A program made the position numbers and the translations under genes. The notes under the pieces were generated by a model. That model ran no database searches, was not told where the DNA came from, and saw only the letters and a program-made list of their open reading frames with translations. Below are positions 1-64,000 of a DNA stretch of 64,000 nucleotides, piece by piece (position 1 is the first letter of the stretch; every line of letters starts with the position of its first letter). Source of the DNA: Candidatus Obscuribacterales bacterium (GTDB taxonomy: Bacteria; Cyanobacteriota; Vampirovibrionia; Obscuribacterales; Obscuribacteraceae); NCBI GenBank assembly GCA_020050685.1, contig JAGVKG010000013.1, positions 62,001 to 126,000 of the forward strand, read 5' to 3'.

Positions 1-1
1 A

Positions 2-778
2 GCGCTAAATCAGGGATTGAATGTAATCGATACCGCCGAATGTTATCGCGGCAGCGAGGAGCTTATTGGTGAAGCCGTATCTACTCGCCGAGATGATTTT
101 TATCTCTTCACCAAATGCGGTCATCGCGACAATTACACACAAGATGCTTGGAGCAAATCTGACATCTCCAAAAGCATCGATCGCAGTCTCAAACGATTGA
201 GAACCGATCGCGTTGACCTTCTCCAGCTTCATAGTTGTTCTGAGCAAATTCTTCGCCAAGGCGATGTGATCGAGGCATTACAGGAAGCAAAACAAGCCGG
301 CAAAACGCATTACATTGGTTATAGTGGCGACAGCACTGATGCCTTGTACGCAATCAGTACTGGTGCGTTTGATTCTTTGCAAACATCATTAAATATCGCC
401 GATCAAGAAGCAATCGAATTGACTATTCCACTGGCTGTCGAAAAACAGATGGGCATCATCGCCAAACGCCCGATTGCCAATGCTGCCTGGAAAACAAGTT
501 CCAAACCGGGCGACCCTTATCTTGTACCTTACTGGGAACGCCTGCAACGTTTGCATTATGATTTCATCAACGGCACAGGCGATTCCTTCAGTAAAGCCTT
601 GCGCTTTACTCTCAGCGTGCCTGGCGTCAATGTAGCCATTGTCGGCACCACCAAACCCGGTCGCTGGAAAGAAAATGCGGAAATGCTTGCCGAAGGCAAA
701 CTCTCAGAATCCGAATTTGAAGAAATCAGAGATCACTGGCGCAAGGTGGCCCAGAAGGATTGGGTAGGACAAATTTAG
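2..778 (+). CDS. Aldo/keto reductase, 5'-truncated by the window edge
   Basis: NAD(P)H-dependent oxidoreductase of the aldo/keto reductase TIM-barrel family; the substrate cannot be read from sequence. The frame is open from base 2, and residues before the TTG at 17 already match the family (ALNQG then NVIDTAECY), so the true start lies upstream of the window. The catalytic tetrad is visible, numbering from base 2: Asp10 and Tyr15 in IDTAECY, Lys38 in FTKCG, His77 in LLQLH. The C-terminal part carries the usual cofactor-binding segment around VAIVGTTKPG. The stop codon is immediately followed by the ATG of the next gene, so the two are probably translationally coupled. Confidence 0.9.
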   Translation, partial: ALNQGLNVIDTAECYRGSEELIGEAVSTRRDDFYLFTKCGHRDNYTQDAWSKSDISKSIDRSLKRLRTDRVDLLQLHSCSEQILRQGDVIEALQEAKQAGKTHYIGYSGDSTDALYAISTGAFDSLQTSLNIADQEAIELTIPLAVEKQMGIIAKRPIANAAWKTSSKPGDPYLVPYWERLQRLHYDFINGTGDSFSKALRFTLSVPGVNVAIVGTTKPGRWKENAEMLAEGKLSESEFEEIRDHWRKVAQKDWVGQI

Positions 779-1723
779 ATGGACAAGCCGACCAAAGACC
801 TTCAGGTTACCGCTCTTGTTACCAACTTAAACATAACGGCCCCGGATGGTCGCGGCATCGATTGGTTAATTGAACTTATGTTTGCCAGCTCAGGATTTCC
901 CGGTCTGCTCAGCATGGAAATCATTCCTCCATTGCCGCAGGAAAACACTTGGACTTTGGTGCAGCGCTTCCGAACATCCGATCAACTTGAATCATGGAAA
1001 CAATCCGCCGAGAGACAAAAACTATCAAATGAATTAGCACCGCTATTGTTAATTGGTGGCATCACATTTTCAGAGGCGGAAGTAGCTAGTTATGACTCGC
1101 GCTCAAGTGCAACAGCAGCAATAGTCACCGATCTCAAACCCGGCATGAGAACAGACTATTGTGCTTGGCTATCGAAGCTTCAACAAATTCAAATAGCCTT
1201 TCCCGGCTATCGCGGTTCCTACGTTCAGCCACCTTCGAAAAGCAATCCTAATCAGTGGACAACGCTTATACGCTTCGATTCACCGGATACACTCGACAAT
1301 TGGTTCAATTCAGAAGTTCGCGAGGAACTTCTTGCCGAAAGCGAATCATTTATTCAGTCGCGCAAATTTCATTGGCCTTCCACATCACTAATCGGTTGGT
1401 TTCCCGCAGACGCAAAAACTGGCAAACGCCCACCAAATTGGAAAACATCACTCATGGTTCTGCTCGGTCTTTATCCAGTGGCAATGCTAACACTGAAATT
1501 CATCACGCCGTTTCTAACCTGGCTACCTAAAGCACCGATGATTTTCGTCCGCACAGGATGCAGCGTCGCCCTTGTCACCATGCTAATGGTGCCACTAGCC
1601 AATCACCTATTCAAATGGTGGCTGTTCCCTCAGGCAAACAAAACTCTAGAAACAAATCTAAAAGGCCTAGCGATAATTGCCTCAGCATTTGCCATCGAGA
1701 TTCTTCTCTTGTGGAATATTTAG
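779..1723 (+). CDS. ABM-domain (antibiotic biosynthesis monooxygenase-like) membrane protein
   Basis: This 314-residue protein has two successive dimeric alpha/beta-barrel (ABM-like) halves, about residues 8-100 and 110-205, each with the WTxLxRF plus W...S/E pattern (WTLVQRF and WTTLIRF). A linker PPNWKTSLMVLLGLYP follows, then about three hydrophobic membrane segments to the C-terminus. This architecture matches the COG3224-type membrane ABM proteins as I recall them; enzymatic activity is not established for the group. The ATG directly abuts the stop of the aldo/keto reductase, so the two are likely one operon. The name reflects the fold, not a known role in antibiotic synthesis. Confidence 0.75.
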   Translation: MDKPTKDLQVTALVTNLNITAPDGRGIDWLIELMFASSGFPGLLSMEIIPPLPQENTWTLVQRFRTSDQLESWKQSAERQKLSNELAPLLLIGGITFSEAEVASYDSRSSATAAIVTDLKPGMRTDYCAWLSKLQQIQIAFPGYRGSYVQPPSKSNPNQWTTLIRFDSPDTLDNWFNSEVREELLAESESFIQSRKFHWPSTSLIGWFPADAKTGKRPPNWKTSLMVLLGLYPVAMLTLKFITPFLTWLPKAPMIFVRTGCSVALVTMLMVPLANHLFKWWLFPQANKTLETNLKGLAIIASAFAIEILLLWNI

Positions 1724-1767
1724 TTCACCGGATACATCGACATCAAACAGAGGGTTTTAGTATTTTA

Positions 1768-2244
1768 TTGCGCTTGATCACTACTGCGTGTCTGTTGCTG
1801 ATTGCGAACTTAGCAATGGCGCAGGCCACTGACGACGAACCTCGCTTGCCCAAGCCATTCATGACTAAAATGACAGCTCTAATCAAGCATTACTATCCCG
1901 AGATGACTGTTACGACTAACGATCACGAAGTGTCTTTCGTATACCGCACGCGCACGTTCATGATTCACCATCCGACAAAGACAGGACAGTGGCAGGAGGC
2001 GCGGCCGGAGCAGGGACCGCATCCCGATGGTATTTTGTGCCGTCTCCGTGTCCAGACCGGTCCATACAATGGAGCAGCAGTCCTACCGCAGACTTTCGAT
2101 TACCGCTACTTCAAAGTGCTGATAATGGCACCATACTCAAAGAAAACGAACTGCCATTTGCACGCACAGTTATATTATCCGGAACAGAAAACCTCGCCTG
2201 ACTTTCTGCGCCACTGGTCGCAGTTAGTTGATGATTTCGAATAG
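1768..2244 (+). CDS. Small secreted protein of unknown function
   Basis: The frame is open from 1558, but its first 60 codons overlap the preceding gene and look non-coding. I place the start at TTG 1768 (ATT 1762 and TTG 1774 are alternatives) behind an AGAGGG purine stretch at 1749-1754. The resulting 158-residue protein opens with a clear signal peptide (LLRLITTACLLLIANLAMAQA style h-region) and continues as a soluble domain with no motif I recognise. It ends DDFE-stop. The last codons and following bases are part of a 24-bp sequence that recurs at the end of the antitoxin gene at 2841-2864. Confidence 0.55.
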   Translation: MRLITTACLLLIANLAMAQATDDEPRLPKPFMTKMTALIKHYYPEMTVTTNDHEVSFVYRTRTFMIHHPTKTGQWQEARPEQGPHPDGILCRLRVQTGPYNGAAVLPQTFDYRYFKVLIMAPYSKKTNCHLHAQLYYPEQKTSPDFLRHWSQLVDDFE

Positions 2245-2256
2245 CTTCTGACTGTC
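2233..2256 (+). repeat. 24-bp direct repeat, left copy, flanking the HigBA remnant
   Basis: This stretch matches 2841-2864 at 22 of 24 positions, including 17 identical bases in a row (TTCGAATAGCTTCTGAC). Both copies span the last codons (D-F-E-stop) of a gene. The two copies bracket the decayed toxin-antitoxin locus, 608 bp apart. Confidence 0.8.
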
Positions 2257-2363
2257 CCAATTCCAATAACCAGAAAAAAAATTCAAGAATTAATCCTTTT
2301 TCTTTGAACTTTAATTACCTCTTGACCGTCTTTAAATACATACAGCTACCGAGTTGCGCCCAG

Positions 2364-2392
2364 TTGACAATATTGCTTTGAAGGAATATATT
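2364..2392 (+). promoter_or_regulatory. Promoter of the decayed higBA locus
   Basis: TTGACA at 2364-2369 and TATATT at 2387-2392 are separated by 17 bases, a near-consensus sigma-70 promoter. CAATAT and ATATTG half-sites lie within it as a loose inverted repeat and could be the antitoxin operator. Transcription would begin near 2399, where the toxin remnant starts. Confidence 0.55.
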
Positions 2393-2398
2393 GATTCT

Positions 2399-2529
2399 AT
2401 GCAATGGACGCTGATCTATCACAATGAGTTCATTGCATGGCTTGATTCTCAACCAGAGAACTTGCAGGATGAAGCGCAGAGAAAAGATATCAACTGTTTT
2501 TGGACGATGAGAATGAGATGAGACAATGA
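2399..2529 (+). pseudogene. higB: HigB/RelE-family toxin remnant (internal deletion plus frameshift)
   Basis: The ATG at 2399 opens MQWTLIYHNEFIAWLDSQPE, which matches the N-terminus of HigB-type RelE-superfamily toxins (W-x3-Y/F-x2-EF-x-WL-xxQ). The frame stops at 2519-2521 after only 40 codons, against about 110-120 in intact members. In the +1 frame the bases up to 2529 encode a short tail, FLDDENEMRQ, that resembles the usual toxin C-terminus, and its stop overlaps the antitoxin ATG (ATGA). About 70 codons of the RNase core, including the conserved GRP and K-E-L-R segments, are therefore missing. What remains cannot be an active mRNA interferase. The antitoxin frame downstream is intact. 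Confidence 0.75.
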
Positions 2530-2852
2530 AGAAGCGCAATATCACTCACGATGATTACATGAAGAAACTTCCTTCTGCGCGGCAGAAAAAGATTCTGGCG
2601 CGAGCACAGGAACTTATAGCGGAAGAAATGACATTGAGAGAACTTCGCAAGGCGCGGCAAAAATCTCAGGAGACGCTGGCAGAACTATTAGGTTGCAGAC
2701 AAGGCGACATTTCAAAATTAGAACGACGCACAGACACATATTTGAGCACCATTCGTAAATATGTCGAAGCGATGGGTGGAAAGTTGGATCTAATCGCAAC
2801 TTTTCCAAATGCGCGTCCAGTAAAAATTACAAACCTAGGAGACTTCGAATAG
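2526..2852 (+). CDS. higA: HigA-type antitoxin (XRE-family HTH), orphaned
   Basis: This 108-residue XRE-family DNA-binding antitoxin has a helix-turn-helix at about residues 38-85 (LRKARQKSQETLAELLG, ISKLERR). The conserved YLSTIRKYVEAMGGKL block is characteristic of antitoxins paired with HigB-like toxins. In intact modules this protein binds the toxin and represses the shared promoter. Here the partner upstream is decayed, so its likely remaining role is autoregulation, neutralising a homologous toxin elsewhere, or none. Its reading frame shows no damage. The 3' end lies inside the right copy of a 24-bp direct repeat, and tRNA-Ser follows. Confidence 0.85.
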   Translation: MKKRNITHDDYMKKLPSARQKKILARAQELIAEEMTLRELRKARQKSQETLAELLGCRQGDISKLERRTDTYLSTIRKYVEAMGGKLDLIATFPNARPVKITNLGDFE

Positions 2853-2864
2853 CTTCTGACCGTC
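2841..2864 (+). repeat. 24-bp direct repeat, right copy
   Basis: Partner of 2233-2256 (22 of 24 identical). It includes the last codons of the antitoxin gene and ends 15 bp from the 3' end of tRNA-Ser. The sequence TCTCCGA at its right edge is complementary to the 3' end of the tRNA across the T-tract, so the trailer can form a 7-bp hairpin in the tRNA transcript. Confidence 0.8.
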
Positions 2865-2878
2865 TCCGAGAAAAAAAT

Positions 2879-2962
2879 CGGAGAGGGTGGGATTCGAACC
2901 CACGTGGCTTGCGCCCATCCGCTTTCGAGGCGGCGCCGTTATGACCGCTTCGGTACCTCTCC
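2879..2962 (-). tRNA. tRNA-Ser(CGA)
   Basis: On the minus strand the 7-bp acceptor GGAGAGG/CCTCTCC closes a long-variable-arm (class II) tRNA. The D-arm contains CCGAAGCGG, the anticodon loop reads CTCGAAA (anticodon CGA), and the T-arm reads GTGGGTTCGAATCCCAC. The discriminator base is G, as expected for serine. The anticodon stem shows four clear pairs with a mismatched outer pair. CCA is not encoded. A T7 tract directly follows the discriminator and probably ends transcription. The upstream gene on the same strand is 27 bp away. Confidence 0.93.
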
Positions 2963-2989
2963 TCAAATCAAAATATATTCTAGCAGCGG

Positions 2990-3637
2990 CTATTCGTTTC
3001 TGCCACCGGCGTTTGGGCGTCCGGCAACCTCGGTTGATCTTTCTGCGTGTCTTTTCAATGCGCTCATTGCCAGAGGCAAATCTTGCTTGACCGACTTTTT
3101 GATCAGAAATTGTGGCGTGAAGAAATCACCAACCAGGTAGGTTCCATAGGTCACGAGTGTCTGGCGACCATTGCCCTGCGGCTCTAGCTTCCAGAATCCG
3201 AGCACTTCCTTGAAATCGCCACCAATGCGGTGCCATTCCACAAGTGACTTTGGACGATTACTTACTTCCAAAATATAATCGAATGTCGTCATCGGATATC
3301 CGGTCGGCTGCACCGTGTAACTGATTTTCTTAAGGTTCCCTTTGTCCTCGATTACCTGGCACTTTTTCACAGTCGGGAAATTAGTCGGTGCATTTTTGTA
3401 GTCAATCAAGAATGGCCAAATTTGATCTACGGAAGCATTGATCAACAATTTGCTAACTTGATAAACCTTACCGTCAATTTTTTCGTCATAGACTATAGCG
3501 GTAGCGGTATTTTGCATCTCGCCTTTAGCAGAGGCGGCTGGTGCATACCCAACTTGACCAGACATGCCAAGCACAGACAGTGCTAAGACAATGGTGCTAC
3601 CACTTAGCAAGTGTGCCATTTTCGGCAACATAGTCAT
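2990..3637 (-). CDS. Secreted SRPBCC/START-like domain protein
   Basis: The start is ATG 3637, five bases after a GGAGG Shine-Dalgarno; the longer frame to 3682 would put that site inside the gene. The 215-residue product begins with a signal peptide (hydrophobic run, then APAASA). It continues as a SRPBCC (polyketide cyclase/START-like) domain: LINASVDQIWPFLIDYKNAPTNFPTVK, the strand DYILEV, and a C-terminal helix FLIKKSVKQDLPLAMSALKRHAE. Members bind hydrophobic ligands; the ligand here is unknown. It lies just upstream of tRNA-Ser on the same strand. Confidence 0.8.
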   Translation of the reverse strand: MTMLPKMAHLLSGSTIVLALSVLGMSGQVGYAPAASAKGEMQNTATAIVYDEKIDGKVYQVSKLLINASVDQIWPFLIDYKNAPTNFPTVKKCQVIEDKGNLKKISYTVQPTGYPMTTFDYILEVSNRPKSLVEWHRIGGDFKEVLGFWKLEPQGNGRQTLVTYGTYLVGDFFTPQFLIKKSVKQDLPLAMSALKRHAERSTEVAGRPNAGGRNE

Positions 3638-3839
3638 CAATTCCTCCATCGCCGTGCTTTTCTTGATAACCAACCAAAACAATAAAGCTTAAAATAATCT
3701 CGGTTAGCTAATAGCGCTGCAAGTCTAGGATTTTACCTCCCCGCAACCACTTATCCAAGCAAGATCACTTAAAACTTAGCGATCATCAAGCAATTTTTAG
3801 TAAGCGATAACTGCACCGCACTGGGCAAAATGTCTTTAT

Positions 3840-4871
3840 ATGAATGAATTGAAAAGAGTCTTGATTGTCTACAACCCCGTCTCTGGTGGTGCCGGGGACC
3901 CGAGCCTGTGGTTAGGACAAGTTGTCAATAGGCTGTGCAAGGAAATGCCGGCAATTGTAAACGTAATACCGACATCCTTAGATATGAATCATCAAGATTT
4001 GCTTCCTCACTTTGCTAATTGCGACATGGTGGTGGCAGCAGGTGGTGATGGCACAGTGCGTCTCGTCTTAAGTGCAATGGCAAACTGCCCCTCAAAAGCA
4101 AAAGTGGGAATTGTCCCAATGGGGACGGCCAATATTCTCGCTCGCAATCTCGAACTCTACGAAGAAAATATTTTGAGCGATCCGCTCGATGATGCAATTA
4201 GTGTCATTTTAAATGGCAGCGAAAAACAAATAGACTTGGGCATCATGAACGGACACTATTTTTCCGTCGCGGCTGGCGCCGGGCCGCTTGCTGATGCCAC
4301 CATTCAAGCAGGGCGCTTCGACAAAGCCAATTGGAAATTGCTCGCTTATGCAACTTCCATGATGCACAAATTTGCTTTGCCACCAGTCGTCTTTGGTATC
4401 ACTGCCGACAACGATCAATTTCAGCTTGCGGCTTCCGGCATCTTCGTTTCAAATGTTGCCAATGTCGGAATGGGAATGCTTTCCGACACGGCAGAATTGG
4501 ATGACGGCTGGCTTGATATGTGCATTCTCAACCCTCAGCATTTTCGCGACTACTTTCGTCTCGGCTTTCACTTCACGGTTGGTGCCTTTGGCGGCGAAGC
4601 ACCTTACTATATTCGCAAAGTAAAGAAAGTACACTTAGAGGTACTACCGATCAGAAGCCCGATCTCATCATTTCAATTCCTCAGCCAAAGAGTACGAAAT
4701 TATGTTTCTGGTAAATCAGGCAACCTGCCACCACGAATGAAAGAAGCAACTGCAATGATCGATGGCGACGCTTGTGGCACATTGCCAATGGACATCGAAG
4801 TGGTGCCGCAAGCAGTGACCATTCTTGTCCCACCGCCGCCGGAAGAAAATCCGGCAATGCAGCCAGACTAG
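3840..4871 (+). CDS. Diacylglycerol kinase-family lipid kinase (YegS/BmrU-like)
   Basis: Predicted ATP-dependent lipid kinase of 343 residues. The N-terminal catalytic domain shows the phosphate-binding loop (VLIVYNPVSGGAGD), the signature GGDGTVRLVL at about residue 63, and MGTANILARNL at about residue 93. The C-terminal beta-sandwich contains the SVAAGAG and MIDGD segments typical of the family. Bacterial members phosphorylate diacylglycerol, phosphatidylglycerol or sphingoid lipids; the substrate here is not determined. The Shine-Dalgarno is weak, and a second ATG four bases on is out of frame. Confidence 0.88.
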   Translation: MNELKRVLIVYNPVSGGAGDPSLWLGQVVNRLCKEMPAIVNVIPTSLDMNHQDLLPHFANCDMVVAAGGDGTVRLVLSAMANCPSKAKVGIVPMGTANILARNLELYEENILSDPLDDAISVILNGSEKQIDLGIMNGHYFSVAAGAGPLADATIQAGRFDKANWKLLAYATSMMHKFALPPVVFGITADNDQFQLAASGIFVSNVANVGMGMLSDTAELDDGWLDMCILNPQHFRDYFRLGFHFTVGAFGGEAPYYIRKVKKVHLEVLPIRSPISSFQFLSQRVRNYVSGKSGNLPPRMKEATAMIDGDACGTLPMDIEVVPQAVTILVPPPPEENPAMQPD

Positions 4872-4917
4872 CCTCAATACCTGGTATAAATAGTCAGGGC
4901 AAGCGGAGAGAATAAAA

Positions 4918-5286
4918 ATGAAGATGATCGGATACGCACGCGTGGTGCCGGATGCAAACGGACAAGAAGCACTCGTGCATCAGAAAGCAAGATTACAAGG
5001 ATTTTGCCAAGAGCACGGACACGAATTGAGCGACTATCTGCAAGAACAGGTATCTGGTGATTTTTCCTACGGAGATCGACCTGAGCTTAGCAAAGCCATA
5101 GAGAAACTGAACTCAGAGTGTGCGCTTCTAGTAGTACGCTTAGACAAACTGAGCAGCAACAAGACTGTCTTAAAAGAGATTTTCACCGCCTGCGAAAAGC
5201 GCGGCTCGCAGATTATAGTAGTGCAAGGACCAACCAAACTTGAAGAAATGACTTCATCTCTTCAAGTCACACACAATCCGGATTAG
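4918..5286 (+). CDS. Resolvase-like domain protein lacking the catalytic serine
   Basis: This 122-residue protein matches the N-terminal fold of serine recombinases: MKMIGYARV at the start, a helix with HQKARLQGFCQEHGHEL, SGDFSYGDRPELSKAIEKL, and ALLVVRLDKLSS. The catalytic serine that normally follows YxRV is replaced by valine (Val10). The arginines of the usual LDRLxR motif are Lys and Ser. There is no DNA-binding C-terminal domain. It therefore cannot be a standard recombinase and may be a DNA- or protein-binding relic. A GGAGAG site precedes the ATG, and the methyltransferase gene starts 9 bp downstream, suggesting co-transcription. Confidence 0.7.
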   Translation: MKMIGYARVVPDANGQEALVHQKARLQGFCQEHGHELSDYLQEQVSGDFSYGDRPELSKAIEKLNSECALLVVRLDKLSSNKTVLKEIFTACEKRGSQIIVVQGPTKLEEMTSSLQVTHNPD

Positions 5287-5295
5287 GATAAGCAA

Positions 5296-6030
5296 ATGTC
5301 ACTATTCAAATTTGATACCGTTGCGTTTTTTGGCAGATCACTGGCTGAATATGTTGAGATGTTCAACCTCAACCTTGACGAGCTCAAGGGAAAGAAAGTC
5401 CTGGACTGTCCATCAGGACCAGCCTCATTTGTCGCAGAGGCAAACAAACTTGGCATTGATGTGACGGGAGTCGATCCGGTTTACGAAAATGATTTTGAAT
5501 CCATGATCACACACGGTCGCGATTCCATCGAACTTGGTATGGCCAAGTCCATGAAAGTCACACATCTTTTTCATACAGAAGGCGATCCTGATCGCGAAAT
5601 CTTCAAGAAAGAAAAACTTACTGCACTCAACCGCTTCTCAGAAGATTATCCGAACGGCTTCAAAAGCCACCGCTACCTTGTAGCTAAATTGCCAAACTTG
5701 CCATTTGCCGATAAGAGCTTCGACATTGCCCTTTCTTCTTACTTGTTATTTTTTTATGCCGACACCAAAGACGGTGGCGTGATTGACGAATCAACGTTCG
5801 ATTATGACTTTCATATCGCCTCCATTTTGGAATTGATTAGAGTCACCAAAAACGAAATTCGAATCTATCCGCTATGTGCTCCGAACGTCAACGATTCACA
5901 AAGCAAGGCAAAAATATTTGTCGACAAAATAATTTCTGATCTCAATTCCAGAAAGATCAAAACGGAAATTGTACCGGTCAAATACAAAGACGTACGCGGC
6001 GCCGAGACCATGTTGCGCTTAACTTGGTAA
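5296..6030 (+). CDS. Class I SAM-dependent methyltransferase
   Basis: This 244-residue protein has a Rossmann methyltransferase core. Motif I is VLDCPSGPASFVAEANKLG (about 35-53), the acidic end of strand 2 is VTGVDP, and the post-motif region is LPNLPFADKSFDIALSSYLLFFY (about 135-157). The cysteine-containing LDCPSGP loop in place of LDxGxGxG is recognisable from a group of uncharacterised bacterial methyltransferases. Substrate unknown. It sits 9 bp after the resolvase-like gene and is convergent with the zinc-ribbon gene at 6054. Confidence 0.8.
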   Translation: MSLFKFDTVAFFGRSLAEYVEMFNLNLDELKGKKVLDCPSGPASFVAEANKLGIDVTGVDPVYENDFESMITHGRDSIELGMAKSMKVTHLFHTEGDPDREIFKKEKLTALNRFSEDYPNGFKSHRYLVAKLPNLPFADKSFDIALSSYLLFFYADTKDGGVIDESTFDYDFHIASILELIRVTKNEIRIYPLCAPNVNDSQSKAKIFVDKIISDLNSRKIKTEIVPVKYKDVRGAETMLRLTW

Positions 6031-6053
6031 ACGCTCAGGCGATGATAAATCTT

Positions 6054-6284
6054 CTAACCGAGGAAATTGCGCCAATACTCTGTGCGCTCTTTCCAAGAGC
6101 AGCCTTCATTGCCACAAATAAGGGTAACCTTGTCTCCACCCGTACCCAGGCGCGAATCTCCAAAGCCATCCCACACGTCAACGGTCATTTGGATGTACTT
6201 GTCGAAGTCCGTAACCGGCTTGGAACATTGTGGGCAAACGAGCTTCTTGTCTTTGATTGCCGTCTTTATTTCTTCAACCGACAT
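6054..6284 (-). CDS. Small zinc-ribbon protein
   Basis: The start is placed at ATG 6284, with GGAG about 10 bases upstream; the frame runs further upstream without support. The 76-residue product has CPQC near residue 17 and a second cysteine pair CGNEGC near residue 58. These four cysteines could form a zinc ribbon. Between them is an acidic, glycine-rich stretch (DVWDGFGDSRLGTGGD), and the C-terminus is SWKERTEYWRNFLG. No function is known to me. Confidence 0.6.
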   Translation of the reverse strand: MSVEEIKTAIKDKKLVCPQCSKPVTDFDKYIQMTVDVWDGFGDSRLGTGGDKVTLICGNEGCSWKERTEYWRNFLG

Positions 6285-6385
6285 CCGGTATACACTCCGC
6301 GAATTAATTTCGAACGATATAACTATAACGCAGAACATTGAGCGCCATATTTTGTTATAAGATCATGTCACAAAAAGAGGAAGTC

Positions 6386-6586
6386 ATGAGCAGCGCGTCG
6401 GCAAGCCAATATGAAGCCATGAGGAAAGAAGTCCTCGAAAAGCCAGATGGCCGCTATTTGATCTACTATAGCTTCCCAAAATCGTTTGCGGCTCAACCAG
6501 CGCAGGCAGAGCCTGAACAATCTCCTTGCAAGCCATGCGTTAATAGCTTCACCCAACCAAATTCGTCAGCCGTGGTAGCCAACTGA
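6386..6586 (+). CDS. Small protein of unknown function upstream of galT
   Basis: The start is ATG 6386 behind AGAGGA at good spacing; two upstream in-frame starts lack this. The 66-residue product contains DGRYLIYYSFPKSF and a CKPC pair near the C-terminus. Only three bases separate its stop from the galT start, so it is probably translated with galT and galK. I do not recognise a family. Confidence 0.5.
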   Translation: MSSASASQYEAMRKEVLEKPDGRYLIYYSFPKSFAAQPAQAEPEQSPCKPCVNSFTQPNSSAVVAN

Positions 6587-6589
6587 TTT

Positions 6590-7582
6590 ATGTCTGAAAT
6601 GCGCTGGAATCCACTTCTGCAAGAATGGGTCGTTACAGCGACACATAGACAAGACCGCACATTTTTGCCACCAGAAAATTTCTGTCCACTTTGTCCGACA
6701 AGCGATCAAACATTTCCGACCGAAATTCCGGATAGCAATTTCGAGTTTGCTGTCTTTGAAAACAAGTTTCCTTCTTTCCAACGCCAAGCACCAATTCCCA
6801 GTCTTGAAGCAACCGAGCTATTGCCCGTGCAGAAAGCGCAAGGAGTTTGCGAGGTTGTACTTTATACACCAGAGCACAATTCCAGTTTGGTTGAATTGCC
6901 ACTCGAGAAAGTTCGGCAATTAATTAGCGTCTGGCGAGATCGATACGAAGAACTTGGCCGGCGGGAAGAAATCAAATACGTCTTCATTTTCGAGAACAAG
7001 GGTGAATCAATTGGTGTAACTATCCCACATCCGCACGGACAGATTTATGCCTTTACCTATTTGCCACCAAAAATTGCCAAAGAAGTAGAAAGTGCTGCCG
7101 CGCATTTCCAAAAGACCAATCGCTGTTTGCACTGCGATATCCTGGCCGAGGAATTACAAGCAGAAAGCAACCAAACCGGCTCTCGCATTGTTGCAGAAAA
7201 TGATCGCTTCGTTGCTTTCGTTCCATTTTATGCTCGCTGGCCTTATGAAGTTCATCTCTACGCCAAGCATCACTTGCCCTCACTCTCTGAGTTTGATGCC
7301 AGAGATGATCAGGCATTGGCTGAATTGCTTAAGACTGTGGTTCGCAAATATGATTTGCTCTGGGGTTTTTCCATGCCATACATGATGGTCATGCACCAAA
7401 AACCAACCGACGGCAAGGAGCATCACGGCAGTCATTTTCATATCGAATTTTATCCTCCACATCGCACCCCGGCGAAAATGAAGTTTCTAGCCGGCTGCGA
7501 ATCCGGCGCTGGCACGTTCATTAATGACACGCTTCCGGAAGAAAAGGCGCTCGAACTCCGAGTCATCGAGGTAGCAAATTAG
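6590..7582 (+). CDS. galT: Galactose-1-phosphate uridylyltransferase
   Basis: Leloir-pathway enzyme that exchanges galactose-1-phosphate and UDP-glucose for glucose-1-phosphate and UDP-galactose (EC 2.7.7.12). The 330-residue HIT-superfamily protein has the catalytic HPHGQ (about residue 148), with the first of these histidines preceding the nucleophile His-Pro-His. It has the zinc-type cysteine pairs CPLC (about residue 33) and CLHC (about 180), and the C-terminal SHFHIEFYPPHR. It lies directly upstream of galK with a 6-bp gap. No galE is visible in the window. Confidence 0.95.
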   Translation: MSEMRWNPLLQEWVVTATHRQDRTFLPPENFCPLCPTSDQTFPTEIPDSNFEFAVFENKFPSFQRQAPIPSLEATELLPVQKAQGVCEVVLYTPEHNSSLVELPLEKVRQLISVWRDRYEELGRREEIKYVFIFENKGESIGVTIPHPHGQIYAFTYLPPKIAKEVESAAAHFQKTNRCLHCDILAEELQAESNQTGSRIVAENDRFVAFVPFYARWPYEVHLYAKHHLPSLSEFDARDDQALAELLKTVVRKYDLLWGFSMPYMMVMHQKPTDGKEHHGSHFHIEFYPPHRTPAKMKFLAGCESGAGTFINDTLPEEKALELRVIEVAN

Positions 7583-7588
7583 ACTGCG

Positions 7589-8836
7589 ATGACAAACACA
7601 ATGAGTATGCATGAACAAGCTCGCTTGCGAAGAATCAAATCCGAATTTCAAAAACAATTCGGACATTTACCACAATATATTGTGCGTGCGCCAGGACGAG
7701 TAAATTTAATTGGCGAGCACACCGATTACAATCGGGGATTTGTTCTGCCTGCAGCAATTGATCGTGACTTTATTATTGCTGCGTCAGTTGCCAGTGGCGA
7801 GAAGATAACTGTCTGGTCGAACAATTACGAAGAAAAAGACTCTTTTACGCTGACCAATATCCAAGCAAGCCGCGAATATCATTGGAGCAATTACCTGCGG
7901 GGCGTTGTCTCAACCTGGCAGGCACAACATAAATCCGCAATTGCCTTTAACGCTGTGACTGATGGAAATATTCCCCAAGGTGCCGGGCTCAGCTCTTCTG
8001 CCGCTTACGAAGTAGCGGTTGCCACTCTTCTTGATCAAATGTGCAACACCGCCCTCAGCGCCAAAGAAATTGCATTGCTTGCCCAGAAATCCGAAAATGA
8101 CTTTGTTGGTGTTCAGTGCGGCATCATGGATCAGTTTGTTTCTCTTAGCGGAAAGCATGGCGCGGCTGTCTTATTAGACTGCAAGAATTTAACGACCGAG
8201 ACTATTCCCCTTGATCTAGAACGTTATGATCTCGCCTTGGTAATTACAAATTCCGGAATCAGTCGTAACCTGACAGCCAGTGATTACAATCAACGCAAAG
8301 AAGAATGTAATACGGGACTTGAGTTACTGATCAAAATCATCAAGCGCGAAAACATCAAAAGTCTCAGAGATATTCCCTCTGCCGAGTTCATCAAATATCA
8401 ACACTTTCTACCCTTGGCGCTGCGCAGACGTTGCCTGCATGTTGTCGAAGAAAATGATCGGGTACTTAAAGCAGCCCAAGCACTTGTGGCCAACGACGTC
8501 ACCAAATTTGGTGAACTAATGAATGAATCCCATGCTTCGCTTAGAGACAACTTTGAGGTGAGCTTGAAAGAAATTGACCTGTTGGTATCACGGACTCAAG
8601 CTCATCCAGGCGTGCTTGGGAGCCGCTTGACCGGAGCCGGATTCGGCGGCTGCACCGTCTCCCTCATGAATTCCTCAAGCGTAGGAAGCTATATAAATCG
8701 GGTGCTGCCACAGTATGCAGAAGCTACAGGTATTACCGCGCAAGTGTACATTGCCAAAGTCAGCGACGGAGCCTCAATAATAGAACGCCCAATGGCTGCG
8801 ACTGGCGGAGAGTTGGCCCAAGTACCAGCTTTGTAA
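7589..8836 (+). CDS. galK: Galactokinase
   Basis: GHMP-family kinase that phosphorylates galactose to galactose-1-phosphate (EC 2.7.1.6), supplying the substrate for GalT next door. The galactokinase signature is GRVNLIGEHTDYNRGFVLP (about residues 35-53). The ATP loop is GAGLSSSAAYEVA (about 132-144), the catalytic Asp lies in CGIMDQFVS (about 173-181), and motif 3 is GSRLTGAGFGGCTV near residue 350. At 415 residues it is slightly longer than average. Three in-frame ATGs lie in the first six codons, so the exact start is uncertain by a few residues. Confidence 0.95.
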   Translation: MTNTMSMHEQARLRRIKSEFQKQFGHLPQYIVRAPGRVNLIGEHTDYNRGFVLPAAIDRDFIIAASVASGEKITVWSNNYEEKDSFTLTNIQASREYHWSNYLRGVVSTWQAQHKSAIAFNAVTDGNIPQGAGLSSSAAYEVAVATLLDQMCNTALSAKEIALLAQKSENDFVGVQCGIMDQFVSLSGKHGAAVLLDCKNLTTETIPLDLERYDLALVITNSGISRNLTASDYNQRKEECNTGLELLIKIIKRENIKSLRDIPSAEFIKYQHFLPLALRRRCLHVVEENDRVLKAAQALVANDVTKFGELMNESHASLRDNFEVSLKEIDLLVSRTQAHPGVLGSRLTGAGFGGCTVSLMNSSSVGSYINRVLPQYAEATGITAQVYIAKVSDGASIIERPMAATGGELAQVPAL

Positions 8837-8914
8837 GGCACACTTGTTAATCGACTAGCGCTCTAAATAGATCAAGGTGTAAACTATCAATTAGTAAAAC
8901 TCGAGGGGCCGGCG

Positions 8915-9259
8915 ATGGAAACTTTTGAAGAGCATATAGAGCTCTATAAGACACAACACCAGACATTGGGTTGCAAAATAACACATATGTTTGGCGTGCC
9001 TCTTTTGGCAGCGTCTCTGCCGATGATTATCTTCAATCCACGCCTAGCCATTCGTCTTTTTATTACCGGATTAATTTTGCAAGTAGCTGGACATTTTCTT
9101 TTCGAACATAACAAACCGGTACTTGCATCCAAATCTCGCAGCGTGATGACTTATGTAGCGGCACTTGCCTTCGTGCTCGAGGAATGGAAAGATATTTTGT
9201 CCGGTCGCGGACTAAGCGGCTATTCAACCAAACAAGATTTTTCCACAGACGGTCAATAA
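8915..9259 (+). CDS. Mpo1-like (DUF962) membrane protein
   Basis: This 114-residue protein resembles the Mpo1/DUF962 family. It has the early conserved histidines (HIELYKTQHQTLGCKITH), GVPL, two hydrophobic membrane stretches, and the diagnostic QVAGHFLFEHNKPVL. Yeast Mpo1 is an Fe(II)-dependent dioxygenase acting on 2-hydroxy fatty acids, and the histidines seen here are the likely metal ligands by analogy. Bacterial roles are not established. A GAGGGG Shine-Dalgarno lies upstream. Confidence 0.75.
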   Translation: METFEEHIELYKTQHQTLGCKITHMFGVPLLAASLPMIIFNPRLAIRLFITGLILQVAGHFLFEHNKPVLASKSRSVMTYVAALAFVLEEWKDILSGRGLSGYSTKQDFSTDGQ

Positions 9260-9302
9260 CACGCCGCTAACTTGTGCGCAGTTAATGACATGAGCGAGAG
9301 CA

Positions 9303-9420
9303 TGTCATCCTGAGGAGCGCTCTGCGCGACGAAGGACCTCTCATGTTTCCACGAAGTTCTATGAGCGATCCTTCGCTCTGCTCAAAATGACACATTGGTG
9401 GGCTTTGCTCAGGATGACAG
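9303..9420. repeat. Intergenic palindromic repeat (TGTCATCCTGAG family)
   Basis: TGTCATCCTGAGGAGCG at 9303 and the complement of 9371-9391 (TGTCATTTTGAGCAGAGCGAAGG) form inverted arms. GAAGGACCTCTCATG lies on the left arm. A third partial copy of the arm, GCTCAGGATGACA, ends at about 9420. This word family is a common dispersed palindromic intergenic element in several bacterial phyla, from memory. It lies between a + gene and the 3' end of the - gene beyond. Confidence 0.75.
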
Positions 9421-9438
9421 CGATCAAAAGGGCAACGA

Positions 9439-12204
9439 TTACGATGACACTTGTATAGGGAATTGCCTTAGCGCATATGCTTGTTCGTCTTGCTTTGATT
9501 TGATTTGGCCATCGAGTTTGGTGACCAAAATTGCGTTGCGAATTTGGCCAAGGATTGGACCTTGTGGATAACCCATGGCCAGCAAATCAGATCCGGACAA
9601 CTCGACAATTTGTCCTTTCAATTCCTCTAGATAAAGCTTGATCGCGCGCCTGACGTAAGTGCCTGGCGCAGCCAAGCTGGCGGCAATCGCCAATGTTTCA
9701 TCGCTTCTGCCATGTAATTGATTGTAGATTTCGCTGCGTTTGACACCTTCACCCAAGTCTTGCAATTCCCGAGGCAGAGCAATGCCACTTTCTATGTGAG
9801 CAATGTCATCATTTGCTAACTGTAGTCTGTCCAAAACGCGGGCAAGTGAATCAGTTGAAAGCTGCGATACCAATAATCCCAGGTAGACAACCCAGGCTCG
9901 ACCTTGGAAGACGATGCCCTCTGTGCCACCATCGGTGGTTCTTTCAATCAAGCGTTCGGCCCGCCTGATTAGCTGACGAACCGTCGGCCCATATGTAAGT
10001 TCGGCATCAAGATACCTTAGCTTTCCGCCCATTTCACCAAGCAAATCCAAAGCATCTAAGCGATGAGAAGATTCGAGAATCAAGCGCAATTCCGTGCGCA
10101 GCCGCACACCACCAAGATTATCAAATATGCCCATGCCAATTGCACGCTCGGCTTGTTGCTTTGTGCGCGATTCCAAAGAAAAATCCAGACGTGCGGCAAA
10201 ACGAGCGGCTCGCACAATGCGAGTTGGATCTTCGATAAAACTAAAAGGATGCAAAATACGGATCAGACGCGCTTCCAAATCATCAAGCCCACCAAAGTAA
10301 TCGACAACTTCACCATATTGTCCCGGGTTGAGACAGATTGCCAACGCATTGATTGTGAAATCACGGCGAAAGAGATCTTGCCGCAAGCTAGAGGCTTCCA
10401 CAGTTGGCAGAGCAGCTGGAAATTCATAAAACTCAGTACGAGCTGTAGCCAAATCAACTTCCAGCTTCTGTCCTGCCATAAATTCTAAAGTCGCGGTTTG
10501 AAAGCGATCGTGTTTAGCCACAACTTTAAGCCGCCCAGGATAGAGAGACTCAAGACACTGGGCTAAAGCAACCGCCGGGTACGTAACTACCTGATCAGCC
10601 GACGACTTGTCTTCAGATCCCTGAGCTGTTGCTCCTTCAACGACAAAATCAAGATCAAAATTACCTCGACCCAAATAAAGATCACGCACACAACCGCCAA
10701 CAGCATATGCCACCATATTTAGTTGCGCAGCCGCCTTACCAATTTCAGCAAACAACCATTTTGTCGCTTCATCAAGGTCATCCAACTTTTCTCTAAATTG
10801 CCCATAGCGTGCTTTATGTGTCGCCAAAACATCCTCTTCTCTATCGGGAAGATTTTTACCATAGCGAGTTTTCAACACTTCCAAGCGAGAAACTATGCCA
10901 ATCAGCTGATTTTGATCATCAATTACCGGCAGCCGGCCAATGTCTTCTTTCACCATCAAATGTTCAATTTGACTCAACGGTGTCACAGGAGAAATTGTAA
11001 TTACGGGTCGACTCATGAAGCCTTGCACCGGAGCATGACCAAGCTTATGATGCATTGCTTGATCAATATCACGCCGCGACACTACACCAACTACATCGTC
11101 CCCTTCCGTCACAACCAGACCATCAGAAGCGTAGCGCAACATGATGCGATAGGCTTCTTCCATGGTTGTTTTGGAGCGAATGGTTCTAACCGGACTTTGC
11201 ATTACTTCTATGGCAGTAATTTCCGGTTTTACACTTTGTGTAATTAGATCAACAACTTCTTTGGCCACTTGATCGACAGTCTTATCCCGCGTCACACCGG
11301 ATGCCGCACCAGCATGCCCGTCACCACCGAAATGTCTCAAGATCATGCGCACGTCAATAGCTGGCGTATCACTTCTGCCAACCACGTGAATCCGATCGCG
11401 CATGCGCACCACAGTAACGGCCGCATCAAGTGATTCGACCTCCACAAGCTTGCGAGTCAGCGTTGCCAGCCCTTCTTGATAGTCGGCCAGATCTGCAGTA
11501 GCGACAGCAGCCTTCACGCCACCAACCATGAAAATCTTGACGTTTTTGACAAGCTCTTCCAACAGTTTTGTTTGATGATCGTTCAATTTAGGATGTAGGT
11601 AATCATTGATGCGACCCAAGTCCGCACCATTCTTCAACAAAAATGCCAAACAGCTCGCATCAAGTTCAGTCGTGCCGCGGTAAGTCAAACAACCGGTATC
11701 TTCATAAATACCAATTGCTAAAAGCGTTGCCTCAAACGGTGTCAGCTCAATTCCCTTCTCAATCAGTTGTTCAACCATGATGCTTGTGGTCGAACCAACC
11801 GGCTTGATGATTGAGTCCTCCCGAGCTCCCGGGCCAAGACCGTCCGGATCAACTTGATGGTGATCAAAAATTGTATAACTGCGTGGATTTTTCTTATCTC
11901 GCAGGAGATTCTGCGCTAGCTCATCCAATCGGTTTACATGCTGGCAATCAACAATGTAGATATGGTTGACCTTTTCCAAATCCAAATACTTGAGCTGGGA
12001 AAGCGGCAATGTGTCCCGGTAAAGGGCAAGGAATTCACGCACGTTCCCAACCAAGGGATAGCCTGGCAAAATGCGCGTGCCGGCATAAAGCTTGGTCACG
12101 GCAAATTGCGCGGCCAAGGCATCAAAATCCATATTGTTGTGGGTAAGGACTATTTCCACACAGTTGCTCCGGTCCAAATCGCAGCAAAACACCCGCCCAA
12201 TCAT
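9439..12204 (-). CDS. tRNA nucleotidyltransferase/poly(A) polymerase fused to DHH, DHHA1 and two CBS domains
   Basis: This 921-residue multidomain enzyme belongs to the class II nucleotidyltransferase family that adds CCA or A to tRNA 3' ends. Residues 17-145 form a DHH phosphoesterase domain (THNNMDFDAL at 21, DCQH at 86, DHH at 114). DHHA1 carries GGDGHAGAASG at 293-303. Two CBS domains occupy about 333-450. The transferase head starts near 497 with GGCVRD (503-508) and the catalytic DLD (517-519), followed by the RNA-binding RRDFTINALA region. This architecture is known from Cyanobacteria, Aquifex and relatives, where A-adding and CC-adding activities may be split between proteins. No clear Shine-Dalgarno precedes the ATG. 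Confidence 0.92.
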   Translation of the reverse strand: MIGRVFCCDLDRSNCVEIVLTHNNMDFDALAAQFAVTKLYAGTRILPGYPLVGNVREFLALYRDTLPLSQLKYLDLEKVNHIYIVDCQHVNRLDELAQNLLRDKKNPRSYTIFDHHQVDPDGLGPGAREDSIIKPVGSTTSIMVEQLIEKGIELTPFEATLLAIGIYEDTGCLTYRGTTELDASCLAFLLKNGADLGRINDYLHPKLNDHQTKLLEELVKNVKIFMVGGVKAAVATADLADYQEGLATLTRKLVEVESLDAAVTVVRMRDRIHVVGRSDTPAIDVRMILRHFGGDGHAGAASGVTRDKTVDQVAKEVVDLITQSVKPEITAIEVMQSPVRTIRSKTTMEEAYRIMLRYASDGLVVTEGDDVVGVVSRRDIDQAMHHKLGHAPVQGFMSRPVITISPVTPLSQIEHLMVKEDIGRLPVIDDQNQLIGIVSRLEVLKTRYGKNLPDREEDVLATHKARYGQFREKLDDLDEATKWLFAEIGKAAAQLNMVAYAVGGCVRDLYLGRGNFDLDFVVEGATAQGSEDKSSADQVVTYPAVALAQCLESLYPGRLKVVAKHDRFQTATLEFMAGQKLEVDLATARTEFYEFPAALPTVEASSLRQDLFRRDFTINALAICLNPGQYGEVVDYFGGLDDLEARLIRILHPFSFIEDPTRIVRAARFAARLDFSLESRTKQQAERAIGMGIFDNLGGVRLRTELRLILESSHRLDALDLLGEMGGKLRYLDAELTYGPTVRQLIRRAERLIERTTDGGTEGIVFQGRAWVVYLGLLVSQLSTDSLARVLDRLQLANDDIAHIESGIALPRELQDLGEGVKRSEIYNQLHGRSDETLAIAASLAAPGTYVRRAIKLYLEELKGQIVELSGSDLLAMGYPQGPILGQIRNAILVTKLDGQIKSKQDEQAYALRQFPIQVSS

Positions 12205-12245
12205 TATGCCCGGAAAAGGCTAAACAAAAAAGCTTTAAGGAGGCA

Positions 12246-12327
12246 CAGCGTAACGCAGCAATCCGAGGAGGATTGCGAAGTAAAGCGTCTTGACACGCGG
12301 AGACGCTGATAGGCGTCGGAGCGTTTA
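12246..12327 (+). repeat. Covarying hairpin element, copy 1
   Basis: Full copy in sense orientation toward the NfeD-like gene, whose ATG is 100 bp further on. It opens with CAGCGTAACGCAG. Hairpin 1 is GCAATCC (12258-12264), loop GAGGA, GGATTGC (12270-12276). The conserved middle GAAGTAAAGCGTCTTGACACGC follows, then a second hairpin GACGC/GCGTC, ending CGGAGCGTTTA. It lies in the divergent region between the tRNA nucleotidyltransferase and the NfeD-like gene. Confidence 0.85.
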
Positions 12328-12427
12328 AATCTAAGGCTTAAATATAAATTACATATATACATAAATTGGTTTAGTAATGTGCTGGAATGGGCATTATCGG
12401 CTTGATAGCCAAACAGGGGGATTCTGA

Positions 12428-13231
12428 ATGTGTTGCGTCAGCGAAATCTATATGATTAGCACCGCCATCGGCTCAAGCTATTTGGTGATTGGCGCGCTGC
12501 TCGGTCAGGCAAATAGCGGGCACGGTCATGGCGATGTCGGACACATTACCAGCCATTCCGGGCACCCAGCGCAGCTAGACTCTGGTCACGGCGCAGCACA
12601 CGGCGATATCAGCGGTCACACACATGCCGGTCACGCTTCTGACCATGGGCTGGGGAATAACGGCTCGCATAGTGCTGGCTTACATCCGCACCTTCCCTCC
12701 ATGCACGAACCAGACGGTGGCGGTCAGCAAATCCCAATTTTGCACGATCCGCCTCGGCACTTATCCTCATTTGTCAAAGTCGTTCTGCGGATTTTGAGTC
12801 CGTTCTCCATAGCTCTATTTTTAGCTTTCTTTGGCGTGATCGGACTGATGAGCGAACGGGTCTTTCCGGCGCTCGGCGATTACACTGCCTTGATTGCCTT
12901 AGCATTGGGATGGATACTTTCACGGCAAGTCTTATACGGCATGACTTGGATTACCTCGCGCATGTTTGTCACGACAGTACCCAAGACAGAAGAAATTATC
13001 GGACAAGTGGCAGAGGTCTGTTTGCCAATTTCAGCCGGTTCTCTTGGCGAAGTAACTTATAAAGTTCACTCTACGCACCTAAACACACCGGCTCGCGCCG
13101 CTCAACCAGATCAAGACTTCCAGCGCGGAGCAAAAGTCATGATCAAAGATCTGCGCGACAACATTGCTTATGTTGAACCGTTGAAAGATTTATTTTTAGA
13201 AGCACATTTAGACAAGACTTCTCACAATTAA
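12428..13231 (+). CDS. NfeD-like membrane protein with a histidine-rich loop
   Basis: This 267-residue protein begins with a hydrophobic segment. A remarkable Gly/His-rich region follows (about residues 31-115, 17 histidines), then two further membrane segments (about 125-175) and a C-terminal OB-fold-like NfeD domain (IIGQVAEVCLPISAGSLGEVTYK, RGAKVMIKDLRDNIAYVEPL). NfeD-type proteins commonly pair with SPFH proteins, and the flotillin gene follows 92 bp downstream, as in yuaF-floT of Bacillus. The His-rich loop suggests metal binding (zinc, nickel or copper), which is inference. GGGGG lies about ten bases before the ATG. Confidence 0.8.
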   Translation: MCCVSEIYMISTAIGSSYLVIGALLGQANSGHGHGDVGHITSHSGHPAQLDSGHGAAHGDISGHTHAGHASDHGLGNNGSHSAGLHPHLPSMHEPDGGGQQIPILHDPPRHLSSFVKVVLRILSPFSIALFLAFFGVIGLMSERVFPALGDYTALIALALGWILSRQVLYGMTWITSRMFVTTVPKTEEIIGQVAEVCLPISAGSLGEVTYKVHSTHLNTPARAAQPDQDFQRGAKVMIKDLRDNIAYVEPLKDLFLEAHLDKTSHN

Positions 13232-13323
13232 GAAGTGAAAGGAATTAGTTCTGTCCACTTTATTGTTCTTGCTTGGAGACAAGTTGGTTAACTGTTTGAT
13301 TTTGTGAATAAGGAGTTGAAACT

Positions 13324-14823
13324 ATGTTCACCATGGAAATGCTTTTGATAACGGGACTCGGTATCGTTATGCTCTTTCTCATTGCCTGGATCATTTCCGG
13401 CTTTTATCAAAAGTGCGGGCCGAACCAAGCCATGCTTGTCTTTGGCCTTGGCGCTGAACGCGATGGCAGGCGCTGTTCAATCGTCAAGGGTGGTGGCGCC
13501 ATTGTTTTGCCTATCATTCAGGATAGGAAATTCCTTAGTCTTGAAGTAATGACAATTGAAGTCCGATCGCAAGCGCCAATTATCACCAAAAGTGGCATCC
13601 CCATGTTTGTTGAAGGCGTTGCTCAGGTCAAGGTCAAAGGTGATCACGATTCGATTGAAATTGCTGCTGAGCAATTTCTTGGTAAATCAGACGAAGAAGT
13701 TGCCACCATCGCTCATGAAACATTGGTCGGACACTTAAGAGCCATTCTTGGCACCATGGAAGTAGAGCAGCTGATTCAAAACTTTGACGCATTCGCCTCC
13801 AAGGTACAGGAAGTAACTATTAACGACCTGGCAAAGATGGGCTTGACCGTTGTCTCATTTACAATCAAAGAAATCAAAGACAATGTCGGGTATTTGGAAG
13901 CACTGGGCAGAAAACGATCAGCCGATGTGCGGCGTGATGCCGACATTGGTGTTGCACACGCAGCCAAGGAAACACAAATTGAACAAGCTCACGCTCAGCG
14001 TGATGCACAAATTGCTCAGGCACTAGCCGCCCAAGAAGGAGCGCAAGCAAAACTTGCTGCAGACACACAAGTGGCTGAAGCGCAAAAGAAATTCCAAGTC
14101 AGCCAAGCACAGTATCAAGCAGAAGTGGCTGCACAAAAGGCCTCAAGCGATCTTGCTTACGATATCGTCAAGGCTCAACAAGAACAAAGGCTGATTTTAG
14201 AAACACAACAAATCAAAATTGTTGAGACGCAAAAGCAAGTCGAACTGCAACAAATAGAAGTGCAAAGACAACAAGTCGCACTGGAAGCATCTGTAACAAA
14301 ACCGGCTGAGGCTGAACAAACCAGAATTCAAATTATTGCTCAAGCTAACGCGCAGGCTACCAAACTGCAAGCTCAGGGTGCAGCGGATGCCACCAAGTTG
14401 CGGGCAATCGCAGAAGCAGAAGCCACTAAAGTTGCCGGATTAGCACAAGCGGAAGCCAACAAGGCTAGGGGCATGGCTGAGGCGCAAGTCATTCAAGCAA
14501 AGGGACAAGCAGAGGCCGAAGCGATGCTTAAGAAAGCAGAATCGTTCAAGCAATACAATCAAGCTGCAATGTCGCAAATGGTAATTGACAAATTGCCTGA
14601 TCTTGTTGGAGCTGCTGCTGGACCAATTTCCAAAATTGGTCAGATGACCGTGCTTTCCACAGGTGGCGACGGAGCTGGCGCAAGCAAAATTTCCAGCGAT
14701 GTCATTAGCGTAGCCGCACAAAGCTTGAGTATGATTAAAGGATTGACCGGATTTGATTTGATCCAGGCAGTGCGCCAAGACAAAGAAAACGGTAATGACA
14801 CCCCTAACCCCCCAAAAGCATAG
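13324..14823 (+). CDS. Flotillin-family SPFH protein
   Basis: This 499-residue membrane scaffold protein is of the flotillin type. An N-terminal hydrophobic anchor (about residues 5-28) is followed by the SPFH/band-7 domain to about 190. A long Ala/Gln/Glu-rich coiled coil follows (about 195-420), with repeats such as AEAxATKVAGLAQAEANKARGMAEAQ. The C-terminal tail contains MVIDKLPDLVGAAAGPISK, typical of FloT. Flotillins organise ordered membrane domains and influence fluidity and signalling. AAGGAG lies eight bases before the ATG. Partner: the NfeD-like protein upstream. Confidence 0.93.
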   Translation: MFTMEMLLITGLGIVMLFLIAWIISGFYQKCGPNQAMLVFGLGAERDGRRCSIVKGGGAIVLPIIQDRKFLSLEVMTIEVRSQAPIITKSGIPMFVEGVAQVKVKGDHDSIEIAAEQFLGKSDEEVATIAHETLVGHLRAILGTMEVEQLIQNFDAFASKVQEVTINDLAKMGLTVVSFTIKEIKDNVGYLEALGRKRSADVRRDADIGVAHAAKETQIEQAHAQRDAQIAQALAAQEGAQAKLAADTQVAEAQKKFQVSQAQYQAEVAAQKASSDLAYDIVKAQQEQRLILETQQIKIVETQKQVELQQIEVQRQQVALEASVTKPAEAEQTRIQIIAQANAQATKLQAQGAADATKLRAIAEAEATKVAGLAQAEANKARGMAEAQVIQAKGQAEAEAMLKKAESFKQYNQAAMSQMVIDKLPDLVGAAAGPISKIGQMTVLSTGGDGAGASKISSDVISVAAQSLSMIKGLTGFDLIQAVRQDKENGNDTPNPPKA

Positions 14824-14856
14824 TTGAATAGTTAAGTGGTAACAGAAAATCAGAAC

Positions 14857-15393
14857 ATGAGAATTGTCATTACCGGTGCAAGTAGTGTCGGTAAGACTAC
14901 TCTTGCCGAAACACTTTCTAGCAAACTTGGCTTGCCAATGATTGCAGAGGTGAGCCGGCAACATTGCCAGGAGTTGGGTCATTATTCATTTACGGAAATT
15001 CTCGACCGCGAAACTTTCAATTTTCAAGTTCTGCAAAAACAAATTGAAGCGGAAGACAAGTTGACCTCATTTGTTAGCGATCGCTCAGCTCTGGACTATT
15101 GGGTGTTTTGGCAACGCTGGAGCATTTGCGGCGCCATGAGTTATGACACGGAAAAATTTTACAATCAAGCAAAGCCTCGAGCGGAAAAGTATACACACGT
15201 AATTTATATTCCTCCGCTCTTTGCTGCGGATGATGATGGCCTACGTTGGACGGATCCGGACTATCAAATGCAATTTGATCGCTTGGTGCGCATGACGCTC
15301 TACGAGTGGGGACTCTGGGAGCGCACCCATACAATCAAAGCAGAAGTTCTAGAAGAGAGAGTGAACGAGGTGCTTGCTTGGTTGAACAAATAA
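14857..15393 (+). CDS. P-loop ATPase/kinase, NadR-C-like (AAA_28)
   Basis: The start is taken at ATG 14857 (MRIVITGASSVGKTT), which puts the Walker A loop at residues 7-15 as usual for the group; the frame also opens at GTG 14836. The 178-residue protein has SDRSALDYWVF (about residue 77), the lid region and C-terminal helix expected for the NadR kinase-like AAA_28 family. Some relatives phosphorylate nicotinamide riboside, but most are uncharacterised. Its end overlaps the start of the next gene. Confidence 0.75.
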   Translation: MRIVITGASSVGKTTLAETLSSKLGLPMIAEVSRQHCQELGHYSFTEILDRETFNFQVLQKQIEAEDKLTSFVSDRSALDYWVFWQRWSICGAMSYDTEKFYNQAKPRAEKYTHVIYIPPLFAADDDGLRWTDPDYQMQFDRLVRMTLYEWGLWERTHTIKAEVLEERVNEVLAWLNK

Positions 15394-16280
15394 AGAAGCG
15401 CTGGCGTTGTTGTTCACAATCCAAACAGTCGATTGTTTTGATCCTGGTGCTGTTAATTTCAATCACCAGCGATTTGCATTCATACGCCGTGGCTCATCGC
15501 ATCGTATCGCTTGCCCCAAGCGATACAGAATTACTTTATGCAATTGACGCTCAAGATCAATTGCTTGGTGTTTCCACATTTTGCGACTTCCCACCCCAGG
15601 CCAAAGAAAAAGAAAAGGTCGGAAGCTTCGTTTCGGTAAACATGGAAAAGTTAGCCCGGCTCAAGCCCGACCTCGTGCTCTTAGTCAATGGACAAGAGTC
15701 TCTGGCAATGTCTTTACAGCATCACAGTTATAAGACCGTTGTTCTACCAAACGATCACTTAAATCAAATAGCCAAAAATCTCATTGCTTGCGGTGAGCTA
15801 ACCGGACATCAAGATAAAGCCAACGCACAGGCAAAAACACTTTCAACTGCTCTCAACAATCTTGCCCAAATTATACGTAAGTCCAAAACCAAACCACGTG
15901 TCTTCTTCTGCGTTTGGCCAGAGCCCTTACTGGCTGCAGGCGGCAATTGTTTTCTCAATGAGGTTATCACTGCTTGCGGTGGCGTAAACATCGCTGCCAA
16001 TTTACCTCAGGCTTATCCACGCTTCAGCCTAGAAAGACTGGTCCTCTCAGACCCAGACATGATCATTTTGCCTCACGAAGCCGAAGGACAAAAATTCCTT
16101 GCCAAAACTCCTTGGTCAAACTTGCGAGCCGTCAAAAACAAGAAAGTCTATTACCTACCGTCACAAGACAAAGACAGACTCTCTCGTCCAACCCCAAGAA
16201 TTCTTGACGGCCTTTTCTGGCTCGCCTCAAAATTACACCCAGAATTACAACAATCACTAAACACGTGGCGAAGCAAGTAG
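15378..16280 (+). CDS. BtuF-like periplasmic substrate-binding protein
   Basis: The start is placed at TTG 15378, seven bases after GAGG, overlapping the previous gene by 16 bp; the frame extends further upstream without support. The 300-residue product has a hydrophobic export signal (IVLILVLLISITSDLHSYAVA). A class III binding-protein fold follows: RIVSLAPSDTELLYAIDAQDQLLGVSTFC, the VGSF segment, a long backbone helix, then PWSNLRAVKNKKVYYLP. It resembles vitamin B12 and iron-siderophore binding proteins (BtuF/FhuD group). No permease or ATPase gene is nearby, so the transport partner is elsewhere. Confidence 0.8.
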   Translation: MVEQIKKRWRCCSQSKQSIVLILVLLISITSDLHSYAVAHRIVSLAPSDTELLYAIDAQDQLLGVSTFCDFPPQAKEKEKVGSFVSVNMEKLARLKPDLVLLVNGQESLAMSLQHHSYKTVVLPNDHLNQIAKNLIACGELTGHQDKANAQAKTLSTALNNLAQIIRKSKTKPRVFFCVWPEPLLAAGGNCFLNEVITACGGVNIAANLPQAYPRFSLERLVLSDPDMIILPHEAEGQKFLAKTPWSNLRAVKNKKVYYLPSQDKDRLSRPTPRILDGLFWLASKLHPELQQSLNTWRSK

Positions 16281-16297
16281 AAATTTTACAATCTCGT

Positions 16298-16636
16298 TTA
16301 AGCCATCCTGCGTTTTTTAGTCTTGATTGGTACGAACTTGATCTCCACTTCTTTGTTGAGAGCCGCGGCTACCCTGCGCAACATGGCTAACGAATGTCCC
16401 TCGTAATCAGCGTCCTCTAAACGACAAATCACAGATGCAGTTGTTCCAACTTTTTTGGCAAGTTGACGCTGTGACAATTTAGCTTCCATTCTTAGATCGT
16501 AAATCATCTGCGCAACTTCGCAGTTAGCCATCTCTTCCTCGAGCAGTTCCATCATATGAGGCTTTCCCTCGAAGAAGTGGCGGTGCAAAATTTCAATTGC
16601 ATCAGATGTTGGTTTTCTCTTCTTTGTCTTGGCCAT
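16298..16636 (-). CDS. higA: HigA-type XRE antitoxin
   Basis: This 112-residue DNA-binding antitoxin is the second gene of an intact toxin-antitoxin pair. The N-terminal ~45 residues are charged and probably contact the toxin. The helix-turn-helix is MIYDLRMEAKLSQRQLAKKVGT (about residues 44-65), then ASVICRLEDADYEGHSLAMLRRVAAAL. Its ATG is two bases after the toxin stop. It likely represses its own operon through the palindrome at 17023-17040. Confidence 0.88.
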   Translation of the reverse strand: MAKTKKRKPTSDAIEILHRHFFEGKPHMMELLEEEMANCEVAQMIYDLRMEAKLSQRQLAKKVGTTASVICRLEDADYEGHSLAMLRRVAAALNKEVEIKFVPIKTKKRRMA

Positions 16637-16638
16637 GT

Positions 16639-17007
16639 TTAGAGTTCCTTATAGAAATGTCTGCCCGGCTCTCGCTCAAATTTGATCTTGCGCGACATCG
16701 CAATTTCAATTTCTCGATCCGGTATCACATCTTCCTTTATAATTCCGTGCGAAATAACCACAACCTGAGTGCCGCAAAAGAAATACAACATCCGAAAATT
16801 CAAACCGTGCAGACCAACTCTTAACTCGTAAATTCCGTTCCTAAGATAGTCTGACTCCGGGCGGCGAAGTTCATGCCCCATCGATTGCAATCGTGTTAAT
16901 CTTGCTCGACATTTAATTCTCGCCTTTTCGGACAATTCTGCAAACCAGCCAATCATCGGAACCGAGCCATCATCATCCTTGTAGAAAACCACTTCAATTG
17001 GCGGCAT
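16639..17007 (-). CDS. higB: HigB/RelE-superfamily toxin (Gp49-like)
   Basis: This 122-residue predicted mRNA-cleaving toxin matches the phage Gp49-like/HigB family. It has MIGWFAEL, a basic helix KARIKCRARLTRLQSMG, the core YELRVGLHGLNFRMLYFF, VVVISHGIIKED, and the C-terminal EIEIAMSRKIKFERE. It has a strong AAGGAGGAGAG Shine-Dalgarno right before the ATG and precedes its antitoxin, the usual HigBA order. Unlike the locus at 2.4 kb, this toxin is full length. Confidence 0.88.
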   Translation of the reverse strand: MPPIEVVFYKDDDGSVPMIGWFAELSEKARIKCRARLTRLQSMGHELRRPESDYLRNGIYELRVGLHGLNFRMLYFFCGTQVVVISHGIIKEDVIPDREIEIAMSRKIKFEREPGRHFYKEL

Positions 17008-17020
17008 CTCTCCTCCTTAG

Positions 17021-17049
17021 ATGTTCGCATATTTGCGAACGCCTGTCAA
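17021..17049 (-). promoter_or_regulatory. higBA promoter with embedded palindromic operator
   Basis: On the minus strand, TTGACA (17049-17044) and GAACAT (17026-17021) are 17 bases apart. Inside and overlapping the -10 lies the perfect inverted repeat GTTCGCA-TATT-TGCGAAC (17023-17040), a fitting operator for the HigA repressor. A further GCGAAC half-site lies just upstream near 17050. Transcription would begin only a few bases before the toxin's ribosome-binding site. Confidence 0.7.
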
Positions 17050-17117
17050 GCGAACACAATGCAAATTGATCCCTATGTATAAAGACGGAGAAGGGGCAAA
17101 AAAGTTCAAAGAAAAAA

Positions 17118-17143
17118 GATAAAAGATGCGCTTTTTATCTTCA
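17118..17143 (-). terminator. Terminator of the peroxiredoxin gene
   Basis: AAGATAAAA and TTTTATCTT form a perfect 9-bp stem with an 8-nt loop. On the minus strand a T-rich run follows (TTTTCTTT). It sits 33 bp after the peroxiredoxin stop and separates it from the higBA operon downstream on the same strand. The stem is AT-rich, so efficiency is uncertain. Confidence 0.5.
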
Positions 17144-17175
17144 AGGTTTTTCTGGCGATAATTATTGTGGCGGTT

Positions 17176-17748
17176 TTAGCGGCGCAGTTGTTCTACTAGC
17201 CAATCGCGCACTTGTTCTGCGTTTTGGTCTGGTGGAAATACTGGATAGAAGATCTTTTCGATAAAACCATCTTTGATGATCAGAGTCAGACGCTTGATCA
17301 ACTCAACAGAATCAACTACGAAGGTTGGCAATCTCAACGCCCTTGTTAATGCGAAGTCCTCGTCGCTGAGTAATTCGAATGGTAGCGACAATCGCTTTGC
17401 TGCTTCTTGTTGATATTGGCTTGACTGCGTGCTCAAACCAAACACGCGCGCACCAAGCGATTGAATCTCTTTGTAGTGATCGCGAAATCCACAAGATTGC
17501 GGTGTACATCCTCGTGCACCAGGAATTTCATTCCAACCGGCGGGCGCATTTTGATCCGGGCGACCAGTTCGCGGATAACAATAAACAACAGTCAGACCAG
17601 AAAGTCCGGCAAGATCCACGGGTCTGCCGAGAGTCGACATCAACGACAAGGCAGGAACTCCGGCGCCAAGCAAATGCCTGCATGCTCCGTCATCACTCGG
17701 AATCGGCAAACCTGTCGGTAGCTCATAAAGATTGTCTGTGCGCACCAT
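17176..17748 (-). CDS. Peroxiredoxin/redoxin-family protein
   Basis: The start is placed at ATG 17748 with GAGGAT upstream. The frame extends 15 codons further, but that part runs toward a dispersed repeat and looks non-coding. The 190-residue thioredoxin-fold protein has VVYCYPRTGRPDQ, then GCTPQSCGFRDHY with the presumed peroxidatic and resolving cysteines, GARVFGLSTQ, and a C-terminal WLVEQL. It likely reduces peroxides with an external thiol donor. The GCTPQSC arrangement is typical of a BCP/Prx5-like subgroup as I recall it. Confidence 0.82.
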   Translation of the reverse strand: MVRTDNLYELPTGLPIPSDDGACRHLLGAGVPALSLMSTLGRPVDLAGLSGLTVVYCYPRTGRPDQNAPAGWNEIPGARGCTPQSCGFRDHYKEIQSLGARVFGLSTQSSQYQQEAAKRLSLPFELLSDEDFALTRALRLPTFVVDSVELIKRLTLIIKDGFIEKIFYPVFPPDQNAEQVRDWLVEQLRR

Positions 17749-17766
17749 AAAAAATATCCTCAAACC

Positions 17767-17856
17767 TAAGCGCTCCGTTACCGATGCTTGCATCGGCTCC
17801 TCCGCGCGTTATGACGCTTTACTCCGGACGCCTCCTCGGCGTCCTTCGCTTCGCTG
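17767..17856 (-). repeat. Covarying hairpin element, copy 2
   Basis: Full copy, sense on the minus strand, pointing at the peroxiredoxin gene whose ATG is 18 bp beyond. Hairpin 1 on the plus strand is GGACGCC (17826-17832), TCCTC, GGCGTCC (17838-17844), so the sense loop is GAGGA. Hairpin 2 is CCGATGC/GCATCGG, and the end is CGGAGCGCTTA. Together with 17857-18065 it fills the 317-bp gap before hemA. The remainder holds a TATAAT-like box at 17982 and the hairpin at 18018. Confidence 0.85.
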
Positions 17857-18017
17857 AAACTTTGTTATTTTTTTCATCGTTATTTGCAAATGGTAGCACC
17901 CGTGGTAGGACTTCAGAATAATGTTATGTGGAATTTCGTTACCCTTAGCACTGGAGGCTATCGGTAAATCTGATTGATAGCTATAATTTGCCCAAGTAAA
18001 TTACAAGTATATATACC

Positions 18018-18039
18018 AAAAGTCAAGTGGTTGGCTTTT
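18018..18039 (+). promoter_or_regulatory. Hairpin in the hemA leader
   Basis: AAAAGTCAA, loop GTGG, TTGGCTTTT form a 9-bp stem with one G.U pair, ending 26 bp before the hemA ATG. A TATAAT box at 17982-17987 could start a transcript containing it. It may act as an attenuator-like or stability element; there is no dedicated T-run after it. Confidence 0.35.
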
Positions 18040-18065
18040 AAATTTAGTACCGCGTTGGCATCCTG

Positions 18066-19664
18066 ATGAACCATCTCATTGTTTCCGGACTTAACTACCA
18101 CTCAAGCCCTCTGGCAATTCGCGAGCGCTTTACTATTCCGCCGTCGTGTCTCAAGCATGCCTTGCACGCTCTTGCCCGCATGCCGCACATTAAAGAAGCT
18201 GCTGTTTTATCCACCTGCAATCGCACGGAAGTTTATGCCGTGGTCAGCGATGTACAGGCCGGCTTGCACGAAATCGATTCGTTTTTCTTGTCAACCCAAA
18301 CTGTTGCCGACCACGAAGTGCTCAAGCCAAATTTTCGCCTCTTGAGAGAAGACGTTGTCTTACATCTTTTCCGCGTCGCCAGCGGCTTGGATTCAATGGT
18401 GCTGGGCGAAGGACAAATCATGTCTCAAGTAAAAGAGGCATACTCGGAAGCATTGTCTGCACAAACTGCTGGGCCGATAGTCGATCAACTCTTCAAGCTT
18501 GCGCTAAATTGCGGCAAGCGCGTGCGCTCGGAAACTTCCATGGGACGTCGCGCCGTTTCAGTATCATCAGCAGCAGTAGAATTAGCCAGAGAAATTTTGG
18601 GACCGCTGGGCAACCGCACGATTTGCGTAATTGGCGCAGGGAAAATGGGCAAGGTTTGCGTCAAACACTTGCTCAATGATGCAGGAAAAGGACCAGTAGT
18701 TGTTCTCAACCGCAGCCCAGAAGCAATTGGTACGCTTCTAGAAAACAATCTAGCCAATAAACATCGTCTAAAAACCGGATTTACACTCGATGATACTACG
18801 GCGATTGTTTCTAGCGCCGACTTAGTAATTGTTTCAACCAGCGCGCCAAATCATATTGTCACTCCAGAAAACATTGCCCTGTCTGACAGCAAAAAAGAAC
18901 TTTGCATAATCGATATTTCCGTACCACGCAATGTTGATCCGGCTTGCGGTGATATTCCTGGCGTTCGCTTATTCCACGCAGACGATCTTTCCAGCATTGT
19001 AAATAGAAATCTCTCTGAGCGAGAAGCTCTAGTATCAGAAGCAGAATCCATAATTTTTGAATCACTCGATGGTTTCCACAATTGGCAAAGATCATTACTG
19101 GTCGCACCAACTATTACCGAGCTGAGAGAAAAAATCGAATCAATTCGCTTGGCTCACATGCAAAAGAGCCTGCAATCGGAATCTCTCGATAGCGCCGATC
19201 AAGATCACCAAGACCAGAAAAACATCGAAGAAATTAGTCGCGCCATCGTCAATCAGATTTTGCACCATCCAACAATTCAATTGAAAGCAACCAAGGACTA
19301 TCAAGTTCTGCGCCAACAAGCGGAAGCCCTGCGCATGCTCTTCAATCTTGATCCAAGCCGGAACAACAAATCACAATCCTTCCAAGCTTCTCCACAAGCA
19401 GCAGCTTCGCGATCGGGTTTACAATCAATGCCGGAATCCATTCCTGCCGGCTCATTGCCGCTTGGTTCAATTCCAACCGGCTGCCCAATGCATGCAATGG
19501 CTCAAAAGGGTAGCGCGGAAATGGAAATGGGCGCTTTAGAATCGACAGCTGGACTGACTGCTGAACTGACTGCGGATAGGTTCATGCAAATGGACAAGGA
19601 AACCAGGGATTCGCTGAAAGATTTTTCTCAAGCCTTAAAAGAAAGTTTGATGCAACTTTCATAG
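18066..19664 (+). CDS. hemA: Glutamyl-tRNA reductase with extended C-terminal tail
   Basis: First committed enzyme of C5-pathway tetrapyrrole synthesis, reducing Glu-tRNA(Glu) to glutamate-1-semialdehyde with NADPH (EC 1.2.1.70). The catalytic cysteine is Cys51 in STCNRTE, the substrate domain has GLDSMVLGEGQIMSQVKEAY, the Rossmann domain has VIGAGKMGKVCVKHL, and the dimerisation helices follow. At 532 residues it is about 100 longer than usual. The extra tail (about 430-532) is low-complexity and contains GCPMH at 472-476, reminiscent of a Cys-Pro heme-regulatory motif. First gene of the hemACDB operon; hemC starts 5 bp after its stop. Confidence 0.95.
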   Translation: MNHLIVSGLNYHSSPLAIRERFTIPPSCLKHALHALARMPHIKEAAVLSTCNRTEVYAVVSDVQAGLHEIDSFFLSTQTVADHEVLKPNFRLLREDVVLHLFRVASGLDSMVLGEGQIMSQVKEAYSEALSAQTAGPIVDQLFKLALNCGKRVRSETSMGRRAVSVSSAAVELAREILGPLGNRTICVIGAGKMGKVCVKHLLNDAGKGPVVVLNRSPEAIGTLLENNLANKHRLKTGFTLDDTTAIVSSADLVIVSTSAPNHIVTPENIALSDSKKELCIIDISVPRNVDPACGDIPGVRLFHADDLSSIVNRNLSEREALVSEAESIIFESLDGFHNWQRSLLVAPTITELREKIESIRLAHMQKSLQSESLDSADQDHQDQKNIEEISRAIVNQILHHPTIQLKATKDYQVLRQQAEALRMLFNLDPSRNNKSQSFQASPQAAASRSGLQSMPESIPAGSLPLGSIPTGCPMHAMAQKGSAEMEMGALESTAGLTAELTADRFMQMDKETRDSLKDFSQALKESLMQLS

Positions 19665-19669
19665 AGAGC

Positions 19670-20671
19670 GTGCCTTTGACTAATAATTCCCAGCAAAGCA
19701 GAAGGTCAATTCGGGTTGGCACCCGCGAGAGCAAGCTTGCCCTGTTCCAGACCAACCTAACTGTTGCACGACTAAAAGAATCATTTCCTAAACTGCAATT
19801 TGAAATCTGCCCGGTCACCACACATGGTGATAAAGTGCGCGACAAGCCGCTTTTCGAATTGGGCGGGCGCGGAGTTTTTGTCAAAGAATTGGAAGAGGCA
19901 CTTTTAGCCGATGACGTAGATCTTGTCGTGCACAGTTTGAAAGACTTGCCGACAGATATGCCTGATGGTCTTCTGCTTGCTGCTGTTTTCGATCGCACAG
20001 ATCCTCGTGATGCTTTGATCAGCCACAACAAATTGAGCTTGAAAGATTTGCCAGCCGGTTCTCGCATTGCTACTTCCAGTCGCCGGCGCTCAGCCCAAAT
20101 TGCCGCATTGCGCAACGATCTGACATTTGTCGACATACGCGGCAATATCGACACGCGCTTGCGCAAACATGCCGAAGGGCAATGTGATGCAATGATCTTA
20201 GCTGCCGCTGGGCTTGCGCGCTTAAATTTGACCGAACACGTATCAGAATTTATCGATACAGAAATAAGCTTGCCGGCAGTCGGACAAGCGGCGCTGGCAA
20301 TCGAATCTAGATCATCAGATATATTTGTGTGCGATATGCTCAAACACATTGACGATAAAAACGTGCGGGCTGAAATTACCGCCGAAAGAGCCTTTCTTCA
20401 CAAAATGGGCGGCGGTTGTTCCGTGCCAATTGGCGGATTGGCGCGCTTGACCGAAAGACCAAACGGCGCCAGCCTCAGTCTAACCGGCTGCGTCTGCGCA
20501 ATCGATGGAAGTAAGATTTTACGCGAAACCCAGGGCATAGAGCTGACGAATGATTACATTAATGCAGCAACAAAACTTGGCCAAGATTTAGCAGAGCAAA
20601 TGCTTTCTCAAGGCGCAAAAGAGTTGCTCGAGTCATTTGCTCAGACACCACCCCTGGTATCACCTCCTTAG
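19670..20671 (+). CDS. hemC: Porphobilinogen deaminase (hydroxymethylbilane synthase)
   Basis: Polymerises four porphobilinogens into hydroxymethylbilane (EC 2.5.1.61). The GTG start at 19670 gives 333 residues. Landmarks are IRVGTRESKLALFQ, the catalytic-site region DLVVHSLKDLPTDMP, RIATSSRRRSAQ, and the cofactor-attachment cysteine in HKMGGGCSVPIGG (about residue 251), which carries the dipyrromethane. Tightly spaced between hemA and hemD. Confidence 0.95.
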   Translation: MPLTNNSQQSRRSIRVGTRESKLALFQTNLTVARLKESFPKLQFEICPVTTHGDKVRDKPLFELGGRGVFVKELEEALLADDVDLVVHSLKDLPTDMPDGLLLAAVFDRTDPRDALISHNKLSLKDLPAGSRIATSSRRRSAQIAALRNDLTFVDIRGNIDTRLRKHAEGQCDAMILAAAGLARLNLTEHVSEFIDTEISLPAVGQAALAIESRSSDIFVCDMLKHIDDKNVRAEITAERAFLHKMGGGCSVPIGGLARLTERPNGASLSLTGCVCAIDGSKILRETQGIELTNDYINAATKLGQDLAEQMLSQGAKELLESFAQTPPLVSPP

Positions 20672-20677
20672 CGCGCC

Positions 20678-21508
20678 ATGCCCCCACCAAAGCCACTAGA
20701 CAATTACAAAATCTTGGTCACGCGCGCTGCCGAACAAGCCGGCGAAGTTTCAGAAAAGCTGATTAGCCTTGGCGCAACACCAATAGAAGTGCCGCTTATT
20801 TCCATCGGCCCGCCTGATTCCTGGGAACCACTTGATCAAGCATTACAAAATCTATCTCAATATGATTGGCTTGTTTTTGCCTCAGCAAATGCTGTTGATT
20901 CTTGTTTAAAAAGATTGGCACAACTTTGTCTGGACACTAGCGAACTAAAGCAAGTAAAACTAGCAGCAATTGGTCCTTCCACATCTGCACTCTTAGCCGA
21001 ACATGGTTTGCCCTGTGCATTTAGACCAAGCAAATTTATTGGCGAGTCTTTAGTAGCAGAATTCCCCGGTTATCCAAATTTATCCGCACTACGGATTTTT
21101 TGGCCACGCACAAACATCGGACGTAATTATATTGTCGAGGAATTGCGGACGGCCGGTGCCAAGATCGATATTGTCACCTGCTACAAAACTAGTGGGCCAG
21201 CGGATAGCAAAAAGACAGCAGAAAAACTTTTGCAATTGCTCACAGAAAAACAAATCGACATTATCACTTTGATGAGCGCTCAAACTGCACGCAATTTAGC
21301 AGCACTACTTAAGACACACGAACATTTGCTTACTAATGTGCTTGTCGCCTCTATTGGACCAGAGACAACCAAAGCTGCACTCGAAGAACTCGGCAAAGTT
21401 GATATTGAAGCCAAGCAATATACGGTTGACGGCTTATTGGAATCCATCGCCCAATTTGTCTCAAAACCCCAGCCAAGGACGTTCTCTGAAGAACATACAT
21501 ATGATTAA
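20678..21508 (+). CDS. hemD: Uroporphyrinogen-III synthase
   Basis: Cyclises hydroxymethylbilane with D-ring inversion to uroporphyrinogen III (EC 4.2.1.75). The family is poorly conserved, but the 276-residue protein shows the expected pattern: LVTRAAEQAGEVSEKLISLGATPIEVPLISI at the start, DWLVFASANAVD, AAIGPSTSALLAEHG, FWPRTNIGRN, then DIITLMSAQTARNL and ASIGPETTKAALEELG. Position between hemC and hemB confirms the call. No methyltransferase fusion is present. Confidence 0.92.
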   Translation: MPPPKPLDNYKILVTRAAEQAGEVSEKLISLGATPIEVPLISIGPPDSWEPLDQALQNLSQYDWLVFASANAVDSCLKRLAQLCLDTSELKQVKLAAIGPSTSALLAEHGLPCAFRPSKFIGESLVAEFPGYPNLSALRIFWPRTNIGRNYIVEELRTAGAKIDIVTCYKTSGPADSKKTAEKLLQLLTEKQIDIITLMSAQTARNLAALLKTHEHLLTNVLVASIGPETTKAALEELGKVDIEAKQYTVDGLLESIAQFVSKPQPRTFSEEHTYD

Positions 21509-21586
21509 TTCTATGCAAGATTTCAAGAGAAAACTTCCATTATCAAATATATGCAATATATTTGATGAAACCTTCGGAGAGATCTC

Positions 21587-22621
21587 ATGCAAAGCTTAAT
21601 TGCAGATGACGAACAAGCCAATTCGGCCGTCTCTGACCAAACGAACTTTCTCCTCCCTGCCAGAATGCGCCGGCTGCGCCAATCACAAGCTATGCGTGCA
21701 ATGGTGCGCGAAACACACATTCGCCTGGAAAAGTTGATTTACCCATTTTTTGTCGTGGCTGGCTCAAAAATTCGCAAGCCAATTAGCTCGATGCCAGGCA
21801 TTTTTCAGCTCAGCCTGGACAATCTGGTCAAAGAAGTTGAAGCCGCATATATTGCCGGAATTCGCTCTGTCATACTTTTTGGCATTCCCGAGAACAAAGA
21901 CACCGAAGCTAGTGGTGCCTGGAAACAAGATGGCATAGTTCAGGTGGCAACTCGTACATTAAAATCGCACTTCCCAGACCTCTTGGTGGTGGCCGACACT
22001 TGTTTGTGCGAATACATGAGTCATGGACACTGCGGCATTGTCGAAAACGGGCAGATTCTCAACGACCCAAGTTTAGTGATTCTCGCCAGAGCCGCAGTAT
22101 CGCAAGCCGAAGCTGGCGCTGACATAATTGCGCCTTCCGATATGATGGACGGACGCATCGGCATTATTCGCCAAGCGCTTGACGAAGCGGGTTTCGCCCA
22201 AACACCAATCATGGCTTACAGTGCAAAATTTGCCTCCGCCTTTTATGGCCCGTTCCGCGAAGCCGCTGAATCAGCCCCACAATTTGGCGACCGCACCACC
22301 TACCAAATGGACCCAGCCAATGCCCGTGAAGCTCTGAGAGAAATCGAACAAGATATCATTGAAGGAGCAGACATCGTCATGGTTAAGCCCGCCTTGCCAT
22401 ATTTAGATGTCATCTCCCGCGCCCGGGCTATTACAGACTTGCCCATCGCAGCATATAATGTTTCTGGAGAGTATTCCATGGTTAAAGCAGCAGCAGCCAA
22501 TGGCTGGATAGACGAGAAAAAGGTGGTGCTCGAAGCGCTCACCTCTATCTTCCGTGCCGGCGCTGACCTGGTTATTACCTATCATGCTCAGGATGTCGCC
22601 ACCTGGCTTAGCCGCCCATGA
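21587..22621 (+). CDS. hemB: Delta-aminolevulinic acid dehydratase (porphobilinogen synthase)
   Basis: Condenses two aminolevulinates to porphobilinogen (EC 4.2.1.24). In this 344-residue TIM-barrel protein the cysteine-rich metal site [14 protein letters not shown] (about residues 132-145) indicates a zinc-type enzyme. The two active-site lysines lie in [17 protein letters not shown] and [16 protein letters not shown] lies just upstream of the ATG. It closes the hem operon; no hemL or hemE is seen here. Confidence 0.96.
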
Positions 22622-22679
22622 AGATGGCGAATTTTGGCTGCCCACAACCTGCTCCAACCCGATCCAAGAGGATTGTTTA

Positions 22680-23147
22680 ATGAAGACCAGTACCGCATAT
22701 CAAATCAGCTTCGCAAACGCATTTGCCGACCTTTATTTGGACAAGGAAAATGGTGAAGTTGCCCTTGATTTACGCCGGCAAGAAATCACTGTCTATCTGA
22801 ATCAAACTCAATACCAAGCCCTTGTATTGTTAATTCAACAAAGTTTGGAAGATCAGGATCTGGTTGATTATTTGACCTGGCAAAAGGACCCTCTGCAATC
22901 GGAAGAAAATCGTTCGTTTGAAATTTGTGGTCCAGAGCATATTGTTTGCATGGCTTGCACACCGTGTTATGAACGCGTGAAGCTAACGTTTGATCTTGGC
23001 GTTGCCGTTGATCTTTCCTTTGCTGATTATCAGGGCTTGTCAGGCTTGCTGAAAGAAGCCCAGGCCGATCTGGAATGGCGCCGCGAATTGTTACGCTGGA
23101 ACATGCCAGATACAGGCTCGGATTTTGCTGCCGGTGCGCAAGACTAA
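22680..23147 (+). CDS. Protein of unknown function after hemB
   Basis: The start is ATG 22680 after AGAGGA at good spacing; the frame also overlaps the hemB end, but that extension looks spurious. The 155-residue, acidic product begins MKTSTAYQISFANAFADLYLD. It contains a cysteine cluster CMACTPC near residue 99 that could bind metal, and ends in a helical ADLEWRRELLRW segment. It is 58 bp from hemB on the same strand and may be co-transcribed. I do not recognise the family. Confidence 0.6.
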   Translation: MKTSTAYQISFANAFADLYLDKENGEVALDLRRQEITVYLNQTQYQALVLLIQQSLEDQDLVDYLTWQKDPLQSEENRSFEICGPEHIVCMACTPCYERVKLTFDLGVAVDLSFADYQGLSGLLKEAQADLEWRRELLRWNMPDTGSDFAAGAQD

Positions 23148-23184
23148 ATCCCCAGATCAAACAATTGATCCACAGTAACTTCTC

Positions 23185-24234
23185 CTATTTACTTGCAATT
23201 AAAATTGGGGACTCCTTGCCATAGCCTGGCATTTCCAGACGCCTGGATTTACCAAAACCCTTGGACTTCAATATGGATTCCAATTCTTCCTGGCTGAAAA
23301 CACATCCGTTGGCAGTCGCCAAAAACATGTTGATGGCAAATAAAGCTGGCGGAACTGGACCGGTCTTTTCTTTGTCCAGGAAAAATTCGGCAATTACAAG
23401 CTGTCCACCTGGCTTAAGAATTTCCTGACACCAAGCAATCAGCTGCTCCGAACGCACGCGTCCTTCGCTATGCAAAATATGTCCCAGAATCACCACGTCA
23501 TAACTATTGGATTCCAACTTGCATTCATGCCAGTCGCCACCAATAAATTTGTAGCGCGAATCCACACCAAATTTATTGGCATATTCTTTTGTCACATTCA
23601 ATACTTGTGGGAAATCCAAAGCATCAATGGAAATTTCCGGATTGGCTTGGGCAAAAGGGATGCTCCAAACGGCACTGCCGGATGCAACATCCAAAACGCG
23701 GGAACCCTTAGCTAATTCATCGATCTTCAGCTCGCGTGCCACCACATTAGCATTGAAAAAATTCAAGGGGAAAATAGAGCTTGCTAAGGCTGGGAAAAAT
23801 TCCTCAGCCACAATTTGCTGATTCACTTCCATAACCGGTTTGCCGGATCGAATCACATCGGCTAATTGATACCAGGCCTTTTGCATTTCGGCATTTATTT
23901 TGATGTAATGTCCCATGAACAAGGGGGTGTTCGGTATAAGATACGTCTCAGCAACTTCCGCGTTCTCAAACTTATCTTCGTGCTTTGACAGAAATCCCAG
24001 CGCAACCAAAGAATTCAACAAGACTTCCGCTCCGCGAGGATCGATATTCGCCTGAGAAGAAATTTCACAAGCGGTTTTCTTGCCCTGCTTAATTACCGAG
24101 AACAAATCCAGTTCCACCGCTGCCCTCACAGCATAAAACGCCCAGGGCGTATGCAAAACCTGCATCAACTGCATAGGCGGCAACTGGCTCTTTTCTTCTG
24201 CGGGCCCAGCTTCTGATTTCATTTCTAACTTCAT
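23185..24234 (-). CDS. O-methyltransferase (Methyltransf_2 type with dimerisation domain)
   Basis: This 349-residue SAM-dependent methyltransferase is of the plant-COMT/BchU-like class. Residues about 25-110 form a winged-helix dimerisation domain (WAFYAVRAAVELDLFSVI, VLLNSLVALGFL). Residues about 180-345 form the Rossmann domain, with VLDVASGSAVWSIPFA, DALDFPQVL, GDWHECKL, VILGHILHSEG and LKPGGQLVIAEFFLD. Substrates of this family are varied small hydroxylated molecules; none is indicated by the neighbours. GGGGGAAG precedes the ATG. Confidence 0.85.
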   Translation of the reverse strand: MKLEMKSEAGPAEEKSQLPPMQLMQVLHTPWAFYAVRAAVELDLFSVIKQGKKTACEISSQANIDPRGAEVLLNSLVALGFLSKHEDKFENAEVAETYLIPNTPLFMGHYIKINAEMQKAWYQLADVIRSGKPVMEVNQQIVAEEFFPALASSIFPLNFFNANVVARELKIDELAKGSRVLDVASGSAVWSIPFAQANPEISIDALDFPQVLNVTKEYANKFGVDSRYKFIGGDWHECKLESNSYDVVILGHILHSEGRVRSEQLIAWCQEILKPGGQLVIAEFFLDKEKTGPVPPALFAINMFLATANGCVFSQEELESILKSKGFGKSRRLEMPGYGKESPILIASK

Positions 24235-24330
24235 TCTTGTCTTCCCCCAGGATTCGATATTCGAGCCATTATCTCCTAATTAGATGCTAACTTAGCGCCC
24301 CACCCTCTTCTTGGCATCAAGACAATGAGC

Positions 24331-24336
24331 TATAAT
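24331..24336 (+). promoter_or_regulatory. -10 box of the SRP RNA gene
   Basis: A perfect TATAAT lies 11 bp before the first paired base of the SRP RNA, which fits a start near 24343-24348. The -35 is unclear: TTGGCA at 24311 has a short 14-bp spacer, and TCTTGG at 24309 a 16-bp spacer. Confidence 0.6.
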
Positions 24337-24347
24337 TACTTGATACA

Positions 24348-24436
24348 GATCGTTGGGCACGGCGGAGGCCAGCGAACCTGGTCAGAGGGGAAACCCAGCA
24401 GCCATAAGTTGTTACCTTCGGGTGTGTCCAGCGGTC
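24348..24436 (+). ncRNA. ffs: Signal recognition particle RNA, small bacterial type (4.5S)
   Basis: RNA scaffold for Ffh in co-translational targeting. The 5' end GATCGTTGGGCAC (24348-24360) pairs along its full 13 bases with GTGTCCAGCGGTC (24424-24436), allowing G.U pairs. The apical domain has the conserved asymmetric loops: GTCAG (24381-24385), GGG-GAAA-CCC (24387-24396), AGCAGCC (24397-24403). GAAA replaces the commoner GGAA tetraloop but is still GNRA. Length is about 90 nt, as in 4.5S RNA. The T-rich TTTTAATTTT at 24441-24450 probably terminates it. Confidence 0.92.
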
Positions 24437-24498
24437 TGCATTTTAATTTTATTGAGAGCCTTCACAATTTTTGCCTTGAAAGTTTGATTTAAAAAGCC

Positions 24499-24753
24499 AT
24501 GACAAAATCCAAAAGCCAAGCCGAACCAGACGCGAGCAGAACCCTACTAGGTCAAATCCTGGTTGAGCTCGGATATATCACTATTTATCAGCTTGAAGAG
24601 GGGCTTGCCGTCCAGCGCCATGATACGGAGCAGGGACTTGAGCAAAAGCCATTGGGCCAAATCCTGCTTGAGCTTGGCTACTGCAGCCCGAACCAATTAA
24701 TTCGGGGTATTCAAGTTCAGTCTGAATTGCGCAAGGGACATATCGCCCGCTAG
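24499..24753 (+). CDS. Small protein with two LGxIL...QL repeats (MshEN-like)
   Basis: This 84-residue protein is built from two copies of one unit: LGQILVELGYITIYQLEEGL (residues 17-36) and LGQILLELGYCSPNQLIRGI (53-72). The pattern LGxILxxxGxxxxxQL is that of the N-terminal domain of GspE/PilB ATPases (MshEN), which can bind c-di-GMP in some proteins. Here it stands alone without an ATPase. Function unknown. It follows the SRP RNA by 62 bp. Confidence 0.65.
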   Translation: MTKSKSQAEPDASRTLLGQILVELGYITIYQLEEGLAVQRHDTEQGLEQKPLGQILLELGYCSPNQLIRGIQVQSELRKGHIAR

Positions 24754-24785
24754 TTTGCCTTTTTTATCATCCACTCCCGTCTTTT

Positions 24786-24809
24786 CGGCTGACTTTTGGT
24801 TGTCAGCCG
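24786..24809 (+). other. Intergenic hairpin after the repeat protein
   Basis: CGGCTGAC, 8-nt loop, GTCAGCCG gives a perfect 8-bp stem 33 bp after the upstream stop. No T-run follows on either strand, so a classic intrinsic terminator is not supported. The rest of 24754-24989 shows nothing I can name. Confidence 0.4.
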
Positions 24810-24989
24810 CTGCCGATCTATGTTGATCTGCGATTCGTCTTTTCATTGGCGGGAATAGATTTAAGTAGAAGATCTAGAAAATAGATCTTGAAGATAGATA
24901 TGCAGTGATTCGGTTAACAGCTAAACTCTTATAGTTTTTAGTAAGACCAAGAATCAGCGACTGATAAAGCATCTCAAGCCGAGGTTCTT

Positions 24990-27266
24990 TTGGGAGTAAG
25001 TACAAAAATAATTTTTGGTTTTATTACCGTGATTGTCGTCACGGTCTTAACCTTTTTTGCTTATGGACTTTACACCGAATATCAGGTTGGTCATGCGCAG
25101 GCTCGCGACCACCTCAATTCGGCAATCGACAAACTGAAAGACTCATTTCGCCAAGCTGCCAATTACAATGTGGAATTAGCTAGCAAATTGCTCGTCAATC
25201 CGTCGTTCATGGTTTCTTACCAGAGCAAGGATCGCTCTGGTGTTGCAAATGAAATGCAAAGTTTCATCGCGCGCAATTCCTTCTCCGGATTCGTCACGGT
25301 GATCGACGACAATGGTCATATTTTTTATTCAACCGAGACTCCCAACGTTACGGGAATTTCCTTGCGTAACCGCAACGCTGGTGTCGACTTTGTCCTTAGC
25401 AAAGGACAAAACTGGATTGGCCCAATAGCCATGGGTGCAACCGATTCAATTTCTCTGGCGGGCATGGTGCCAATGCCAAGCTTGCAAGGCATTGTCGTTT
25501 GTGGTCAGCCGCTTAACAGTGACTACCTGACCGGTCTTGCCGCAGAGTTAGCGGCTCGCGACGAGAATTTCTCTGGTGCTGAATTGGCGCTCTATTCGAC
25601 CGCAGAAAGCAAAATAATCGCCACGTCAGCAGGACTCTTGCGCGGCAAATCGCCCACGATTATGCAGTTGTCCAAAACACCATTTGGTGAATTTGAAGCG
25701 GACGGTCGATTGTGGGAGCCTTATGTTCTCACACCGAATCCCCAAAAACCAACCGATGCCTTAGGCGTGCTTTTGGTATCAAAGCCAGTGCCGGATCTTT
25801 TAGCACGCGCCAAGGATTTAGCGATTCAAGATGGTATTGCCGCAGCCGCCGCGGTCATATTTGCTTTGATTGTGGCAGCAATTGTGAGTGGACAGATCAA
25901 TTATTCTTTGAAATTTCTTTCCCAAAGAGCGCGTGACTTTGCCGCCCAAAAATCAGCGGTTGAGCCACTCGACAGTTTAAAAGGCGAATTCCTTGAGCTT
26001 GGTGAATTGATGGATACGGCCGTATCATCCTTGCGCACAAGTGTGACTGGGCTAAAAACCCAGATGCTCAAACAAGCCACGGATGAAAAAGAAAAAACGG
26101 AAATGGCCCAGTCAACTTCCACACAACTTGATGCAGTCAATCGCCAGCTTTCCTCCCAAACAAAACAATTGACTGATCTTTCTCGCCAACTAAATTCTGC
26201 CAATCAAAAAATTGTCGAGCAAGATCAAAGCATTCATGCTGTCATGCAAGTATCACCAGACGGAATATTGTTTTTAGATCAAGCCGGCACCATACTTTCT
26301 GCCAATCATATTTTCCTCAATTGGCTTGGCTCAACAGAAGGGGAAATTGCCGGGCGGCATTGTTTTGATTTAGTCAAACGTCCTGGCGAGCCAAAAGACA
26401 CTCCGCCGATTAACCCAGGACAAGTCGACATCCAAAAGCAATTTTTTGCCGACGGCCTTGTCTATCATCACTTGCAAGAAAAAGCCCAGACAGTGCACGC
26501 CAGCCTGCAGCCGGTTAAAGCGGATGATGGATCTGTACGTGGCTACATCATGATTTTGCGCGACAGCGCATTGACAAAAGAAATTGATCAGTTGCGGCAA
26601 GACATTGTCCATATTCTTTCCGATTCGGTGCGCACACCATTGTCGCAAGCAGAAGCGGCATGGGATTCAATTTTGCAAGAAGCATCACAAAACAAAGTTA
26701 GCCCAACTGTTGGGCAGGCACTGGCTCAATTACACAATCACTATGCTCAAATGTCTGGCGTAGCCGACAGCCTTTTGATGATGTATGGCGTGCAAATCCA
26801 ATCCATGCAAAAAGCTCACGAACCGGTAGTCGTCACTCGTTTGCTTGCTGATTGCATGCAAGTAGTTGCGCCACAGGCAGAAGAAAGAAAGTTGCAATTG
26901 GACTACAAGACAGTTACTGGCTTGCCCAATGCCAATGTCGATCGCGAAACCATGAAAAAGGTGCTCGTCGAGTTATTGTCACGCATGATCTCGCTCACTG
27001 CTCCAGGTGGCAAAGTGCGCGTGGAAAACAAATTAAAAGATCGCGACATTCGCATTAGCATTTCAAGCTCCGGCCCACCAATGTCGCAAGAAGAATTACA
27101 AGACATGTTCGTCGGTTTCATCGCCGGCAAACACGCCGAAGAAACTTACAGCTCACGCTTAGCTATGTACCTTGCCCGCAACGCCGTCGAAAGAATGGGC
27201 GGCCGCATCTGGGCAGCTCCAGACGAAGAAGGCAAAGCCGTAATCAACTGCACAATGAGTGTTTAG
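24990..27266 (+). CDS. Membrane sensor resembling a histidine kinase, with degenerate catalytic motifs
   Basis: The TTG start at 24990 has GAGG five bases upstream. The 758-residue protein has a membrane segment (about 5-28), an extracytoplasmic sensor domain (about 30-270), a second membrane segment (about 272-298), coiled coil, and a PAS domain (about 415-535). HisKA-like and HATPase-like regions follow. The phospho-acceptor box reads SDSVRTPL at 544-551, with Asp545 where SHELRTPL has His. The N-box reads VELLSRMISLT without the key Asn, and the G1 Asp of DxGxG is missing (SSSGPPM). It is probably a pseudokinase receptor rather than a phospho-donor. Confidence 0.78.
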   Translation: MGVSTKIIFGFITVIVVTVLTFFAYGLYTEYQVGHAQARDHLNSAIDKLKDSFRQAANYNVELASKLLVNPSFMVSYQSKDRSGVANEMQSFIARNSFSGFVTVIDDNGHIFYSTETPNVTGISLRNRNAGVDFVLSKGQNWIGPIAMGATDSISLAGMVPMPSLQGIVVCGQPLNSDYLTGLAAELAARDENFSGAELALYSTAESKIIATSAGLLRGKSPTIMQLSKTPFGEFEADGRLWEPYVLTPNPQKPTDALGVLLVSKPVPDLLARAKDLAIQDGIAAAAAVIFALIVAAIVSGQINYSLKFLSQRARDFAAQKSAVEPLDSLKGEFLELGELMDTAVSSLRTSVTGLKTQMLKQATDEKEKTEMAQSTSTQLDAVNRQLSSQTKQLTDLSRQLNSANQKIVEQDQSIHAVMQVSPDGILFLDQAGTILSANHIFLNWLGSTEGEIAGRHCFDLVKRPGEPKDTPPINPGQVDIQKQFFADGLVYHHLQEKAQTVHASLQPVKADDGSVRGYIMILRDSALTKEIDQLRQDIVHILSDSVRTPLSQAEAAWDSILQEASQNKVSPTVGQALAQLHNHYAQMSGVADSLLMMYGVQIQSMQKAHEPVVVTRLLADCMQVVAPQAEERKLQLDYKTVTGLPNANVDRETMKKVLVELLSRMISLTAPGGKVRVENKLKDRDIRISISSSGPPMSQEELQDMFVGFIAGKHAEETYSSRLAMYLARNAVERMGGRIWAAPDEEGKAVINCTMSV

Positions 27267-27271
27267 GCGCA

Positions 27272-27757
27272 TTACAAAGCAGCAGAGCGAGCCAGCATAT
27301 TGGTCGCATCGTCTTCTCTTCCCATGCGGCGCAGGAGTTCGGCGTGCTGTTTTAGATGGTGGAGCAAATCCGGATGATTCGCTCCTAAAAGTTTTTCTTT
27401 GATTGTCAAAGATTTTGCATACAGTGGTTCGGCTTCGTCGAAGCGGCTTTTGGCGCTGTATAAAACGGCCAGGTTGTATAAGTTGCGGGCAACTTCCAGG
27501 CTCTCGTTGCCGAATAATTTCTCGTTGATTGCTAGCGCGCGCTTGTAGTGATCTTCGGCAAAAGCGTATTTTCCTTGGCTGTGATACAAAGCAGCCAAGT
27601 TATTCAAACTTGTGGCGCGTCTGGGATCTTCTTGGGGAAAACTTTCAGACAGTTTCATAGCGTCAAGAAAACGTAGCTCGGCTTGGGCCAAACGTCTTTG
27701 TTCAAAGAGTTTGCCGCCCTCGTCAATTAGCTCTTGCCATGATTTCTCTTCTGTCAT
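27272..27757 (-). CDS. TPR protein (kinesin-light-chain-like repeats)
   Basis: This 161-residue protein consists mainly of tetratricopeptide repeats: AQAELRFLDAMKLSE, SLNNLAALYHSQGKYAFAEDHYKRALAINEKLFG, NLYNLAVLYSAKSRFDEAEPLYAKSLTIKEKLLG, and a fourth partial repeat. The LNNLAxLY...AxxxYxxALxIxE pattern is that of TPR_10/TPR_12 units. It probably mediates protein binding; the partner is unknown. It is convergent with the sensor gene and 31 bp downstream of mnmG on the same strand. Confidence 0.85.
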   Translation of the reverse strand: MTEEKSWQELIDEGGKLFEQRRLAQAELRFLDAMKLSESFPQEDPRRATSLNNLAALYHSQGKYAFAEDHYKRALAINEKLFGNESLEVARNLYNLAVLYSAKSRFDEAEPLYAKSLTIKEKLLGANHPDLLHHLKQHAELLRRMGREDDATNMLARSAAL

Positions 27758-27788
27758 TTAAAAATCCTGCCAATCAAACAATTATCCG

Positions 27789-29723
27789 TTACGACGAAAC
27801 TGCAGCGGCAACTGTTTGCCCGGCAGACGCAGCCAGGGCTTGTTTATCTTTGTAGGCTTGATTGCGGCGGCGCGTTTCTAGCCAGACGAGAAGCACAGAT
27901 ACATCGGCCGGGCTGACGCCGCCAATGCGCGCAGCTTGTCCGAGAGTTTCCGGGCGAACACGATTCAATTTTTCTCTTGCTTCTTTAGCGAGATTCTCAA
28001 ATGCGAGATAATCGAGATCTGAAGGCAGTTTAACGCCATCAAGTTTTTCTGCTTGAGCAACTTGTGACTTTTGCCGTTCGATGTATCCTGCATATTTGAT
28101 TTCGGTTTCTACTTCCTGATGCCAGGCGAATTTCTTTCCTGGAGATGCAGGACTAAGCGTTTCAATTACTTCGTAAGGAACGCGTGGACGCCTGAGCAAT
28201 TCTTCCAGTGATACATTTTGTTTGAGTGATTCGTCGTGCTTGGCTAAAAGCTCATCACATTCTTTGCTTGGATGTATGCGCGTTTGGCTCAAGCGCTTGA
28301 ACTCGGCTTTGATCTCTTCTTGTTTGTTCGCAAACAATTGCCAACGATAATCATCAACCATGCCGATTTCACGCCCAATTGGCGTCAAGCGCAGATCAGC
28401 ATTATCTTGTCTCAGCAAAAGTCTATATTCAGAACGCGAGGTCATCATCCGATATGGCTCACCAATTTCTTTGGTCACCAGATCGTCAATTAACGTTGCT
28501 GTGTAACTCGACGAGCGTTCAAGGATAAACGGATCTTTCTCTTGCACAAAACGAGCAGCATTGATACCAGCCATCAAACCTTGGGCTGCGGCTTCTTCGT
28601 AACCGCTTGTGCCAAGCATTTGCCCAGCAGCAAAAAATCCTTTCAAGTCTTTAGACATCAAAGCATGTGTAAATTGAATCGCTGGCAAATAGTCATATTC
28701 AACTGCATATGCTGGTCTAATCATTTGAGCATTTTCCAGACCAGGCAATGAGTGAACAATTTGCGCTTGCACAGCAATCGGCAAACTTGTCGAACAACCT
28801 TGCAAATAAACTTCGTAAGTGTTGCGCCCTTCCGGCTCTAAAAAGAGACCATGTGAATCTTTATCAGCAAAACGTACGACTTTGTCTTCAATCGAAGGAC
28901 AGTAGCGTGGTCCGACACCATGAATCATGCCAGAGTACATTGGCGATTCGTGTAAATTGGCGCGAATAATTTCGTGCGTCTTCTCTGTTGTGCGCGTTTG
29001 GTGGCACGGCAACTGTTCGCGCACCGGACGCTTATCTAAAAACGAGAAAAAAGAAAGCTTCTCATCACCAGGCACATAAACCAGATCGGTATAGTCAATC
29101 GTACGTCCATCAATACGCGGCGGGGTGCCCGTCTTCAGGCGATCCATTTTGAATCCCAGCGCCTTCAAACATCCGGACAAACCAATTGAAGGAAACTCAC
29201 CAGCCCGACCAGCCGGCTGAGTCTCGCGCCCAATCCAAATTGTTCCTTCTAAAAATGTCCCAGCACAAAGCACAACTGCATTACAGGACAAGCGCTCACC
29301 AAAACCAAGTTGCACGCCGGCGACGCGTTCGCCCTCAGTGAGAAATGCCACCACCATGCCTTGACGCAAAGTAACATTCGGCAAAGTTTCCATGAAATCT
29401 TTCATCCAAGCCGAATATTCACGCTTGTCTGATTGAGCGCGCAGCGATTGCACAGCTGGACCGCGACTGGAATTAAGCATGCGCATTTGCAAATAAGTTG
29501 CATCAGCAGCAATGCCCATCACACCGCCGAGCGCATCAATTTCTTTCACCAAATGCGATTTGCCTGGACCACCAACAGCGGGATTGCAAGGCATTGCCCC
29601 AATCGTATCCAGATTCACAGCCAAAAGCAGAGTGCGGCAGCCCAATTTAGCAGAGGCATACGCAGCTTCACAGCCGGCATGACCGCCGCCAATTACAATC
29701 ACATCAAAATCGCTGGATAACAC
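27789..29723 (-). CDS. mnmG: tRNA uridine-5-carboxymethylaminomethyl modification enzyme MnmG
   Basis: FAD-dependent partner of MnmE that installs carboxymethylaminomethyl at U34 of several tRNAs. The 644-residue protein has the dinucleotide site DVIVIGGGHAGCEAA at residues 8-22, NPAVGGPGKSHLVKEIDALGG, RGPAVQSLRAQSDK, SGYEEAAAQGLMAGINA, and the C-terminal helical domain with GVSPADVSVLLVWLE. It starts with GTG. The GGAG seven bases upstream is provided by the end of a dispersed hairpin element (copy 3). Confidence 0.96.
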   Translation of the reverse strand: MLSSDFDVIVIGGGHAGCEAAYASAKLGCRTLLLAVNLDTIGAMPCNPAVGGPGKSHLVKEIDALGGVMGIAADATYLQMRMLNSSRGPAVQSLRAQSDKREYSAWMKDFMETLPNVTLRQGMVVAFLTEGERVAGVQLGFGERLSCNAVVLCAGTFLEGTIWIGRETQPAGRAGEFPSIGLSGCLKALGFKMDRLKTGTPPRIDGRTIDYTDLVYVPGDEKLSFFSFLDKRPVREQLPCHQTRTTEKTHEIIRANLHESPMYSGMIHGVGPRYCPSIEDKVVRFADKDSHGLFLEPEGRNTYEVYLQGCSTSLPIAVQAQIVHSLPGLENAQMIRPAYAVEYDYLPAIQFTHALMSKDLKGFFAAGQMLGTSGYEEAAAQGLMAGINAARFVQEKDPFILERSSSYTATLIDDLVTKEIGEPYRMMTSRSEYRLLLRQDNADLRLTPIGREIGMVDDYRWQLFANKQEEIKAEFKRLSQTRIHPSKECDELLAKHDESLKQNVSLEELLRRPRVPYEVIETLSPASPGKKFAWHQEVETEIKYAGYIERQKSQVAQAEKLDGVKLPSDLDYLAFENLAKEAREKLNRVRPETLGQAARIGGVSPADVSVLLVWLETRRRNQAYKDKQALAASAGQTVAAAVSS

Positions 29724-29724
29724 T

Positions 29725-29804
29725 TAATCGCTCCGTCGCCTAACGGCTCCTCCGCTCTTTTCGACGCTCGCTGCAGATTGCTCGTCGCAATCTTACGTTC
29801 GCTG
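29725..29804 (-). repeat. Covarying hairpin element, copy 3 (mnmG leader)
   Basis: Full copy in sense with mnmG and directly abutting it. Hairpin 1 on the plus strand is AGATTGC (29775-29781), TCGTC, GCAATCT (29787-29793), giving a sense loop GACGA, the only departure from GAGGA. The second hairpin is short (GCC/GGC). The terminal CGGAGCGATTAA places GGAG seven bases before the GTG start. Confidence 0.85.
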
Positions 29805-29856
29805 GCTTGGCGCTCGTCTCCGTCGCCAGTCAAGAGATAATAGCAAAAAGGGGTAT

Positions 29857-29885
29857 TTGACGTCAGCAATTTGGCTTGCTACAAA
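29857..29885 (+). promoter_or_regulatory. Promoter of the CYCGC-protein gene
   Basis: TTGACG (29857-29862), a 17-bp spacer and TACAAA (29880-29885) form a good sigma-70-type promoter. It would start transcription about 50 bp before the ATG at 29942. Confidence 0.5.
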
Positions 29886-29941
29886 TAAGTTCATGAGTTT
29901 AAGATTAGAATTAGAGAGATAAGGCAATTCAGCGGGAAATC

Positions 29942-30520
29942 ATGGGAAACATCAAGAAATTCAGCCTGGCCTTGGGTGCGCTCCTTTTAATCCAATTGGT
30001 GCCTACGCCTCAATTGGCATTGATGCCTGCCACCGCTGCCGAATCGGTTAAGAGCAAAGTGGCTGCCAGCGGCAAAGAAGAGCTGGCACCAGTATTAGAT
30101 CCCAGCAGCTTTGTTGGTCTGGCTCAAATGGGTTATGCCGCAGCCAAGGGCTGTCCACAAATAATCGCCCACATTTTTTGCTATTGCGGCTGCGACATTA
30201 CCGATAATCACTCATCACTTTTGGATTGTTTTACAGGTATGCATGGCGTTGACTGCCACATTTGCCAGGAAGAAGCATTGCAAGCACTGCGCCAGTATAG
30301 AAGTGGTGATTCGCTAGCAGTGATTCAGCAATCGATTGATGAAGGTTACTCATCCAAATATCCGTTTAAAGATCCGACGCCAGCGCTGAAGAAATACTTA
30401 GCCACCCGCCTTTGGCACCCACAAGGTCAGGCTGCCAGCAAGGCACCGGCCAATTTGGGCAGCAATCCAGAGCCGAATCATGGCAGTTGCTGTGGCGAAA
30501 AAGACAAGGAAAAGAAGTAA
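29942..30520 (+). CDS. Secreted CYCGC-motif protein
   Basis: This 192-residue protein has an N-terminal signal peptide (FSLALGALLLIQLVPTPQLALMPATAA). It carries the cysteine block HIFCYCGCDITDNHSSLLDCFTG followed by HGVDCHICQEEAL, the signature of the PCYCGC-motif family. The family is found in exported or lipid-anchored proteins; metal binding is often suspected but not shown, to my knowledge. The C-terminus is low-complexity with a further CC pair. It has its own promoter. Confidence 0.8.
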   Translation: MGNIKKFSLALGALLLIQLVPTPQLALMPATAAESVKSKVAASGKEELAPVLDPSSFVGLAQMGYAAAKGCPQIIAHIFCYCGCDITDNHSSLLDCFTGMHGVDCHICQEEALQALRQYRSGDSLAVIQQSIDEGYSSKYPFKDPTPALKKYLATRLWHPQGQAASKAPANLGSNPEPNHGSCCGEKDKEKK

Positions 30521-30649
30521 TTACTTCGTATTGGCACGTATTGGCTAAATTAGAAATTCGCCTTACTCTCAAGGAGTAATCTGGCGCAATCATCAGCGGG
30601 ACAAATTACGAGGCCGCAGCCAGAAAATCCTTTAGCCAAGGTAAGCGCA

Positions 30650-31366
30650 ATGTCATCTCCGGCAACTCACGATTCAACAATAAAAGCCTCCAAGAAATGG
30701 GAGCCTTCTTTTGAATTTCAGTTTCCCCAGGATCTCAATGCCATGGCAGCGCGAACCCTGTGGAAAGAATGGTCGAAAGAAAACGCAGAGAAATACATTG
30801 GCGAAGCAAGAAAGAGAAAAGCCGAGAGCCTGCATATTTCTGCCAATGAAATTGCCCGCGGACCAAATGAAGAACACGCTTTCTTGCATTTGTCAGCAAT
30901 GGGCTATGAATCACAAAAACTTTCCAAAGTTGGCTCGGGCCTAACAACGCGCGCCGCTGGAGTAGCAGCAGAAATTGTCGAGCTCGCCGCTCCTGCCTGG
31001 AATCACAAATGGAATCAAGCCTTCAAAGAAGAAAGCAATGCTGACTTATTCAATAATGTATCCGGTGCAGATATTGCTTGTGCACTAGCGAAAGAAAAGC
31101 AGAAAGAAAAACTTTCTGACACAGACAAACAAGAGTTTCTCAATCGAGTGGCAGACAAAATTGTCGATGCCTCAGTTGCCACAAACTTCAAGCAAGTGTT
31201 TGTCGACAGAAAAGCACCGGAGATGTTTATTCTGGAATCGACGAATGTGCTCCTGGAAAAAACGCATGACAGCCTATCGTCCGCCAAACAAGCCTTTTCT
31301 GCATTCGTGAAAGATTTAAAAAAGAAAGTCATCGTCCGTCGGGTCGACTTGCCAAACACTTTCTAG
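30650..31366 (+). CDS. Protein of unknown function, helical and charged
   Basis: ATG 30650 follows AGGTAAG. The 238-residue product has no signal peptide or membrane segment. It is rich in Lys, Glu and Ala, with several predicted helices (SKENAEKYIGEARKRKAESL, ADIACALAKEKQKEKL, a C-terminal KQAFSAFVKDLKKK). I recognise no family or motif. It is convergent with murF, with a structured repeat element between them. Confidence 0.65.
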   Translation: MSSPATHDSTIKASKKWEPSFEFQFPQDLNAMAARTLWKEWSKENAEKYIGEARKRKAESLHISANEIARGPNEEHAFLHLSAMGYESQKLSKVGSGLTTRAAGVAAEIVELAAPAWNHKWNQAFKEESNADLFNNVSGADIACALAKEKQKEKLSDTDKQEFLNRVADKIVDASVATNFKQVFVDRKAPEMFILESTNVLLEKTHDSLSSAKQAFSAFVKDLKKKVIVRRVDLPNTF

Positions 31367-31385
31367 CAAGCCTGTAGGCATAGCT

Positions 31386-31590
31386 GTCTGGTCTCCTTGG
31401 CCTAAGTAATTTTCTTCTTTAATCAAAGTCATAATATATGATGACTTTTAATCTACTGCAAAAAAGTTCAATTGTCCCAAAAGCAGCATCCGTTGTGCTT
31501 TTCAAAGGGGCGCCAAGAACCATGATAAGTCATCAAATATTATGACCAAACCTAGGCAGCGAAAGCACTGGGCTTGTCCTCTTATTTAGC
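31386..31590. repeat. Long-inverted-repeat element, copy A
   Basis: GTCATAATATATGATGACTT (31428-31447) and the complement of 31527-31546 agree at 19 of 20 positions, so the arms can form a near-perfect 20-bp stem around about 79 nt. Each arm is itself quasi-palindromic (GTCAT...ATGAC). An inner hairpin AAAAGCA/TGCTTTT lies in the core. The flanks GTCTGGT and CCAAACCTAGGCAG recur in copy B at 59336-59500. It fills the gap between two convergent genes and could be a MITE-like element or a structured RNA. Confidence 0.65.
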
Positions 31591-31621
31591 CGAACTGCTT
31601 TTCGGCCAATGGGGAAACGAG

Positions 31622-32992
31622 CTATCCCTGCACCAGATGCAATACTAAATGATCAAGCTGGGCACAACGAGAGCCTTTGATCAATACAGCAGCATCTTTG
31701 GCTAAACGCCTGTCGAGCCATCCTTGTGCTTCACTTTGATCGGAACACGCCACTACTTCAAATTTTGCGCCGCCAGATCCGTCCGCAATATTTTTCGCAA
31801 TAGCGCCAACTGTTATCAAGGCAGAGATATTTTTGTTTCTGATCCAAGTACCAAGCTCGCGATGCAATTTTTCTGTCTCATCACCAAGCTCGGCCAGTTC
31901 ACCTAAGACGACAAATTTTTGTGCCTGCGGAAAAGCTCTTTGATCGACAAAAGCCTCAATGGCTGTTTTAACAGAATCAGGATTGGCATTGTAAGACTCA
32001 TCAACAATCACTGCACCACTTTGACTGACTTTGCGCACGCCGCGTCCGGATACCGGGCTATATTGACGCAAGCCGTTTGCCAACTTGCTGTCATCAGCAC
32101 CAAGCAGCTTGCCAACCATGAGAGCACACCAAGCGTCTTGCAAATGCGATGCTCCATGAGCTTTGACAAAAAACTCCGTCTTAGAATCAGACAAAGCAAA
32201 GTGCGTTCCTTCCGGATCGACAGAAGTAACTTTGATGCCACCATGATCAAAAACCACTTTCTTGCCAGTGAAGACATGATTGGCTCGCTTCATCAACGGC
32301 TCAGTCGGTTGACCAATCACCGCCACTGCACCACCGGGATCCATTTCTTCCAGAAGCTCGCACTTGGCTTGAATAATTGCATCCAGACTTGCAAGACGTC
32401 CCAAATGCGCCGTGCCAACATTGACAATCACACCAATGTCCACCAAGGCAGTTCTGGCCAACATACCAATTTCACCTGCGGCACGCATAGCCAGCTCCAA
32501 GATCAAGACCTCCGTATTCTCCGGCATGGCCAAAATGGTTTTCGCCAAACCAATTTCGTTATTCTCATTGGCTTGTGATTTATGCATTCGAGCAAAGGCT
32601 GCCACCACACTGGCACACATTTCCTTGGTTGTCGTCTTGCCGGAAGATCCGGTAATTGCCACCACTTTTGGCTGGCATCTCAATCGCCAGGCGCGCGCCA
32701 GGTCGTGATAGGCTGCCAAAGTATCGCCGACAGCAATTAACGGAAATTGCTGATTACCAATGGCATAGCCTTGTCGTTCTTGCACAATGCAACCAATCGC
32801 ACCACGCGTAAATGCATCGGCAATAAAATCGTGCCCATCAAAATTCTCACCCACCAGAGCCAAATACCATTGACCTTCGGAAAGTGTCCGCGTATCCGAG
32901 CAAATGGCGCCGGCACAGTCAGGCATCATGCCTTGAGCCAAGCGCCCCTTAGTGATTTCTAAAACTTCTTCGGCAGCAAATTGAGCAGTCAT
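31622..32992 (-). CDS. murF: UDP-N-acetylmuramoyl-tripeptide--D-alanyl-D-alanine ligase
   Basis: Cytoplasmic ATP-dependent ligase that completes the peptidoglycan pentapeptide (EC 6.3.2.10). The ATG at 32992, eight bases after GGA, gives 456 residues; TTG 32998 is an alternative. Landmarks are SDTRTLSEGQWYLALVGENFDGHDF (N-terminal substrate domain), the P-loop AITGSSGKTTTKE, NENNEIGLAKTIL, and GRGVRKVSQSGAVIVDESYNANPDS. Other mur genes are not nearby. Confidence 0.95.
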   Translation of the reverse strand: MTAQFAAEEVLEITKGRLAQGMMPDCAGAICSDTRTLSEGQWYLALVGENFDGHDFIADAFTRGAIGCIVQERQGYAIGNQQFPLIAVGDTLAAYHDLARAWRLRCQPKVVAITGSSGKTTTKEMCASVVAAFARMHKSQANENNEIGLAKTILAMPENTEVLILELAMRAAGEIGMLARTALVDIGVIVNVGTAHLGRLASLDAIIQAKCELLEEMDPGGAVAVIGQPTEPLMKRANHVFTGKKVVFDHGGIKVTSVDPEGTHFALSDSKTEFFVKAHGASHLQDAWCALMVGKLLGADDSKLANGLRQYSPVSGRGVRKVSQSGAVIVDESYNANPDSVKTAIEAFVDQRAFPQAQKFVVLGELAELGDETEKLHRELGTWIRNKNISALITVGAIAKNIADGSGGAKFEVVACSDQSEAQGWLDRRLAKDAAVLIKGSRCAQLDHLVLHLVQG

Positions 32993-33035
32993 TGCCAATT
33001 CCTATAATTTCTACGCTGAACAATTATATAAAAAA

Positions 33036-33057
33036 AGGGCCAGCCAAAGCTGACCCT
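33036..33057 (-). terminator. Rho-independent terminator before murF
   Basis: On the minus strand AGGGTCAGC, loop TTTG, GCTGGCCCT form a 9-bp stem with one G.U pair, followed directly by seven T. It lies 21 bp after the small gene at 33079-33273, so murF must have its own promoter or rely on read-through. Confidence 0.88.
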
Positions 33058-33078
33058 GTAAATTTTCGCAGAACGCTA

Positions 33079-33273
33079 CTATTTAGCTAGTGCTACGGGT
33101 TCCTTCGTTTCCGACTGAGTCGAAGCGATTGCCTGGCTTTGCTCACCACCCGTTTTCTTTGCTTCGCTTTTTTGTCTCTCGCTAATCGCTCTAGACAACA
33201 GTCTGGACGCAAAGTTGTTTGGTCTTGCCTGGGCTCCCGTCATATCAGGTTGTATGTCCGAATTGGTAGACAT
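33079..33273 (-). CDS. Small protein of unknown function
   Basis: ATG 33273 follows GGAGGA at about 10 bases; TTG 33279 is an alternative. The 64-residue product is polar and likely disordered: it is Gln/Ser/Thr/Lys-rich, with an SRLLSRAISERQKSEAKK helix. A strong terminator right after it supports a real, separately expressed gene. No family recognised. Confidence 0.55.
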   Translation of the reverse strand: MSTNSDIQPDMTGAQARPNNFASRLLSRAISERQKSEAKKTGGEQSQAIASTQSETKEPVALAK

Positions 33274-33531
33274 ATACAATTGTCCTCCATCGTTTATGCG
33301 CTAGTTGCCTTTTGGTTCTACGCTTCATATGCCGTCTTCACGGCAAAATGTTATCCGAATAGTCACTTATTGGCAACCCTTTAGGCAATACCTAAGCTGG
33401 TTTTAACCCTCTTCTCCACATAAGAAGATTTAGCGAGCACAATTGAGAGCAAAAATTCGTCACGCGAGAGGCAATTTGCTTGATGGGACTTAGCAAATGC
33501 GCCACAATATTCACGACGATGGAGAGTCACG

Positions 33532-34518
33532 ATGAAGTCATGCCAAGCTAGCGAAAAACTTTCTGCCTGCCTGCAAGAGCACGAAGAGGCGGTGCAAAAG
33601 TGGAAGAAGCGCAAGCATCTTTTGGACACGAAAGATTTGGCTTGTGATGAAATTGAGTGTTTGCTGGCTCTCGCCGACCTCTGCAAGCGATATCCGCAAG
33701 AGCCTTTGCCAAAAGTGCTTGCTGATCAAATTGTCGCTACACTCTTTTTTGAAAATTCGACTCGCACGCGCAGTTCCTTCGAGTTAGCCGCTTCTGCCTT
33801 GGGTGCCTCAGTACTCCACCTCGATATCGGCTCATCTTCTGTGAGCAAGGGCGAAACTTTGGACGACACAGCGCGCACCATTGTCGCCATGGGAGCCAGG
33901 GCGATAATTGTCCGGCACAAGTCTTCCGGCTCTGCATATCAATTAGCTCAAATGTTGGACAAGTCGACATCGGTTATCAATGCCGGCGACGGTTGGAACG
34001 CGCATCCGACTCAAGCCTTGCTTGATTTGTTTACCATGCGGGAAGCACGCGGCGGGCTTTCCGGCAAAAAAGTGGCTATCGTCGGCGATATTGTCCATAG
34101 CCGCGTGGCTCGCTCGGATATCTGGCTTTTGCAGAAAGAAGGAATGGACGTACACGTAGCGGGACCACCAACCTTGGTGCCACGCGACATTGCCAACTTC
34201 AATGTCAGTGTCCACGACCAGATTCAACCGGCGATTAAAGATTGTGACTTCATTATTGTTCTGCGCATGCAATTAGAGCGCCAAAAACAAGGGCTTATAC
34301 CAAGCTTAGGCGAATACAAAAAATTATTTCGCTTAGATCACAACCGGATCAAAAACGCCAAACAAAATGTTGTCATCATGCATCCCGGTCCAGTCAATCG
34401 TGGCATCGAGATAACCGATGAGCTGGCCTCAGACGAAAGATTTTCAGTCATAGACAGGCAAGTGACAAACGGTGTCGCCGTGAGAATTGCTGCCTTATAC
34501 CTCACGGCGGGAGCATAG
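33532..34518 (+). CDS. pyrB: Aspartate carbamoyltransferase catalytic subunit
   Basis: Second step of pyrimidine synthesis: carbamoyl phosphate plus aspartate to carbamoyl-aspartate (EC 2.1.3.2). The carbamoyl-phosphate loop is FFENSTRTRSSFELAA (about residue 73), the Ser/Lys loop is SSVSKGETLDDT, then NAGDGWNAHPTQALLDL, and VLRMQLERQ in the aspartate domain. At 328 residues it has about 25 extra N-terminal residues. Immediately followed by pyrC with a 2-bp gap; no pyrI is present. GGAGAG precedes the ATG. Confidence 0.95.
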   Translation: MKSCQASEKLSACLQEHEEAVQKWKKRKHLLDTKDLACDEIECLLALADLCKRYPQEPLPKVLADQIVATLFFENSTRTRSSFELAASALGASVLHLDIGSSSVSKGETLDDTARTIVAMGARAIIVRHKSSGSAYQLAQMLDKSTSVINAGDGWNAHPTQALLDLFTMREARGGLSGKKVAIVGDIVHSRVARSDIWLLQKEGMDVHVAGPPTLVPRDIANFNVSVHDQIQPAIKDCDFIIVLRMQLERQKQGLIPSLGEYKKLFRLDHNRIKNAKQNVVIMHPGPVNRGIEITDELASDERFSVIDRQVTNGVAVRIAALYLTAGA

Positions 34519-34520
34519 CC

Positions 34521-35852
34521 ATGAACATCCTAATCAAAAATACATTGCTGGTTGATCCGGCATCAAAGTCAGAATCAATTTCTGACATTCGCATCAAGGG
34601 CGAATTAATCGAGAAGATTGGCAAAGATCTAACTGCCAATGAAGATGAAACAGTGATTGACGCCAAAGGTCTTTGGGCATCGCCCGGCTTTGTCGATATT
34701 CACACGCATTTGCGAGAAATTGGCCAAGCCGATCGTGAAGATATTTCCACTGGTACCAAAGCGGCGGCGGCCGGAGGCTATACCAAAGTCTTGACCATGG
34801 CCAACACCGAACCACCAATTGATTCTCCGGCCATGCTTGCCCTATTGCAAGATCGCATCGAACAAAAGGCCTGCATCAAAGTCATGCCGGTTTGTACTGT
34901 CACAAAACAAATGGCAGGCCTTGATCTAACCAATATGGCCGAATTATCAGATGCGGGCGCCCAAGCATTTTCTGATGATGGTATGCCGATTACCAATTTG
35001 GCTGTCTTGCGCCGGGCTTTGGAATACCTCAAGCCAATTGGCAAAATAATCATTAGCCATGCCGAAGACAAAGATCTTTCGCATGGTGGAGCAATTCACG
35101 AAGGAAAAGCTGCATTTAGCTTGGGTTTACCAGGCATTCCTGGCGCCTCGGAATCGGCAGCCATTGCTCGCGAAATTGAAGTGGCCAGACAAGCAAACGC
35201 TCACTTACATTTTGCCCACGTATCAACAGCTGCATCGGTTTCTCTCATTCGCTTTGCTAAATCAGAGGGCATTCATGTCACTGCCGATGTGACACCACAT
35301 CATCTCACCTTGTCCGATGAAGATATCCAAACTTTTGATACGGATTTTAAGATGAATCCGCCTTTGCGCACCAAGCAAGACCAAGAAGCAATGGTGGCCG
35401 GTTTGCTTGATGGCACAATTGACGCCATTGCCACAGATCATGCACCACATACACGGCTTGATAAATCCAAAACCATGGATGAAGCACCCTTTGGTATCAT
35501 CGGACTGGAAACAGCATTTTCTTTAGCTTATGAGCGGCTTGTCCAAAGCAAGCTAATAAGCAAGCTGGACTTAATTGCCTTGTTCACCACCAGACCCTCA
35601 AAGATAATTGGCTTGCCCGAGCCTGCGCTTAAGGCGGGTGCTCCTGCCGATATCTGTCTTCTTGATCCAGAATGCCGTTGGGTTTATCTAGCCGAATCCG
35701 GATATTCTAAGAGTGACAATTCGCCCTACAATGGCAAATCACTAACTGGCAAAAACTTGTTGACCATTTACCAAGGCAAGATTGTTTATCAAGACGAGGA
35801 AAGGATGCCAAAGCGTCTTTCCGGCAGTCTGGTAAGCGTACAATACAAGTAA
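34521..35852 (+). CDS. pyrC: Dihydroorotase
   Basis: Zinc amidohydrolase converting carbamoyl-aspartate to dihydroorotate (EC 3.5.2.3). This 443-residue class I enzyme shows DIHTHLRE (metal ligands, about residue 59), HFAHVST, DVTPHHL, and the catalytic Asp in AIATDHAPHT (about residue 305). The C-terminal strand region has ADICLLDP. Translationally coupled to pyrB. Confidence 0.95.
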   Translation: MNILIKNTLLVDPASKSESISDIRIKGELIEKIGKDLTANEDETVIDAKGLWASPGFVDIHTHLREIGQADREDISTGTKAAAAGGYTKVLTMANTEPPIDSPAMLALLQDRIEQKACIKVMPVCTVTKQMAGLDLTNMAELSDAGAQAFSDDGMPITNLAVLRRALEYLKPIGKIIISHAEDKDLSHGGAIHEGKAAFSLGLPGIPGASESAAIAREIEVARQANAHLHFAHVSTAASVSLIRFAKSEGIHVTADVTPHHLTLSDEDIQTFDTDFKMNPPLRTKQDQEAMVAGLLDGTIDAIATDHAPHTRLDKSKTMDEAPFGIIGLETAFSLAYERLVQSKLISKLDLIALFTTRPSKIIGLPEPALKAGAPADICLLDPECRWVYLAESGYSKSDNSPYNGKSLTGKNLLTIYQGKIVYQDEERMPKRLSGSLVSVQYK

Positions 35853-35861
35853 CAGCACGTC

Positions 35862-36305
35862 ATGCAGAGCTATATAAACAAGCAATGGTATAGAGCACGG
35901 CATTATCCGCTTTATTTTTTCGGGCCAATTTTAGCTTTCATTGTCTTTCTCATACCAGTACAACAATATATACCCATGGCTCGTTTCCAGCATTACGGCT
36001 TAGCCCTTGCCGCCTGGGGTATGGCTTATGTCCTGCAAACAATCTGGTCATGGCGCGGGCTTGGCTTTTGGACCCGGCTTGGCTATCTCCTCACCGGTCT
36101 TTACTTTAGCTCTGCGGCTTTGGTTTTTTACACCAATCCCTGGTTTGATGTGCGGGTGGCCGTTGAATCGCAAGAACAAACAAACTTTCGGCATATAATT
36201 GGCTATATATACCTTTCTGTTACTCTTATTCTGGCAGCAATTTGGTTTATGAGTTTTGCGGAAGAGCATGCCAGAGACGCCCACCATGAACAACAGGAAC
36301 ACTAA
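35862..36305 (+). CDS. Small polytopic membrane protein
   Basis: This 147-residue protein has about four hydrophobic spans (FFGPILAFIVFLIP, LALAAWGMAYVLQ, LLTGLYFSSAALVFY, IYLSVTLILAAIWFM) and a charged His/Glu-rich C-terminus. No family recognised. It starts 9 bp after pyrC and is probably the third gene of that operon; a role in pyrimidine metabolism is not implied by its sequence. Confidence 0.7.
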   Translation: MQSYINKQWYRARHYPLYFFGPILAFIVFLIPVQQYIPMARFQHYGLALAAWGMAYVLQTIWSWRGLGFWTRLGYLLTGLYFSSAALVFYTNPWFDVRVAVESQEQTNFRHIIGYIYLSVTLILAAIWFMSFAEEHARDAHHEQQEH

Positions 36306-36357
36306 CAAAACAGGAACACTGACAAAATCAGATTGGCAAGTTAGTGAGGAAATTTAG

Positions 36358-36855
36358 TTGAAGCGCTTAGTTCTCTTAGTTGGCATACCAGGATCAGGCA
36401 AGACAACGCTTGCTCAACGTTTAATTGCCAAAGGCTACAAATGCTTGAATGCTGATTCGATCCGAGAAGAGCTTTATGGCGATCCTGCCGAACAAGGAGA
36501 CAAGGAAGAAGTTTTTGGCATTTTCTTCAAACGCCTGGAAGAAGCATTTGCGCAAGGCCTGGACATTGTGATTGATAATACCAATCTCAATTTCAAGCAG
36601 CGCAAGCCAATTTTAGAGCGAGCAGCCAAGGCCGGTTATTCCGACATTCAACTCTGGCTCATGGATGTCCCCTTAGACATTTGTTTAGCGCGCAATCAAA
36701 TGCGAGAGCGGTCGGTTCAAGAAGATATTGTCGCTAATATGTTTATGGAATTGAACCGCTCGGGCAGGCCAAAGCGGGAAGAGGGCAAGCTTGTCTTGAT
36801 TCGTCCCGGCAAGCACGAAAATGACTTTCGCCTATTTTTTCCCCAAGACTACTAA
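36358..36855 (+). CDS. P-loop kinase, polynucleotide-kinase/zeta-toxin-like
   Basis: The TTG start at 36358 lies shortly after GAGG. The 165-residue protein has Walker A GIPGSGKTTLA (residues 9-19), NADSIREELYGD (an acceptor-site pattern common in PNK-like kinases), the Walker B-like DIVIDNTNL, and the lid CLARNQMRER. It resembles the AAA_33 group that phosphorylates small molecules or nucleic-acid ends; the substrate is unknown. It is followed by a second kinase-fold gene. Confidence 0.75.
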   Translation: MKRLVLLVGIPGSGKTTLAQRLIAKGYKCLNADSIREELYGDPAEQGDKEEVFGIFFKRLEEAFAQGLDIVIDNTNLNFKQRKPILERAAKAGYSDIQLWLMDVPLDICLARNQMRERSVQEDIVANMFMELNRSGRPKREEGKLVLIRPGKHENDFRLFFPQDY

Positions 36856-36896
36856 CACCCACTTGTCATTTATACTGTACACAAGAGATTTCGAAT

Positions 36897-37862
36897 TTGG
36901 AAGATGAAAGCCTAAACCTAATTGAGCTGGTACCAGAAAGCAATCTTGCTTGCTGGTTAGCAGAGCTTTACGGCAAAAAAGTCGAAATCCTCAAACGCGA
37001 GACTTTGCGTCATCGGGACTTATCCTTTGTCGAGCGCCTGCATATCAAAGACGGCTTTCCCAAATCAGTAATTTACAAACTGGTCTTACCACCCTTTGAT
37101 ATTGAGCACGAATTGCATCAACGTGTACTTGTGCCATCAATTACCAATTTTGCCCAACTTTATTTAACTGCTCACTATGGGAAAATGACCGCCATGCTCA
37201 TGGAAGATCTAGGCGAGCACTCCCTTTTGTCCGAATCAGAAATAAATTATGCCCAGACAGTGGGCCGAGATTTAGCCAAAATGCATCGCGGTTATTCATA
37301 TCGCATTGACGACTTGTTGCCGGTGGATATTTTGCCTCACATTTTACCGATTGATTACGAGCAATATGCACTGCGCTTAGCCAAAGAACTTTCTGATTGG
37401 CAATTGATTAGCCAAGCAGAGTCCAAAGCCTTGGTTGACCTTGCCGGCTTAGTAGCCTCAAAGCTGGCTGGCGAGCCCATTTCTTTAGTGCATGGCGATC
37501 TTTATGCCGAAAACCTAATCATTCGCCACAACCGTTTATATATTATTGACTGGTCACATTTTGCCTTCATTGGCGTGCCGCTGATGGACTTAGGCACTCT
37601 CACTATCGACCACGTAAAAAACGGCCACTTTGCCGAAAAGCGTGCCCAAGTGATTGAAGCTTACTGCGATGAATCCGGACGCGACGCCAAAGAGGTCCTT
37701 GAGCAATTGCCATATGCCGCCGCCTTGAGTAGATTAATTTTCTTGAGCTGGCTTGTGGAAAGAAAATCACGTGGTATCACCGGCACCACTGTCGGTCCAG
37801 TAGAAATTCTCATTGCTAAAGTAACAAACGAGCTTTGCCAATTACTGAAAAATCTGTCTTAG
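36897..37862 (+). CDS. Aminoglycoside-phosphotransferase-fold kinase
   Basis: This 321-residue APH/choline-kinase-like protein carries the Brenner motif LVHGDLYAENLIIRHN (about residue 199), whose Asp is catalytic, and LYIIDWSHFAF, which supplies the metal-binding Asp. The N-lobe is weakly conserved (SVIYKLVLP with a candidate ATP-contacting Lys). Such kinases act on amino sugars, choline, fructosamines or homoserine; there is no reason to infer antibiotic resistance. TTG start with a weak Shine-Dalgarno. Confidence 0.75.
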   Translation: MEDESLNLIELVPESNLACWLAELYGKKVEILKRETLRHRDLSFVERLHIKDGFPKSVIYKLVLPPFDIEHELHQRVLVPSITNFAQLYLTAHYGKMTAMLMEDLGEHSLLSESEINYAQTVGRDLAKMHRGYSYRIDDLLPVDILPHILPIDYEQYALRLAKELSDWQLISQAESKALVDLAGLVASKLAGEPISLVHGDLYAENLIIRHNRLYIIDWSHFAFIGVPLMDLGTLTIDHVKNGHFAEKRAQVIEAYCDESGRDAKEVLEQLPYAAALSRLIFLSWLVERKSRGITGTTVGPVEILIAKVTNELCQLLKNLS

Positions 37863-37882
37863 ATTCTGTCTTAGAACCAAGC

Positions 37883-38968
37883 TCAAAACTGCCAATATGG
37901 TGCCGTGGTCAGACGCTTAGCACCGGTTTCCGTCACCACCAGATCATCTTCGATACGCACGCCACCAAAGTCTTCAATGTAAATACCCGGTTCGTTTGTG
38001 ATTACCGTTCCGACATCGAATGCATCATGTTCGTAATCATAAGGATCGTGCGCCACCAGACCAAGGCTATGTCCTAATCCATGAATAAAATACTTACCAT
38101 AACCGGCTTCATCAATATAATCACGCGCCACTGCGTCGTAATCACGCCACATCAGACCGGGCTGCAAGGCCTTGAACGCCACTTTGTTTGCCTCTAAAAC
38201 TACGTTGTAGATATCGACCATGCGTGGATCTGGTTTTCTGCCCGGCACAAAAGCCGTACGCGTAATGTCGGAGCAGTAGCCGCCTTCAAACAAACCACCA
38301 AAGTCCATAATTACTGGTTCGCCGGCTTTCAATTTACGATCGGATGTTGCATGGTGCGGCACCGCAGCATTTGGTCCGGCAGCAACAATGGAAGTAAAGC
38401 TATTGCTAATTGCTCCATGTTTGCGCAAACGCATATCAAGCTCAAAAGCTACTTGCACTTCCGTCATCCCTGGTCGCAATAAAGGCTCCACTTCGTTGTA
38501 GACACGGCTTGTCACCTTACAAGCATGAGCGAGTTTGGCAATTTCATCAGCATCCTTGAATTGGCGGAAGCGCTCAACCAAATGTGTAGTCGGCACAAGC
38601 TTGGCACGTATTTCCTTTTGCCAATTGTTAGCCACCATCACCGGGATATGGGCTGCCTCAAAACCAATTCGGCTGGCTTTGGTCAGGCCGGAATCCGCCA
38701 AGGCTCGATTGACAAATTCGGTGATTTTCTTGCTCCGATCTACCTTCACCAACTTAAGCTGTGGTGCTTCTTGTCTAACGCGCAGCCAGTAACGTGCGTC
38801 AGTTATTATGTACGCCTTCTTGCGCGTGATTAAAAGTACTGCTGTTGTGCCGCCAAAACCACTTAAATAAAGAACGTTTTGATTGTCACCTTCAAATGTA
38901 CGCACCAAAAGTCCGTCCAGCTTTTGTTTGATCAAAGCCCGCTGCAGATTCTTTATCCGAGTGTTCAT
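37883..38968 (-). CDS. M24 metallopeptidase, Xaa-Pro aminopeptidase-like
   Basis: The start is ATG 38968, six bases after GGAG; the longer frame to 39010 lacks a site. The 361-residue protein has the N-terminal creatinase-like domain (about 1-125) and the pita-bread catalytic domain. All five dinuclear metal ligands are visible: Asp in VIMDFGG, Asp in SDITRTAF, His in HGLGHSLG, Glu in ITNEPGIYIED, Glu in GVRIEDDLVVTE. It likely removes N-terminal residues before proline (PepP/PepQ group). Confidence 0.9.
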   Translation of the reverse strand: MNTRIKNLQRALIKQKLDGLLVRTFEGDNQNVLYLSGFGGTTAVLLITRKKAYIITDARYWLRVRQEAPQLKLVKVDRSKKITEFVNRALADSGLTKASRIGFEAAHIPVMVANNWQKEIRAKLVPTTHLVERFRQFKDADEIAKLAHACKVTSRVYNEVEPLLRPGMTEVQVAFELDMRLRKHGAISNSFTSIVAAGPNAAVPHHATSDRKLKAGEPVIMDFGGLFEGGYCSDITRTAFVPGRKPDPRMVDIYNVVLEANKVAFKALQPGLMWRDYDAVARDYIDEAGYGKYFIHGLGHSLGLVAHDPYDYEHDAFDVGTVITNEPGIYIEDFGGVRIEDDLVVTETGAKRLTTAPYWQF

Positions 38969-39048
38969 ATTAGTCTCCTGCTTCAATGTATTGATCAAAT
39001 CGCTGGTCAAAACTTACTTGCGCATTTACTAATGATATCACCGCCCGG

Positions 39049-39633
39049 TCACGGCCCGGCAGCCAGGCTTGCCTTGAGCATTTCCATGTAAGTAAGGGCC
39101 TCCGGTTGTCTTGCCTCACCCAAAAGTTCTTTGGCAAACGCCAGGACTTTATTGCGTGCCCCGGCAATTTCCTCATGATTGGCAACCAAGAGCTCCACCT
39201 CTAAGTAATGCCCGGAATATTTGCCGATGCCTTCTGCCGTATCCAGACAAATCAAGCACTGCTCACCCGCAAGCTCGCCCTGATAAAAGTCCCGCCGCTT
39301 GCTATTGGGCGGCAACTTTTCTTTGGGAATTTGATGAGCCAAAAGCAAAAACGCCTGCTTGGTAAGTTCACCAATCATTTCTTCCGCCTCTTGCCGCTCT
39401 TTGTGTCCATCTTCCAGGACCACCCAGCGCTTGTGCGTGATTAAAAGTTTGCTTCTGCCATTACTATCTTGTGTGCGCAGACGCAACATTTCATCTTCGG
39501 CTTCAACTGGCAAAAATATATCTGTCGTCAATACATTCTCTATAAACTCGAAACCAAGACTTTTCAACCTATCCGGCAATTGGCCGGCTTCTGCGTCCGA
39601 TATACGGAACTTACGTTCAACTTCGAATTGCAC
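39049..39633 (-). CDS. CYTH-domain phosphohydrolase/cyclase-like protein
   Basis: This 194-residue CYTH tunnel-fold protein opens MQFEVERKFRI, the diagnostic ExExK signature. Paired basic and acidic residues line the barrel (MLRLRTQD, LLITHKRW, RRDFYQG, CLDTAEGIGKYSGHYLEVELL). Members hydrolyse triphosphates (thiamine triphosphate, tripolyphosphate) or make cAMP; the activity here is not determined. It is 80 bp upstream of the M24 peptidase on the same strand. Confidence 0.85.
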   Translation of the reverse strand: MQFEVERKFRISDAEAGQLPDRLKSLGFEFIENVLTTDIFLPVEAEDEMLRLRTQDSNGRSKLLITHKRWVVLEDGHKERQEAEEMIGELTKQAFLLLAHQIPKEKLPPNSKRRDFYQGELAGEQCLICLDTAEGIGKYSGHYLEVELLVANHEEIAGARNKVLAFAKELLGEARQPEALTYMEMLKASLAAGP

Positions 39634-39801
39634 TTGTCTATTTCCTCGGCAAATTGCTCTTATCTTTATTGTCAGGACTTTCTCGTCCTGGCAAGTTAAT
39701 TGCCCAGGTTTTTTTAACTAATTTGCGATAAACTCAAAGATTGCAATCAAGAATAATGCCGTGCACAAAAACGGCGAGATTACATTTCAGGGGGTAAGGA
39801 T

Positions 39802-39990
39802 ATGCTCAAAGGCGATGCAGTGCATATGGTTCGTCGTGCATTGGAAGAAAGCGGCGCCACCTTCACAGAAGAGCAAATTGATGCTCTGGCAATCATTGTT
39901 CTCAAGATAGCCGGCAGAATTGTCGAAGAGGCTATGGCTTCCTTGCGTTTGAGCGGCCCAGGCTCGCGCTCGCAATACTTCGGCGATTAA
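39802..39990 (+). CDS. Small protein of unknown function
   Basis: ATG 39802 follows AGGGGGTAAGG. The 62-residue product is mostly helical (GDAVHMVRRALEESGATFTEEQIDALAIIVLKIAGRIVEEAMASL), then a short polar tail. It lies 17 bp before the M20 amidohydrolase and is probably co-expressed. No family recognised. Confidence 0.6.
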   Translation: MLKGDAVHMVRRALEESGATFTEEQIDALAIIVLKIAGRIVEEAMASLRLSGPGSRSQYFGD

Positions 39991-40007
39991 TTTCAGGGTT
40001 TTTGTCC

Positions 40008-41207
40008 ATGCGCAAAGAAAGTCCAATTTTAGAGCAAGCCAAGCTTTTGCAAGAAGACATTGTCGATGTACGTCGGCATATACATGCTCACCCTGAACTT
40101 TCTTTCGAAGAGCGCAGCACAGCCAAGTTAGCCGGCGAAATGCTCATGCAATTGGGCTATAAGTTGAAAACCGGCGTGGCTCGCACAGGTTTAGTTGGTG
40201 ATATTGGTGATGGCACAACCGTGGCCATTCGTGCCGACATGGATGCGTTGCCAATTCAAGAAGAAAACGATCTTTCCTTTCGCAGTAAAAATTCTGGTGT
40301 CATGCATGCTTGCGGGCACGACGCTCATGTTTCTTGCGTACTTGGTGCGGCAAAACTTTTAGCCAAAGAAAAGCTGCCGGGGCGTTTGCGCATCTTAATG
40401 CAGCCCTCGGAAGAGACTTGCGACAACGAAGGCAAGTCCGGTGCTGCCCGCATGATTGAAGATGGGGCAATGAAGGATGTGCAATCAGTAATTGGTTTGC
40501 ACATGGACGCCACACTGCCTGCTGGCAAAGTGGCAATTATGGACGGACCGGTAATGGCAGCTGCCGATTGCTTTAAGTTGACCATTTACGGACGCGGAGG
40601 CCACGGCGCTTATCCAGAAACCACAGTTGATTCCGTAGTGATTGCCTCGCATGTGATTCAAGCCATTCAACAAATTGTCTCGCGCCGCGTTTCGGCCCTT
40701 GAGCCAGCCATTGTCACAGTTGGTTCCATCCATTCGTCCAGCACACGGCCAAATGTAATTTCAGATTCTGTTGTCTTGCTTGGTTCGATTCGCAGCTTCA
40801 ATCAAGCCACCCGGACAAAGCTTATGCAAGAACTGGAACGGGCTTGCGAAATTGCCCGCGCCTTAGGCGGCGATTACAAAAACGAATGGGAGCTTGGTTA
40901 TCCCACGACTGTCAATCATGCTGATGTTGCCTCAATCATGAAAGAAACGGCTTGCGATTTAATTGGCGAAGAAAATGTTTTGACTATTCCGCCAAAAACT
41001 TGGAGCGAAGATTTTTCCATGCTGGCTGATGTTGCCCCAGGCGCATTTATGTTTTTAGGTGGAGAAATTGAAGGCGATCGCCGCTCGCATCACAGTCCAA
41101 CTTTCAATATCGATGAATCCGGTCTTTACATTGGCTCGGCCATTTTAGCTGAAACCGCTCGCCGCCTGATGACTGTCAAAGGTCTGAACAACGGCAAAGG
41201 AGAATAA
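40008..41207 (+). CDS. M20 amidohydrolase (N-acyl-amino-acid/N-acetyl-diaminopimelate deacetylase-like)
   Basis: This 399-residue M20D metallo-amidohydrolase has RRHIHAHPELSFEE, ADMDALPIQEEN, VMHACGHDAHVS with Cys and His metal ligands, QPSEE with the catalytic Glu pair, and a dimerisation domain with RGGHGAYPE. Family members include hippurate hydrolase, IAA-amino-acid hydrolases and the Bacillus N-acetyl-diaminopimelate deacetylase (YkuR/DapL). The next gene, one base away, is a DapD/DapH-like acyltransferase. That supports a diaminopimelate-related job, though this is inference. Confidence 0.85.
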   Translation: MRKESPILEQAKLLQEDIVDVRRHIHAHPELSFEERSTAKLAGEMLMQLGYKLKTGVARTGLVGDIGDGTTVAIRADMDALPIQEENDLSFRSKNSGVMHACGHDAHVSCVLGAAKLLAKEKLPGRLRILMQPSEETCDNEGKSGAARMIEDGAMKDVQSVIGLHMDATLPAGKVAIMDGPVMAAADCFKLTIYGRGGHGAYPETTVDSVVIASHVIQAIQQIVSRRVSALEPAIVTVGSIHSSSTRPNVISDSVVLLGSIRSFNQATRTKLMQELERACEIARALGGDYKNEWELGYPTTVNHADVASIMKETACDLIGEENVLTIPPKTWSEDFSMLADVAPGAFMFLGGEIEGDRRSHHSPTFNIDESGLYIGSAILAETARRLMTVKGLNNGKGE

Positions 41208-41208
41208 A

Positions 41209-41997
41209 GTGGAAGCAATTGCCGATGTTGGCACAAGTCTTGCCGAGCAAATAGAAGAATTGTTTGCTTCTGAATCTTTGCCGGAGACCATGCCGACAAT
41301 TCTTGAGGAGATAATTGCCCAATTAGCGACAGGCAATCTCAAAGTTGTCGAGAAAAACGAAGCAGGAATTTGGCAAACTAATTTTTGGCTCAAAAAGGCT
41401 CTGCAACTTTATTTGCAGTTTGTTTCTCAGACCAGTACAGTAACTTCCACGTCGGCAACTGCCGCAATGGAAAGTCTCAACGCCTGCCCGATTCCCGACA
41501 AACATTTTGGTTCTTTTGTTGGACGCGGAACGACTATCATATCGCCCAGCATTATAAATATCGGTGCTTATGTTGACGCTGAATCAATGATTGATTCTCT
41601 CGTATCAATTGGTTCTTGTGCTTACATTGGCAAAAATGTACGCATTGGTTCAGGCACGATCATTGGTGGCAGTCTCTTGGACACAGAAAGCCAACCGGTA
41701 ATAATCGAAGACCAAGTCTTTATTGGTGGAAACTGTGGCATCTACGAAGGCACAATTATTGAAAGCGGCTCTGTAATTGGCTCAGGCACAATTATTACTG
41801 CCAATACTCAAGTTATTGATGCTGCCAGTGGCGAACAATTTTTAGGACGCGTGCCACAGAATTCTGTCGTTGTCCCTGGCACAAGCAAAGCAGGCGATTC
41901 GCCAGAATTTGTTTTACAGACACCTTTAATTGTCAAAAAGGTTTTGCCGCCGGTAGTAGCGCCTCCGGATTATCTCAGCATTTTTCGCAAGAATTGA
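41209..41997 (+). CDS. Divergent DapD-like hexapeptide-repeat acyltransferase
   Basis: This 262-residue left-handed beta-helix protein is paralogous to the DapD at 43141-43986. Shared blocks include FWLKKALQLYL against [43 protein letters not shown], and GRVPQNSVVVPG. The Asp of the DapD active site is kept (MID), but FIGARSEV is replaced by FIGGNCGI, and the N-terminal domain is shortened. It may acylate tetrahydrodipicolinate with acetyl- rather than succinyl-CoA, or act on another amine. It overlaps the 3' end of dapE tail-to-tail by 23 bp. Confidence 0.75.
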   Translation: MEAIADVGTSLAEQIEELFASESLPETMPTILEEIIAQLATGNLKVVEKNEAGIWQTNFWLKKALQLYLQFVSQTSTVTSTSATAAMESLNACPIPDKHFGSFVGRGTTIISPSIINIGAYVDAESMIDSLVSIGSCAYIGKNVRIGSGTIIGGSLLDTESQPVIIEDQVFIGGNCGIYEGTIIESGSVIGSGTIITANTQVIDAASGEQFLGRVPQNSVVVPGTSKAGDSPEFVLQTPLIVKKVLPPVVAPPDYLSIFRKN

Positions 41998-43138
41998 GCA
42001 GCTTTTCTAGCAGGCGTTCGTAGATTTGGCTGACGACTTCTAGATCGGCAATACTTATATGCTCATTGACTTTGTGGGCTGTGGCATTAATCAGGCCAGC
42101 CTCTACAACTTGCGCACCAAGTGGAGCGATAAAGCGACCATCAGATGTACCGCCGGAAGTAGAAAGCACTGGTCTTATGCCAGCAATTTCTTCAATTGCC
42201 TCGGCTACGGAATTGGAAAGGCTGCCAACCTGCGTCAAAAACGGCTCACCAGCCAGACGCCATTCCAAGTCATACTTCAAATTCTGGTCGTCCAGAAAGC
42301 GATGGACTTTTGTCTTCAATGCTTCAGCTTTTGATTCTGTGGAAAAGCGAAAGTTGAAGATGCATTCAAGTTGTCCTGGTATGACATTGTCGGCACCGGT
42401 GCCGGCATGAATGTTGGAGATTTGAAAGGTGGTGGGAGAAAAATGATCATTACCTTGGTCCCAAGTTTCAGCACAAAGTTGGCTGAGCGATTGCGTAAAT
42501 AAGTGAATCGGATTGGCAGCGCGATCCGGATAAGCAATGTGCCCTTGTTCCCCATGTATAACCAGTCGTCCATGTAAAGATCCACGCCGACCATTTTTTA
42601 TTGTATCGATGATTTTTTGATTGGAAGACGGCTCGCCCACCAAGCACCAATCAATTTTTTCGCCGCGCTTGGTCAGATAATCAATCATTTTCACTGTGCC
42701 ATTAAGAGCCAGCGCCTCCTCATCAGAAGTAACTAAAAAGGCAATCGTGCCTTTGTGGTTTTTGTTCTTGCCAACATATCGCTCCATGGCGGTAACCATG
42801 GCCGCAATGCCGCCTTTCATGTCACAAGCACCACGGCCAAACAACTTGCCGTCGCGCACACTAGCTTGAAATGGTAGCGTCTGCCAATCGCTTTCTGGTC
42901 CTGCCGGCACCACATCAGTATGGCCTAAGAACAAAAGCAGCGGACCAGAAGAACCGTGCTTGGCATATAAATTGTCCACATCGGCAAAGCGTTTTTGCTC
43001 ACATACAAATCCCAACCTTTCCAAACGGCGCAACAAAATATTTTGGCAGCCGGCATCATCAGGACTTACCGAAGGACAATTAATCAGCTCAATTGCTAAT
43101 GTCAATGTTTCGGAATTTACAGCTTGAGTCATTTCCAT
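41975..43138 (-). CDS. dapE: Succinyl-diaminopimelate desuccinylase
   Basis: Zinc M20 hydrolase releasing LL-diaminopimelate from its N-succinyl form (EC 3.5.1.18). The 387-residue protein has GHTDVVPAGP, GRGACDMKGGIAAMV, VTSDEE with the catalytic Glu, VGEPSS, and the C-terminal SGGTSDGRFIAPLGAQVVEAGLINATAHKVNEHI typical of DapE. ATG 43138 is two bases after the dapD stop. Last gene of dapC-dapD-dapE. Confidence 0.93.
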   Translation of the reverse strand: MEMTQAVNSETLTLAIELINCPSVSPDDAGCQNILLRRLERLGFVCEQKRFADVDNLYAKHGSSGPLLLFLGHTDVVPAGPESDWQTLPFQASVRDGKLFGRGACDMKGGIAAMVTAMERYVGKNKNHKGTIAFLVTSDEEALALNGTVKMIDYLTKRGEKIDWCLVGEPSSNQKIIDTIKNGRRGSLHGRLVIHGEQGHIAYPDRAANPIHLFTQSLSQLCAETWDQGNDHFSPTTFQISNIHAGTGADNVIPGQLECIFNFRFSTESKAEALKTKVHRFLDDQNLKYDLEWRLAGEPFLTQVGSLSNSVAEAIEEIAGIRPVLSTSGGTSDGRFIAPLGAQVVEAGLINATAHKVNEHISIADLEVVSQIYERLLEKLLNSCEKC

Positions 43139-43140
43139 TC

Positions 43141-43986
43141 TCAACTATCACTTTGCACAATTCTTAAAAGCTCGTTGACGCCAACCTTTTGCAAAGTTCT
43201 CTCGTCGACTTGTTTGACGATTACCGCACAATAAAGACTGTGGCTGCCGTTTTTAGCTGGCAAATTGCCGGCAACAACCACCGATCCTCTCGGTACACGA
43301 CCATAAGTTATTTCGCCTGTTTCGCGATTGTATATCTTTGTGCTTTGGCCAAGATAGACGCCCATGGAAATAACCGAACCTTCTTCGACAATCACACCTT
43401 CGGCAACTTCCGAGCGTGCGCCGATAAAACAATTATCTTCAATAATCGTCGGATTGGCTTGCAGTGGTTCAAGCACTCCACCAATTCCCACACCGCCGGA
43501 CAAATGCACATTCTTGCCAATTTGCGCGCAAGAGCCAACGGTTGCCCAAGTGTCGACCATGGTACCTGAATCAACATAGGCACCAATGTTGACAAAAGAC
43601 GGCATTAAAACCGCACCAGGCGCCACATAAGCACCAAGGCGCACCGTCGCCGGTGGCACGACGCGCACGCCGGCATTTTGCAAACCACTCTCGTTATAGC
43701 TCTTAAATTTGGCTGGCACCTTATCAAAGTAATTCGTATGAGCACCGTCAACGAACCGATTGTCTTCGATGCGAAAGAACAAAAGCACGGCCTTTTTCAG
43801 CCACTGGTTCACTACCCAAGCGCCAGCAATCTTGTCCGCCACACGCAAAGTGCCTTTGTCCAAAGCATTGATTGCTTCCATCACCGCATCTTTTACATCC
43901 GACTTAACATTTGCCGGCGTAATTTCAGCACGCGACTCGTAAGCAATTTCAATGATGTCTTTTATGCCGGCCTTGGTTTCGGTCAT
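43141..43986 (-). CDS. dapD: Tetrahydrodipicolinate N-succinyltransferase
   Basis: Transfers succinyl from succinyl-CoA to tetrahydrodipicolinate in lysine and diaminopimelate synthesis (EC 2.3.1.117). ATG 43986 follows AAGGAA at six bases, giving 281 residues. Canonical DapD features are [86 protein letters not shown], and [12 protein letters not shown]. One base separates it from dapC. Confidence 0.96.
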
Positions 43987-43987
43987 A

Positions 43988-45187
43988 CTACTTTCCTTTA
44001 GCAAGTTGAACAATTAATTCCTTCATCCTGTTTGCCGCATCAACACACTCATCTAATGGTGGCACCAGAGCAATTCGTACATAGCCCTCGCCGGGATTGA
44101 TACCATGCACGGTGCGCGACAAGAAACTGCCCGGAAGTACGACTACATTGTACAGCCTGAACAGCTCGCGAGCAAAGTCTTGATCGTCTCCTGGCACTTT
44201 CAGCCACAAATAAAATCCGCCTTCCGGTTGGGCGATATCTATTACCGGCGAAAGGATTTTGATCACGGCCTCAAACTTACGCTGATACAAAAGCCGATTT
44301 TCTCTCACGTGTGCTTCGTCTTGCCAGGCTTTGATGCTTGCCTTCTGCACCGTCACACTCATGGCGCTACCGTGATACGTACGATACAAAAGAAACTTTT
44401 CAATTAGTTTAGCGTCGCCAGCCACAAAACCAGAACGCAAGCCAGGCAATGAAGAACGCTTGGACAAACTATGAAAGACAAGCAAGCGAGAAAAATCATC
44501 GCGACCCATGCCGGCCGCAATTTGCAAAAGACCAAGCGGTGCTTCACCCTCATTAAAGTAAATTTCCGAATAACATTCATCGGCACAAATGACAAAATCA
44601 TATTTGTCGGCAAGGGCAATTAAGGCCTCAACATTTTGGCGCGGCATGATTTTACCAGCTGGATTACCGGGCGAACACAAATAAAGCAATTGGCACTTTT
44701 GCCATTCTGCTTCTGTAATTGAATTGAAGTCTGGCAAAAAACCACTCGCGTCAGTCAAGTTAGCAAAAGCACAGCTGGCGCCTGCCAAAAGGGCTGCGCC
44801 CTCATAAATTTGATAGAAGGGATTGGGCATGACCACAAGTGCATCGTCTTGGGAATCAACCACACATTGGGCAATGGCAAAAAGTGCCTCACGTGTGCCA
44901 TTGCAAGGCAAGACCTGTTTTTGTCCATCAACAGAAGACAATTTAAAACGCTGCTCGAGCCAACGAGCAATTGCTTCGCGCAACTCGGGTGTACCTTGCG
45001 TGCTGGGGTATTGCGAAAGTCCAGCCACGTGCGCTTTTAATTCGTCTTGCACGAATTGTGGCGCCGGATGCTTTGGTTCACCCACCGACATTACAATTGG
45101 CGGCAAGTTGGAAACCGTGGCTTGGCTGGTTAGTTTTGCCAGCTTTTCAAAGGGATAGGGCTGTAATTTGGATAGATTGTGGTTCAT
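43988..45187 (-). CDS. dapC: Succinyldiaminopimelate aminotransferase (DapC-type)
   Basis: PLP-dependent class I/II aminotransferase of 399 residues. The start [16 protein letters not shown] and the segments [47 protein letters not shown] and the PLP-lysine region [17 protein letters not shown] are those of the DapC branch. Position directly before dapD and dapE supports transamination of N-succinyl-2-amino-6-ketopimelate (EC 2.6.1.17). Confidence 0.93.
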
Positions 45188-45275
45188 TTACTGGAAGTTT
45201 AACTTCAAATGGCCCCCTTGGTTGCCAAGATTTAGTACACTTTAGCTTTGAATTTGGCAATTGAGAGGCAACCTC

Positions 45276-46289
45276 ATGACATTAATTGAAGCGCCCGGAC
45301 TAAACAACCGTAAGTCTTCTGAGGCAAATATTTTACTGGCCGAAAGTCATCCGGAAAGCCAGAAAATAAATCCAGAGTATCTTTCTTATCAAGTAATGAT
45401 GACGGATAGCAGCCCAGCACTTGCCGTCAATGATGCCCGATTCGATGCAGAAAAGGCCTGCGCTTTTCTAGAACGTGGTGGCATTATTTTCTTCCCCAAA
45501 AGTCCTTTTGCTCCTAGCCCAGAAGATCAGTCATTCCTTTTGACCCAAAAACAACTGGAAGCGGGTTATCACAAAAACATTTGTTATCGCCCACTGGAAG
45601 ATCGCGTTACCGGTGTTAAGGCTAACTCTGGTACGGACGTCGAACGCTTGCGCAAAGTTTTACGTGCTTATTCACAATCGGTCACCGAATTTTTACATAC
45701 ATTTCTCGCGCCGTATACGCGCAATTGGCAATATGATTTTGCCAGTTTCCGCCCACTGGAAGAAAAAGGCCGAAAGCTACGCCTGAGAGCCAGAAACGAT
45801 CTTTTGCATGTTGATTCATTCCCAACCAGACCGGTTTTTGGTAACCGCATATTCCGCGTCTTCACCAACATCAATCCGGAACTCGAACGCGTCTGGCGCA
45901 CATCCGATACATTCGAGACTCTCGCTCATGGATTTAAAAACCAAGTCAATCCACCAAGCGAGACCAACTCGCCAAGTTTGCGCGATCTACCGGGCATCAA
46001 ACAATTAGGTGATTTGCTCGGATTCAAATCCAACGCCTCATCCGCTTACGACAAGTGGATGTTGAACTTCCACAATTTCTTGAAAGAAAATTCCCAGTTT
46101 CAAGCAACGGCGCGCAAAGATATTTGGCGCTTTCCACCAGGTTCTTCTTGGATGGTGTTTACCGATATGGTTAGCCATTCGGTACTTTCCGGACAACATG
46201 CTTTAGAGCAATCGTACATCGTTTCCAAAGACGATCAAGTAGTTCCGGAACTCGCTCCAGTCAATATCTTGAAACGGGTTTACAAATAA
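45276..46289 (+). CDS. Kdo hydroxylase-family Fe(II)/2-oxoglutarate-type oxygenase
   Basis: ATG 45276 follows GAGAGG at seven bases, giving 337 residues. The protein matches the Kdo 3-hydroxylase (KdoO) family: CAFLERGGIIFFP, QLEAGYHKNICYRP, a double-stranded beta-helix core with the metal dyad in LLHVDSFPTRP, and the distal His region SHSVLSGQHALEQSYIV. KdoO converts lipid A-linked Kdo to Ko. If correct, this implies a Kdo-containing outer membrane; no other lipopolysaccharide genes are nearby. Confidence 0.82.
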   Translation: MTLIEAPGLNNRKSSEANILLAESHPESQKINPEYLSYQVMMTDSSPALAVNDARFDAEKACAFLERGGIIFFPKSPFAPSPEDQSFLLTQKQLEAGYHKNICYRPLEDRVTGVKANSGTDVERLRKVLRAYSQSVTEFLHTFLAPYTRNWQYDFASFRPLEEKGRKLRLRARNDLLHVDSFPTRPVFGNRIFRVFTNINPELERVWRTSDTFETLAHGFKNQVNPPSETNSPSLRDLPGIKQLGDLLGFKSNASSAYDKWMLNFHNFLKENSQFQATARKDIWRFPPGSSWMVFTDMVSHSVLSGQHALEQSYIVSKDDQVVPELAPVNILKRVYK

Positions 46290-46291
46290 AT

Positions 46292-47344
46292 CTAAATCTT
46301 TTGCACGGTAATGCCCGGCAAGGAAAGCGCCAGCTCTGCACCAAAAGCTTGTGCTGGTGTTAATGCACCTTTCTTTTCACATTCACCGTTCAAAATCTTT
46401 TCCACAATCGCCAAAGAAGAATCTACAGTTGTCGTATAACCATTTGGACACTGCATTAGCATAGCAACTTTCTTGCCCGCCGCGCTTTCTACTTCTCCCC
46501 AAATTGTGATTTTGCTTTCCGCCCGTTCTTGATCGCTTGGCCCGGACACTTGCATACCAATGAGTTGTTTCAGAGCGGCTTGCACCAAGGGAGAAGAAAT
46601 TATCGAGCGCAAGTTCCAAGCTAAACGCATCATCTTGATACCGGATTTGGTGGCAGCAAAATAAACTTCAATATTAGGAATGCCGGTTGAATAAAAAGCT
46701 GTAGCCACATCACCCCAAGGCATACTCACAGCCTGGTTTGATTTGCCATTGAAAGTAATCATACGCACTTGATGCGCTGCCGGCACCGGCAAAAGCTTGC
46801 CATCTTTGCGAATGCAGCCACCCTTGCCCACACCTTCCAACATTGTCTTAGCCGTGCCACCACTCAAACTTTGACCAATGCCTTTTATTCCCAACCGTAA
46901 AGTTTTTGCATCCGGTAATTCGTTTTTTAGCATCACGGCTAAACAGTCTGTTGGCACGACATCAAAACCAACACCAGAAATTGCACAAATGCCAGCTTTA
47001 GCAATCAACTCTGATTTTTGTTGCAAGGTTTCAAATACGGAAATCTCGCCTGTGATATCAAGATAATTGGTTTTTGATTCTATACAGGCTTCAAGCATCG
47101 GCCATGCCGTGCGAGAAAATGGTCCAGCACAATGAAGCACGACATCAACATCGTTGAGATTTTTAGCCGCTTCACTTGGATTGTCTAAAGAGAATACTCG
47201 CGCAGGAAGATCATACTTGCGTCCCATGGCCAAAACGGCCTCGGCAGATCGTCCGGCCAGAATTGGTTTATGGCCGGCAACAAGTGCGCGTTCGACCACC
47301 AACTTTCCAGTGTAACCATTAGCTCCGTAAATCATCCAGTTCAT
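46292..47344 (-). CDS. Saccharopine dehydrogenase-like NAD(P)-binding protein
   Basis: This 350-residue protein has an N-terminal Rossmann site MIYGANGYTGKLVVERAL and then LAGRSAEAV. The pattern DVDVVLHCAGPFSRTAWPMLEACI...NYLDITGE is typical of saccharopine dehydrogenase-like oxidoreductases and trans-acting enoyl reductases. Substrate unknown. The ATG at 47344 has no clear Shine-Dalgarno, and the frame extends six codons further. Convergent with the Kdo hydroxylase gene. Confidence 0.82.
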   Translation of the reverse strand: MNWMIYGANGYTGKLVVERALVAGHKPILAGRSAEAVLAMGRKYDLPARVFSLDNPSEAAKNLNDVDVVLHCAGPFSRTAWPMLEACIESKTNYLDITGEISVFETLQQKSELIAKAGICAISGVGFDVVPTDCLAVMLKNELPDAKTLRLGIKGIGQSLSGGTAKTMLEGVGKGGCIRKDGKLLPVPAAHQVRMITFNGKSNQAVSMPWGDVATAFYSTGIPNIEVYFAATKSGIKMMRLAWNLRSIISSPLVQAALKQLIGMQVSGPSDQERAESKITIWGEVESAAGKKVAMLMQCPNGYTTTVDSSLAIVEKILNGECEKKGALTPAQAFGAELALSLPGITVQKI

Positions 47345-47423
47345 TACTAAAGCATAGGTCAAAATTTATGGTATAAAAGCCTACAGTTATTACTTTGAGT
47401 TAAACAAAGAGACAAAGACGGAC

Positions 47424-48347
47424 ATGCCAAGTGCCAATGCCAATTTCTTCAACTTGCCCGCAGATTATTCGCAACCGGAGAATTCTCGTGTCGTAATTGT
47501 GCCTGTGCCTTATAGCGGCGCAAATGGCAAGTCCAGCAAAGGTGCCGCGCTTGGACCGACAGCAGTTTGCCATGCCAGTGCATCCACAGAAACTTTTGAC
47601 GATGAGCTCTGGGTCGAGCCATTCAAAATTGGTATTCATACAGCCGAACCAGTAAAAATCAAAGCCCTGGAAGCGCAAACCGAAAAACCTTTTGCCGAAT
47701 TGACCGATGTAATTTCGCCTCTTCTGCGCAACCAAAAGTTTCCGATTGTGATCGGCGGCGAACACTCATTATCAATTGGTTCCGTACGCGCTTGTGTAAA
47801 TCAGTATCCCGATCTTTCAATTTTGCAAATTGACTCAAGCACGGATTTTGACGATAGTTTCCAGCGCGATCCGCAAGCTTCGCCTTACCAAGCAAAATCT
47901 ACTGCTTACCATCTTTATAAATTGCTGCCCAAACCACAAATTACCCAAGTCGGCATACGTAATATCAGTGCCGGCGAAGCGGAATGGATTGAGAACGAAC
48001 AGCCAAACATCAATACTTTCTGGGCACGCAATCAAGACACCTGGAATATGAACGAGATGCTTGCTTCATTGTCAGACAACGTTTATCTCTCAATTGATGT
48101 TAGTGCTCTTGATTCTGCCCTGATGCCGGCAACCAAGTATTCCGATCCAGGTGGTATCAACTGGTGGGAATTACTGGAAATAATCAAACACGTTTTGGTA
48201 CGTAAAAATGTGGTGGCAGTTGATATTTGCGAATTCTCGCCAATTGAAAATCTCAATGCGCCGGCGCTTTTGGTTGCCAAATTGATTTACAAAATTGTCG
48301 GCTACAAATACGCACTGGATCTGGGCGTAACCAAAAAATATTTGTAG
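47424..48347 (+). CDS. Ureohydrolase-fold protein (agmatinase-like) missing two metal ligands
   Basis: This 307-residue member of the arginase/agmatinase superfamily has VIGGEHSLSIGS with His114 kept. The DAHxD motif reads DSSTD (Asp137, Ser138, Ser139, Asp141), so the bridging His is Ser139. The SxDxD motif reads SIDVSALD (Asp225, Ser227), so the second Asp is lost. Two of the six manganese ligands are therefore absent. It could be a pseudoenzyme, a mononuclear enzyme or a regulator. The stop abuts the tadA ATG directly. Confidence 0.8.
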   Translation: MPSANANFFNLPADYSQPENSRVVIVPVPYSGANGKSSKGAALGPTAVCHASASTETFDDELWVEPFKIGIHTAEPVKIKALEAQTEKPFAELTDVISPLLRNQKFPIVIGGEHSLSIGSVRACVNQYPDLSILQIDSSTDFDDSFQRDPQASPYQAKSTAYHLYKLLPKPQITQVGIRNISAGEAEWIENEQPNINTFWARNQDTWNMNEMLASLSDNVYLSIDVSALDSALMPATKYSDPGGINWWELLEIIKHVLVRKNVVAVDICEFSPIENLNAPALLVAKLIYKIVGYKYALDLGVTKKYL

Positions 48348-48806
48348 ATGCTATCAGACACAGATCATGCCTGGTTTGCCCAGGCAATATCTGAAGCAAA
48401 AGCATCGGGCAACGATGTGCCAGTTGGCGCCATAGTTGTGCATGATGGCAAAATAATTGGGCGCGGACACAATGAGCGCGAAGAAAAATGCGATCCCACA
48501 GCTCACGCCGAGATTGTTGCCCTCAGAAAAGCCGCTCAAAAGCTAGGCACCTGGCGACTGGACGGAAGCATTTTGTACACGACACTTGAGCCTTGCGCCA
48601 TGTGTGCCGAAGCGATTATTCAAGCGCGCGTCGCACGTTTGGTGTTCGGTGCATACGATCCACTTTCTGGCGCCTGCGGTTCAGCCTTCAATTTATTTGT
48701 CCAAGGACGCCTTTACCCGCTACCAGAAATTTTTGCCGGCGTGAGATCTGACGAATGCAAACAAATGCTGGTTCAGTTTTTCCAAAACCGCCGCTCAGAA
48801 AAATAA
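48348..48806 (+). CDS. tadA: tRNA-specific adenosine deaminase
   Basis: Zinc deaminase that converts A34 to inosine in tRNA-Arg(ACG) (EC 3.5.4.33). The 152-residue protein has HAEIVALRKA with the catalytic Glu and the first zinc ligand, TLEPCAMCAEAIIQARVARLVFGA with the two cysteines, and the TadA-type GACGSAFNL. It starts directly after the ureohydrolase-like gene. Confidence 0.94.
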   Translation: MLSDTDHAWFAQAISEAKASGNDVPVGAIVVHDGKIIGRGHNEREEKCDPTAHAEIVALRKAAQKLGTWRLDGSILYTTLEPCAMCAEAIIQARVARLVFGAYDPLSGACGSAFNLFVQGRLYPLPEIFAGVRSDECKQMLVQFFQNRRSEK

Positions 48807-48922
48807 CCGCGTCTGCCAACGCCGGCTAGTCAAGTGGCACAACTGCGTGTTTCTGCCCGCGTCTCAAGTTGGCTTAAAGAAATGCGCCTTTAGGAAAAGC
48901 GGGCGCGTGATACCATTTCTGC

Positions 48923-50761
48923 ATGCCGAAAGTACATGTTTTACCCGAGCATATAGCAAGCCAGATTGCTGCTGGCGAGGTAGTTGAGCGTCCAGCTTCA
49001 GTTGTTAAGGAGTTGGTGGAAAATTCCATTGATGCTGGTGCCACGCAGATAGAAGTTTCCATCGCTTCGGATTGTCGCGACATCCGCGTGGCCGACAATG
49101 GCTGCGGTATGACCGCAGATGACGCTGTACTTGCCTTTCAAAGACATGCAACTTCCAAGTTATCGTCGGCAGATGATTTGTGGAATTTGCGCACCATGGG
49201 TTTTCGTGGCGAGGCCTTGCCAAGCGTTGCTTCTATTTCTCAGCTAACTTGTTACACCAGATGTCACGACACAGAGACTGGCACCAAGCTTGAATTGGCT
49301 GATGGCAAGATAAGCACAGCCGAAACTGGTTGCGCCCCGGGAACTGTGATCGAAGTCTGCGACCTTTTTTACAATGTCCCAGCCCGATTGAAGTTTCTCA
49401 AAAAGGGCTCAACCGAATTCGCTCATATTTTTGAATGCGTGCAATCTCTGGCGATTGCTTATCCTTTGGTGGCATTTCAACTAATCAATGACGGCGAAGT
49501 TGTTTTAAGAACAACTGGTTCCGGCAAGCTTGCCTTAGCGCTAACCGAAACCAATTTCTTTTCTGGTCAAAAGAATATTGCCAAAGAAGATCTAAAAGAA
49601 GTAACTTATGCCGACACAAGTCGTGGCATTGTTGTTTATGGTTATCTTGCACCACCAACATTCTTTCGCGGTGATCGCAAATCCATTCTTTCCATAGTCA
49701 ACAATCGTCCGGTGCGTTGTCCAATTACTTACAAGGCACTGGAATATGCATTTTCTGATTTGATACCACGCGGCAAACATCCCCTGGCAGTCGTCACGGT
49801 CACGCTCAACGCGCAAGACATCGACATCAATGTTCACCCGACCAAAAAGGAAATTAAATACAGTCGCGGCAATGATGTCTATTTGGTTTTACAACGCGCC
49901 CTAGTTGAAGCAGCACGCTTACCAAATGCAGTGGGTCGAGCAGTTTTACCTGGCAACGCATCCGTCAGTACCTATGACAGCGGCTCATATGGCGGCATAG
50001 CACATGGCGACAATACTTTCCCTGCCGGAAAGTCTGCACTTTTAGTCAAGGAAGCTGAAGTTGGTTTTCCACAACCAATAGCCGCAAGGCAACTTGATAT
50101 AGCCAAAGGTCTTGCTTATTCACCAGCGCAAACAAAAGCGCATGCCATCACCCCTGATACCAAGTCTCACGGACACGTGACACTACCTTCAGGCTGGCAT
50201 GTAATTGGTTATTTGCACAACACTTATATTTTGGTTGAAACGCCAGAGGGTTTAGAAATAATCGAGCAACATATTGCTCACGAGAGAACCCTTTACGAGC
50301 GTATTTTAGCCAAACAAGAAGATCCAGGCGCAATTGCCGATAGCAGCCAGAAATTGATCATTTCGATTCCCTTGAAACTCTCAGCCGAACAAAAATCGTG
50401 CTTGAAAGAAAATCTCCCTGCTTTGAATATGCTTGGTTTTGATTTCACTTTCGACAATCATGACGGGCAAGTATTTTGCAAGCAAATACCAAGCGATCTT
50501 GCCACCAAAGAATATGAAACAGTGGTGCAAAAGCTGGTTGACGATCTTTGTTTAACAGACAAAGCGGAGTTTAGCCTAGAAGCCACCAAGTCAATTGCTT
50601 GTCAGTCTGCAATTAAAAACGGCATGCCTTTGTCACAAACTGACATCATTCATTTATTGTCCGACTGGGCAAAAACACCGCGCAACGATACTTGTCCTCA
50701 TGGTCGACCGGTGCGCTTGAGGTTTTCCATGGATAAGTTGTTCCAGCTTTTTCATCCTTAA
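48923..50761 (+). CDS. mutL: DNA mismatch repair protein MutL (endonuclease type)
   Basis: The 612-residue protein has the GHKL ATPase: MPKVHVLPEHIASQIAAGEVVERPASVVKELVENSIDAG, VADNGCGM, and MGFRGEALPSVASIS. The C-terminal region has EQHIAHERTLYE, corresponding to the DQHAxxE endonuclease motif with Glu for Asp, and CPHGRPVRLRF. This suggests a nicking MutL as in bacteria without MutH. A dispersed hairpin element starts directly after its stop. Confidence 0.95.
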   Translation: MPKVHVLPEHIASQIAAGEVVERPASVVKELVENSIDAGATQIEVSIASDCRDIRVADNGCGMTADDAVLAFQRHATSKLSSADDLWNLRTMGFRGEALPSVASISQLTCYTRCHDTETGTKLELADGKISTAETGCAPGTVIEVCDLFYNVPARLKFLKKGSTEFAHIFECVQSLAIAYPLVAFQLINDGEVVLRTTGSGKLALALTETNFFSGQKNIAKEDLKEVTYADTSRGIVVYGYLAPPTFFRGDRKSILSIVNNRPVRCPITYKALEYAFSDLIPRGKHPLAVVTVTLNAQDIDINVHPTKKEIKYSRGNDVYLVLQRALVEAARLPNAVGRAVLPGNASVSTYDSGSYGGIAHGDNTFPAGKSALLVKEAEVGFPQPIAARQLDIAKGLAYSPAQTKAHAITPDTKSHGHVTLPSGWHVIGYLHNTYILVETPEGLEIIEQHIAHERTLYERILAKQEDPGAIADSSQKLIISIPLKLSAEQKSCLKENLPALNMLGFDFTFDNHDGQVFCKQIPSDLATKEYETVVQKLVDDLCLTDKAEFSLEATKSIACQSAIKNGMPLSQTDIIHLLSDWAKTPRNDTCPHGRPVRLRFSMDKLFQLFHP

Positions 50762-50762
50762 A

Positions 50763-50853
50763 TAAACGCTCCGGCGCTGATGCATAGCATCAGCTTCTCC
50801 GCACGTCAGCCCGCTTCGCTTCGAACTCCTCCTCGGAGTTCTGCGCTACGCTG
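50763..50853 (-). repeat. Covarying hairpin element, copy 4
   Basis: Full copy directly after mutL, sense on the minus strand, so its CGGAGCGTTTA end faces the mutL 3' end and no gene start. Hairpin 1 on the plus strand is GAACTCC (50823-50829), TCCTC, GGAGTTC (50835-50841). Hairpin 2 is GCTGATGC/GCATCAGC, the longest of the set. As the exception to the leader arrangement it argues that the element can also exist as an independent repeat. Confidence 0.85.
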
Positions 50854-50876
50854 AGTTTTTGTGGAAGATAGATAAC

Positions 50877-50901
50877 AAAAAAGGCGGGGGATTAGCCCGC
50901 C
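50877..50901 (-). terminator. Rho-independent terminator
   Basis: On the minus strand GGCGGG, 7-nt loop, CCCGCC is followed by TTTTTT. It lies 24 bp after the stop of the secreted glycine-zipper protein gene and serves that gene. Confidence 0.85.
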
Positions 50902-50924
50902 TTGAATGTTTTTTGTACCGCTTT

Positions 50925-51653
50925 TTAGCGCGAGTAGTTGTTGGTACCAGCTACGTTTGCAGAAAGCGACATTGGTTGATCAAGCTGGAAAGAAATGCGT
51001 GTACCGCTAGGCAGTTTCACATCTTTTCCTTTTCTCCAGAGGTTACTTGCCAAACCGACACCACCGCCGGTGGCAACACCAGCAATTGCTCCGGCTGCAA
51101 CCGATCCGGCTACGATTGGAGCAAAGATTACACCAAGCAATGTACCAGCACCGGTCCAGGCAGCTGTTCTTACTGCACCGGATGCCACAGTGGCCTTTTT
51201 AGAGCGACCATGAAGGTTGCCTTGTTTGTCTTCGTGCAATTCGGCATTTTGTTGCGCAACAGCAACTGTTGCCGATAGCGGGAAGCGTGTACCGTCTGGT
51301 GTCACTGCTCCAGTTAATCTCATTGCCATGTTACCGTTTGCACCAAGATGTCCACTCTTTTCAGAAGCAACAATTTGTCCTTCCAGCACTGTGTTGGCTG
51401 GCAATACAAGATCGTTGCCTAAATACATTGGTGCATAAAGTTTGGCATTGAATAAATCACCAGGTTTAGATACGGCAGAATCAATCGGGCTGGTTAGCGC
51501 CGCATCTAGTGTTGTTCCGGATGGAACAAAAGTCACATGTCCTTGAAGTTGCCGGCCGTTGTATGTCTGCGCAAAAGCAGGCACAGCCATTTCCATGCAG
51601 GCAATGCTGCACAGCACCGCCGCGATGGTATTACCTAAAAGTGACTTTTTCAT
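50925..51653 (-). CDS. Secreted protein with glycine-zipper segment
   Basis: This 242-residue protein has a signal peptide (LLGNTIAAVLCSIACMEMAVPAFA, cut before QTYN). A beta-rich part follows (GTTLDAALTSPIDSAVSKPGDLFNAKLYAPMYLGNDLVLPANTVLEGQIV), loosely like the TrbI/VirB10 beta-barrel pattern. A Gly/Ala-rich hydrophobic segment (LLGVIFAPIVAGSVAAGAIAGVATGGGVGLAS) could be a glycine zipper in the outer membrane. The final strand is LPSGTRISFQLDQPMSL. Function unknown; the VirB10 resemblance is weak. Confidence 0.7.
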   Translation of the reverse strand: MKKSLLGNTIAAVLCSIACMEMAVPAFAQTYNGRQLQGHVTFVPSGTTLDAALTSPIDSAVSKPGDLFNAKLYAPMYLGNDLVLPANTVLEGQIVASEKSGHLGANGNMAMRLTGAVTPDGTRFPLSATVAVAQQNAELHEDKQGNLHGRSKKATVASGAVRTAAWTGAGTLLGVIFAPIVAGSVAAGAIAGVATGGGVGLASNLWRKGKDVKLPSGTRISFQLDQPMSLSANVAGTNNYSR

Positions 51654-51765
51654 TGAACACTCCTTAACTAGTTCAATCAGATACTAGCCGAAAGGATAAC
51701 ACAGTAATTGCAATCGGCAAAATTATCTTTAATCCTGACAATACAAATACTGCTACACTATTTTC

Positions 51766-52161
51766 ATGCATCGCGAACTAGTTAATCTCTATCGTACTTA
51801 TGAAAATAAGCCTGTTGCAACCGAAACTGTTTTGGAAATTGCCGCAGATTTCACACTCGATCTGATCAATGTATTTGGTGAAGCTCTCGGCGAAGAAAAT
51901 CCCCTAAAGGACGGCTGGCGATCGTTTGCACCATTTGAATTTATTCTGGCCCTAAATAATGTTCTGGCAAAATTTAAACAAAGTGGTTTCGATGGCCTTG
52001 AAGATACTGAGCGACCATTGCTAACGGATCATGGCGTCCTGCTTGGCAGCTTAATTCGTGCCGCCCTGCAAACACATCCCGACAGTTTTCCAGGCGAAGA
52101 GCATTTCCAAATTCCCGACAAAGTAGCGCACGATTTGCTTATTTTGTCCGAACGTCTTTAG
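51766..52161 (+). CDS. Protein of unknown function
   Basis: This 131-residue acidic, mostly helical protein begins MHRELVNLYRTYENKPVATETVLEIAADF and contains GWRSFAPFEFILALNNVLAKF. There is no signal peptide, membrane segment or recognised motif. It stands alone between a divergent and a convergent gene. Confidence 0.6.
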   Translation: MHRELVNLYRTYENKPVATETVLEIAADFTLDLINVFGEALGEENPLKDGWRSFAPFEFILALNNVLAKFKQSGFDGLEDTERPLLTDHGVLLGSLIRAALQTHPDSFPGEEHFQIPDKVAHDLLILSERL

Positions 52162-52180
52162 AAATTTACAAGGCGATAAA

Positions 52181-52846
52181 TTAGCGAATGAAGTAAATCA
52201 GATTCGGCAATTTCTGGCAATCAATTGCGTGCCCGCCCACTAGATCTGACCACTGATCGCCAATATTGACAACAATTATAAATCCCATTTTTTCAATTTC
52301 TTGCCGCACATTGGCCTTAACATTTCCGGCTTGCTTGTCTTTCATATCACGACGCAAGAAAAGTCCATCGTAAACAATGTTATGTTTGCGCAAATTCTCA
52401 ATTGTGGCGCGCCGTTTTTCCTCGGTGCGTCCACTAACTAAGAATATGGCAAAGCCCTTATCTCTTGCCCAAGCAAGAAAGTCCGCTGTCGGCTGCCAGA
52501 CTGGCGCTCGTGACTGGGCAATCCATTCTCTGTGATCGGTAGACACCTCTTTGGGATGAATTGTGTATTCTTCCCGATTGTCCAAGAGCGTCTCATCGAT
52601 GTCCGAGACAATTGCTATGTGCGGCTTACCTACATACTTTTCGCAAGCCAGCTTGGCAGAATCAATTGTCCGCGCAAATTCTTTTGTGAACTCCGGATTG
52701 TAACTTTGCTTCAGTCCAGCTTCTTGATTTAAAAGCGGTGGTACTGGCACCACCAAGCTTTCGCAAGGGCAAGCCAAGGCGCTAGTGGCAAGGCAAGCCC
52801 CTAAAAGAAAGCTGCCTGCCAGGGATATGAGTTTTTCTTTCAGCAT
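52181..52846 (-). CDS. Secreted HAD-family acid phosphatase (class B/P4-like)
   Basis: ATG 52846 follows AGAGGA, giving 221 residues. An N-terminal export signal contains LLGAC, a possible lipobox. The HAD catalytic motif I is VSDIDETLLDN (nucleophile and acid/base Asp), motif II is LVSGRTEEKR, and the late acidic motif is NIGDQWSDL. This fits the acid phosphatase class B/lipoprotein e(P4) group, which dephosphorylates nucleotides and other monoesters outside the cytoplasm. Confidence 0.85.
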   Translation of the reverse strand: MLKEKLISLAGSFLLGACLATSALACPCESLVVPVPPLLNQEAGLKQSYNPEFTKEFARTIDSAKLACEKYVGKPHIAIVSDIDETLLDNREEYTIHPKEVSTDHREWIAQSRAPVWQPTADFLAWARDKGFAIFLVSGRTEEKRRATIENLRKHNIVYDGLFLRRDMKDKQAGNVKANVRQEIEKMGFIIVVNIGDQWSDLVGGHAIDCQKLPNLIYFIR

Positions 52847-52945
52847 GTTATCCTCTTTTGCCTGCATGGCAATAATTGAAAATACTAATACCTTTCTTCG
52901 GCAGGCGTAGACACCTTGAACACAAATTTATTTGGCCGAAACTCA

Positions 52946-55255
52946 ATGCGCTTTGCCCAATGGGTGGCCAGCCTTTGCCTTGTGGTCTCATTAGTCTCCG
53001 TCGGGCGGGCGCTAGCCTTAGAGTATCCAGATACTCTGCAGCTCTTGGCGGCGCAAGCACTGTCCGGCAAAAGCAAAAGTGTTTCCGCAAACGAGCTGGT
53101 TAAGGAAATCCTGGCAGCTTACGGCGGAGCAGAAAAACTAGCAGAGATAGATAAAGCCACTTTCAAAAGTACAGCCAAGGCCTGTGTCTATTCCGGAATT
53201 TCTACCGCCTCCAACTGTTTTGACTGCGAAATAATTGGTCAAGGCGAAAAGATTCGTCTGGAAGCAGTAATTCTTGGACAAAAAACCATTCTTGGTTTTG
53301 ATGGCAAAAGCTGTTGGACACAAACAGGTGATTGGGTAGCACCAAGCACAGAAACTACCGCCAAGGAGCTGGCTCAGGAACTAAAACATGGTCTGAACCA
53401 ACTAATGACCTTGTCCAATCCCAAAGCCAAAATTAACTTGATTGGCAGCAAAGAAATTCAAGGGAAAAACTGTGACGTTGTCGAAGCAATTGCCGAAGAC
53501 GGCAAGCCAACCACATTTTATGCCGATCCGGAAACTCATTTGATTTTGCGCAGCGAATTCATGGGCAAAGATTCAGAACAAGGTATCCCCGCTCTACAAG
53601 CCACTGAATATCGGGACTACCGGCCATTGAACGGATCGATGGTGGCATTCAACACCACAGAATTTGTTAACAAGATAAAAAAGCAAGATACGATTATTGA
53701 GAAGTACGAAATCATCCCGCAAGCAGACGATAGTCTTTTTGCCATGCCACCAGAAACAGAGATAGCACAAGTTAAAGAACGTCCTGTGGTTTTGCCGTTT
53801 GATTATGTACAAAACAAGATAATCGTTCGTGTCCGCCTGAATCGTCAAGTTGACTGCCGCTTCATTTTGGATACCGGCGCCAGTCAAACCGTGATTGACA
53901 AAGCCACCGCAGCCACGCTCGGACCAATTGCTTCTGCCGGATTTAGCATCACAACCGGCGCCAAAGCCATGACGGTTAATTACACGACTTTGTCGGCATT
54001 TACGATTGGCGCTATAACGCTAGACAATCTACCTGTATTAATTAGTGATTTGTCCGCCCTGAAAACCGCTACCAATGAGTCCGCCATTGGTCTTCTCGGC
54101 GCCAATGTTTTGCGCAAGTTTCTCGTGACTATAGACTTTCAAAACAAGCAAGTGATTCTTTCCAATCCACACAAAGTCACCTTGCCCGAACATGCCACCG
54201 CATTGAAGACATCGCCAATTTTTGGCGCCACTGCCTTAGTGGTCGAAGGCACATTGAACGACAAGACAAAAGCCAATTTCCTGGTTGACACAGGTGCTTC
54301 TTTCAATAGCCTGCCGTCGTCTGCTGCCAAACAAGTCTTCAGCGGCAAAATCTTACAAGTAGGAAAAATTGCCGGACTGGACAATGAGAAAGTCAGCATC
54401 GGGTCTATTAAATTAGACAAGCTGACGCTAGCCGATCTAAACATTCCTAACCCTGTCTTTACGGTCGGACCAGAAAGCACGGGTGCAAAAGCCGTGTCCG
54501 GATTATTTGGTGCTGGCTCACTAGGAATTCTTGGTGCGCCCTGCTGGAGCCGCTTCCGCTTCACTGTCGATTACCGCGGCGAGCGGATTATCTTAGAGCC
54601 ACGACAAGAATATCGCCTAGCCGAAGAAACCGAAAGCAAGTGCAATCAAATTTACGTGCAATACTTGCGCACAAAAAACTTTCCTCAAGCCCAAGCTGCC
54701 TGTGAAAAACTTTTGCTACCAGGACAAACTCCTTGTTTGCTTTGTCAATCTTTAGTTAAAGCGCAAAGCGGCTTAATCGCCACAGAAGCATTTGTGAAAA
54801 CCAAAGACAAACATATGTATGAACTTGCCCTGCAAGCATTTGGTGATGCAGCACATCTGGCAAATTTGGCTCACGACAAACAAGCCGAGGCGCGCGCCTT
54901 GGCGCTCTGCGCTTATCTATTCCTGTCCAACAAAGAGGACGCACAGGGACAATCCAAGGCCAAAGGCCTTTTAACGCAAGCCCAGCGTCTTTCCCAAGCC
55001 GACCCGGTCGTGCTCACCGTATTTGGTATCTTTGCTTTCCGCTCCGGCCAAGTCGGACTAGCAACTCAACTTACCGATCAAGCCTTGATGTTTGATCCAG
55101 CCAGTTGGCTCGCCTTGCACAATAAATACGACATTTGTCAAAAACAAGGCGAGAGATCACAACAAGCCGACGTTCTGGCTCAGCTGACTTATTACTATCC
55201 TGGCGTTGCCGAAGTTAGTACTTTGTCTGTCTCAAGCAAAACCACCAAAAACTAA
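52946..55255 (+). CDS. Secreted double retropepsin-like aspartyl protease with TPR-like C-terminus
   Basis: The start is ambiguous: ATG 52946 gives a clean signal peptide (WVASLCLVVSLVSVGRALA), and TTG 52916 is the alternative. Numbered from 52946, the 769-residue protein has a lipoprotein-carrier-like N-terminal domain (about 40-280). A retropepsin-like domain follows with FILDTGASQTVID (Asp309), then a second with FLVDTGASFNSL (Asp448). The C-terminus (about 560-760) is helical and TPR-like (SKAKGLLTQAQRLSQADP). Two retropepsin units in one chain could pair intramolecularly like pepsin. Target unknown. Confidence 0.8.
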   Translation: MRFAQWVASLCLVVSLVSVGRALALEYPDTLQLLAAQALSGKSKSVSANELVKEILAAYGGAEKLAEIDKATFKSTAKACVYSGISTASNCFDCEIIGQGEKIRLEAVILGQKTILGFDGKSCWTQTGDWVAPSTETTAKELAQELKHGLNQLMTLSNPKAKINLIGSKEIQGKNCDVVEAIAEDGKPTTFYADPETHLILRSEFMGKDSEQGIPALQATEYRDYRPLNGSMVAFNTTEFVNKIKKQDTIIEKYEIIPQADDSLFAMPPETEIAQVKERPVVLPFDYVQNKIIVRVRLNRQVDCRFILDTGASQTVIDKATAATLGPIASAGFSITTGAKAMTVNYTTLSAFTIGAITLDNLPVLISDLSALKTATNESAIGLLGANVLRKFLVTIDFQNKQVILSNPHKVTLPEHATALKTSPIFGATALVVEGTLNDKTKANFLVDTGASFNSLPSSAAKQVFSGKILQVGKIAGLDNEKVSIGSIKLDKLTLADLNIPNPVFTVGPESTGAKAVSGLFGAGSLGILGAPCWSRFRFTVDYRGERIILEPRQEYRLAEETESKCNQIYVQYLRTKNFPQAQAACEKLLLPGQTPCLLCQSLVKAQSGLIATEAFVKTKDKHMYELALQAFGDAAHLANLAHDKQAEARALALCAYLFLSNKEDAQGQSKAKGLLTQAQRLSQADPVVLTVFGIFAFRSGQVGLATQLTDQALMFDPASWLALHNKYDICQKQGERSQQADVLAQLTYYYPGVAEVSTLSVSSKTTKN

Positions 55256-55259
55256 AAGC

Positions 55260-56024
55260 CTATGACACTACAACTTTAGGGTTGGTGGCACCTTCTCGCT
55301 TGCGCATTTCCACAAGCGTTGTCTTCATCAACCCATGAACATAATCGCGCATACGCGGCGTTTGATAATCAAATTCTGCCGGATCAATTGGTGGCAAGAC
55401 CTTTACGTCCAGCCTGGCTCTAAAATCAACTTCCCGCCCATGTTTAGAAAGTAGATCATAGGTACCATTGATCACAATTGGTACAAGCGGCAATTTCGAC
55501 TCACAAGCAAGTCGAAATGCACCATCGCGAAATTGCTGCAGCTCACCATCAGGAGAGCGTGTGCCTTCCGGGAATAACATTACCGATGCCTGACGATCTA
55601 ACCAAGCCCGGCATTCCCGCATCATATTCTTGATGCTCTTAATGTCCCCCCGCTTCAAACAAACCGCCTGGTTCAAGCGCAAATTCCAACCAATAAAAGG
55701 TACATCAAAAACCGATTCTTTCGATACCCATTTGTATGGTTTGAAGAGGCCGTAAACCACCAGGATGTCGGCCACCGACTGATGATTAGCAATCAGAACA
55801 TAAGTCTTGTTCGGGTCAATATTTTCTTTCCCCTCAAAGTGGCAGCGCCAGAAGGGATTGATATACATATAATGATAGCCCCAGGCACAAGAGAAATAGT
55901 GCAAGAGCCGCCGATTGCGATCAAAGAGAAATGTCAGCACGCAAATAATTGCAGCAGGAATAATCAGAACAGCCGATGAGGCAAAGAAGTAAGTAAAGTA
56001 AAGAAGAGATGCGAGCTTACGCAT
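55260..56024 (-). CDS. plsC: 1-acyl-sn-glycerol-3-phosphate acyltransferase
   Basis: Membrane enzyme making phosphatidic acid from lysophosphatidic acid. The 254-residue protein has an N-terminal hydrophobic region, the catalytic NHQSVADILVVYGL (HX4D), KRGDIKSIKNMM, FPEGTRSPDGELQQFRDGAFRLA, and VPIVINGTYDLL. ATG 56024 is chosen; the frame runs ten codons further. Convergent with the retropepsin gene, 4 bp apart. Confidence 0.92.
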   Translation of the reverse strand: MRKLASLLYFTYFFASSAVLIIPAAIICVLTFLFDRNRRLLHYFSCAWGYHYMYINPFWRCHFEGKENIDPNKTYVLIANHQSVADILVVYGLFKPYKWVSKESVFDVPFIGWNLRLNQAVCLKRGDIKSIKNMMRECRAWLDRQASVMLFPEGTRSPDGELQQFRDGAFRLACESKLPLVPIVINGTYDLLSKHGREVDFRARLDVKVLPPIDPAEFDYQTPRMRDYVHGLMKTTLVEMRKREGATNPKVVVS

Positions 56025-56118
56025 GTTTTCTCGTTCCCCGGTGATTCCCTGCACTGCCAGACCTGCATATTACACGAATTTATTATCAGTTGCCCAGCCC
56101 TATTCTCATGACAATTAT

Positions 56119-56772
56119 TTATTTTCCCTTAGACCGCGACCAGCCCGGCTGACCGACTAAGTGTAGATCAACTGTCTTCATAGCATAAACGCTGCGGCTA
56201 ATTTCTTTGGCTTTAGCTTGCACCGACGAAAGCAAGACCGCCGCATCCAGCAAAGAATCATCAACATCTGCCTCATGCGACCATTGTGTAGCCATAGCCG
56301 CATGACCATTATCACGCTTGTCCAGCCATAAGCCTGCTGTACAAAAGCCCCTTTGCTTCAACATTTTGGGCACACCGTGGCGCAAATTATCAAACAAAAC
56401 ATCAATTTGATTTTCGTCCGCCTCATATTCATGCACCACCCAGTGGCTTTGCCCCCTGGCTTGTTCCACTTCTTCCTGCGGCCACTGCCAAATTACCTCA
56501 TAATGATGCGGCTTTGGTCTGGCAACACCGTGTTTGAGACTCTCCTGCCCCAACAAATCCGAGCCGGGACTAGCCAAAAAGCGGGCTAAGTCCTCCCAGC
56601 TCTTCCAAAAGCTCAAACAAGAAAGTTTGTCCGGACAATTAACTTCATAGCCGATTAAGGGCAAAATCAAGCCACCGCTTGCATCCATGTGATGACTTAA
56701 AACTTCCAGCTCGCCTAATAAATCGTCCTTCAAGCCACGCGCCACGGACCAGGATATCTGTTCTACAAACAT
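56119..56772 (-). CDS. Protein of unknown function, possible ABM-like barrel
   Basis: This 217-residue soluble protein has segments such as LSCLSFWKSWEDLARFLASPGSDLL and HYEVIWQWPQEEVEQ that recall dimeric alpha/beta-barrel (ABM-like) proteins, but the match is weak. Its GGAG Shine-Dalgarno, ten bases before the ATG, lies inside the end of a dispersed hairpin element (copy 5). Confidence 0.6.
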   Translation of the reverse strand: MFVEQISWSVARGLKDDLLGELEVLSHHMDASGGLILPLIGYEVNCPDKLSCLSFWKSWEDLARFLASPGSDLLGQESLKHGVARPKPHHYEVIWQWPQEEVEQARGQSHWVVHEYEADENQIDVLFDNLRHGVPKMLKQRGFCTAGLWLDKRDNGHAAMATQWSHEADVDDSLLDAAVLLSSVQAKAKEISRSVYAMKTVDLHLVGQPGWSRSKGK

Positions 56773-56776
56773 AATT

Positions 56777-56858
56777 TATACGCTCCCTCGCCTATCGGCT
56801 CGTCCGCGTGTTAAGACGCTTCACTTCGCATTGCTCCTCGCAATGCTGCGCTACGCTG
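56777..56858 (-). repeat. Covarying hairpin element, copy 5 (leader of the gene at 56772)
   Basis: Full copy in sense with the following minus-strand gene, four bases from its ATG. Hairpin 1 on the plus strand is GCATTGC (56828-56834), TCCTC, GCAATGC (56840-56846), giving sense loop GAGGA. The middle GAAGTGAAGCGTCTTAACACGC includes a GCGT/ACGC pairing. The end GGGAGCGTATA supplies GGAG to the gene. Confidence 0.87.
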
Positions 56859-56957
56859 GTTCTTCGTTGATGATTCATTTAGCTGCTTTCGCATCGCGGT
56901 TGCCTAGCTTTAGCATAGCCCAAATAGTCAATCTTAAGTAGACGCTTGGTCGGGATG

Positions 56958-57374
56958 TTAAGCCGTAGCCTCAGGCGAAACTTGCACCACCTGGAAAGGC
57001 AAAGCACCAACTTCCTCGCCTTCCAGGCTGAGCACAATTTTGTACATGCCCTCTTCATGAAAGGTCAGGCCGCTAAATGCACTGATTACTTTATGAGTCA
57101 TGTTGCGATTCGGCAACGGCTCGACTTTTGTTACAGGTGAAGAGGCAATTACATTGCCCTGCCTGTCAACTATTTTGAACTGGTAATTGAATTCGTGGTG
57201 CGAACCTGTTAGTTGCGCAAAAGAATAAACCAAAGGAATGACATACGGAAACGCCGGCACTGTAATACCATTGTGAATATTGATGCAAGAGATCATGTCG
57301 CGCCGCAGAACATCCTGCAAGACACGCTCACAAAGTACAATGCCAATTAACTGCGGCTGATCAGCTTTCGTCAC
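56958..57374 (-). CDS. DUF6941-like beta-sandwich protein
   Basis: GTG 57374 is chosen because AGGAAGG ends five bases before it, giving 138 residues. The pattern NYQFKIVDRQGNVIASSP...GLTFHEEGMYKIVLSLEGEEVGALPFQVVQ is that of the DUF6941 family as I recall it, a predicted immunoglobulin-like fold. Function unknown. Divergent from the small membrane protein gene at 57461. Confidence 0.7.
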   Translation of the reverse strand: MTKADQPQLIGIVLCERVLQDVLRRDMISCINIHNGITVPAFPYVIPLVYSFAQLTGSHHEFNYQFKIVDRQGNVIASSPVTKVEPLPNRNMTHKVISAFSGLTFHEEGMYKIVLSLEGEEVGALPFQVVQVSPEATA

Positions 57375-57440
57375 AAGAACCTTCCTCACATACCGCTAGT
57401 GATTATAACCCGCTCAAAAAGCAATATAATGATATTTTTC

Positions 57441-57460
57441 CGCGAGGCGACGGAGCGTTT
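57441..57460 (+). repeat. Covarying hairpin element, 3'-end fragment (copy 6)
   Basis: Only the last 20 bases of the consensus are present: CGCGAGGCGACGGAGCGTTT. They run directly into the ATG of the 39-residue ORF with GGAG at five bases, an ideal Shine-Dalgarno distance. The hairpins are missing. Confidence 0.7.
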
Positions 57461-57580
57461 ATGAGCGAAGATGATGAGGAAATGCCAGGAATGTTTCTCG
57501 CCGCATTCTTATTTGCACTGATGGCGGCAATTCTTCTGGTCAGTTGTTGGATCGATAAGGCATACAGTTTTTCCTCATGA
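57461..57580 (+). CDS. 39-residue single-span membrane protein
   Basis: A short ORF starting MSEDDEEMPGMFLAAFLFAL: an acidic N-terminus followed by one hydrophobic span (MFLAAFLFALMAAILLVSC) and a short tail. GGAG lies five bases before the ATG. Its TGA overlaps the ATG of the following membrane protein gene (ATGA), so the two are translationally coupled. It may be a small subunit of that membrane protein; function unknown. Confidence 0.65.
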   Translation: MSEDDEEMPGMFLAAFLFALMAAILLVSCWIDKAYSFSS

Positions 57581-58416
57581 AATATAAAATTCCCAATTGG
57601 TTGAAACTTACAGGCATCCTTTTTCTTGTCGTAGCTTTGTCTTACGTCAACGCTTGCATGATTTCTCTTGGACTTGATTGGGGCTACGACTTAATTGCCG
57701 CCATTGCCGGACAGAACCAAGAACTCAATCAAGGGATAATGTGCATGAACGCCTTGAGCTTTGCGGCATTTCCGCTTGGTATTGGTGTCTATATTGCTTA
57801 TACCGAAACTTTCTTGGCTCGCCCGCAAACCAAACTTTGGCTGGGTATCACGCTTGGGCTTTGTACATTGCCTGTCCTTTTTCACCTGTGGTTGGAATCT
57901 GGGTCCATTAAGGCTCAAGAAATAGTGATCGAAACACTTTGTGCCCTGACTGTTGGCGCCCTAAGTTTCCTTTGCACCAGACCTTTAATTAAGCGCGTTT
58001 CTGCCTTTACCAATCCAATGTTTGCCTTCAAAGCCAGTTTGATTTACCTCATACCAATTGCACTGGCTTATCTCCTGACCACAAGCGGCTTACTTGAGGG
58101 CGAGCGTGGTTATTTGGAAGAACTTTTGGCTTACGCAATTTTGCTTTTTGCCACCTGCGCTATCGTTTTGAAAAAGACAAAGCCAACAAACAAAACGCAG
58201 CTGATGTTTGTTTCCTTGCTTGCCACCATTCCCATTGCTTATGCCAATTTGCTGAATGTCTTGGGCAATTTGCTTTCGCTCTCGCTCGACACTATTCATA
58301 TGGGTGCAAACCTCAGCGGCCAAGCACTCTTCTCCTCGCTCTTAATCTCAATTGTTTACGTTCTGGCTTTGAGCTTGGCTTGTTTAGCCTTCGAAGAATA
58401 TATTCATCGCATATAA
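57577..58416 (+). CDS. Polytopic membrane protein of unknown function
   Basis: This 279-residue protein has about eight hydrophobic spans (for example LTGILFLVVALSYVNACMISLGL, LWLGITLGLCTLPVLFHLWL, LIYLIPIALAYLLTTSGLL, LLISIVYVLALSLACLAF). Few charged residues lie inside the spans. No transporter or enzyme signature is recognised. The start overlaps the stop of the 39-residue membrane protein. Confidence 0.75.
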   Translation: MKYKIPNWLKLTGILFLVVALSYVNACMISLGLDWGYDLIAAIAGQNQELNQGIMCMNALSFAAFPLGIGVYIAYTETFLARPQTKLWLGITLGLCTLPVLFHLWLESGSIKAQEIVIETLCALTVGALSFLCTRPLIKRVSAFTNPMFAFKASLIYLIPIALAYLLTTSGLLEGERGYLEELLAYAILLFATCAIVLKKTKPTNKTQLMFVSLLATIPIAYANLLNVLGNLLSLSLDTIHMGANLSGQALFSSLLISIVYVLALSLACLAFEEYIHRI

Positions 58417-58513
58417 GACTCATAATATCCGGCTGGACATTATGAGCAATTCGGTACATAATTCCCGCAGCCATTGAAAAGTTGCCCGACGCCGGGTCTA
58501 GAAAGAGATTTAA

Positions 58514-59209
58514 ATGGCCGAAGCACAAAAGAAAATAGACGTACAAGCGGAAGAGACAGTCGTCGCAGCCGCTGTAATACAACCCGATCAGAGACCAGTG
58601 GAAAAATCATCCACCCCAGGATCATCTACAACCGGATCATCCACAGCCAGATCTTCGACTGAAGGAATGGAAGATTTCTTCCGCTCGCCCGATGCCGTTG
58701 TTCTCACAGTAAAAGAAGCTTGCAAACGCCTTGGGATTCGCAAAAAGAATTTGCATCAACGCATTGCCCAAGGCATGTACAAAACCTTTGCCGGCGTCGA
58801 CGGAAATTTGCGTGTCATGTTACCGGCTGATGCCAAAAGAGAAGTCGTTCATCCGCGCGATCTCGTACAACAAGCAAGACGCGAACCGCTTGAACTTGTA
58901 ACAATTTCTGCCCAAGCCAATCAACTGATTAGCGATCCGCAATTGGCTAACTTGTTGGAGAAGCTCTTTAACCAGATGTCAGCAGCTGCCGTGCGCATCG
59001 GCTACCTGGAATCTCAATTGGAACAATACAACCAACAAGTAACCGTGCTTCCGGATCTGCCAACCCATATTGCCGAAAGTCTCTCGATAAAGAAGCAAAA
59101 TGACATGTTGCGCACACGCCTAACTGACATTGAAGATCAATTGGCGCAAGCTCGCAAACCAATTTGGACTAAGTTTATCGACTGGCTTTTGCCCAATAGA
59201 GAAAGCTAA
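58514..59209 (+). CDS. HTH-domain protein with coiled-coil C-terminus
   Basis: This 231-residue protein begins with an acidic, Ser/Thr-rich disordered region (about 1-50, with GSST repeats). A MerR/excisionase-like helix-turn-helix follows (VLTVKEACKRLGIRKKNLHQRIAQG, about 63-87), then coiled-coil helices (about 125-215) and a hydrophobic end (WTKFIDWLLP) that might touch the membrane. It is a likely DNA-binding or adaptor protein with unknown targets. Confidence 0.65.
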   Translation: MAEAQKKIDVQAEETVVAAAVIQPDQRPVEKSSTPGSSTTGSSTARSSTEGMEDFFRSPDAVVLTVKEACKRLGIRKKNLHQRIAQGMYKTFAGVDGNLRVMLPADAKREVVHPRDLVQQARREPLELVTISAQANQLISDPQLANLLEKLFNQMSAAAVRIGYLESQLEQYNQQVTVLPDLPTHIAESLSIKKQNDMLRTRLTDIEDQLAQARKPIWTKFIDWLLPNRES

Positions 59210-59335
59210 TCGACAATAAAAGATCCAGCCGAAGGCGGATAGATCAAAAGATACTTCAAGCGGATGGCAAAGCGCCCGGTAGTCAAGCGCACTTTAAGTC
59301 TAGCGCCGCTCGCGCAATTTCTAGGCTGCCTGACC

Positions 59336-59500
59336 GTCTGGTTTTTCTCCTTTAAGCCAAGTCATCAAATTCAATGACTTTCGATTCATGGCGAAAAAGT
59401 TGAGCCGCCTGAAAAACACACCGGGGCTTGCGTCTCGGCTGTGGCAAAAAAATCTGCTTCGTCACGAAATATGATGACCAAACATAGGCAGGAAAACCGA
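59336..59500. repeat. Long-inverted-repeat element, copy B
   Basis: GTCATCAAATTCAATGAC (59361-59378) agrees with the complement of 59461-59478 at 14 of 18 positions, enclosing 82 nt; both ends (GTCATCA, TGAC) are identical. Conserved with copy A are GTCTGGT, GCGAAAAAGTT, and CCAAACATAGGCAG. It lies in the 653-bp gene-free stretch 59210-59862. The rest of that stretch holds a GCACCAC/GTGGTGC palindrome near 59781, a T-run at 59812 and nothing else I can name. Confidence 0.6.
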
Positions 59501-59862
59501 TAGCCAAGCCCGGCTTATTTGCCTTCGCTAGCTTCGTAAACGATTGCATTTTGCCGCTTCGCGCAGTTGCGCAGTTAAAGTGCTCTTAGAAGTTTCTCTT
59601 TAGAGTTGTTTTTAGGCCTATATATTCTGTAAGGTGAATCTTGATAACGCCTGGTTTTTTTGCACGGAAATTTTCCCAAACCCAAAACAGAAGCCATTTC
59701 GTAAAGCCTAACCCAGAATAACAGCTCACAAATCGTGAGTTGGGATTCATTGGCACATTACAAAGTCGCAAACATCGGCACCACCCGTGGTGCTGAATTT
59801 CGCGGCTTTGTTTTTTCGCAACTACTCACTAGCAATTGCGCCTACGAGCGCAGGAGGAATTT

Positions 59863-60786
59863 ATGTCTCAGCATCCGAAAGAATACAGAATACTCAGCCC
59901 TGAAGAAATTGACCGAATCCACTTCCCGGTGTCTCTGACACACTTGCCCATGTACACAACGCCGCGTACACGAACTGCCACAGTTGCCCGCGCGGCAACG
60001 CTTGCTTTGGTTTCGACTAAGCAGAACGTGATCAAACTCTTCGGCGGCAGACGCAATGAGCCGTATATCATCGAAACACCGAAAGGTAAGATCGGCGTAA
60101 TCACTCTCGACTACTTCTCGGACCGCAATCAAGACCGCGACCTGAGCCGTGACGTCAACTACCTGGTGCAGACCCTGAAAGTTGTCGGGCTGATAGTCGA
60201 CGTGCGTGACTGCGATCGTGGCGAGCATGAAAATGCCATGAACGGCATTTCAGTTTTCCTCGATAGTGGTTTCATCACCAACATCCACATGGAGGTCTAC
60301 AACAACGACCGCCGCCGCAATGACCGCCTTGAGCAGAGCTATTACCTCACCGGTGCCGGCCTGGTTGTCGAAACCTACAATCACGAAACCAAGAAGGGAG
60401 GGCGTCAGTATTACGGTCGTAACAAAAACGAATCGCAAAAACTGCCGCTCAACTTCATCACCAATGCCCGCACCGGCGAATCCATGGAAGGCATGGTTGC
60501 CGCGCTGAAAGACCACAAGCGCATTCGCACTGTCGGTGAACTCACCTACAGAAACTGCGACTGCCGTGTTTATGTGCAAGACGACCGCGGTTATGTCTAC
60601 GAAGGACAAAGCCGTTACTGGGTCGGCCCAAATCGCGAATGCATCGGCAGCCAATACGGCAACTGCGCCAAGGGCGTAGAACCGGATATACGCGTAGCCG
60701 AAGACCGCAACGGCCGCCGCGGCGATCCACAAACGGATGCACCGCTTAAGGCAGCAGTCGACGACATTCAAGCCCAAATCAAGTAA
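59863..60786 (+). CDS. S41-like (C-terminal-processing-protease fold) protein
   Basis: ATG 59863 has a perfect AGGAGG Shine-Dalgarno. The 307-residue protein follows the S41 order: KGKIGVITLDYFSD, LKVVGLIVDVRDCDRGEH, LPLNFITNARTGESMEGMVAALKDHKRIRTVGELTY, and a final KGVEPDIRV. The usual catalytic Ser region TASASE reads TGESME, and the catalytic Lys of TFGKG appears as TYRNC, so activity is doubtful. There is no signal peptide or PDZ domain. Third codon positions are markedly richer in C and G than in the neighbours, suggesting transfer or strong expression. Confidence 0.7.
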   Translation: MSQHPKEYRILSPEEIDRIHFPVSLTHLPMYTTPRTRTATVARAATLALVSTKQNVIKLFGGRRNEPYIIETPKGKIGVITLDYFSDRNQDRDLSRDVNYLVQTLKVVGLIVDVRDCDRGEHENAMNGISVFLDSGFITNIHMEVYNNDRRRNDRLEQSYYLTGAGLVVETYNHETKKGGRQYYGRNKNESQKLPLNFITNARTGESMEGMVAALKDHKRIRTVGELTYRNCDCRVYVQDDRGYVYEGQSRYWVGPNRECIGSQYGNCAKGVEPDIRVAEDRNGRRGDPQTDAPLKAAVDDIQAQIK

Positions 60787-60927
60787 CTAGTGTCAGGTCG
60801 TCGCAAAAACCGACCAGCACTTGTTCACTAAGCCAGGCGAGGGCGGGGGAAAGCATCGCGCTTTTCTCCGCCCAGCTCGGCTGCCCAAATTTTTACCACC
60901 ACGTTTTGCTGATACAGGAGATCTATC

Positions 60928-61326
60928 ATGAAGACAATAATTGCTAACCTTGCCTGCGCCGTTGCCGTCACTTGCATGCGCCTGGTCGGAATTCCCGAAT
61001 TGACAATCAATTCCAGTAATATTGGTATGACTTTCCACGTCGAGAAAGGCTCGCACTTCCAGATTGTCCTACCGCTTGGACCAGAAGAGCCGCAATTGCC
61101 AAGAGATAAAGTGGCAATTGATGACCGTTTTCTCAAATTGGAAAAAGATTGGATAACAAAAGATGCACATCCGGACATTCAGGGTCGCCCAATTTACATT
61201 CGTCATTTAAAATTTGAAGCTGTTGGCGAAAACGTCATGCCGGATCATTGCATCGTCGTTGTGCCAACCCCCCATGGACCGTTTTGGGTCGAGATCAAAG
61301 TCATCGAGAGGCGAAGCCAGCCATGA
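60928..61326 (+). CDS. Small secreted protein of unknown function
   Basis: ATG 60928 follows AGGAGA. The 132-residue product starts MKTIIANLACAVAVTCMRLVG, a possible short signal or anchor. It continues as a beta-rich domain (IGMTFHVEKGSHFQIVLPLG, VMPDHCIVVVPTPHGPFWVEIKVIE). No family recognised. Its TGA overlaps the ATG of the thioredoxin-like gene, so the two are coupled. Confidence 0.65.
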   Translation: MKTIIANLACAVAVTCMRLVGIPELTINSSNIGMTFHVEKGSHFQIVLPLGPEEPQLPRDKVAIDDRFLKLEKDWITKDAHPDIQGRPIYIRHLKFEAVGENVMPDHCIVVVPTPHGPFWVEIKVIERRSQP

Positions 61327-62063
61327 AACAACTATCGCCAAAATTGAAACTGATCTTCCTCAAGACAGGTAGCTTGTTCTTGCTTGCCTCAATCGCTACA
61401 GGTTTTTCGCCCGCTTTTGCTGAGCAGCTGCCGAGCACTGTTATTCCCGTCGATCGAAACAATATTTGGCAGGAAGTGTTCAAGTCAGAACAAAAATACG
61501 TGTTCATGGCTTTCACGCGCCCACATAGCGAAAAGTCCGATTGCCCAAAAAAGCCTGAAGCAGAGAAATCAGAAAAAGTAGAAAAGATAGAAAAGGACTG
61601 CCCAACAGGCGCCACTCACAACAAGGAAACCAAGGAATCGAAAGAGCCACAAGCTGAGCATGCCGCGGCAAAACCATTGCACGAGACTCTCAATAAACTG
61701 GCGCACCAACATGCAGGCAAGGTCAAATTCGTCAAACTGGATATTGGCCAAAGTCCACTGATAACCCGAGAATTTCGCAAATTGCTGAGAGTCGATTCGG
61801 AGACTTTTGTCTGCGTCGTCTTGCGCAACGGAACGAATATTTCCGGCAAAGCTCTGCCTGGCGAACCGGGCGAAGAAGCTGTGCAACAGTTGATTGATGA
61901 TGTGACGAACAATAAGATACCGCTAACCAAGCCGTCCTTAATGCAGTCGATTCGCTTGAAACTGTTTCTCGAATATCTCTGGAACCAGAATGGCATTCTT
62001 GATCAAACTGCCTCAACACTGAGGGACATAGCAATGCCGCCTAAGGCAAAGCCGAAGCAATGA
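61323..62063 (+). CDS. Secreted thioredoxin-like protein without a CxxC motif
   Basis: ATG 61323 overlaps the previous stop (ATGA). The 246-residue protein has a signal peptide (LKTGSLFLLASIATGFSPAFA). A thioredoxin-like fold seems split: VFMAFTRP (first strand), then a Lys/Glu-rich insert of about 60 residues, then VKFVKLDIGQSPLITREFRKLLRVDSETFVCVVLRNG. Where thioredoxins have WCGPC this protein has SEKSDCPKK, with a single cysteine, so it is not a standard disulfide enzyme. A long hairpin follows the gene. Confidence 0.6.
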   Translation: MKQLSPKLKLIFLKTGSLFLLASIATGFSPAFAEQLPSTVIPVDRNNIWQEVFKSEQKYVFMAFTRPHSEKSDCPKKPEAEKSEKVEKIEKDCPTGATHNKETKESKEPQAEHAAAKPLHETLNKLAHQHAGKVKFVKLDIGQSPLITREFRKLLRVDSETFVCVVLRNGTNISGKALPGEPGEEAVQQLIDDVTNNKIPLTKPSLMQSIRLKLFLEYLWNQNGILDQTASTLRDIAMPPKAKPKQ

Positions 62064-62070
62064 CACCGTC

Positions 62071-62102
62071 TTAACAAGGAGCACCAACATGCTCCTTGTT
62101 AA
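62071..62102 (+). terminator. 13-bp hairpin after the thioredoxin-like gene
   Basis: TTAACAAGGAGCA, loop CCAACA, TGCTCCTTGTTAA form a perfect 13-bp stem, seven bases after the stop. A T5 run begins at 62111, a little distant for a classic intrinsic terminator. The hairpin also faces the convergent creatininase-like gene and may act on both. Confidence 0.6.
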
Positions 62103-62197
62103 AATCTATGTTTTTACTATCGCGCCTAGTACAACAAATCATAATTTGTCACCCTATTAACCATTTTGTGTGCGCTTCTCAGAGTGCCAATTTGAAA

Positions 62198-63106
62198 TTA
62201 CAACTTGCGCAAAGTCTCGATGTCAGACTGAATGCCTGCCACCATTTCTTCCACAATTACTTTGCCTTTTTCATACGTCCCAAGTGTGGCATCACCAAAA
62301 ATACCAGTTGGTGAATAAGTTCCCGTGTCGGACTTTGTCCGCGTCAGGCCGCCTTGTCCTGCCGGATCATAATCTTTCGCCGCCTTGCTCATGTCGACAG
62401 TTTCCGGCGCCATGTATAACATCATAGACGTCTCAATTTCGTCTGCATGCGTACCGCCTTCTTGTTTGCTCACTTGCTTAGCACCATCGCCATGCAATTT
62501 ATTCAGATCCGAATAAGTCATCTGAATTCCCAGCGCTGCTAACTTTTCCTTCGCCGGCTGCAAGGCACGCACCGTGGAAACACCCGTGTTGAGAATGTAA
62601 AACCGCCGCGGCCCAAAATGCGCCAGGCTGCGGCAAATGTCCACGATCATATTACAAGCCGTGTCTTGCGAAAGTGTTACCGACCCTGGATATTCAACAA
62701 AGGCCGGATAAAAATGATAATTGACCGTTGGCGCCACAACTACATTTGTCTCGCTCATAATCCGCTGCTTCAAATATTCAGCAATCAGCCAATCGTTTTT
62801 TAGCTTTAAGTGTGGGCCGTGCTCTTTGGCAGCAGCACCAAGCGGAATAACCACAATTGTTTCCGGCGTCAAAACCTTTTCGGCTTCCTGCCAAGTTAGA
62901 TCTTCCAGCAAAATTCCTTTTGTAGATCCTGCCTGCGAACCGGCTTTCATCTCTGTTTGGTTAAGATCTGTTTGCTTGTGAATTACTGCTACCACTTTCC
63001 TCTCTCCTTGATCCGCGACGCCAGACAATTGCCCGCTTGGTGCTGCCGACGCACAAACGCCGCTTGCAGCCAACAACATAGCAACCAGTGTTACCGCCTT
63101 TTGCAT
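62198..63106 (-). CDS. Secreted creatininase-family protein
   Basis: This 302-residue protein has a signal peptide (VTLVAMLLAASGVCASA). The creatininase amidohydrolase fold shows VIPLGAAAKEHGPHLKLKNDWLIAEYL with Glu, His and Asp metal ligands, VNYHFYPAFVEYPGSVTLS, and GTHADEIETSMMLYMAP. The usual NGHGGN motif, which supplies a further His, reads NTGVST here. The family includes creatinine amidohydrolase and MftE peptidase; exported members with this variant are uncharacterised as far as I know. Confidence 0.8.
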   Translation of the reverse strand: MQKAVTLVAMLLAASGVCASAAPSGQLSGVADQGERKVVAVIHKQTDLNQTEMKAGSQAGSTKGILLEDLTWQEAEKVLTPETIVVIPLGAAAKEHGPHLKLKNDWLIAEYLKQRIMSETNVVVAPTVNYHFYPAFVEYPGSVTLSQDTACNMIVDICRSLAHFGPRRFYILNTGVSTVRALQPAKEKLAALGIQMTYSDLNKLHGDGAKQVSKQEGGTHADEIETSMMLYMAPETVDMSKAAKDYDPAGQGGLTRTKSDTGTYSPTGIFGDATLGTYEKGKVIVEEMVAGIQSDIETLRKL

Positions 63107-63219
63107 CAGCTAATAGTAGCCCTGAGGCAGATTCGCCGCAATTCTTTATATCTGCGCCCAAACTATCTTCCATCAGGCCTGATCACAGTGCCCGCCCTCG
63201 TTTACGCTACAATTAGCAA

Positions 63220-64000
63220 ATGAAATTACCTCTTGTTTATTCATCCAAATACAATACCGATTTGGCAGAGCTGGGAATTGTCAAACCCTTTGCTCTTGAC
63301 CGCGGTCAATTGGTTTTGTCAAAACTGGCAAGCGACATGGGTGAGATTCCGGACATTCATTCGCCCGAGCCAATTAGCGATCAAATTCTCCGATTGGTAC
63401 ACACAGCGGAATACTTAGAGACGCTCAACAATTCCAGCACCTGGATTGAATTACTAGAGTTGAAGGCAGACGAATACTTTCCCGAAAAAGCCCAAGCGCC
63501 GCTCACCTTGTTGCTGGACGACATAAAAACAAAATGTGGTGGCACATTGCTAGCTTGCGAACTTGCGCTTAAGCACGGACTGGCTGCTAATCTTGGTGGT
63601 GGCTACCACCACGCTTTCCCCGATTGCGGGCGCGGATTTTGCGCGCTGCACGATATTGCTTGTGCGATTCGTTCGCTTAAGGCTCGCAAACTTTGCCGGA
63701 AAGTGCTTGTGGTTGATCTGGATTTCCATCAAGGCGATGGCACTGCTGTTGTCTTTCAAGGCGACAATTCCGTTTACACACTTTCCGTCCACTCAGAAGA
63801 AGGCTGGCCGGAAGAAAAACAACAAAGCACTCTTGATGTGCCAATTAAAAGTGACGAGACGCATCTTTATTTGAAGAAAGTTGAAGCAGCGTTAGCCAAA
63901 GCATTATCAGACTTTGCACCAGATTTAGTGCTCTATGTTGCCGGCAGCGATCCATATGAAAAGGATGTGTTGCCAGGCACCAAATTTATCCAACTGACCT
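63220..64000 (+). CDS. Histone deacetylase-family (AcuC-like) hydrolase, 3'-truncated by the window edge
   Basis: ATG 63220 opens a frame that runs off the window; 260 codons are visible. The arginase/deacetylase fold is shown by DQILRLVHTAEYLETL, ANLGGGYHHAFPDCGRGFCALHDIACAI with the catalytic His pair, and VLVVDLDFHQGDGTAVVF with zinc ligands Asp and His. A third zinc Asp is expected near the AGSDPYEKD segment, which is present. Bacterial members deacetylate acetylpolyamines, acetyl-lysines or acetoin-related targets. Confidence 0.9.
   Translation, partial: MKLPLVYSSKYNTDLAELGIVKPFALDRGQLVLSKLASDMGEIPDIHSPEPISDQILRLVHTAEYLETLNNSSTWIELLELKADEYFPEKAQAPLTLLLDDIKTKCGGTLLACELALKHGLAANLGGGYHHAFPDCGRGFCALHDIACAIRSLKARKLCRKVLVVDLDFHQGDGTAVVFQGDNSVYTLSVHSEEGWPEEKQQSTLDVPIKSDETHLYLKKVEAALAKALSDFAPDLVLYVAGSDPYEKDVLPGTKFIQLT

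Follow-up and report, generated by a model that had tools for sequence, protein, structure and literature searches.

Paired 18-bp near-palindromes in a diverged intergenic repeat family of a Candidatus Obscuribacterales genome

The window studied here, a stretch of 64,000 nt (G000:C4:62001-126000, where G000 is the 4.2-Mb, 70-contig source genome and C numbers denote its contigs), contains two arms at positions 31428-31447 and 31527-31546. As the initial annotation stated, 19 of the 20 positions of one arm are complementary to the other arm, and 79 nt lie between them. Do they close a structured RNA, for which a 6S-like molecule had been suggested, or do they belong to a MITE-like DNA element, the other initial suggestion? 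In our best explanation, held with moderate confidence, they are parts of an old, dispersed, MITE-like non-autonomous intergenic DNA repeat, and its palindromes are predicted sites for a dimeric protein. The repeat is not a demonstrated MITE, REPIN or 6S RNA.

Sequence comparison and searches with a sequence-only profile identified seven full copies of the element in G000 (A, B, C8, C10, C13, C20 and C41), each approximately 180 bp long and non-coding. Copies A and B lie in the window, B being the homologue of A initially noted at 59.4 kb, and five further full copies were found elsewhere in the genome. The profile scores of the seven copies are 94–114 bits. Profile R1 matches copy A at G000:C4:93406-93559 (window 31406-31559, 98.9 bits) and copy B at G000:C4:121338-121491 (window 59338-59491, 96.6 bits). 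Overall pairwise identity among the copies is 51–75%, with no pair closer than 75%. A weak profile match at G000:C53:65648-65749 (18 bits, E 0.01) is similar to the left half of C20 and has no right palindrome; it may be a relic, namely, a decayed left half-copy. The 12-bit match at window 8372-8518 was rejected as a copy, the DNA there being apparently coding. The features are listed in Table 1.

Table 1. Positions of the repeat copies and their parts. Coordinates without a contig name refer to the window.
Feature	Coordinates	Strand	Sequence or basis
Copy A, entire conserved region (from the left block through palindrome 1, the core and palindrome 2 to the right block)	31385..31562	+	Profile match and conserved extent −43 to +16 around the palindromes
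Left conserved block, copy A	31385..31427	+	No gaps in any of the seven copies; consensus CTTGRCC-N6-WTTTTCTCCCTTARTCAA; by column conservation, with palindrome 1 as the anchor
Palindrome 1, copy A	31428..31445	+	GTCATAATATATGATGAC
Core, copy A (83 nt, poorly conserved)	31446..31528	+	Mean pairwise core identity 51%
Palindrome 2, copy A	31529..31546	+	GTCATCAAATATTATGAC
Right conserved block, copy A	31547..31562	+	CAAACCTAGGCAGCGA; family consensus MAAACMTAGGC
Copy B, whole conserved extent	59318..59494	+	Profile R1 match and column conservation
Palindrome 1, copy B	59361..59378	+	GTCATCAAATTCAATGAC
Palindrome 2, copy B	59461..59478	+	GTCACGAAATATGATGAC
Copy C8	C8:13313-13468	+	Sequence and profile search
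Copy C10	C10:34579-34729	−	Sequence and profile search
Copy C13	C13:8476-8626	−	Sequence and profile search
Copy C20	C20:61756-61905	+	Sequence and profile search
Copy C41	C41:15475-15627	−	Sequence and profile search
Direct repeats flanking copy C10	1384-1401 and 1681-1698 of C10 segment L002

Every copy begins with an asymmetric left block, continues with an 18-bp near-palindrome and a weakly conserved core of about 80 nt, repeats the palindrome and ends with a right block. The element as a whole is asymmetric, with 43 bp to the left of the palindromes vs 16 bp to the right. The left block reaches approximately position −43 relative to palindrome 1 and includes TTGRCC at −31 to −26, TTT at −18 to −16 and T at −9, and the right block (AAAC.TAGGC) runs to about +16 past palindrome 2. 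The start-to-start distance of the two palindromes equals 96 or 100–101 bp across copies. Three conserved blocks had been proposed initially. CCAAAC.TAGG is genuine (strict in A, B, C10 and C13, looser in the rest), but AAAAAGTT is present in three of the seven copies only, and GTCTGGT is not a homologous block, since its offset from the first palindrome is −42 in A vs −25 in B.

Each arm is a copy of one 18-bp near-palindrome with the consensus GTCATCAAATWTGATGAC, with 10 of the 18 positions the same in all 14 sites. Conservation is concentrated in the palindromes, where the mean pairwise identity reaches 84% and 90%, vs 51% in the core. By column, identity reaches 0.87 within the palindromes vs 0.55 elsewhere, and none of 20,000 permutations gave a value as high. 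The string GTCATNNNATNTNATGAC, with at most one mismatch, has 31 matches in the genome (both strands counted), nearly all within the seven copies, vs 1 match for the reversed control, which excludes a chance origin of the palindrome copies. With three mismatches allowed, the consensus is found in only a handful of extra places, and the two inspected (one at window 8498, the other in an aminotransferase-like gene of C53) are in coding DNA; on these grounds a single-site regulon was rejected.

The case for RNA depended on the initial observation that the arms differ between copies and agree within each. We counted Watson-Crick complementarity for all 5040 permutations of partner arms over the seven copies. 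True partners are complementary at 108 of 126 positions vs a permuted mean of 107.9 (p=0.57), so that agreement is not copy-specific. The match between own partners is good in A and amounts to 14/18 in B, 13/18 in C20, 15/18 in C8 and C10, and 16/18 in C41. Pair counting over the seven copies gave 85.7% of cells paired vs 85.5% in shuffled data (295 of 500 shuffles as high), and the closing stem contains one compensated cell in 126, the same as in shuffles. The flanks outside and inside the arms have no significant excess of pairing. Since each arm is itself a palindrome, e.g. AAAGTCATAATA/TATGATGACTTT, any left arm will look complementary to a right one. A hairpin inside each palindrome was rejected as well, since deviations from symmetry within single palindromes are not compensated (p=0.45). 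Arm pairing that is not copy-specific, together with uncompensated deviations, fits DNA sites rather than pairing strands. Hence we infer that the palindromes are double-stranded DNA sites of a dimeric DNA-binding protein.

Folding gives the other argument for structured small RNAs or mRNA 3' elements (6S-like or other) closed by a long arm stem. Copies A and C13 fold well below shuffles (z −5.3 and −7.3, respectively), and five of the seven copies lie 20–140 nt downstream of a co-oriented gene. However, C41 has z of −0.5, the core of copy A has z of −1.36 on the plus strand and +0.70 on the minus strand, and across copies the cores fold on average no better than shuffles (mean z near zero); the strong fold of copy A is thus a product of its two palindromes. 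RNAalifold applied to the copies yielded arm and outer-end pairs only, with a covariation term of −0.04 kcal/mol, i.e. no covariation, and Rfam, 6S models included, gave nothing at the seven copies either at the gathering threshold or at E≤5. On the Rfam search we rejected 6S or another RNA family, and on RNAalifold, the pair counts and the partner permutation a covarying RNA stem. The copies also have no consistent promoter. TTGRCC at −31 resembles a −35 box of a sigma-70 promoter, but no −10 box is present at the correct distance, and a search of copy A gave only one unrelated site; the scan of copy A for intrinsic terminators gave none. The RNA reading is very unlikely. A small peptide encoded in the core was also considered and, from reading the copies by eye, rejected: in several copies short frames start from an ATG in palindrome 1 but stop early in B and C13, C20 does not have this ATG, and the frame across the conserved AAAAGC block varies between copies.

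All seven full copies are situated in gaps between predicted genes at unrelated loci; in the window, ORFs of at least 150 aa cover about 83% of the sequence. Copy A lies between an unknown gene and the convergent murF, and copy B follows the gene of a small HTH-like protein. C8 lies 46 nt after prfB, C10 137 nt after trmD, and C13 49 nt after the gene of a small membrane protein. Copy C41 has an exbD-like gene on one side and a divergent gene on the other, and C20 is between ribH and the gene of an XRE-type HTH_3 regulator (C20:61284-61754, minus strand), whose predicted start codon is inside the left block of C20. This regulator has only remote matches (~26–42% identity) in 24 other genomes of the family. 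The names prfB, trmD, ribH and exbD come from reading the protein sequences, and the Mur ligase and HTH_3 assignments from Pfam. Other elements were seen near the copies or in the window. On both sides of copy C10, 297 bp apart, lies a short direct repeat of another kind: TGAGAGRTCCTTCGTCGC and, after it, a stretch of CTCCTC-GGATGACA. This direct repeat looks like another dispersed repeat family. A GC-rich tandem array with a 27-bp unit CGCGGCTCACGTAGTCACAGCGCATAC in 3.4 copies directly adjoins copy C13 (1373-1488 of C13 segment L004). The bacterial small SRP RNA (RF00169, 54 bits) is encoded at window 24347-24440, plus strand.

The suggestion of a MITE-like element stands in kind: the repeat is dispersed, intergenic, non-coding, multi-copy, about 180 bp long and has inverted palindromic arms. 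In its favor, seven full copies occupy unrelated intergenic sites, and the palindrome is nearly exclusive to the copies, with two per copy. Prokaryotic MITEs are shorter than 500 bp, and their direct repeats fade with age; in QMITE1 of C. burnetii the copies are less than 75% identical, and the terminal inverted repeats are better preserved (PMC10969869). Against it, marks that would make the MITE assignment conclusive were not recovered. No consistent direct repeat indicative of target-site duplication was seen at any boundary offset tried for the seven copies. The palindromes are inverted-compatible, and the outer 24 nt beyond them match as a terminal inverted repeat only marginally, without reaching significance (p=0.08). 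No autonomous partner combining these ends with a transposase was found in G000 or in the other collections searched.

Subterminal palindromes could also be hairpins for a Y1 transposase (TnpA or RAYT), which would make the repeat an IS200/IS605-derived or REPIN-like single-strand DNA element. The two palindromes at a distance of 96–101 bp, with a spacer of lower conservation between them, are reminiscent of REPINs, where the spacings of REP sequences are 71 and 110 bp (PMC3116915), and relatives of IS200/IS605 have subterminal hairpins and make no target-site duplication (see also PMC6006769), which would suit the copies. But Y1_Tnp (PF01797) has no match in G000, which is 98.7% complete, while five of 14 control genomes have one. 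The tetranucleotide 5' of the palindromes, i.e. at the foot of the supposed hairpin, is not constant (CAAA, CCAA, GCAA, CAAG, CGAA, CAGA), the stem deviations are uncompensated, and there are seven copies here vs hundreds for REPINs. We consider this origin quite unlikely.

Alternatively, the host itself may maintain the copies as paired sites: a putative dedicated dimeric protein would bind two palindromes ~100 bp apart, serving gene regulation or chromosome organisation, with selection acting on each locus. This is a possible but rather improbable reading. It is in agreement with the conservation of the palindromes while the remainder drifted to ~50% identity, and with the retention of both palindromes in every full copy, none being single at promoters. 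The C20 element, reaching the start of the XRE-type HTH_3 gene, would fit autoregulation of that gene. On the other hand, the two spacing classes (96 vs 100–101 bp) are half a helical turn apart, the neighbors (prfB, trmD, murF, ribH, exbD-like, unknowns) have no common function, convergent genes lie downstream of A and C20, and the homology in the left block, core and right block exceeds the need of two operators. We regard as unlikely the stronger form of this idea, that the seven copies are lineage-confined stations, selected per locus, with predicted dimeric-protein sites of a new chromosome-organising or co-regulating system and not dead mobile repeats.

The repeat seems confined to its lineage. 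None of 381 other genomes of the class contained the palindrome pair, nor did scans of GTDB r220 and IMG/VR reveal it; the lone GTDB match (L092, Peptococcaceae) is about what chance predicts for that pattern. The profile had no credible match in 60 relatives, the weak matches in G024 and G059 having no palindromes, and the consensus query gave nothing in phage and plasmid collections. Absence outside G000 is as expected for a lineage-specific repeat. The genomes searched included none of the same genus, and confinement to one genome could mean confinement to one genus.

For the MITE-like repeat, which we prefer, the basis is what was observed, namely, the copies, their anatomy and the concentration of conservation in the palindromes. 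Dispersal is seen from the copies, and mobility is what we infer. A trans-acting transposase, no longer detectable, would have recognised the paired sites and spread the copies in this lineage. The palindrome-binding protein would be probably this lost transposase or else a host factor. The copies are now old and include no near-identical pair, and any current effect would thus be exerted through protein binding beside neighboring genes. The palindromes are too well preserved for uniform neutral decay, which implies that the copies diverged as masters or that the sites are under selection now. Either an earlier divergence of the source elements took place with selection acting on their ends, as is reported for some MITEs (PMC10969869), or the host uses the sites at present. 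If present selection acts, the sites are a lead to a lineage-specific DNA-binding protein. The case also exposes a trap, as inverted arms resembling an RNA closing stem may in fact be one DNA palindrome present twice; the partner-permutation test tells the two apart.

The repeat family is apparently undescribed; no paper was retrieved when the full-text literature was searched for its palindrome core. It shares with 6S RNA a long closed stem predicted in copy A and a length of ~180 nt, but differs in having seven diverged loci, no Rfam family match at the copies, no covariation and no conserved core fold. With IS200/IS605-derived palindrome-associated elements it has in common subterminal palindromes at both ends and no target-site duplication, whereas it has no Y1 transposase, constant flanking target tetranucleotide or compensated hairpin stems. 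REPINs and REP doublets (PMC3116915) are similar in having two palindromic, inverted-compatible motifs (96–101 bp apart here), a less conserved spacer and an intergenic location; unlike them, the present repeat has a near-perfect 18-bp palindrome, seven copies instead of hundreds, no singlets seen, no RAYT/Y1 transposase and no GTAG-type guide tetranucleotide. Prokaryotic MITEs and small intergenic repeats (ERIC, Correia, RUP, QMITE; PMC10969869) differ from it in target-site duplication, in a clear terminal inverted repeat, which here is at most marginal outside the internal 18-bp palindromes, and in the partner transposon, not found here, where the copies number only seven and are all strongly diverged. 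With these MITE-type repeats it shares a length below 500 bp, a non-coding, intergenic, multi-copy and lineage-specific character, and palindromic arms that are better conserved than the core.
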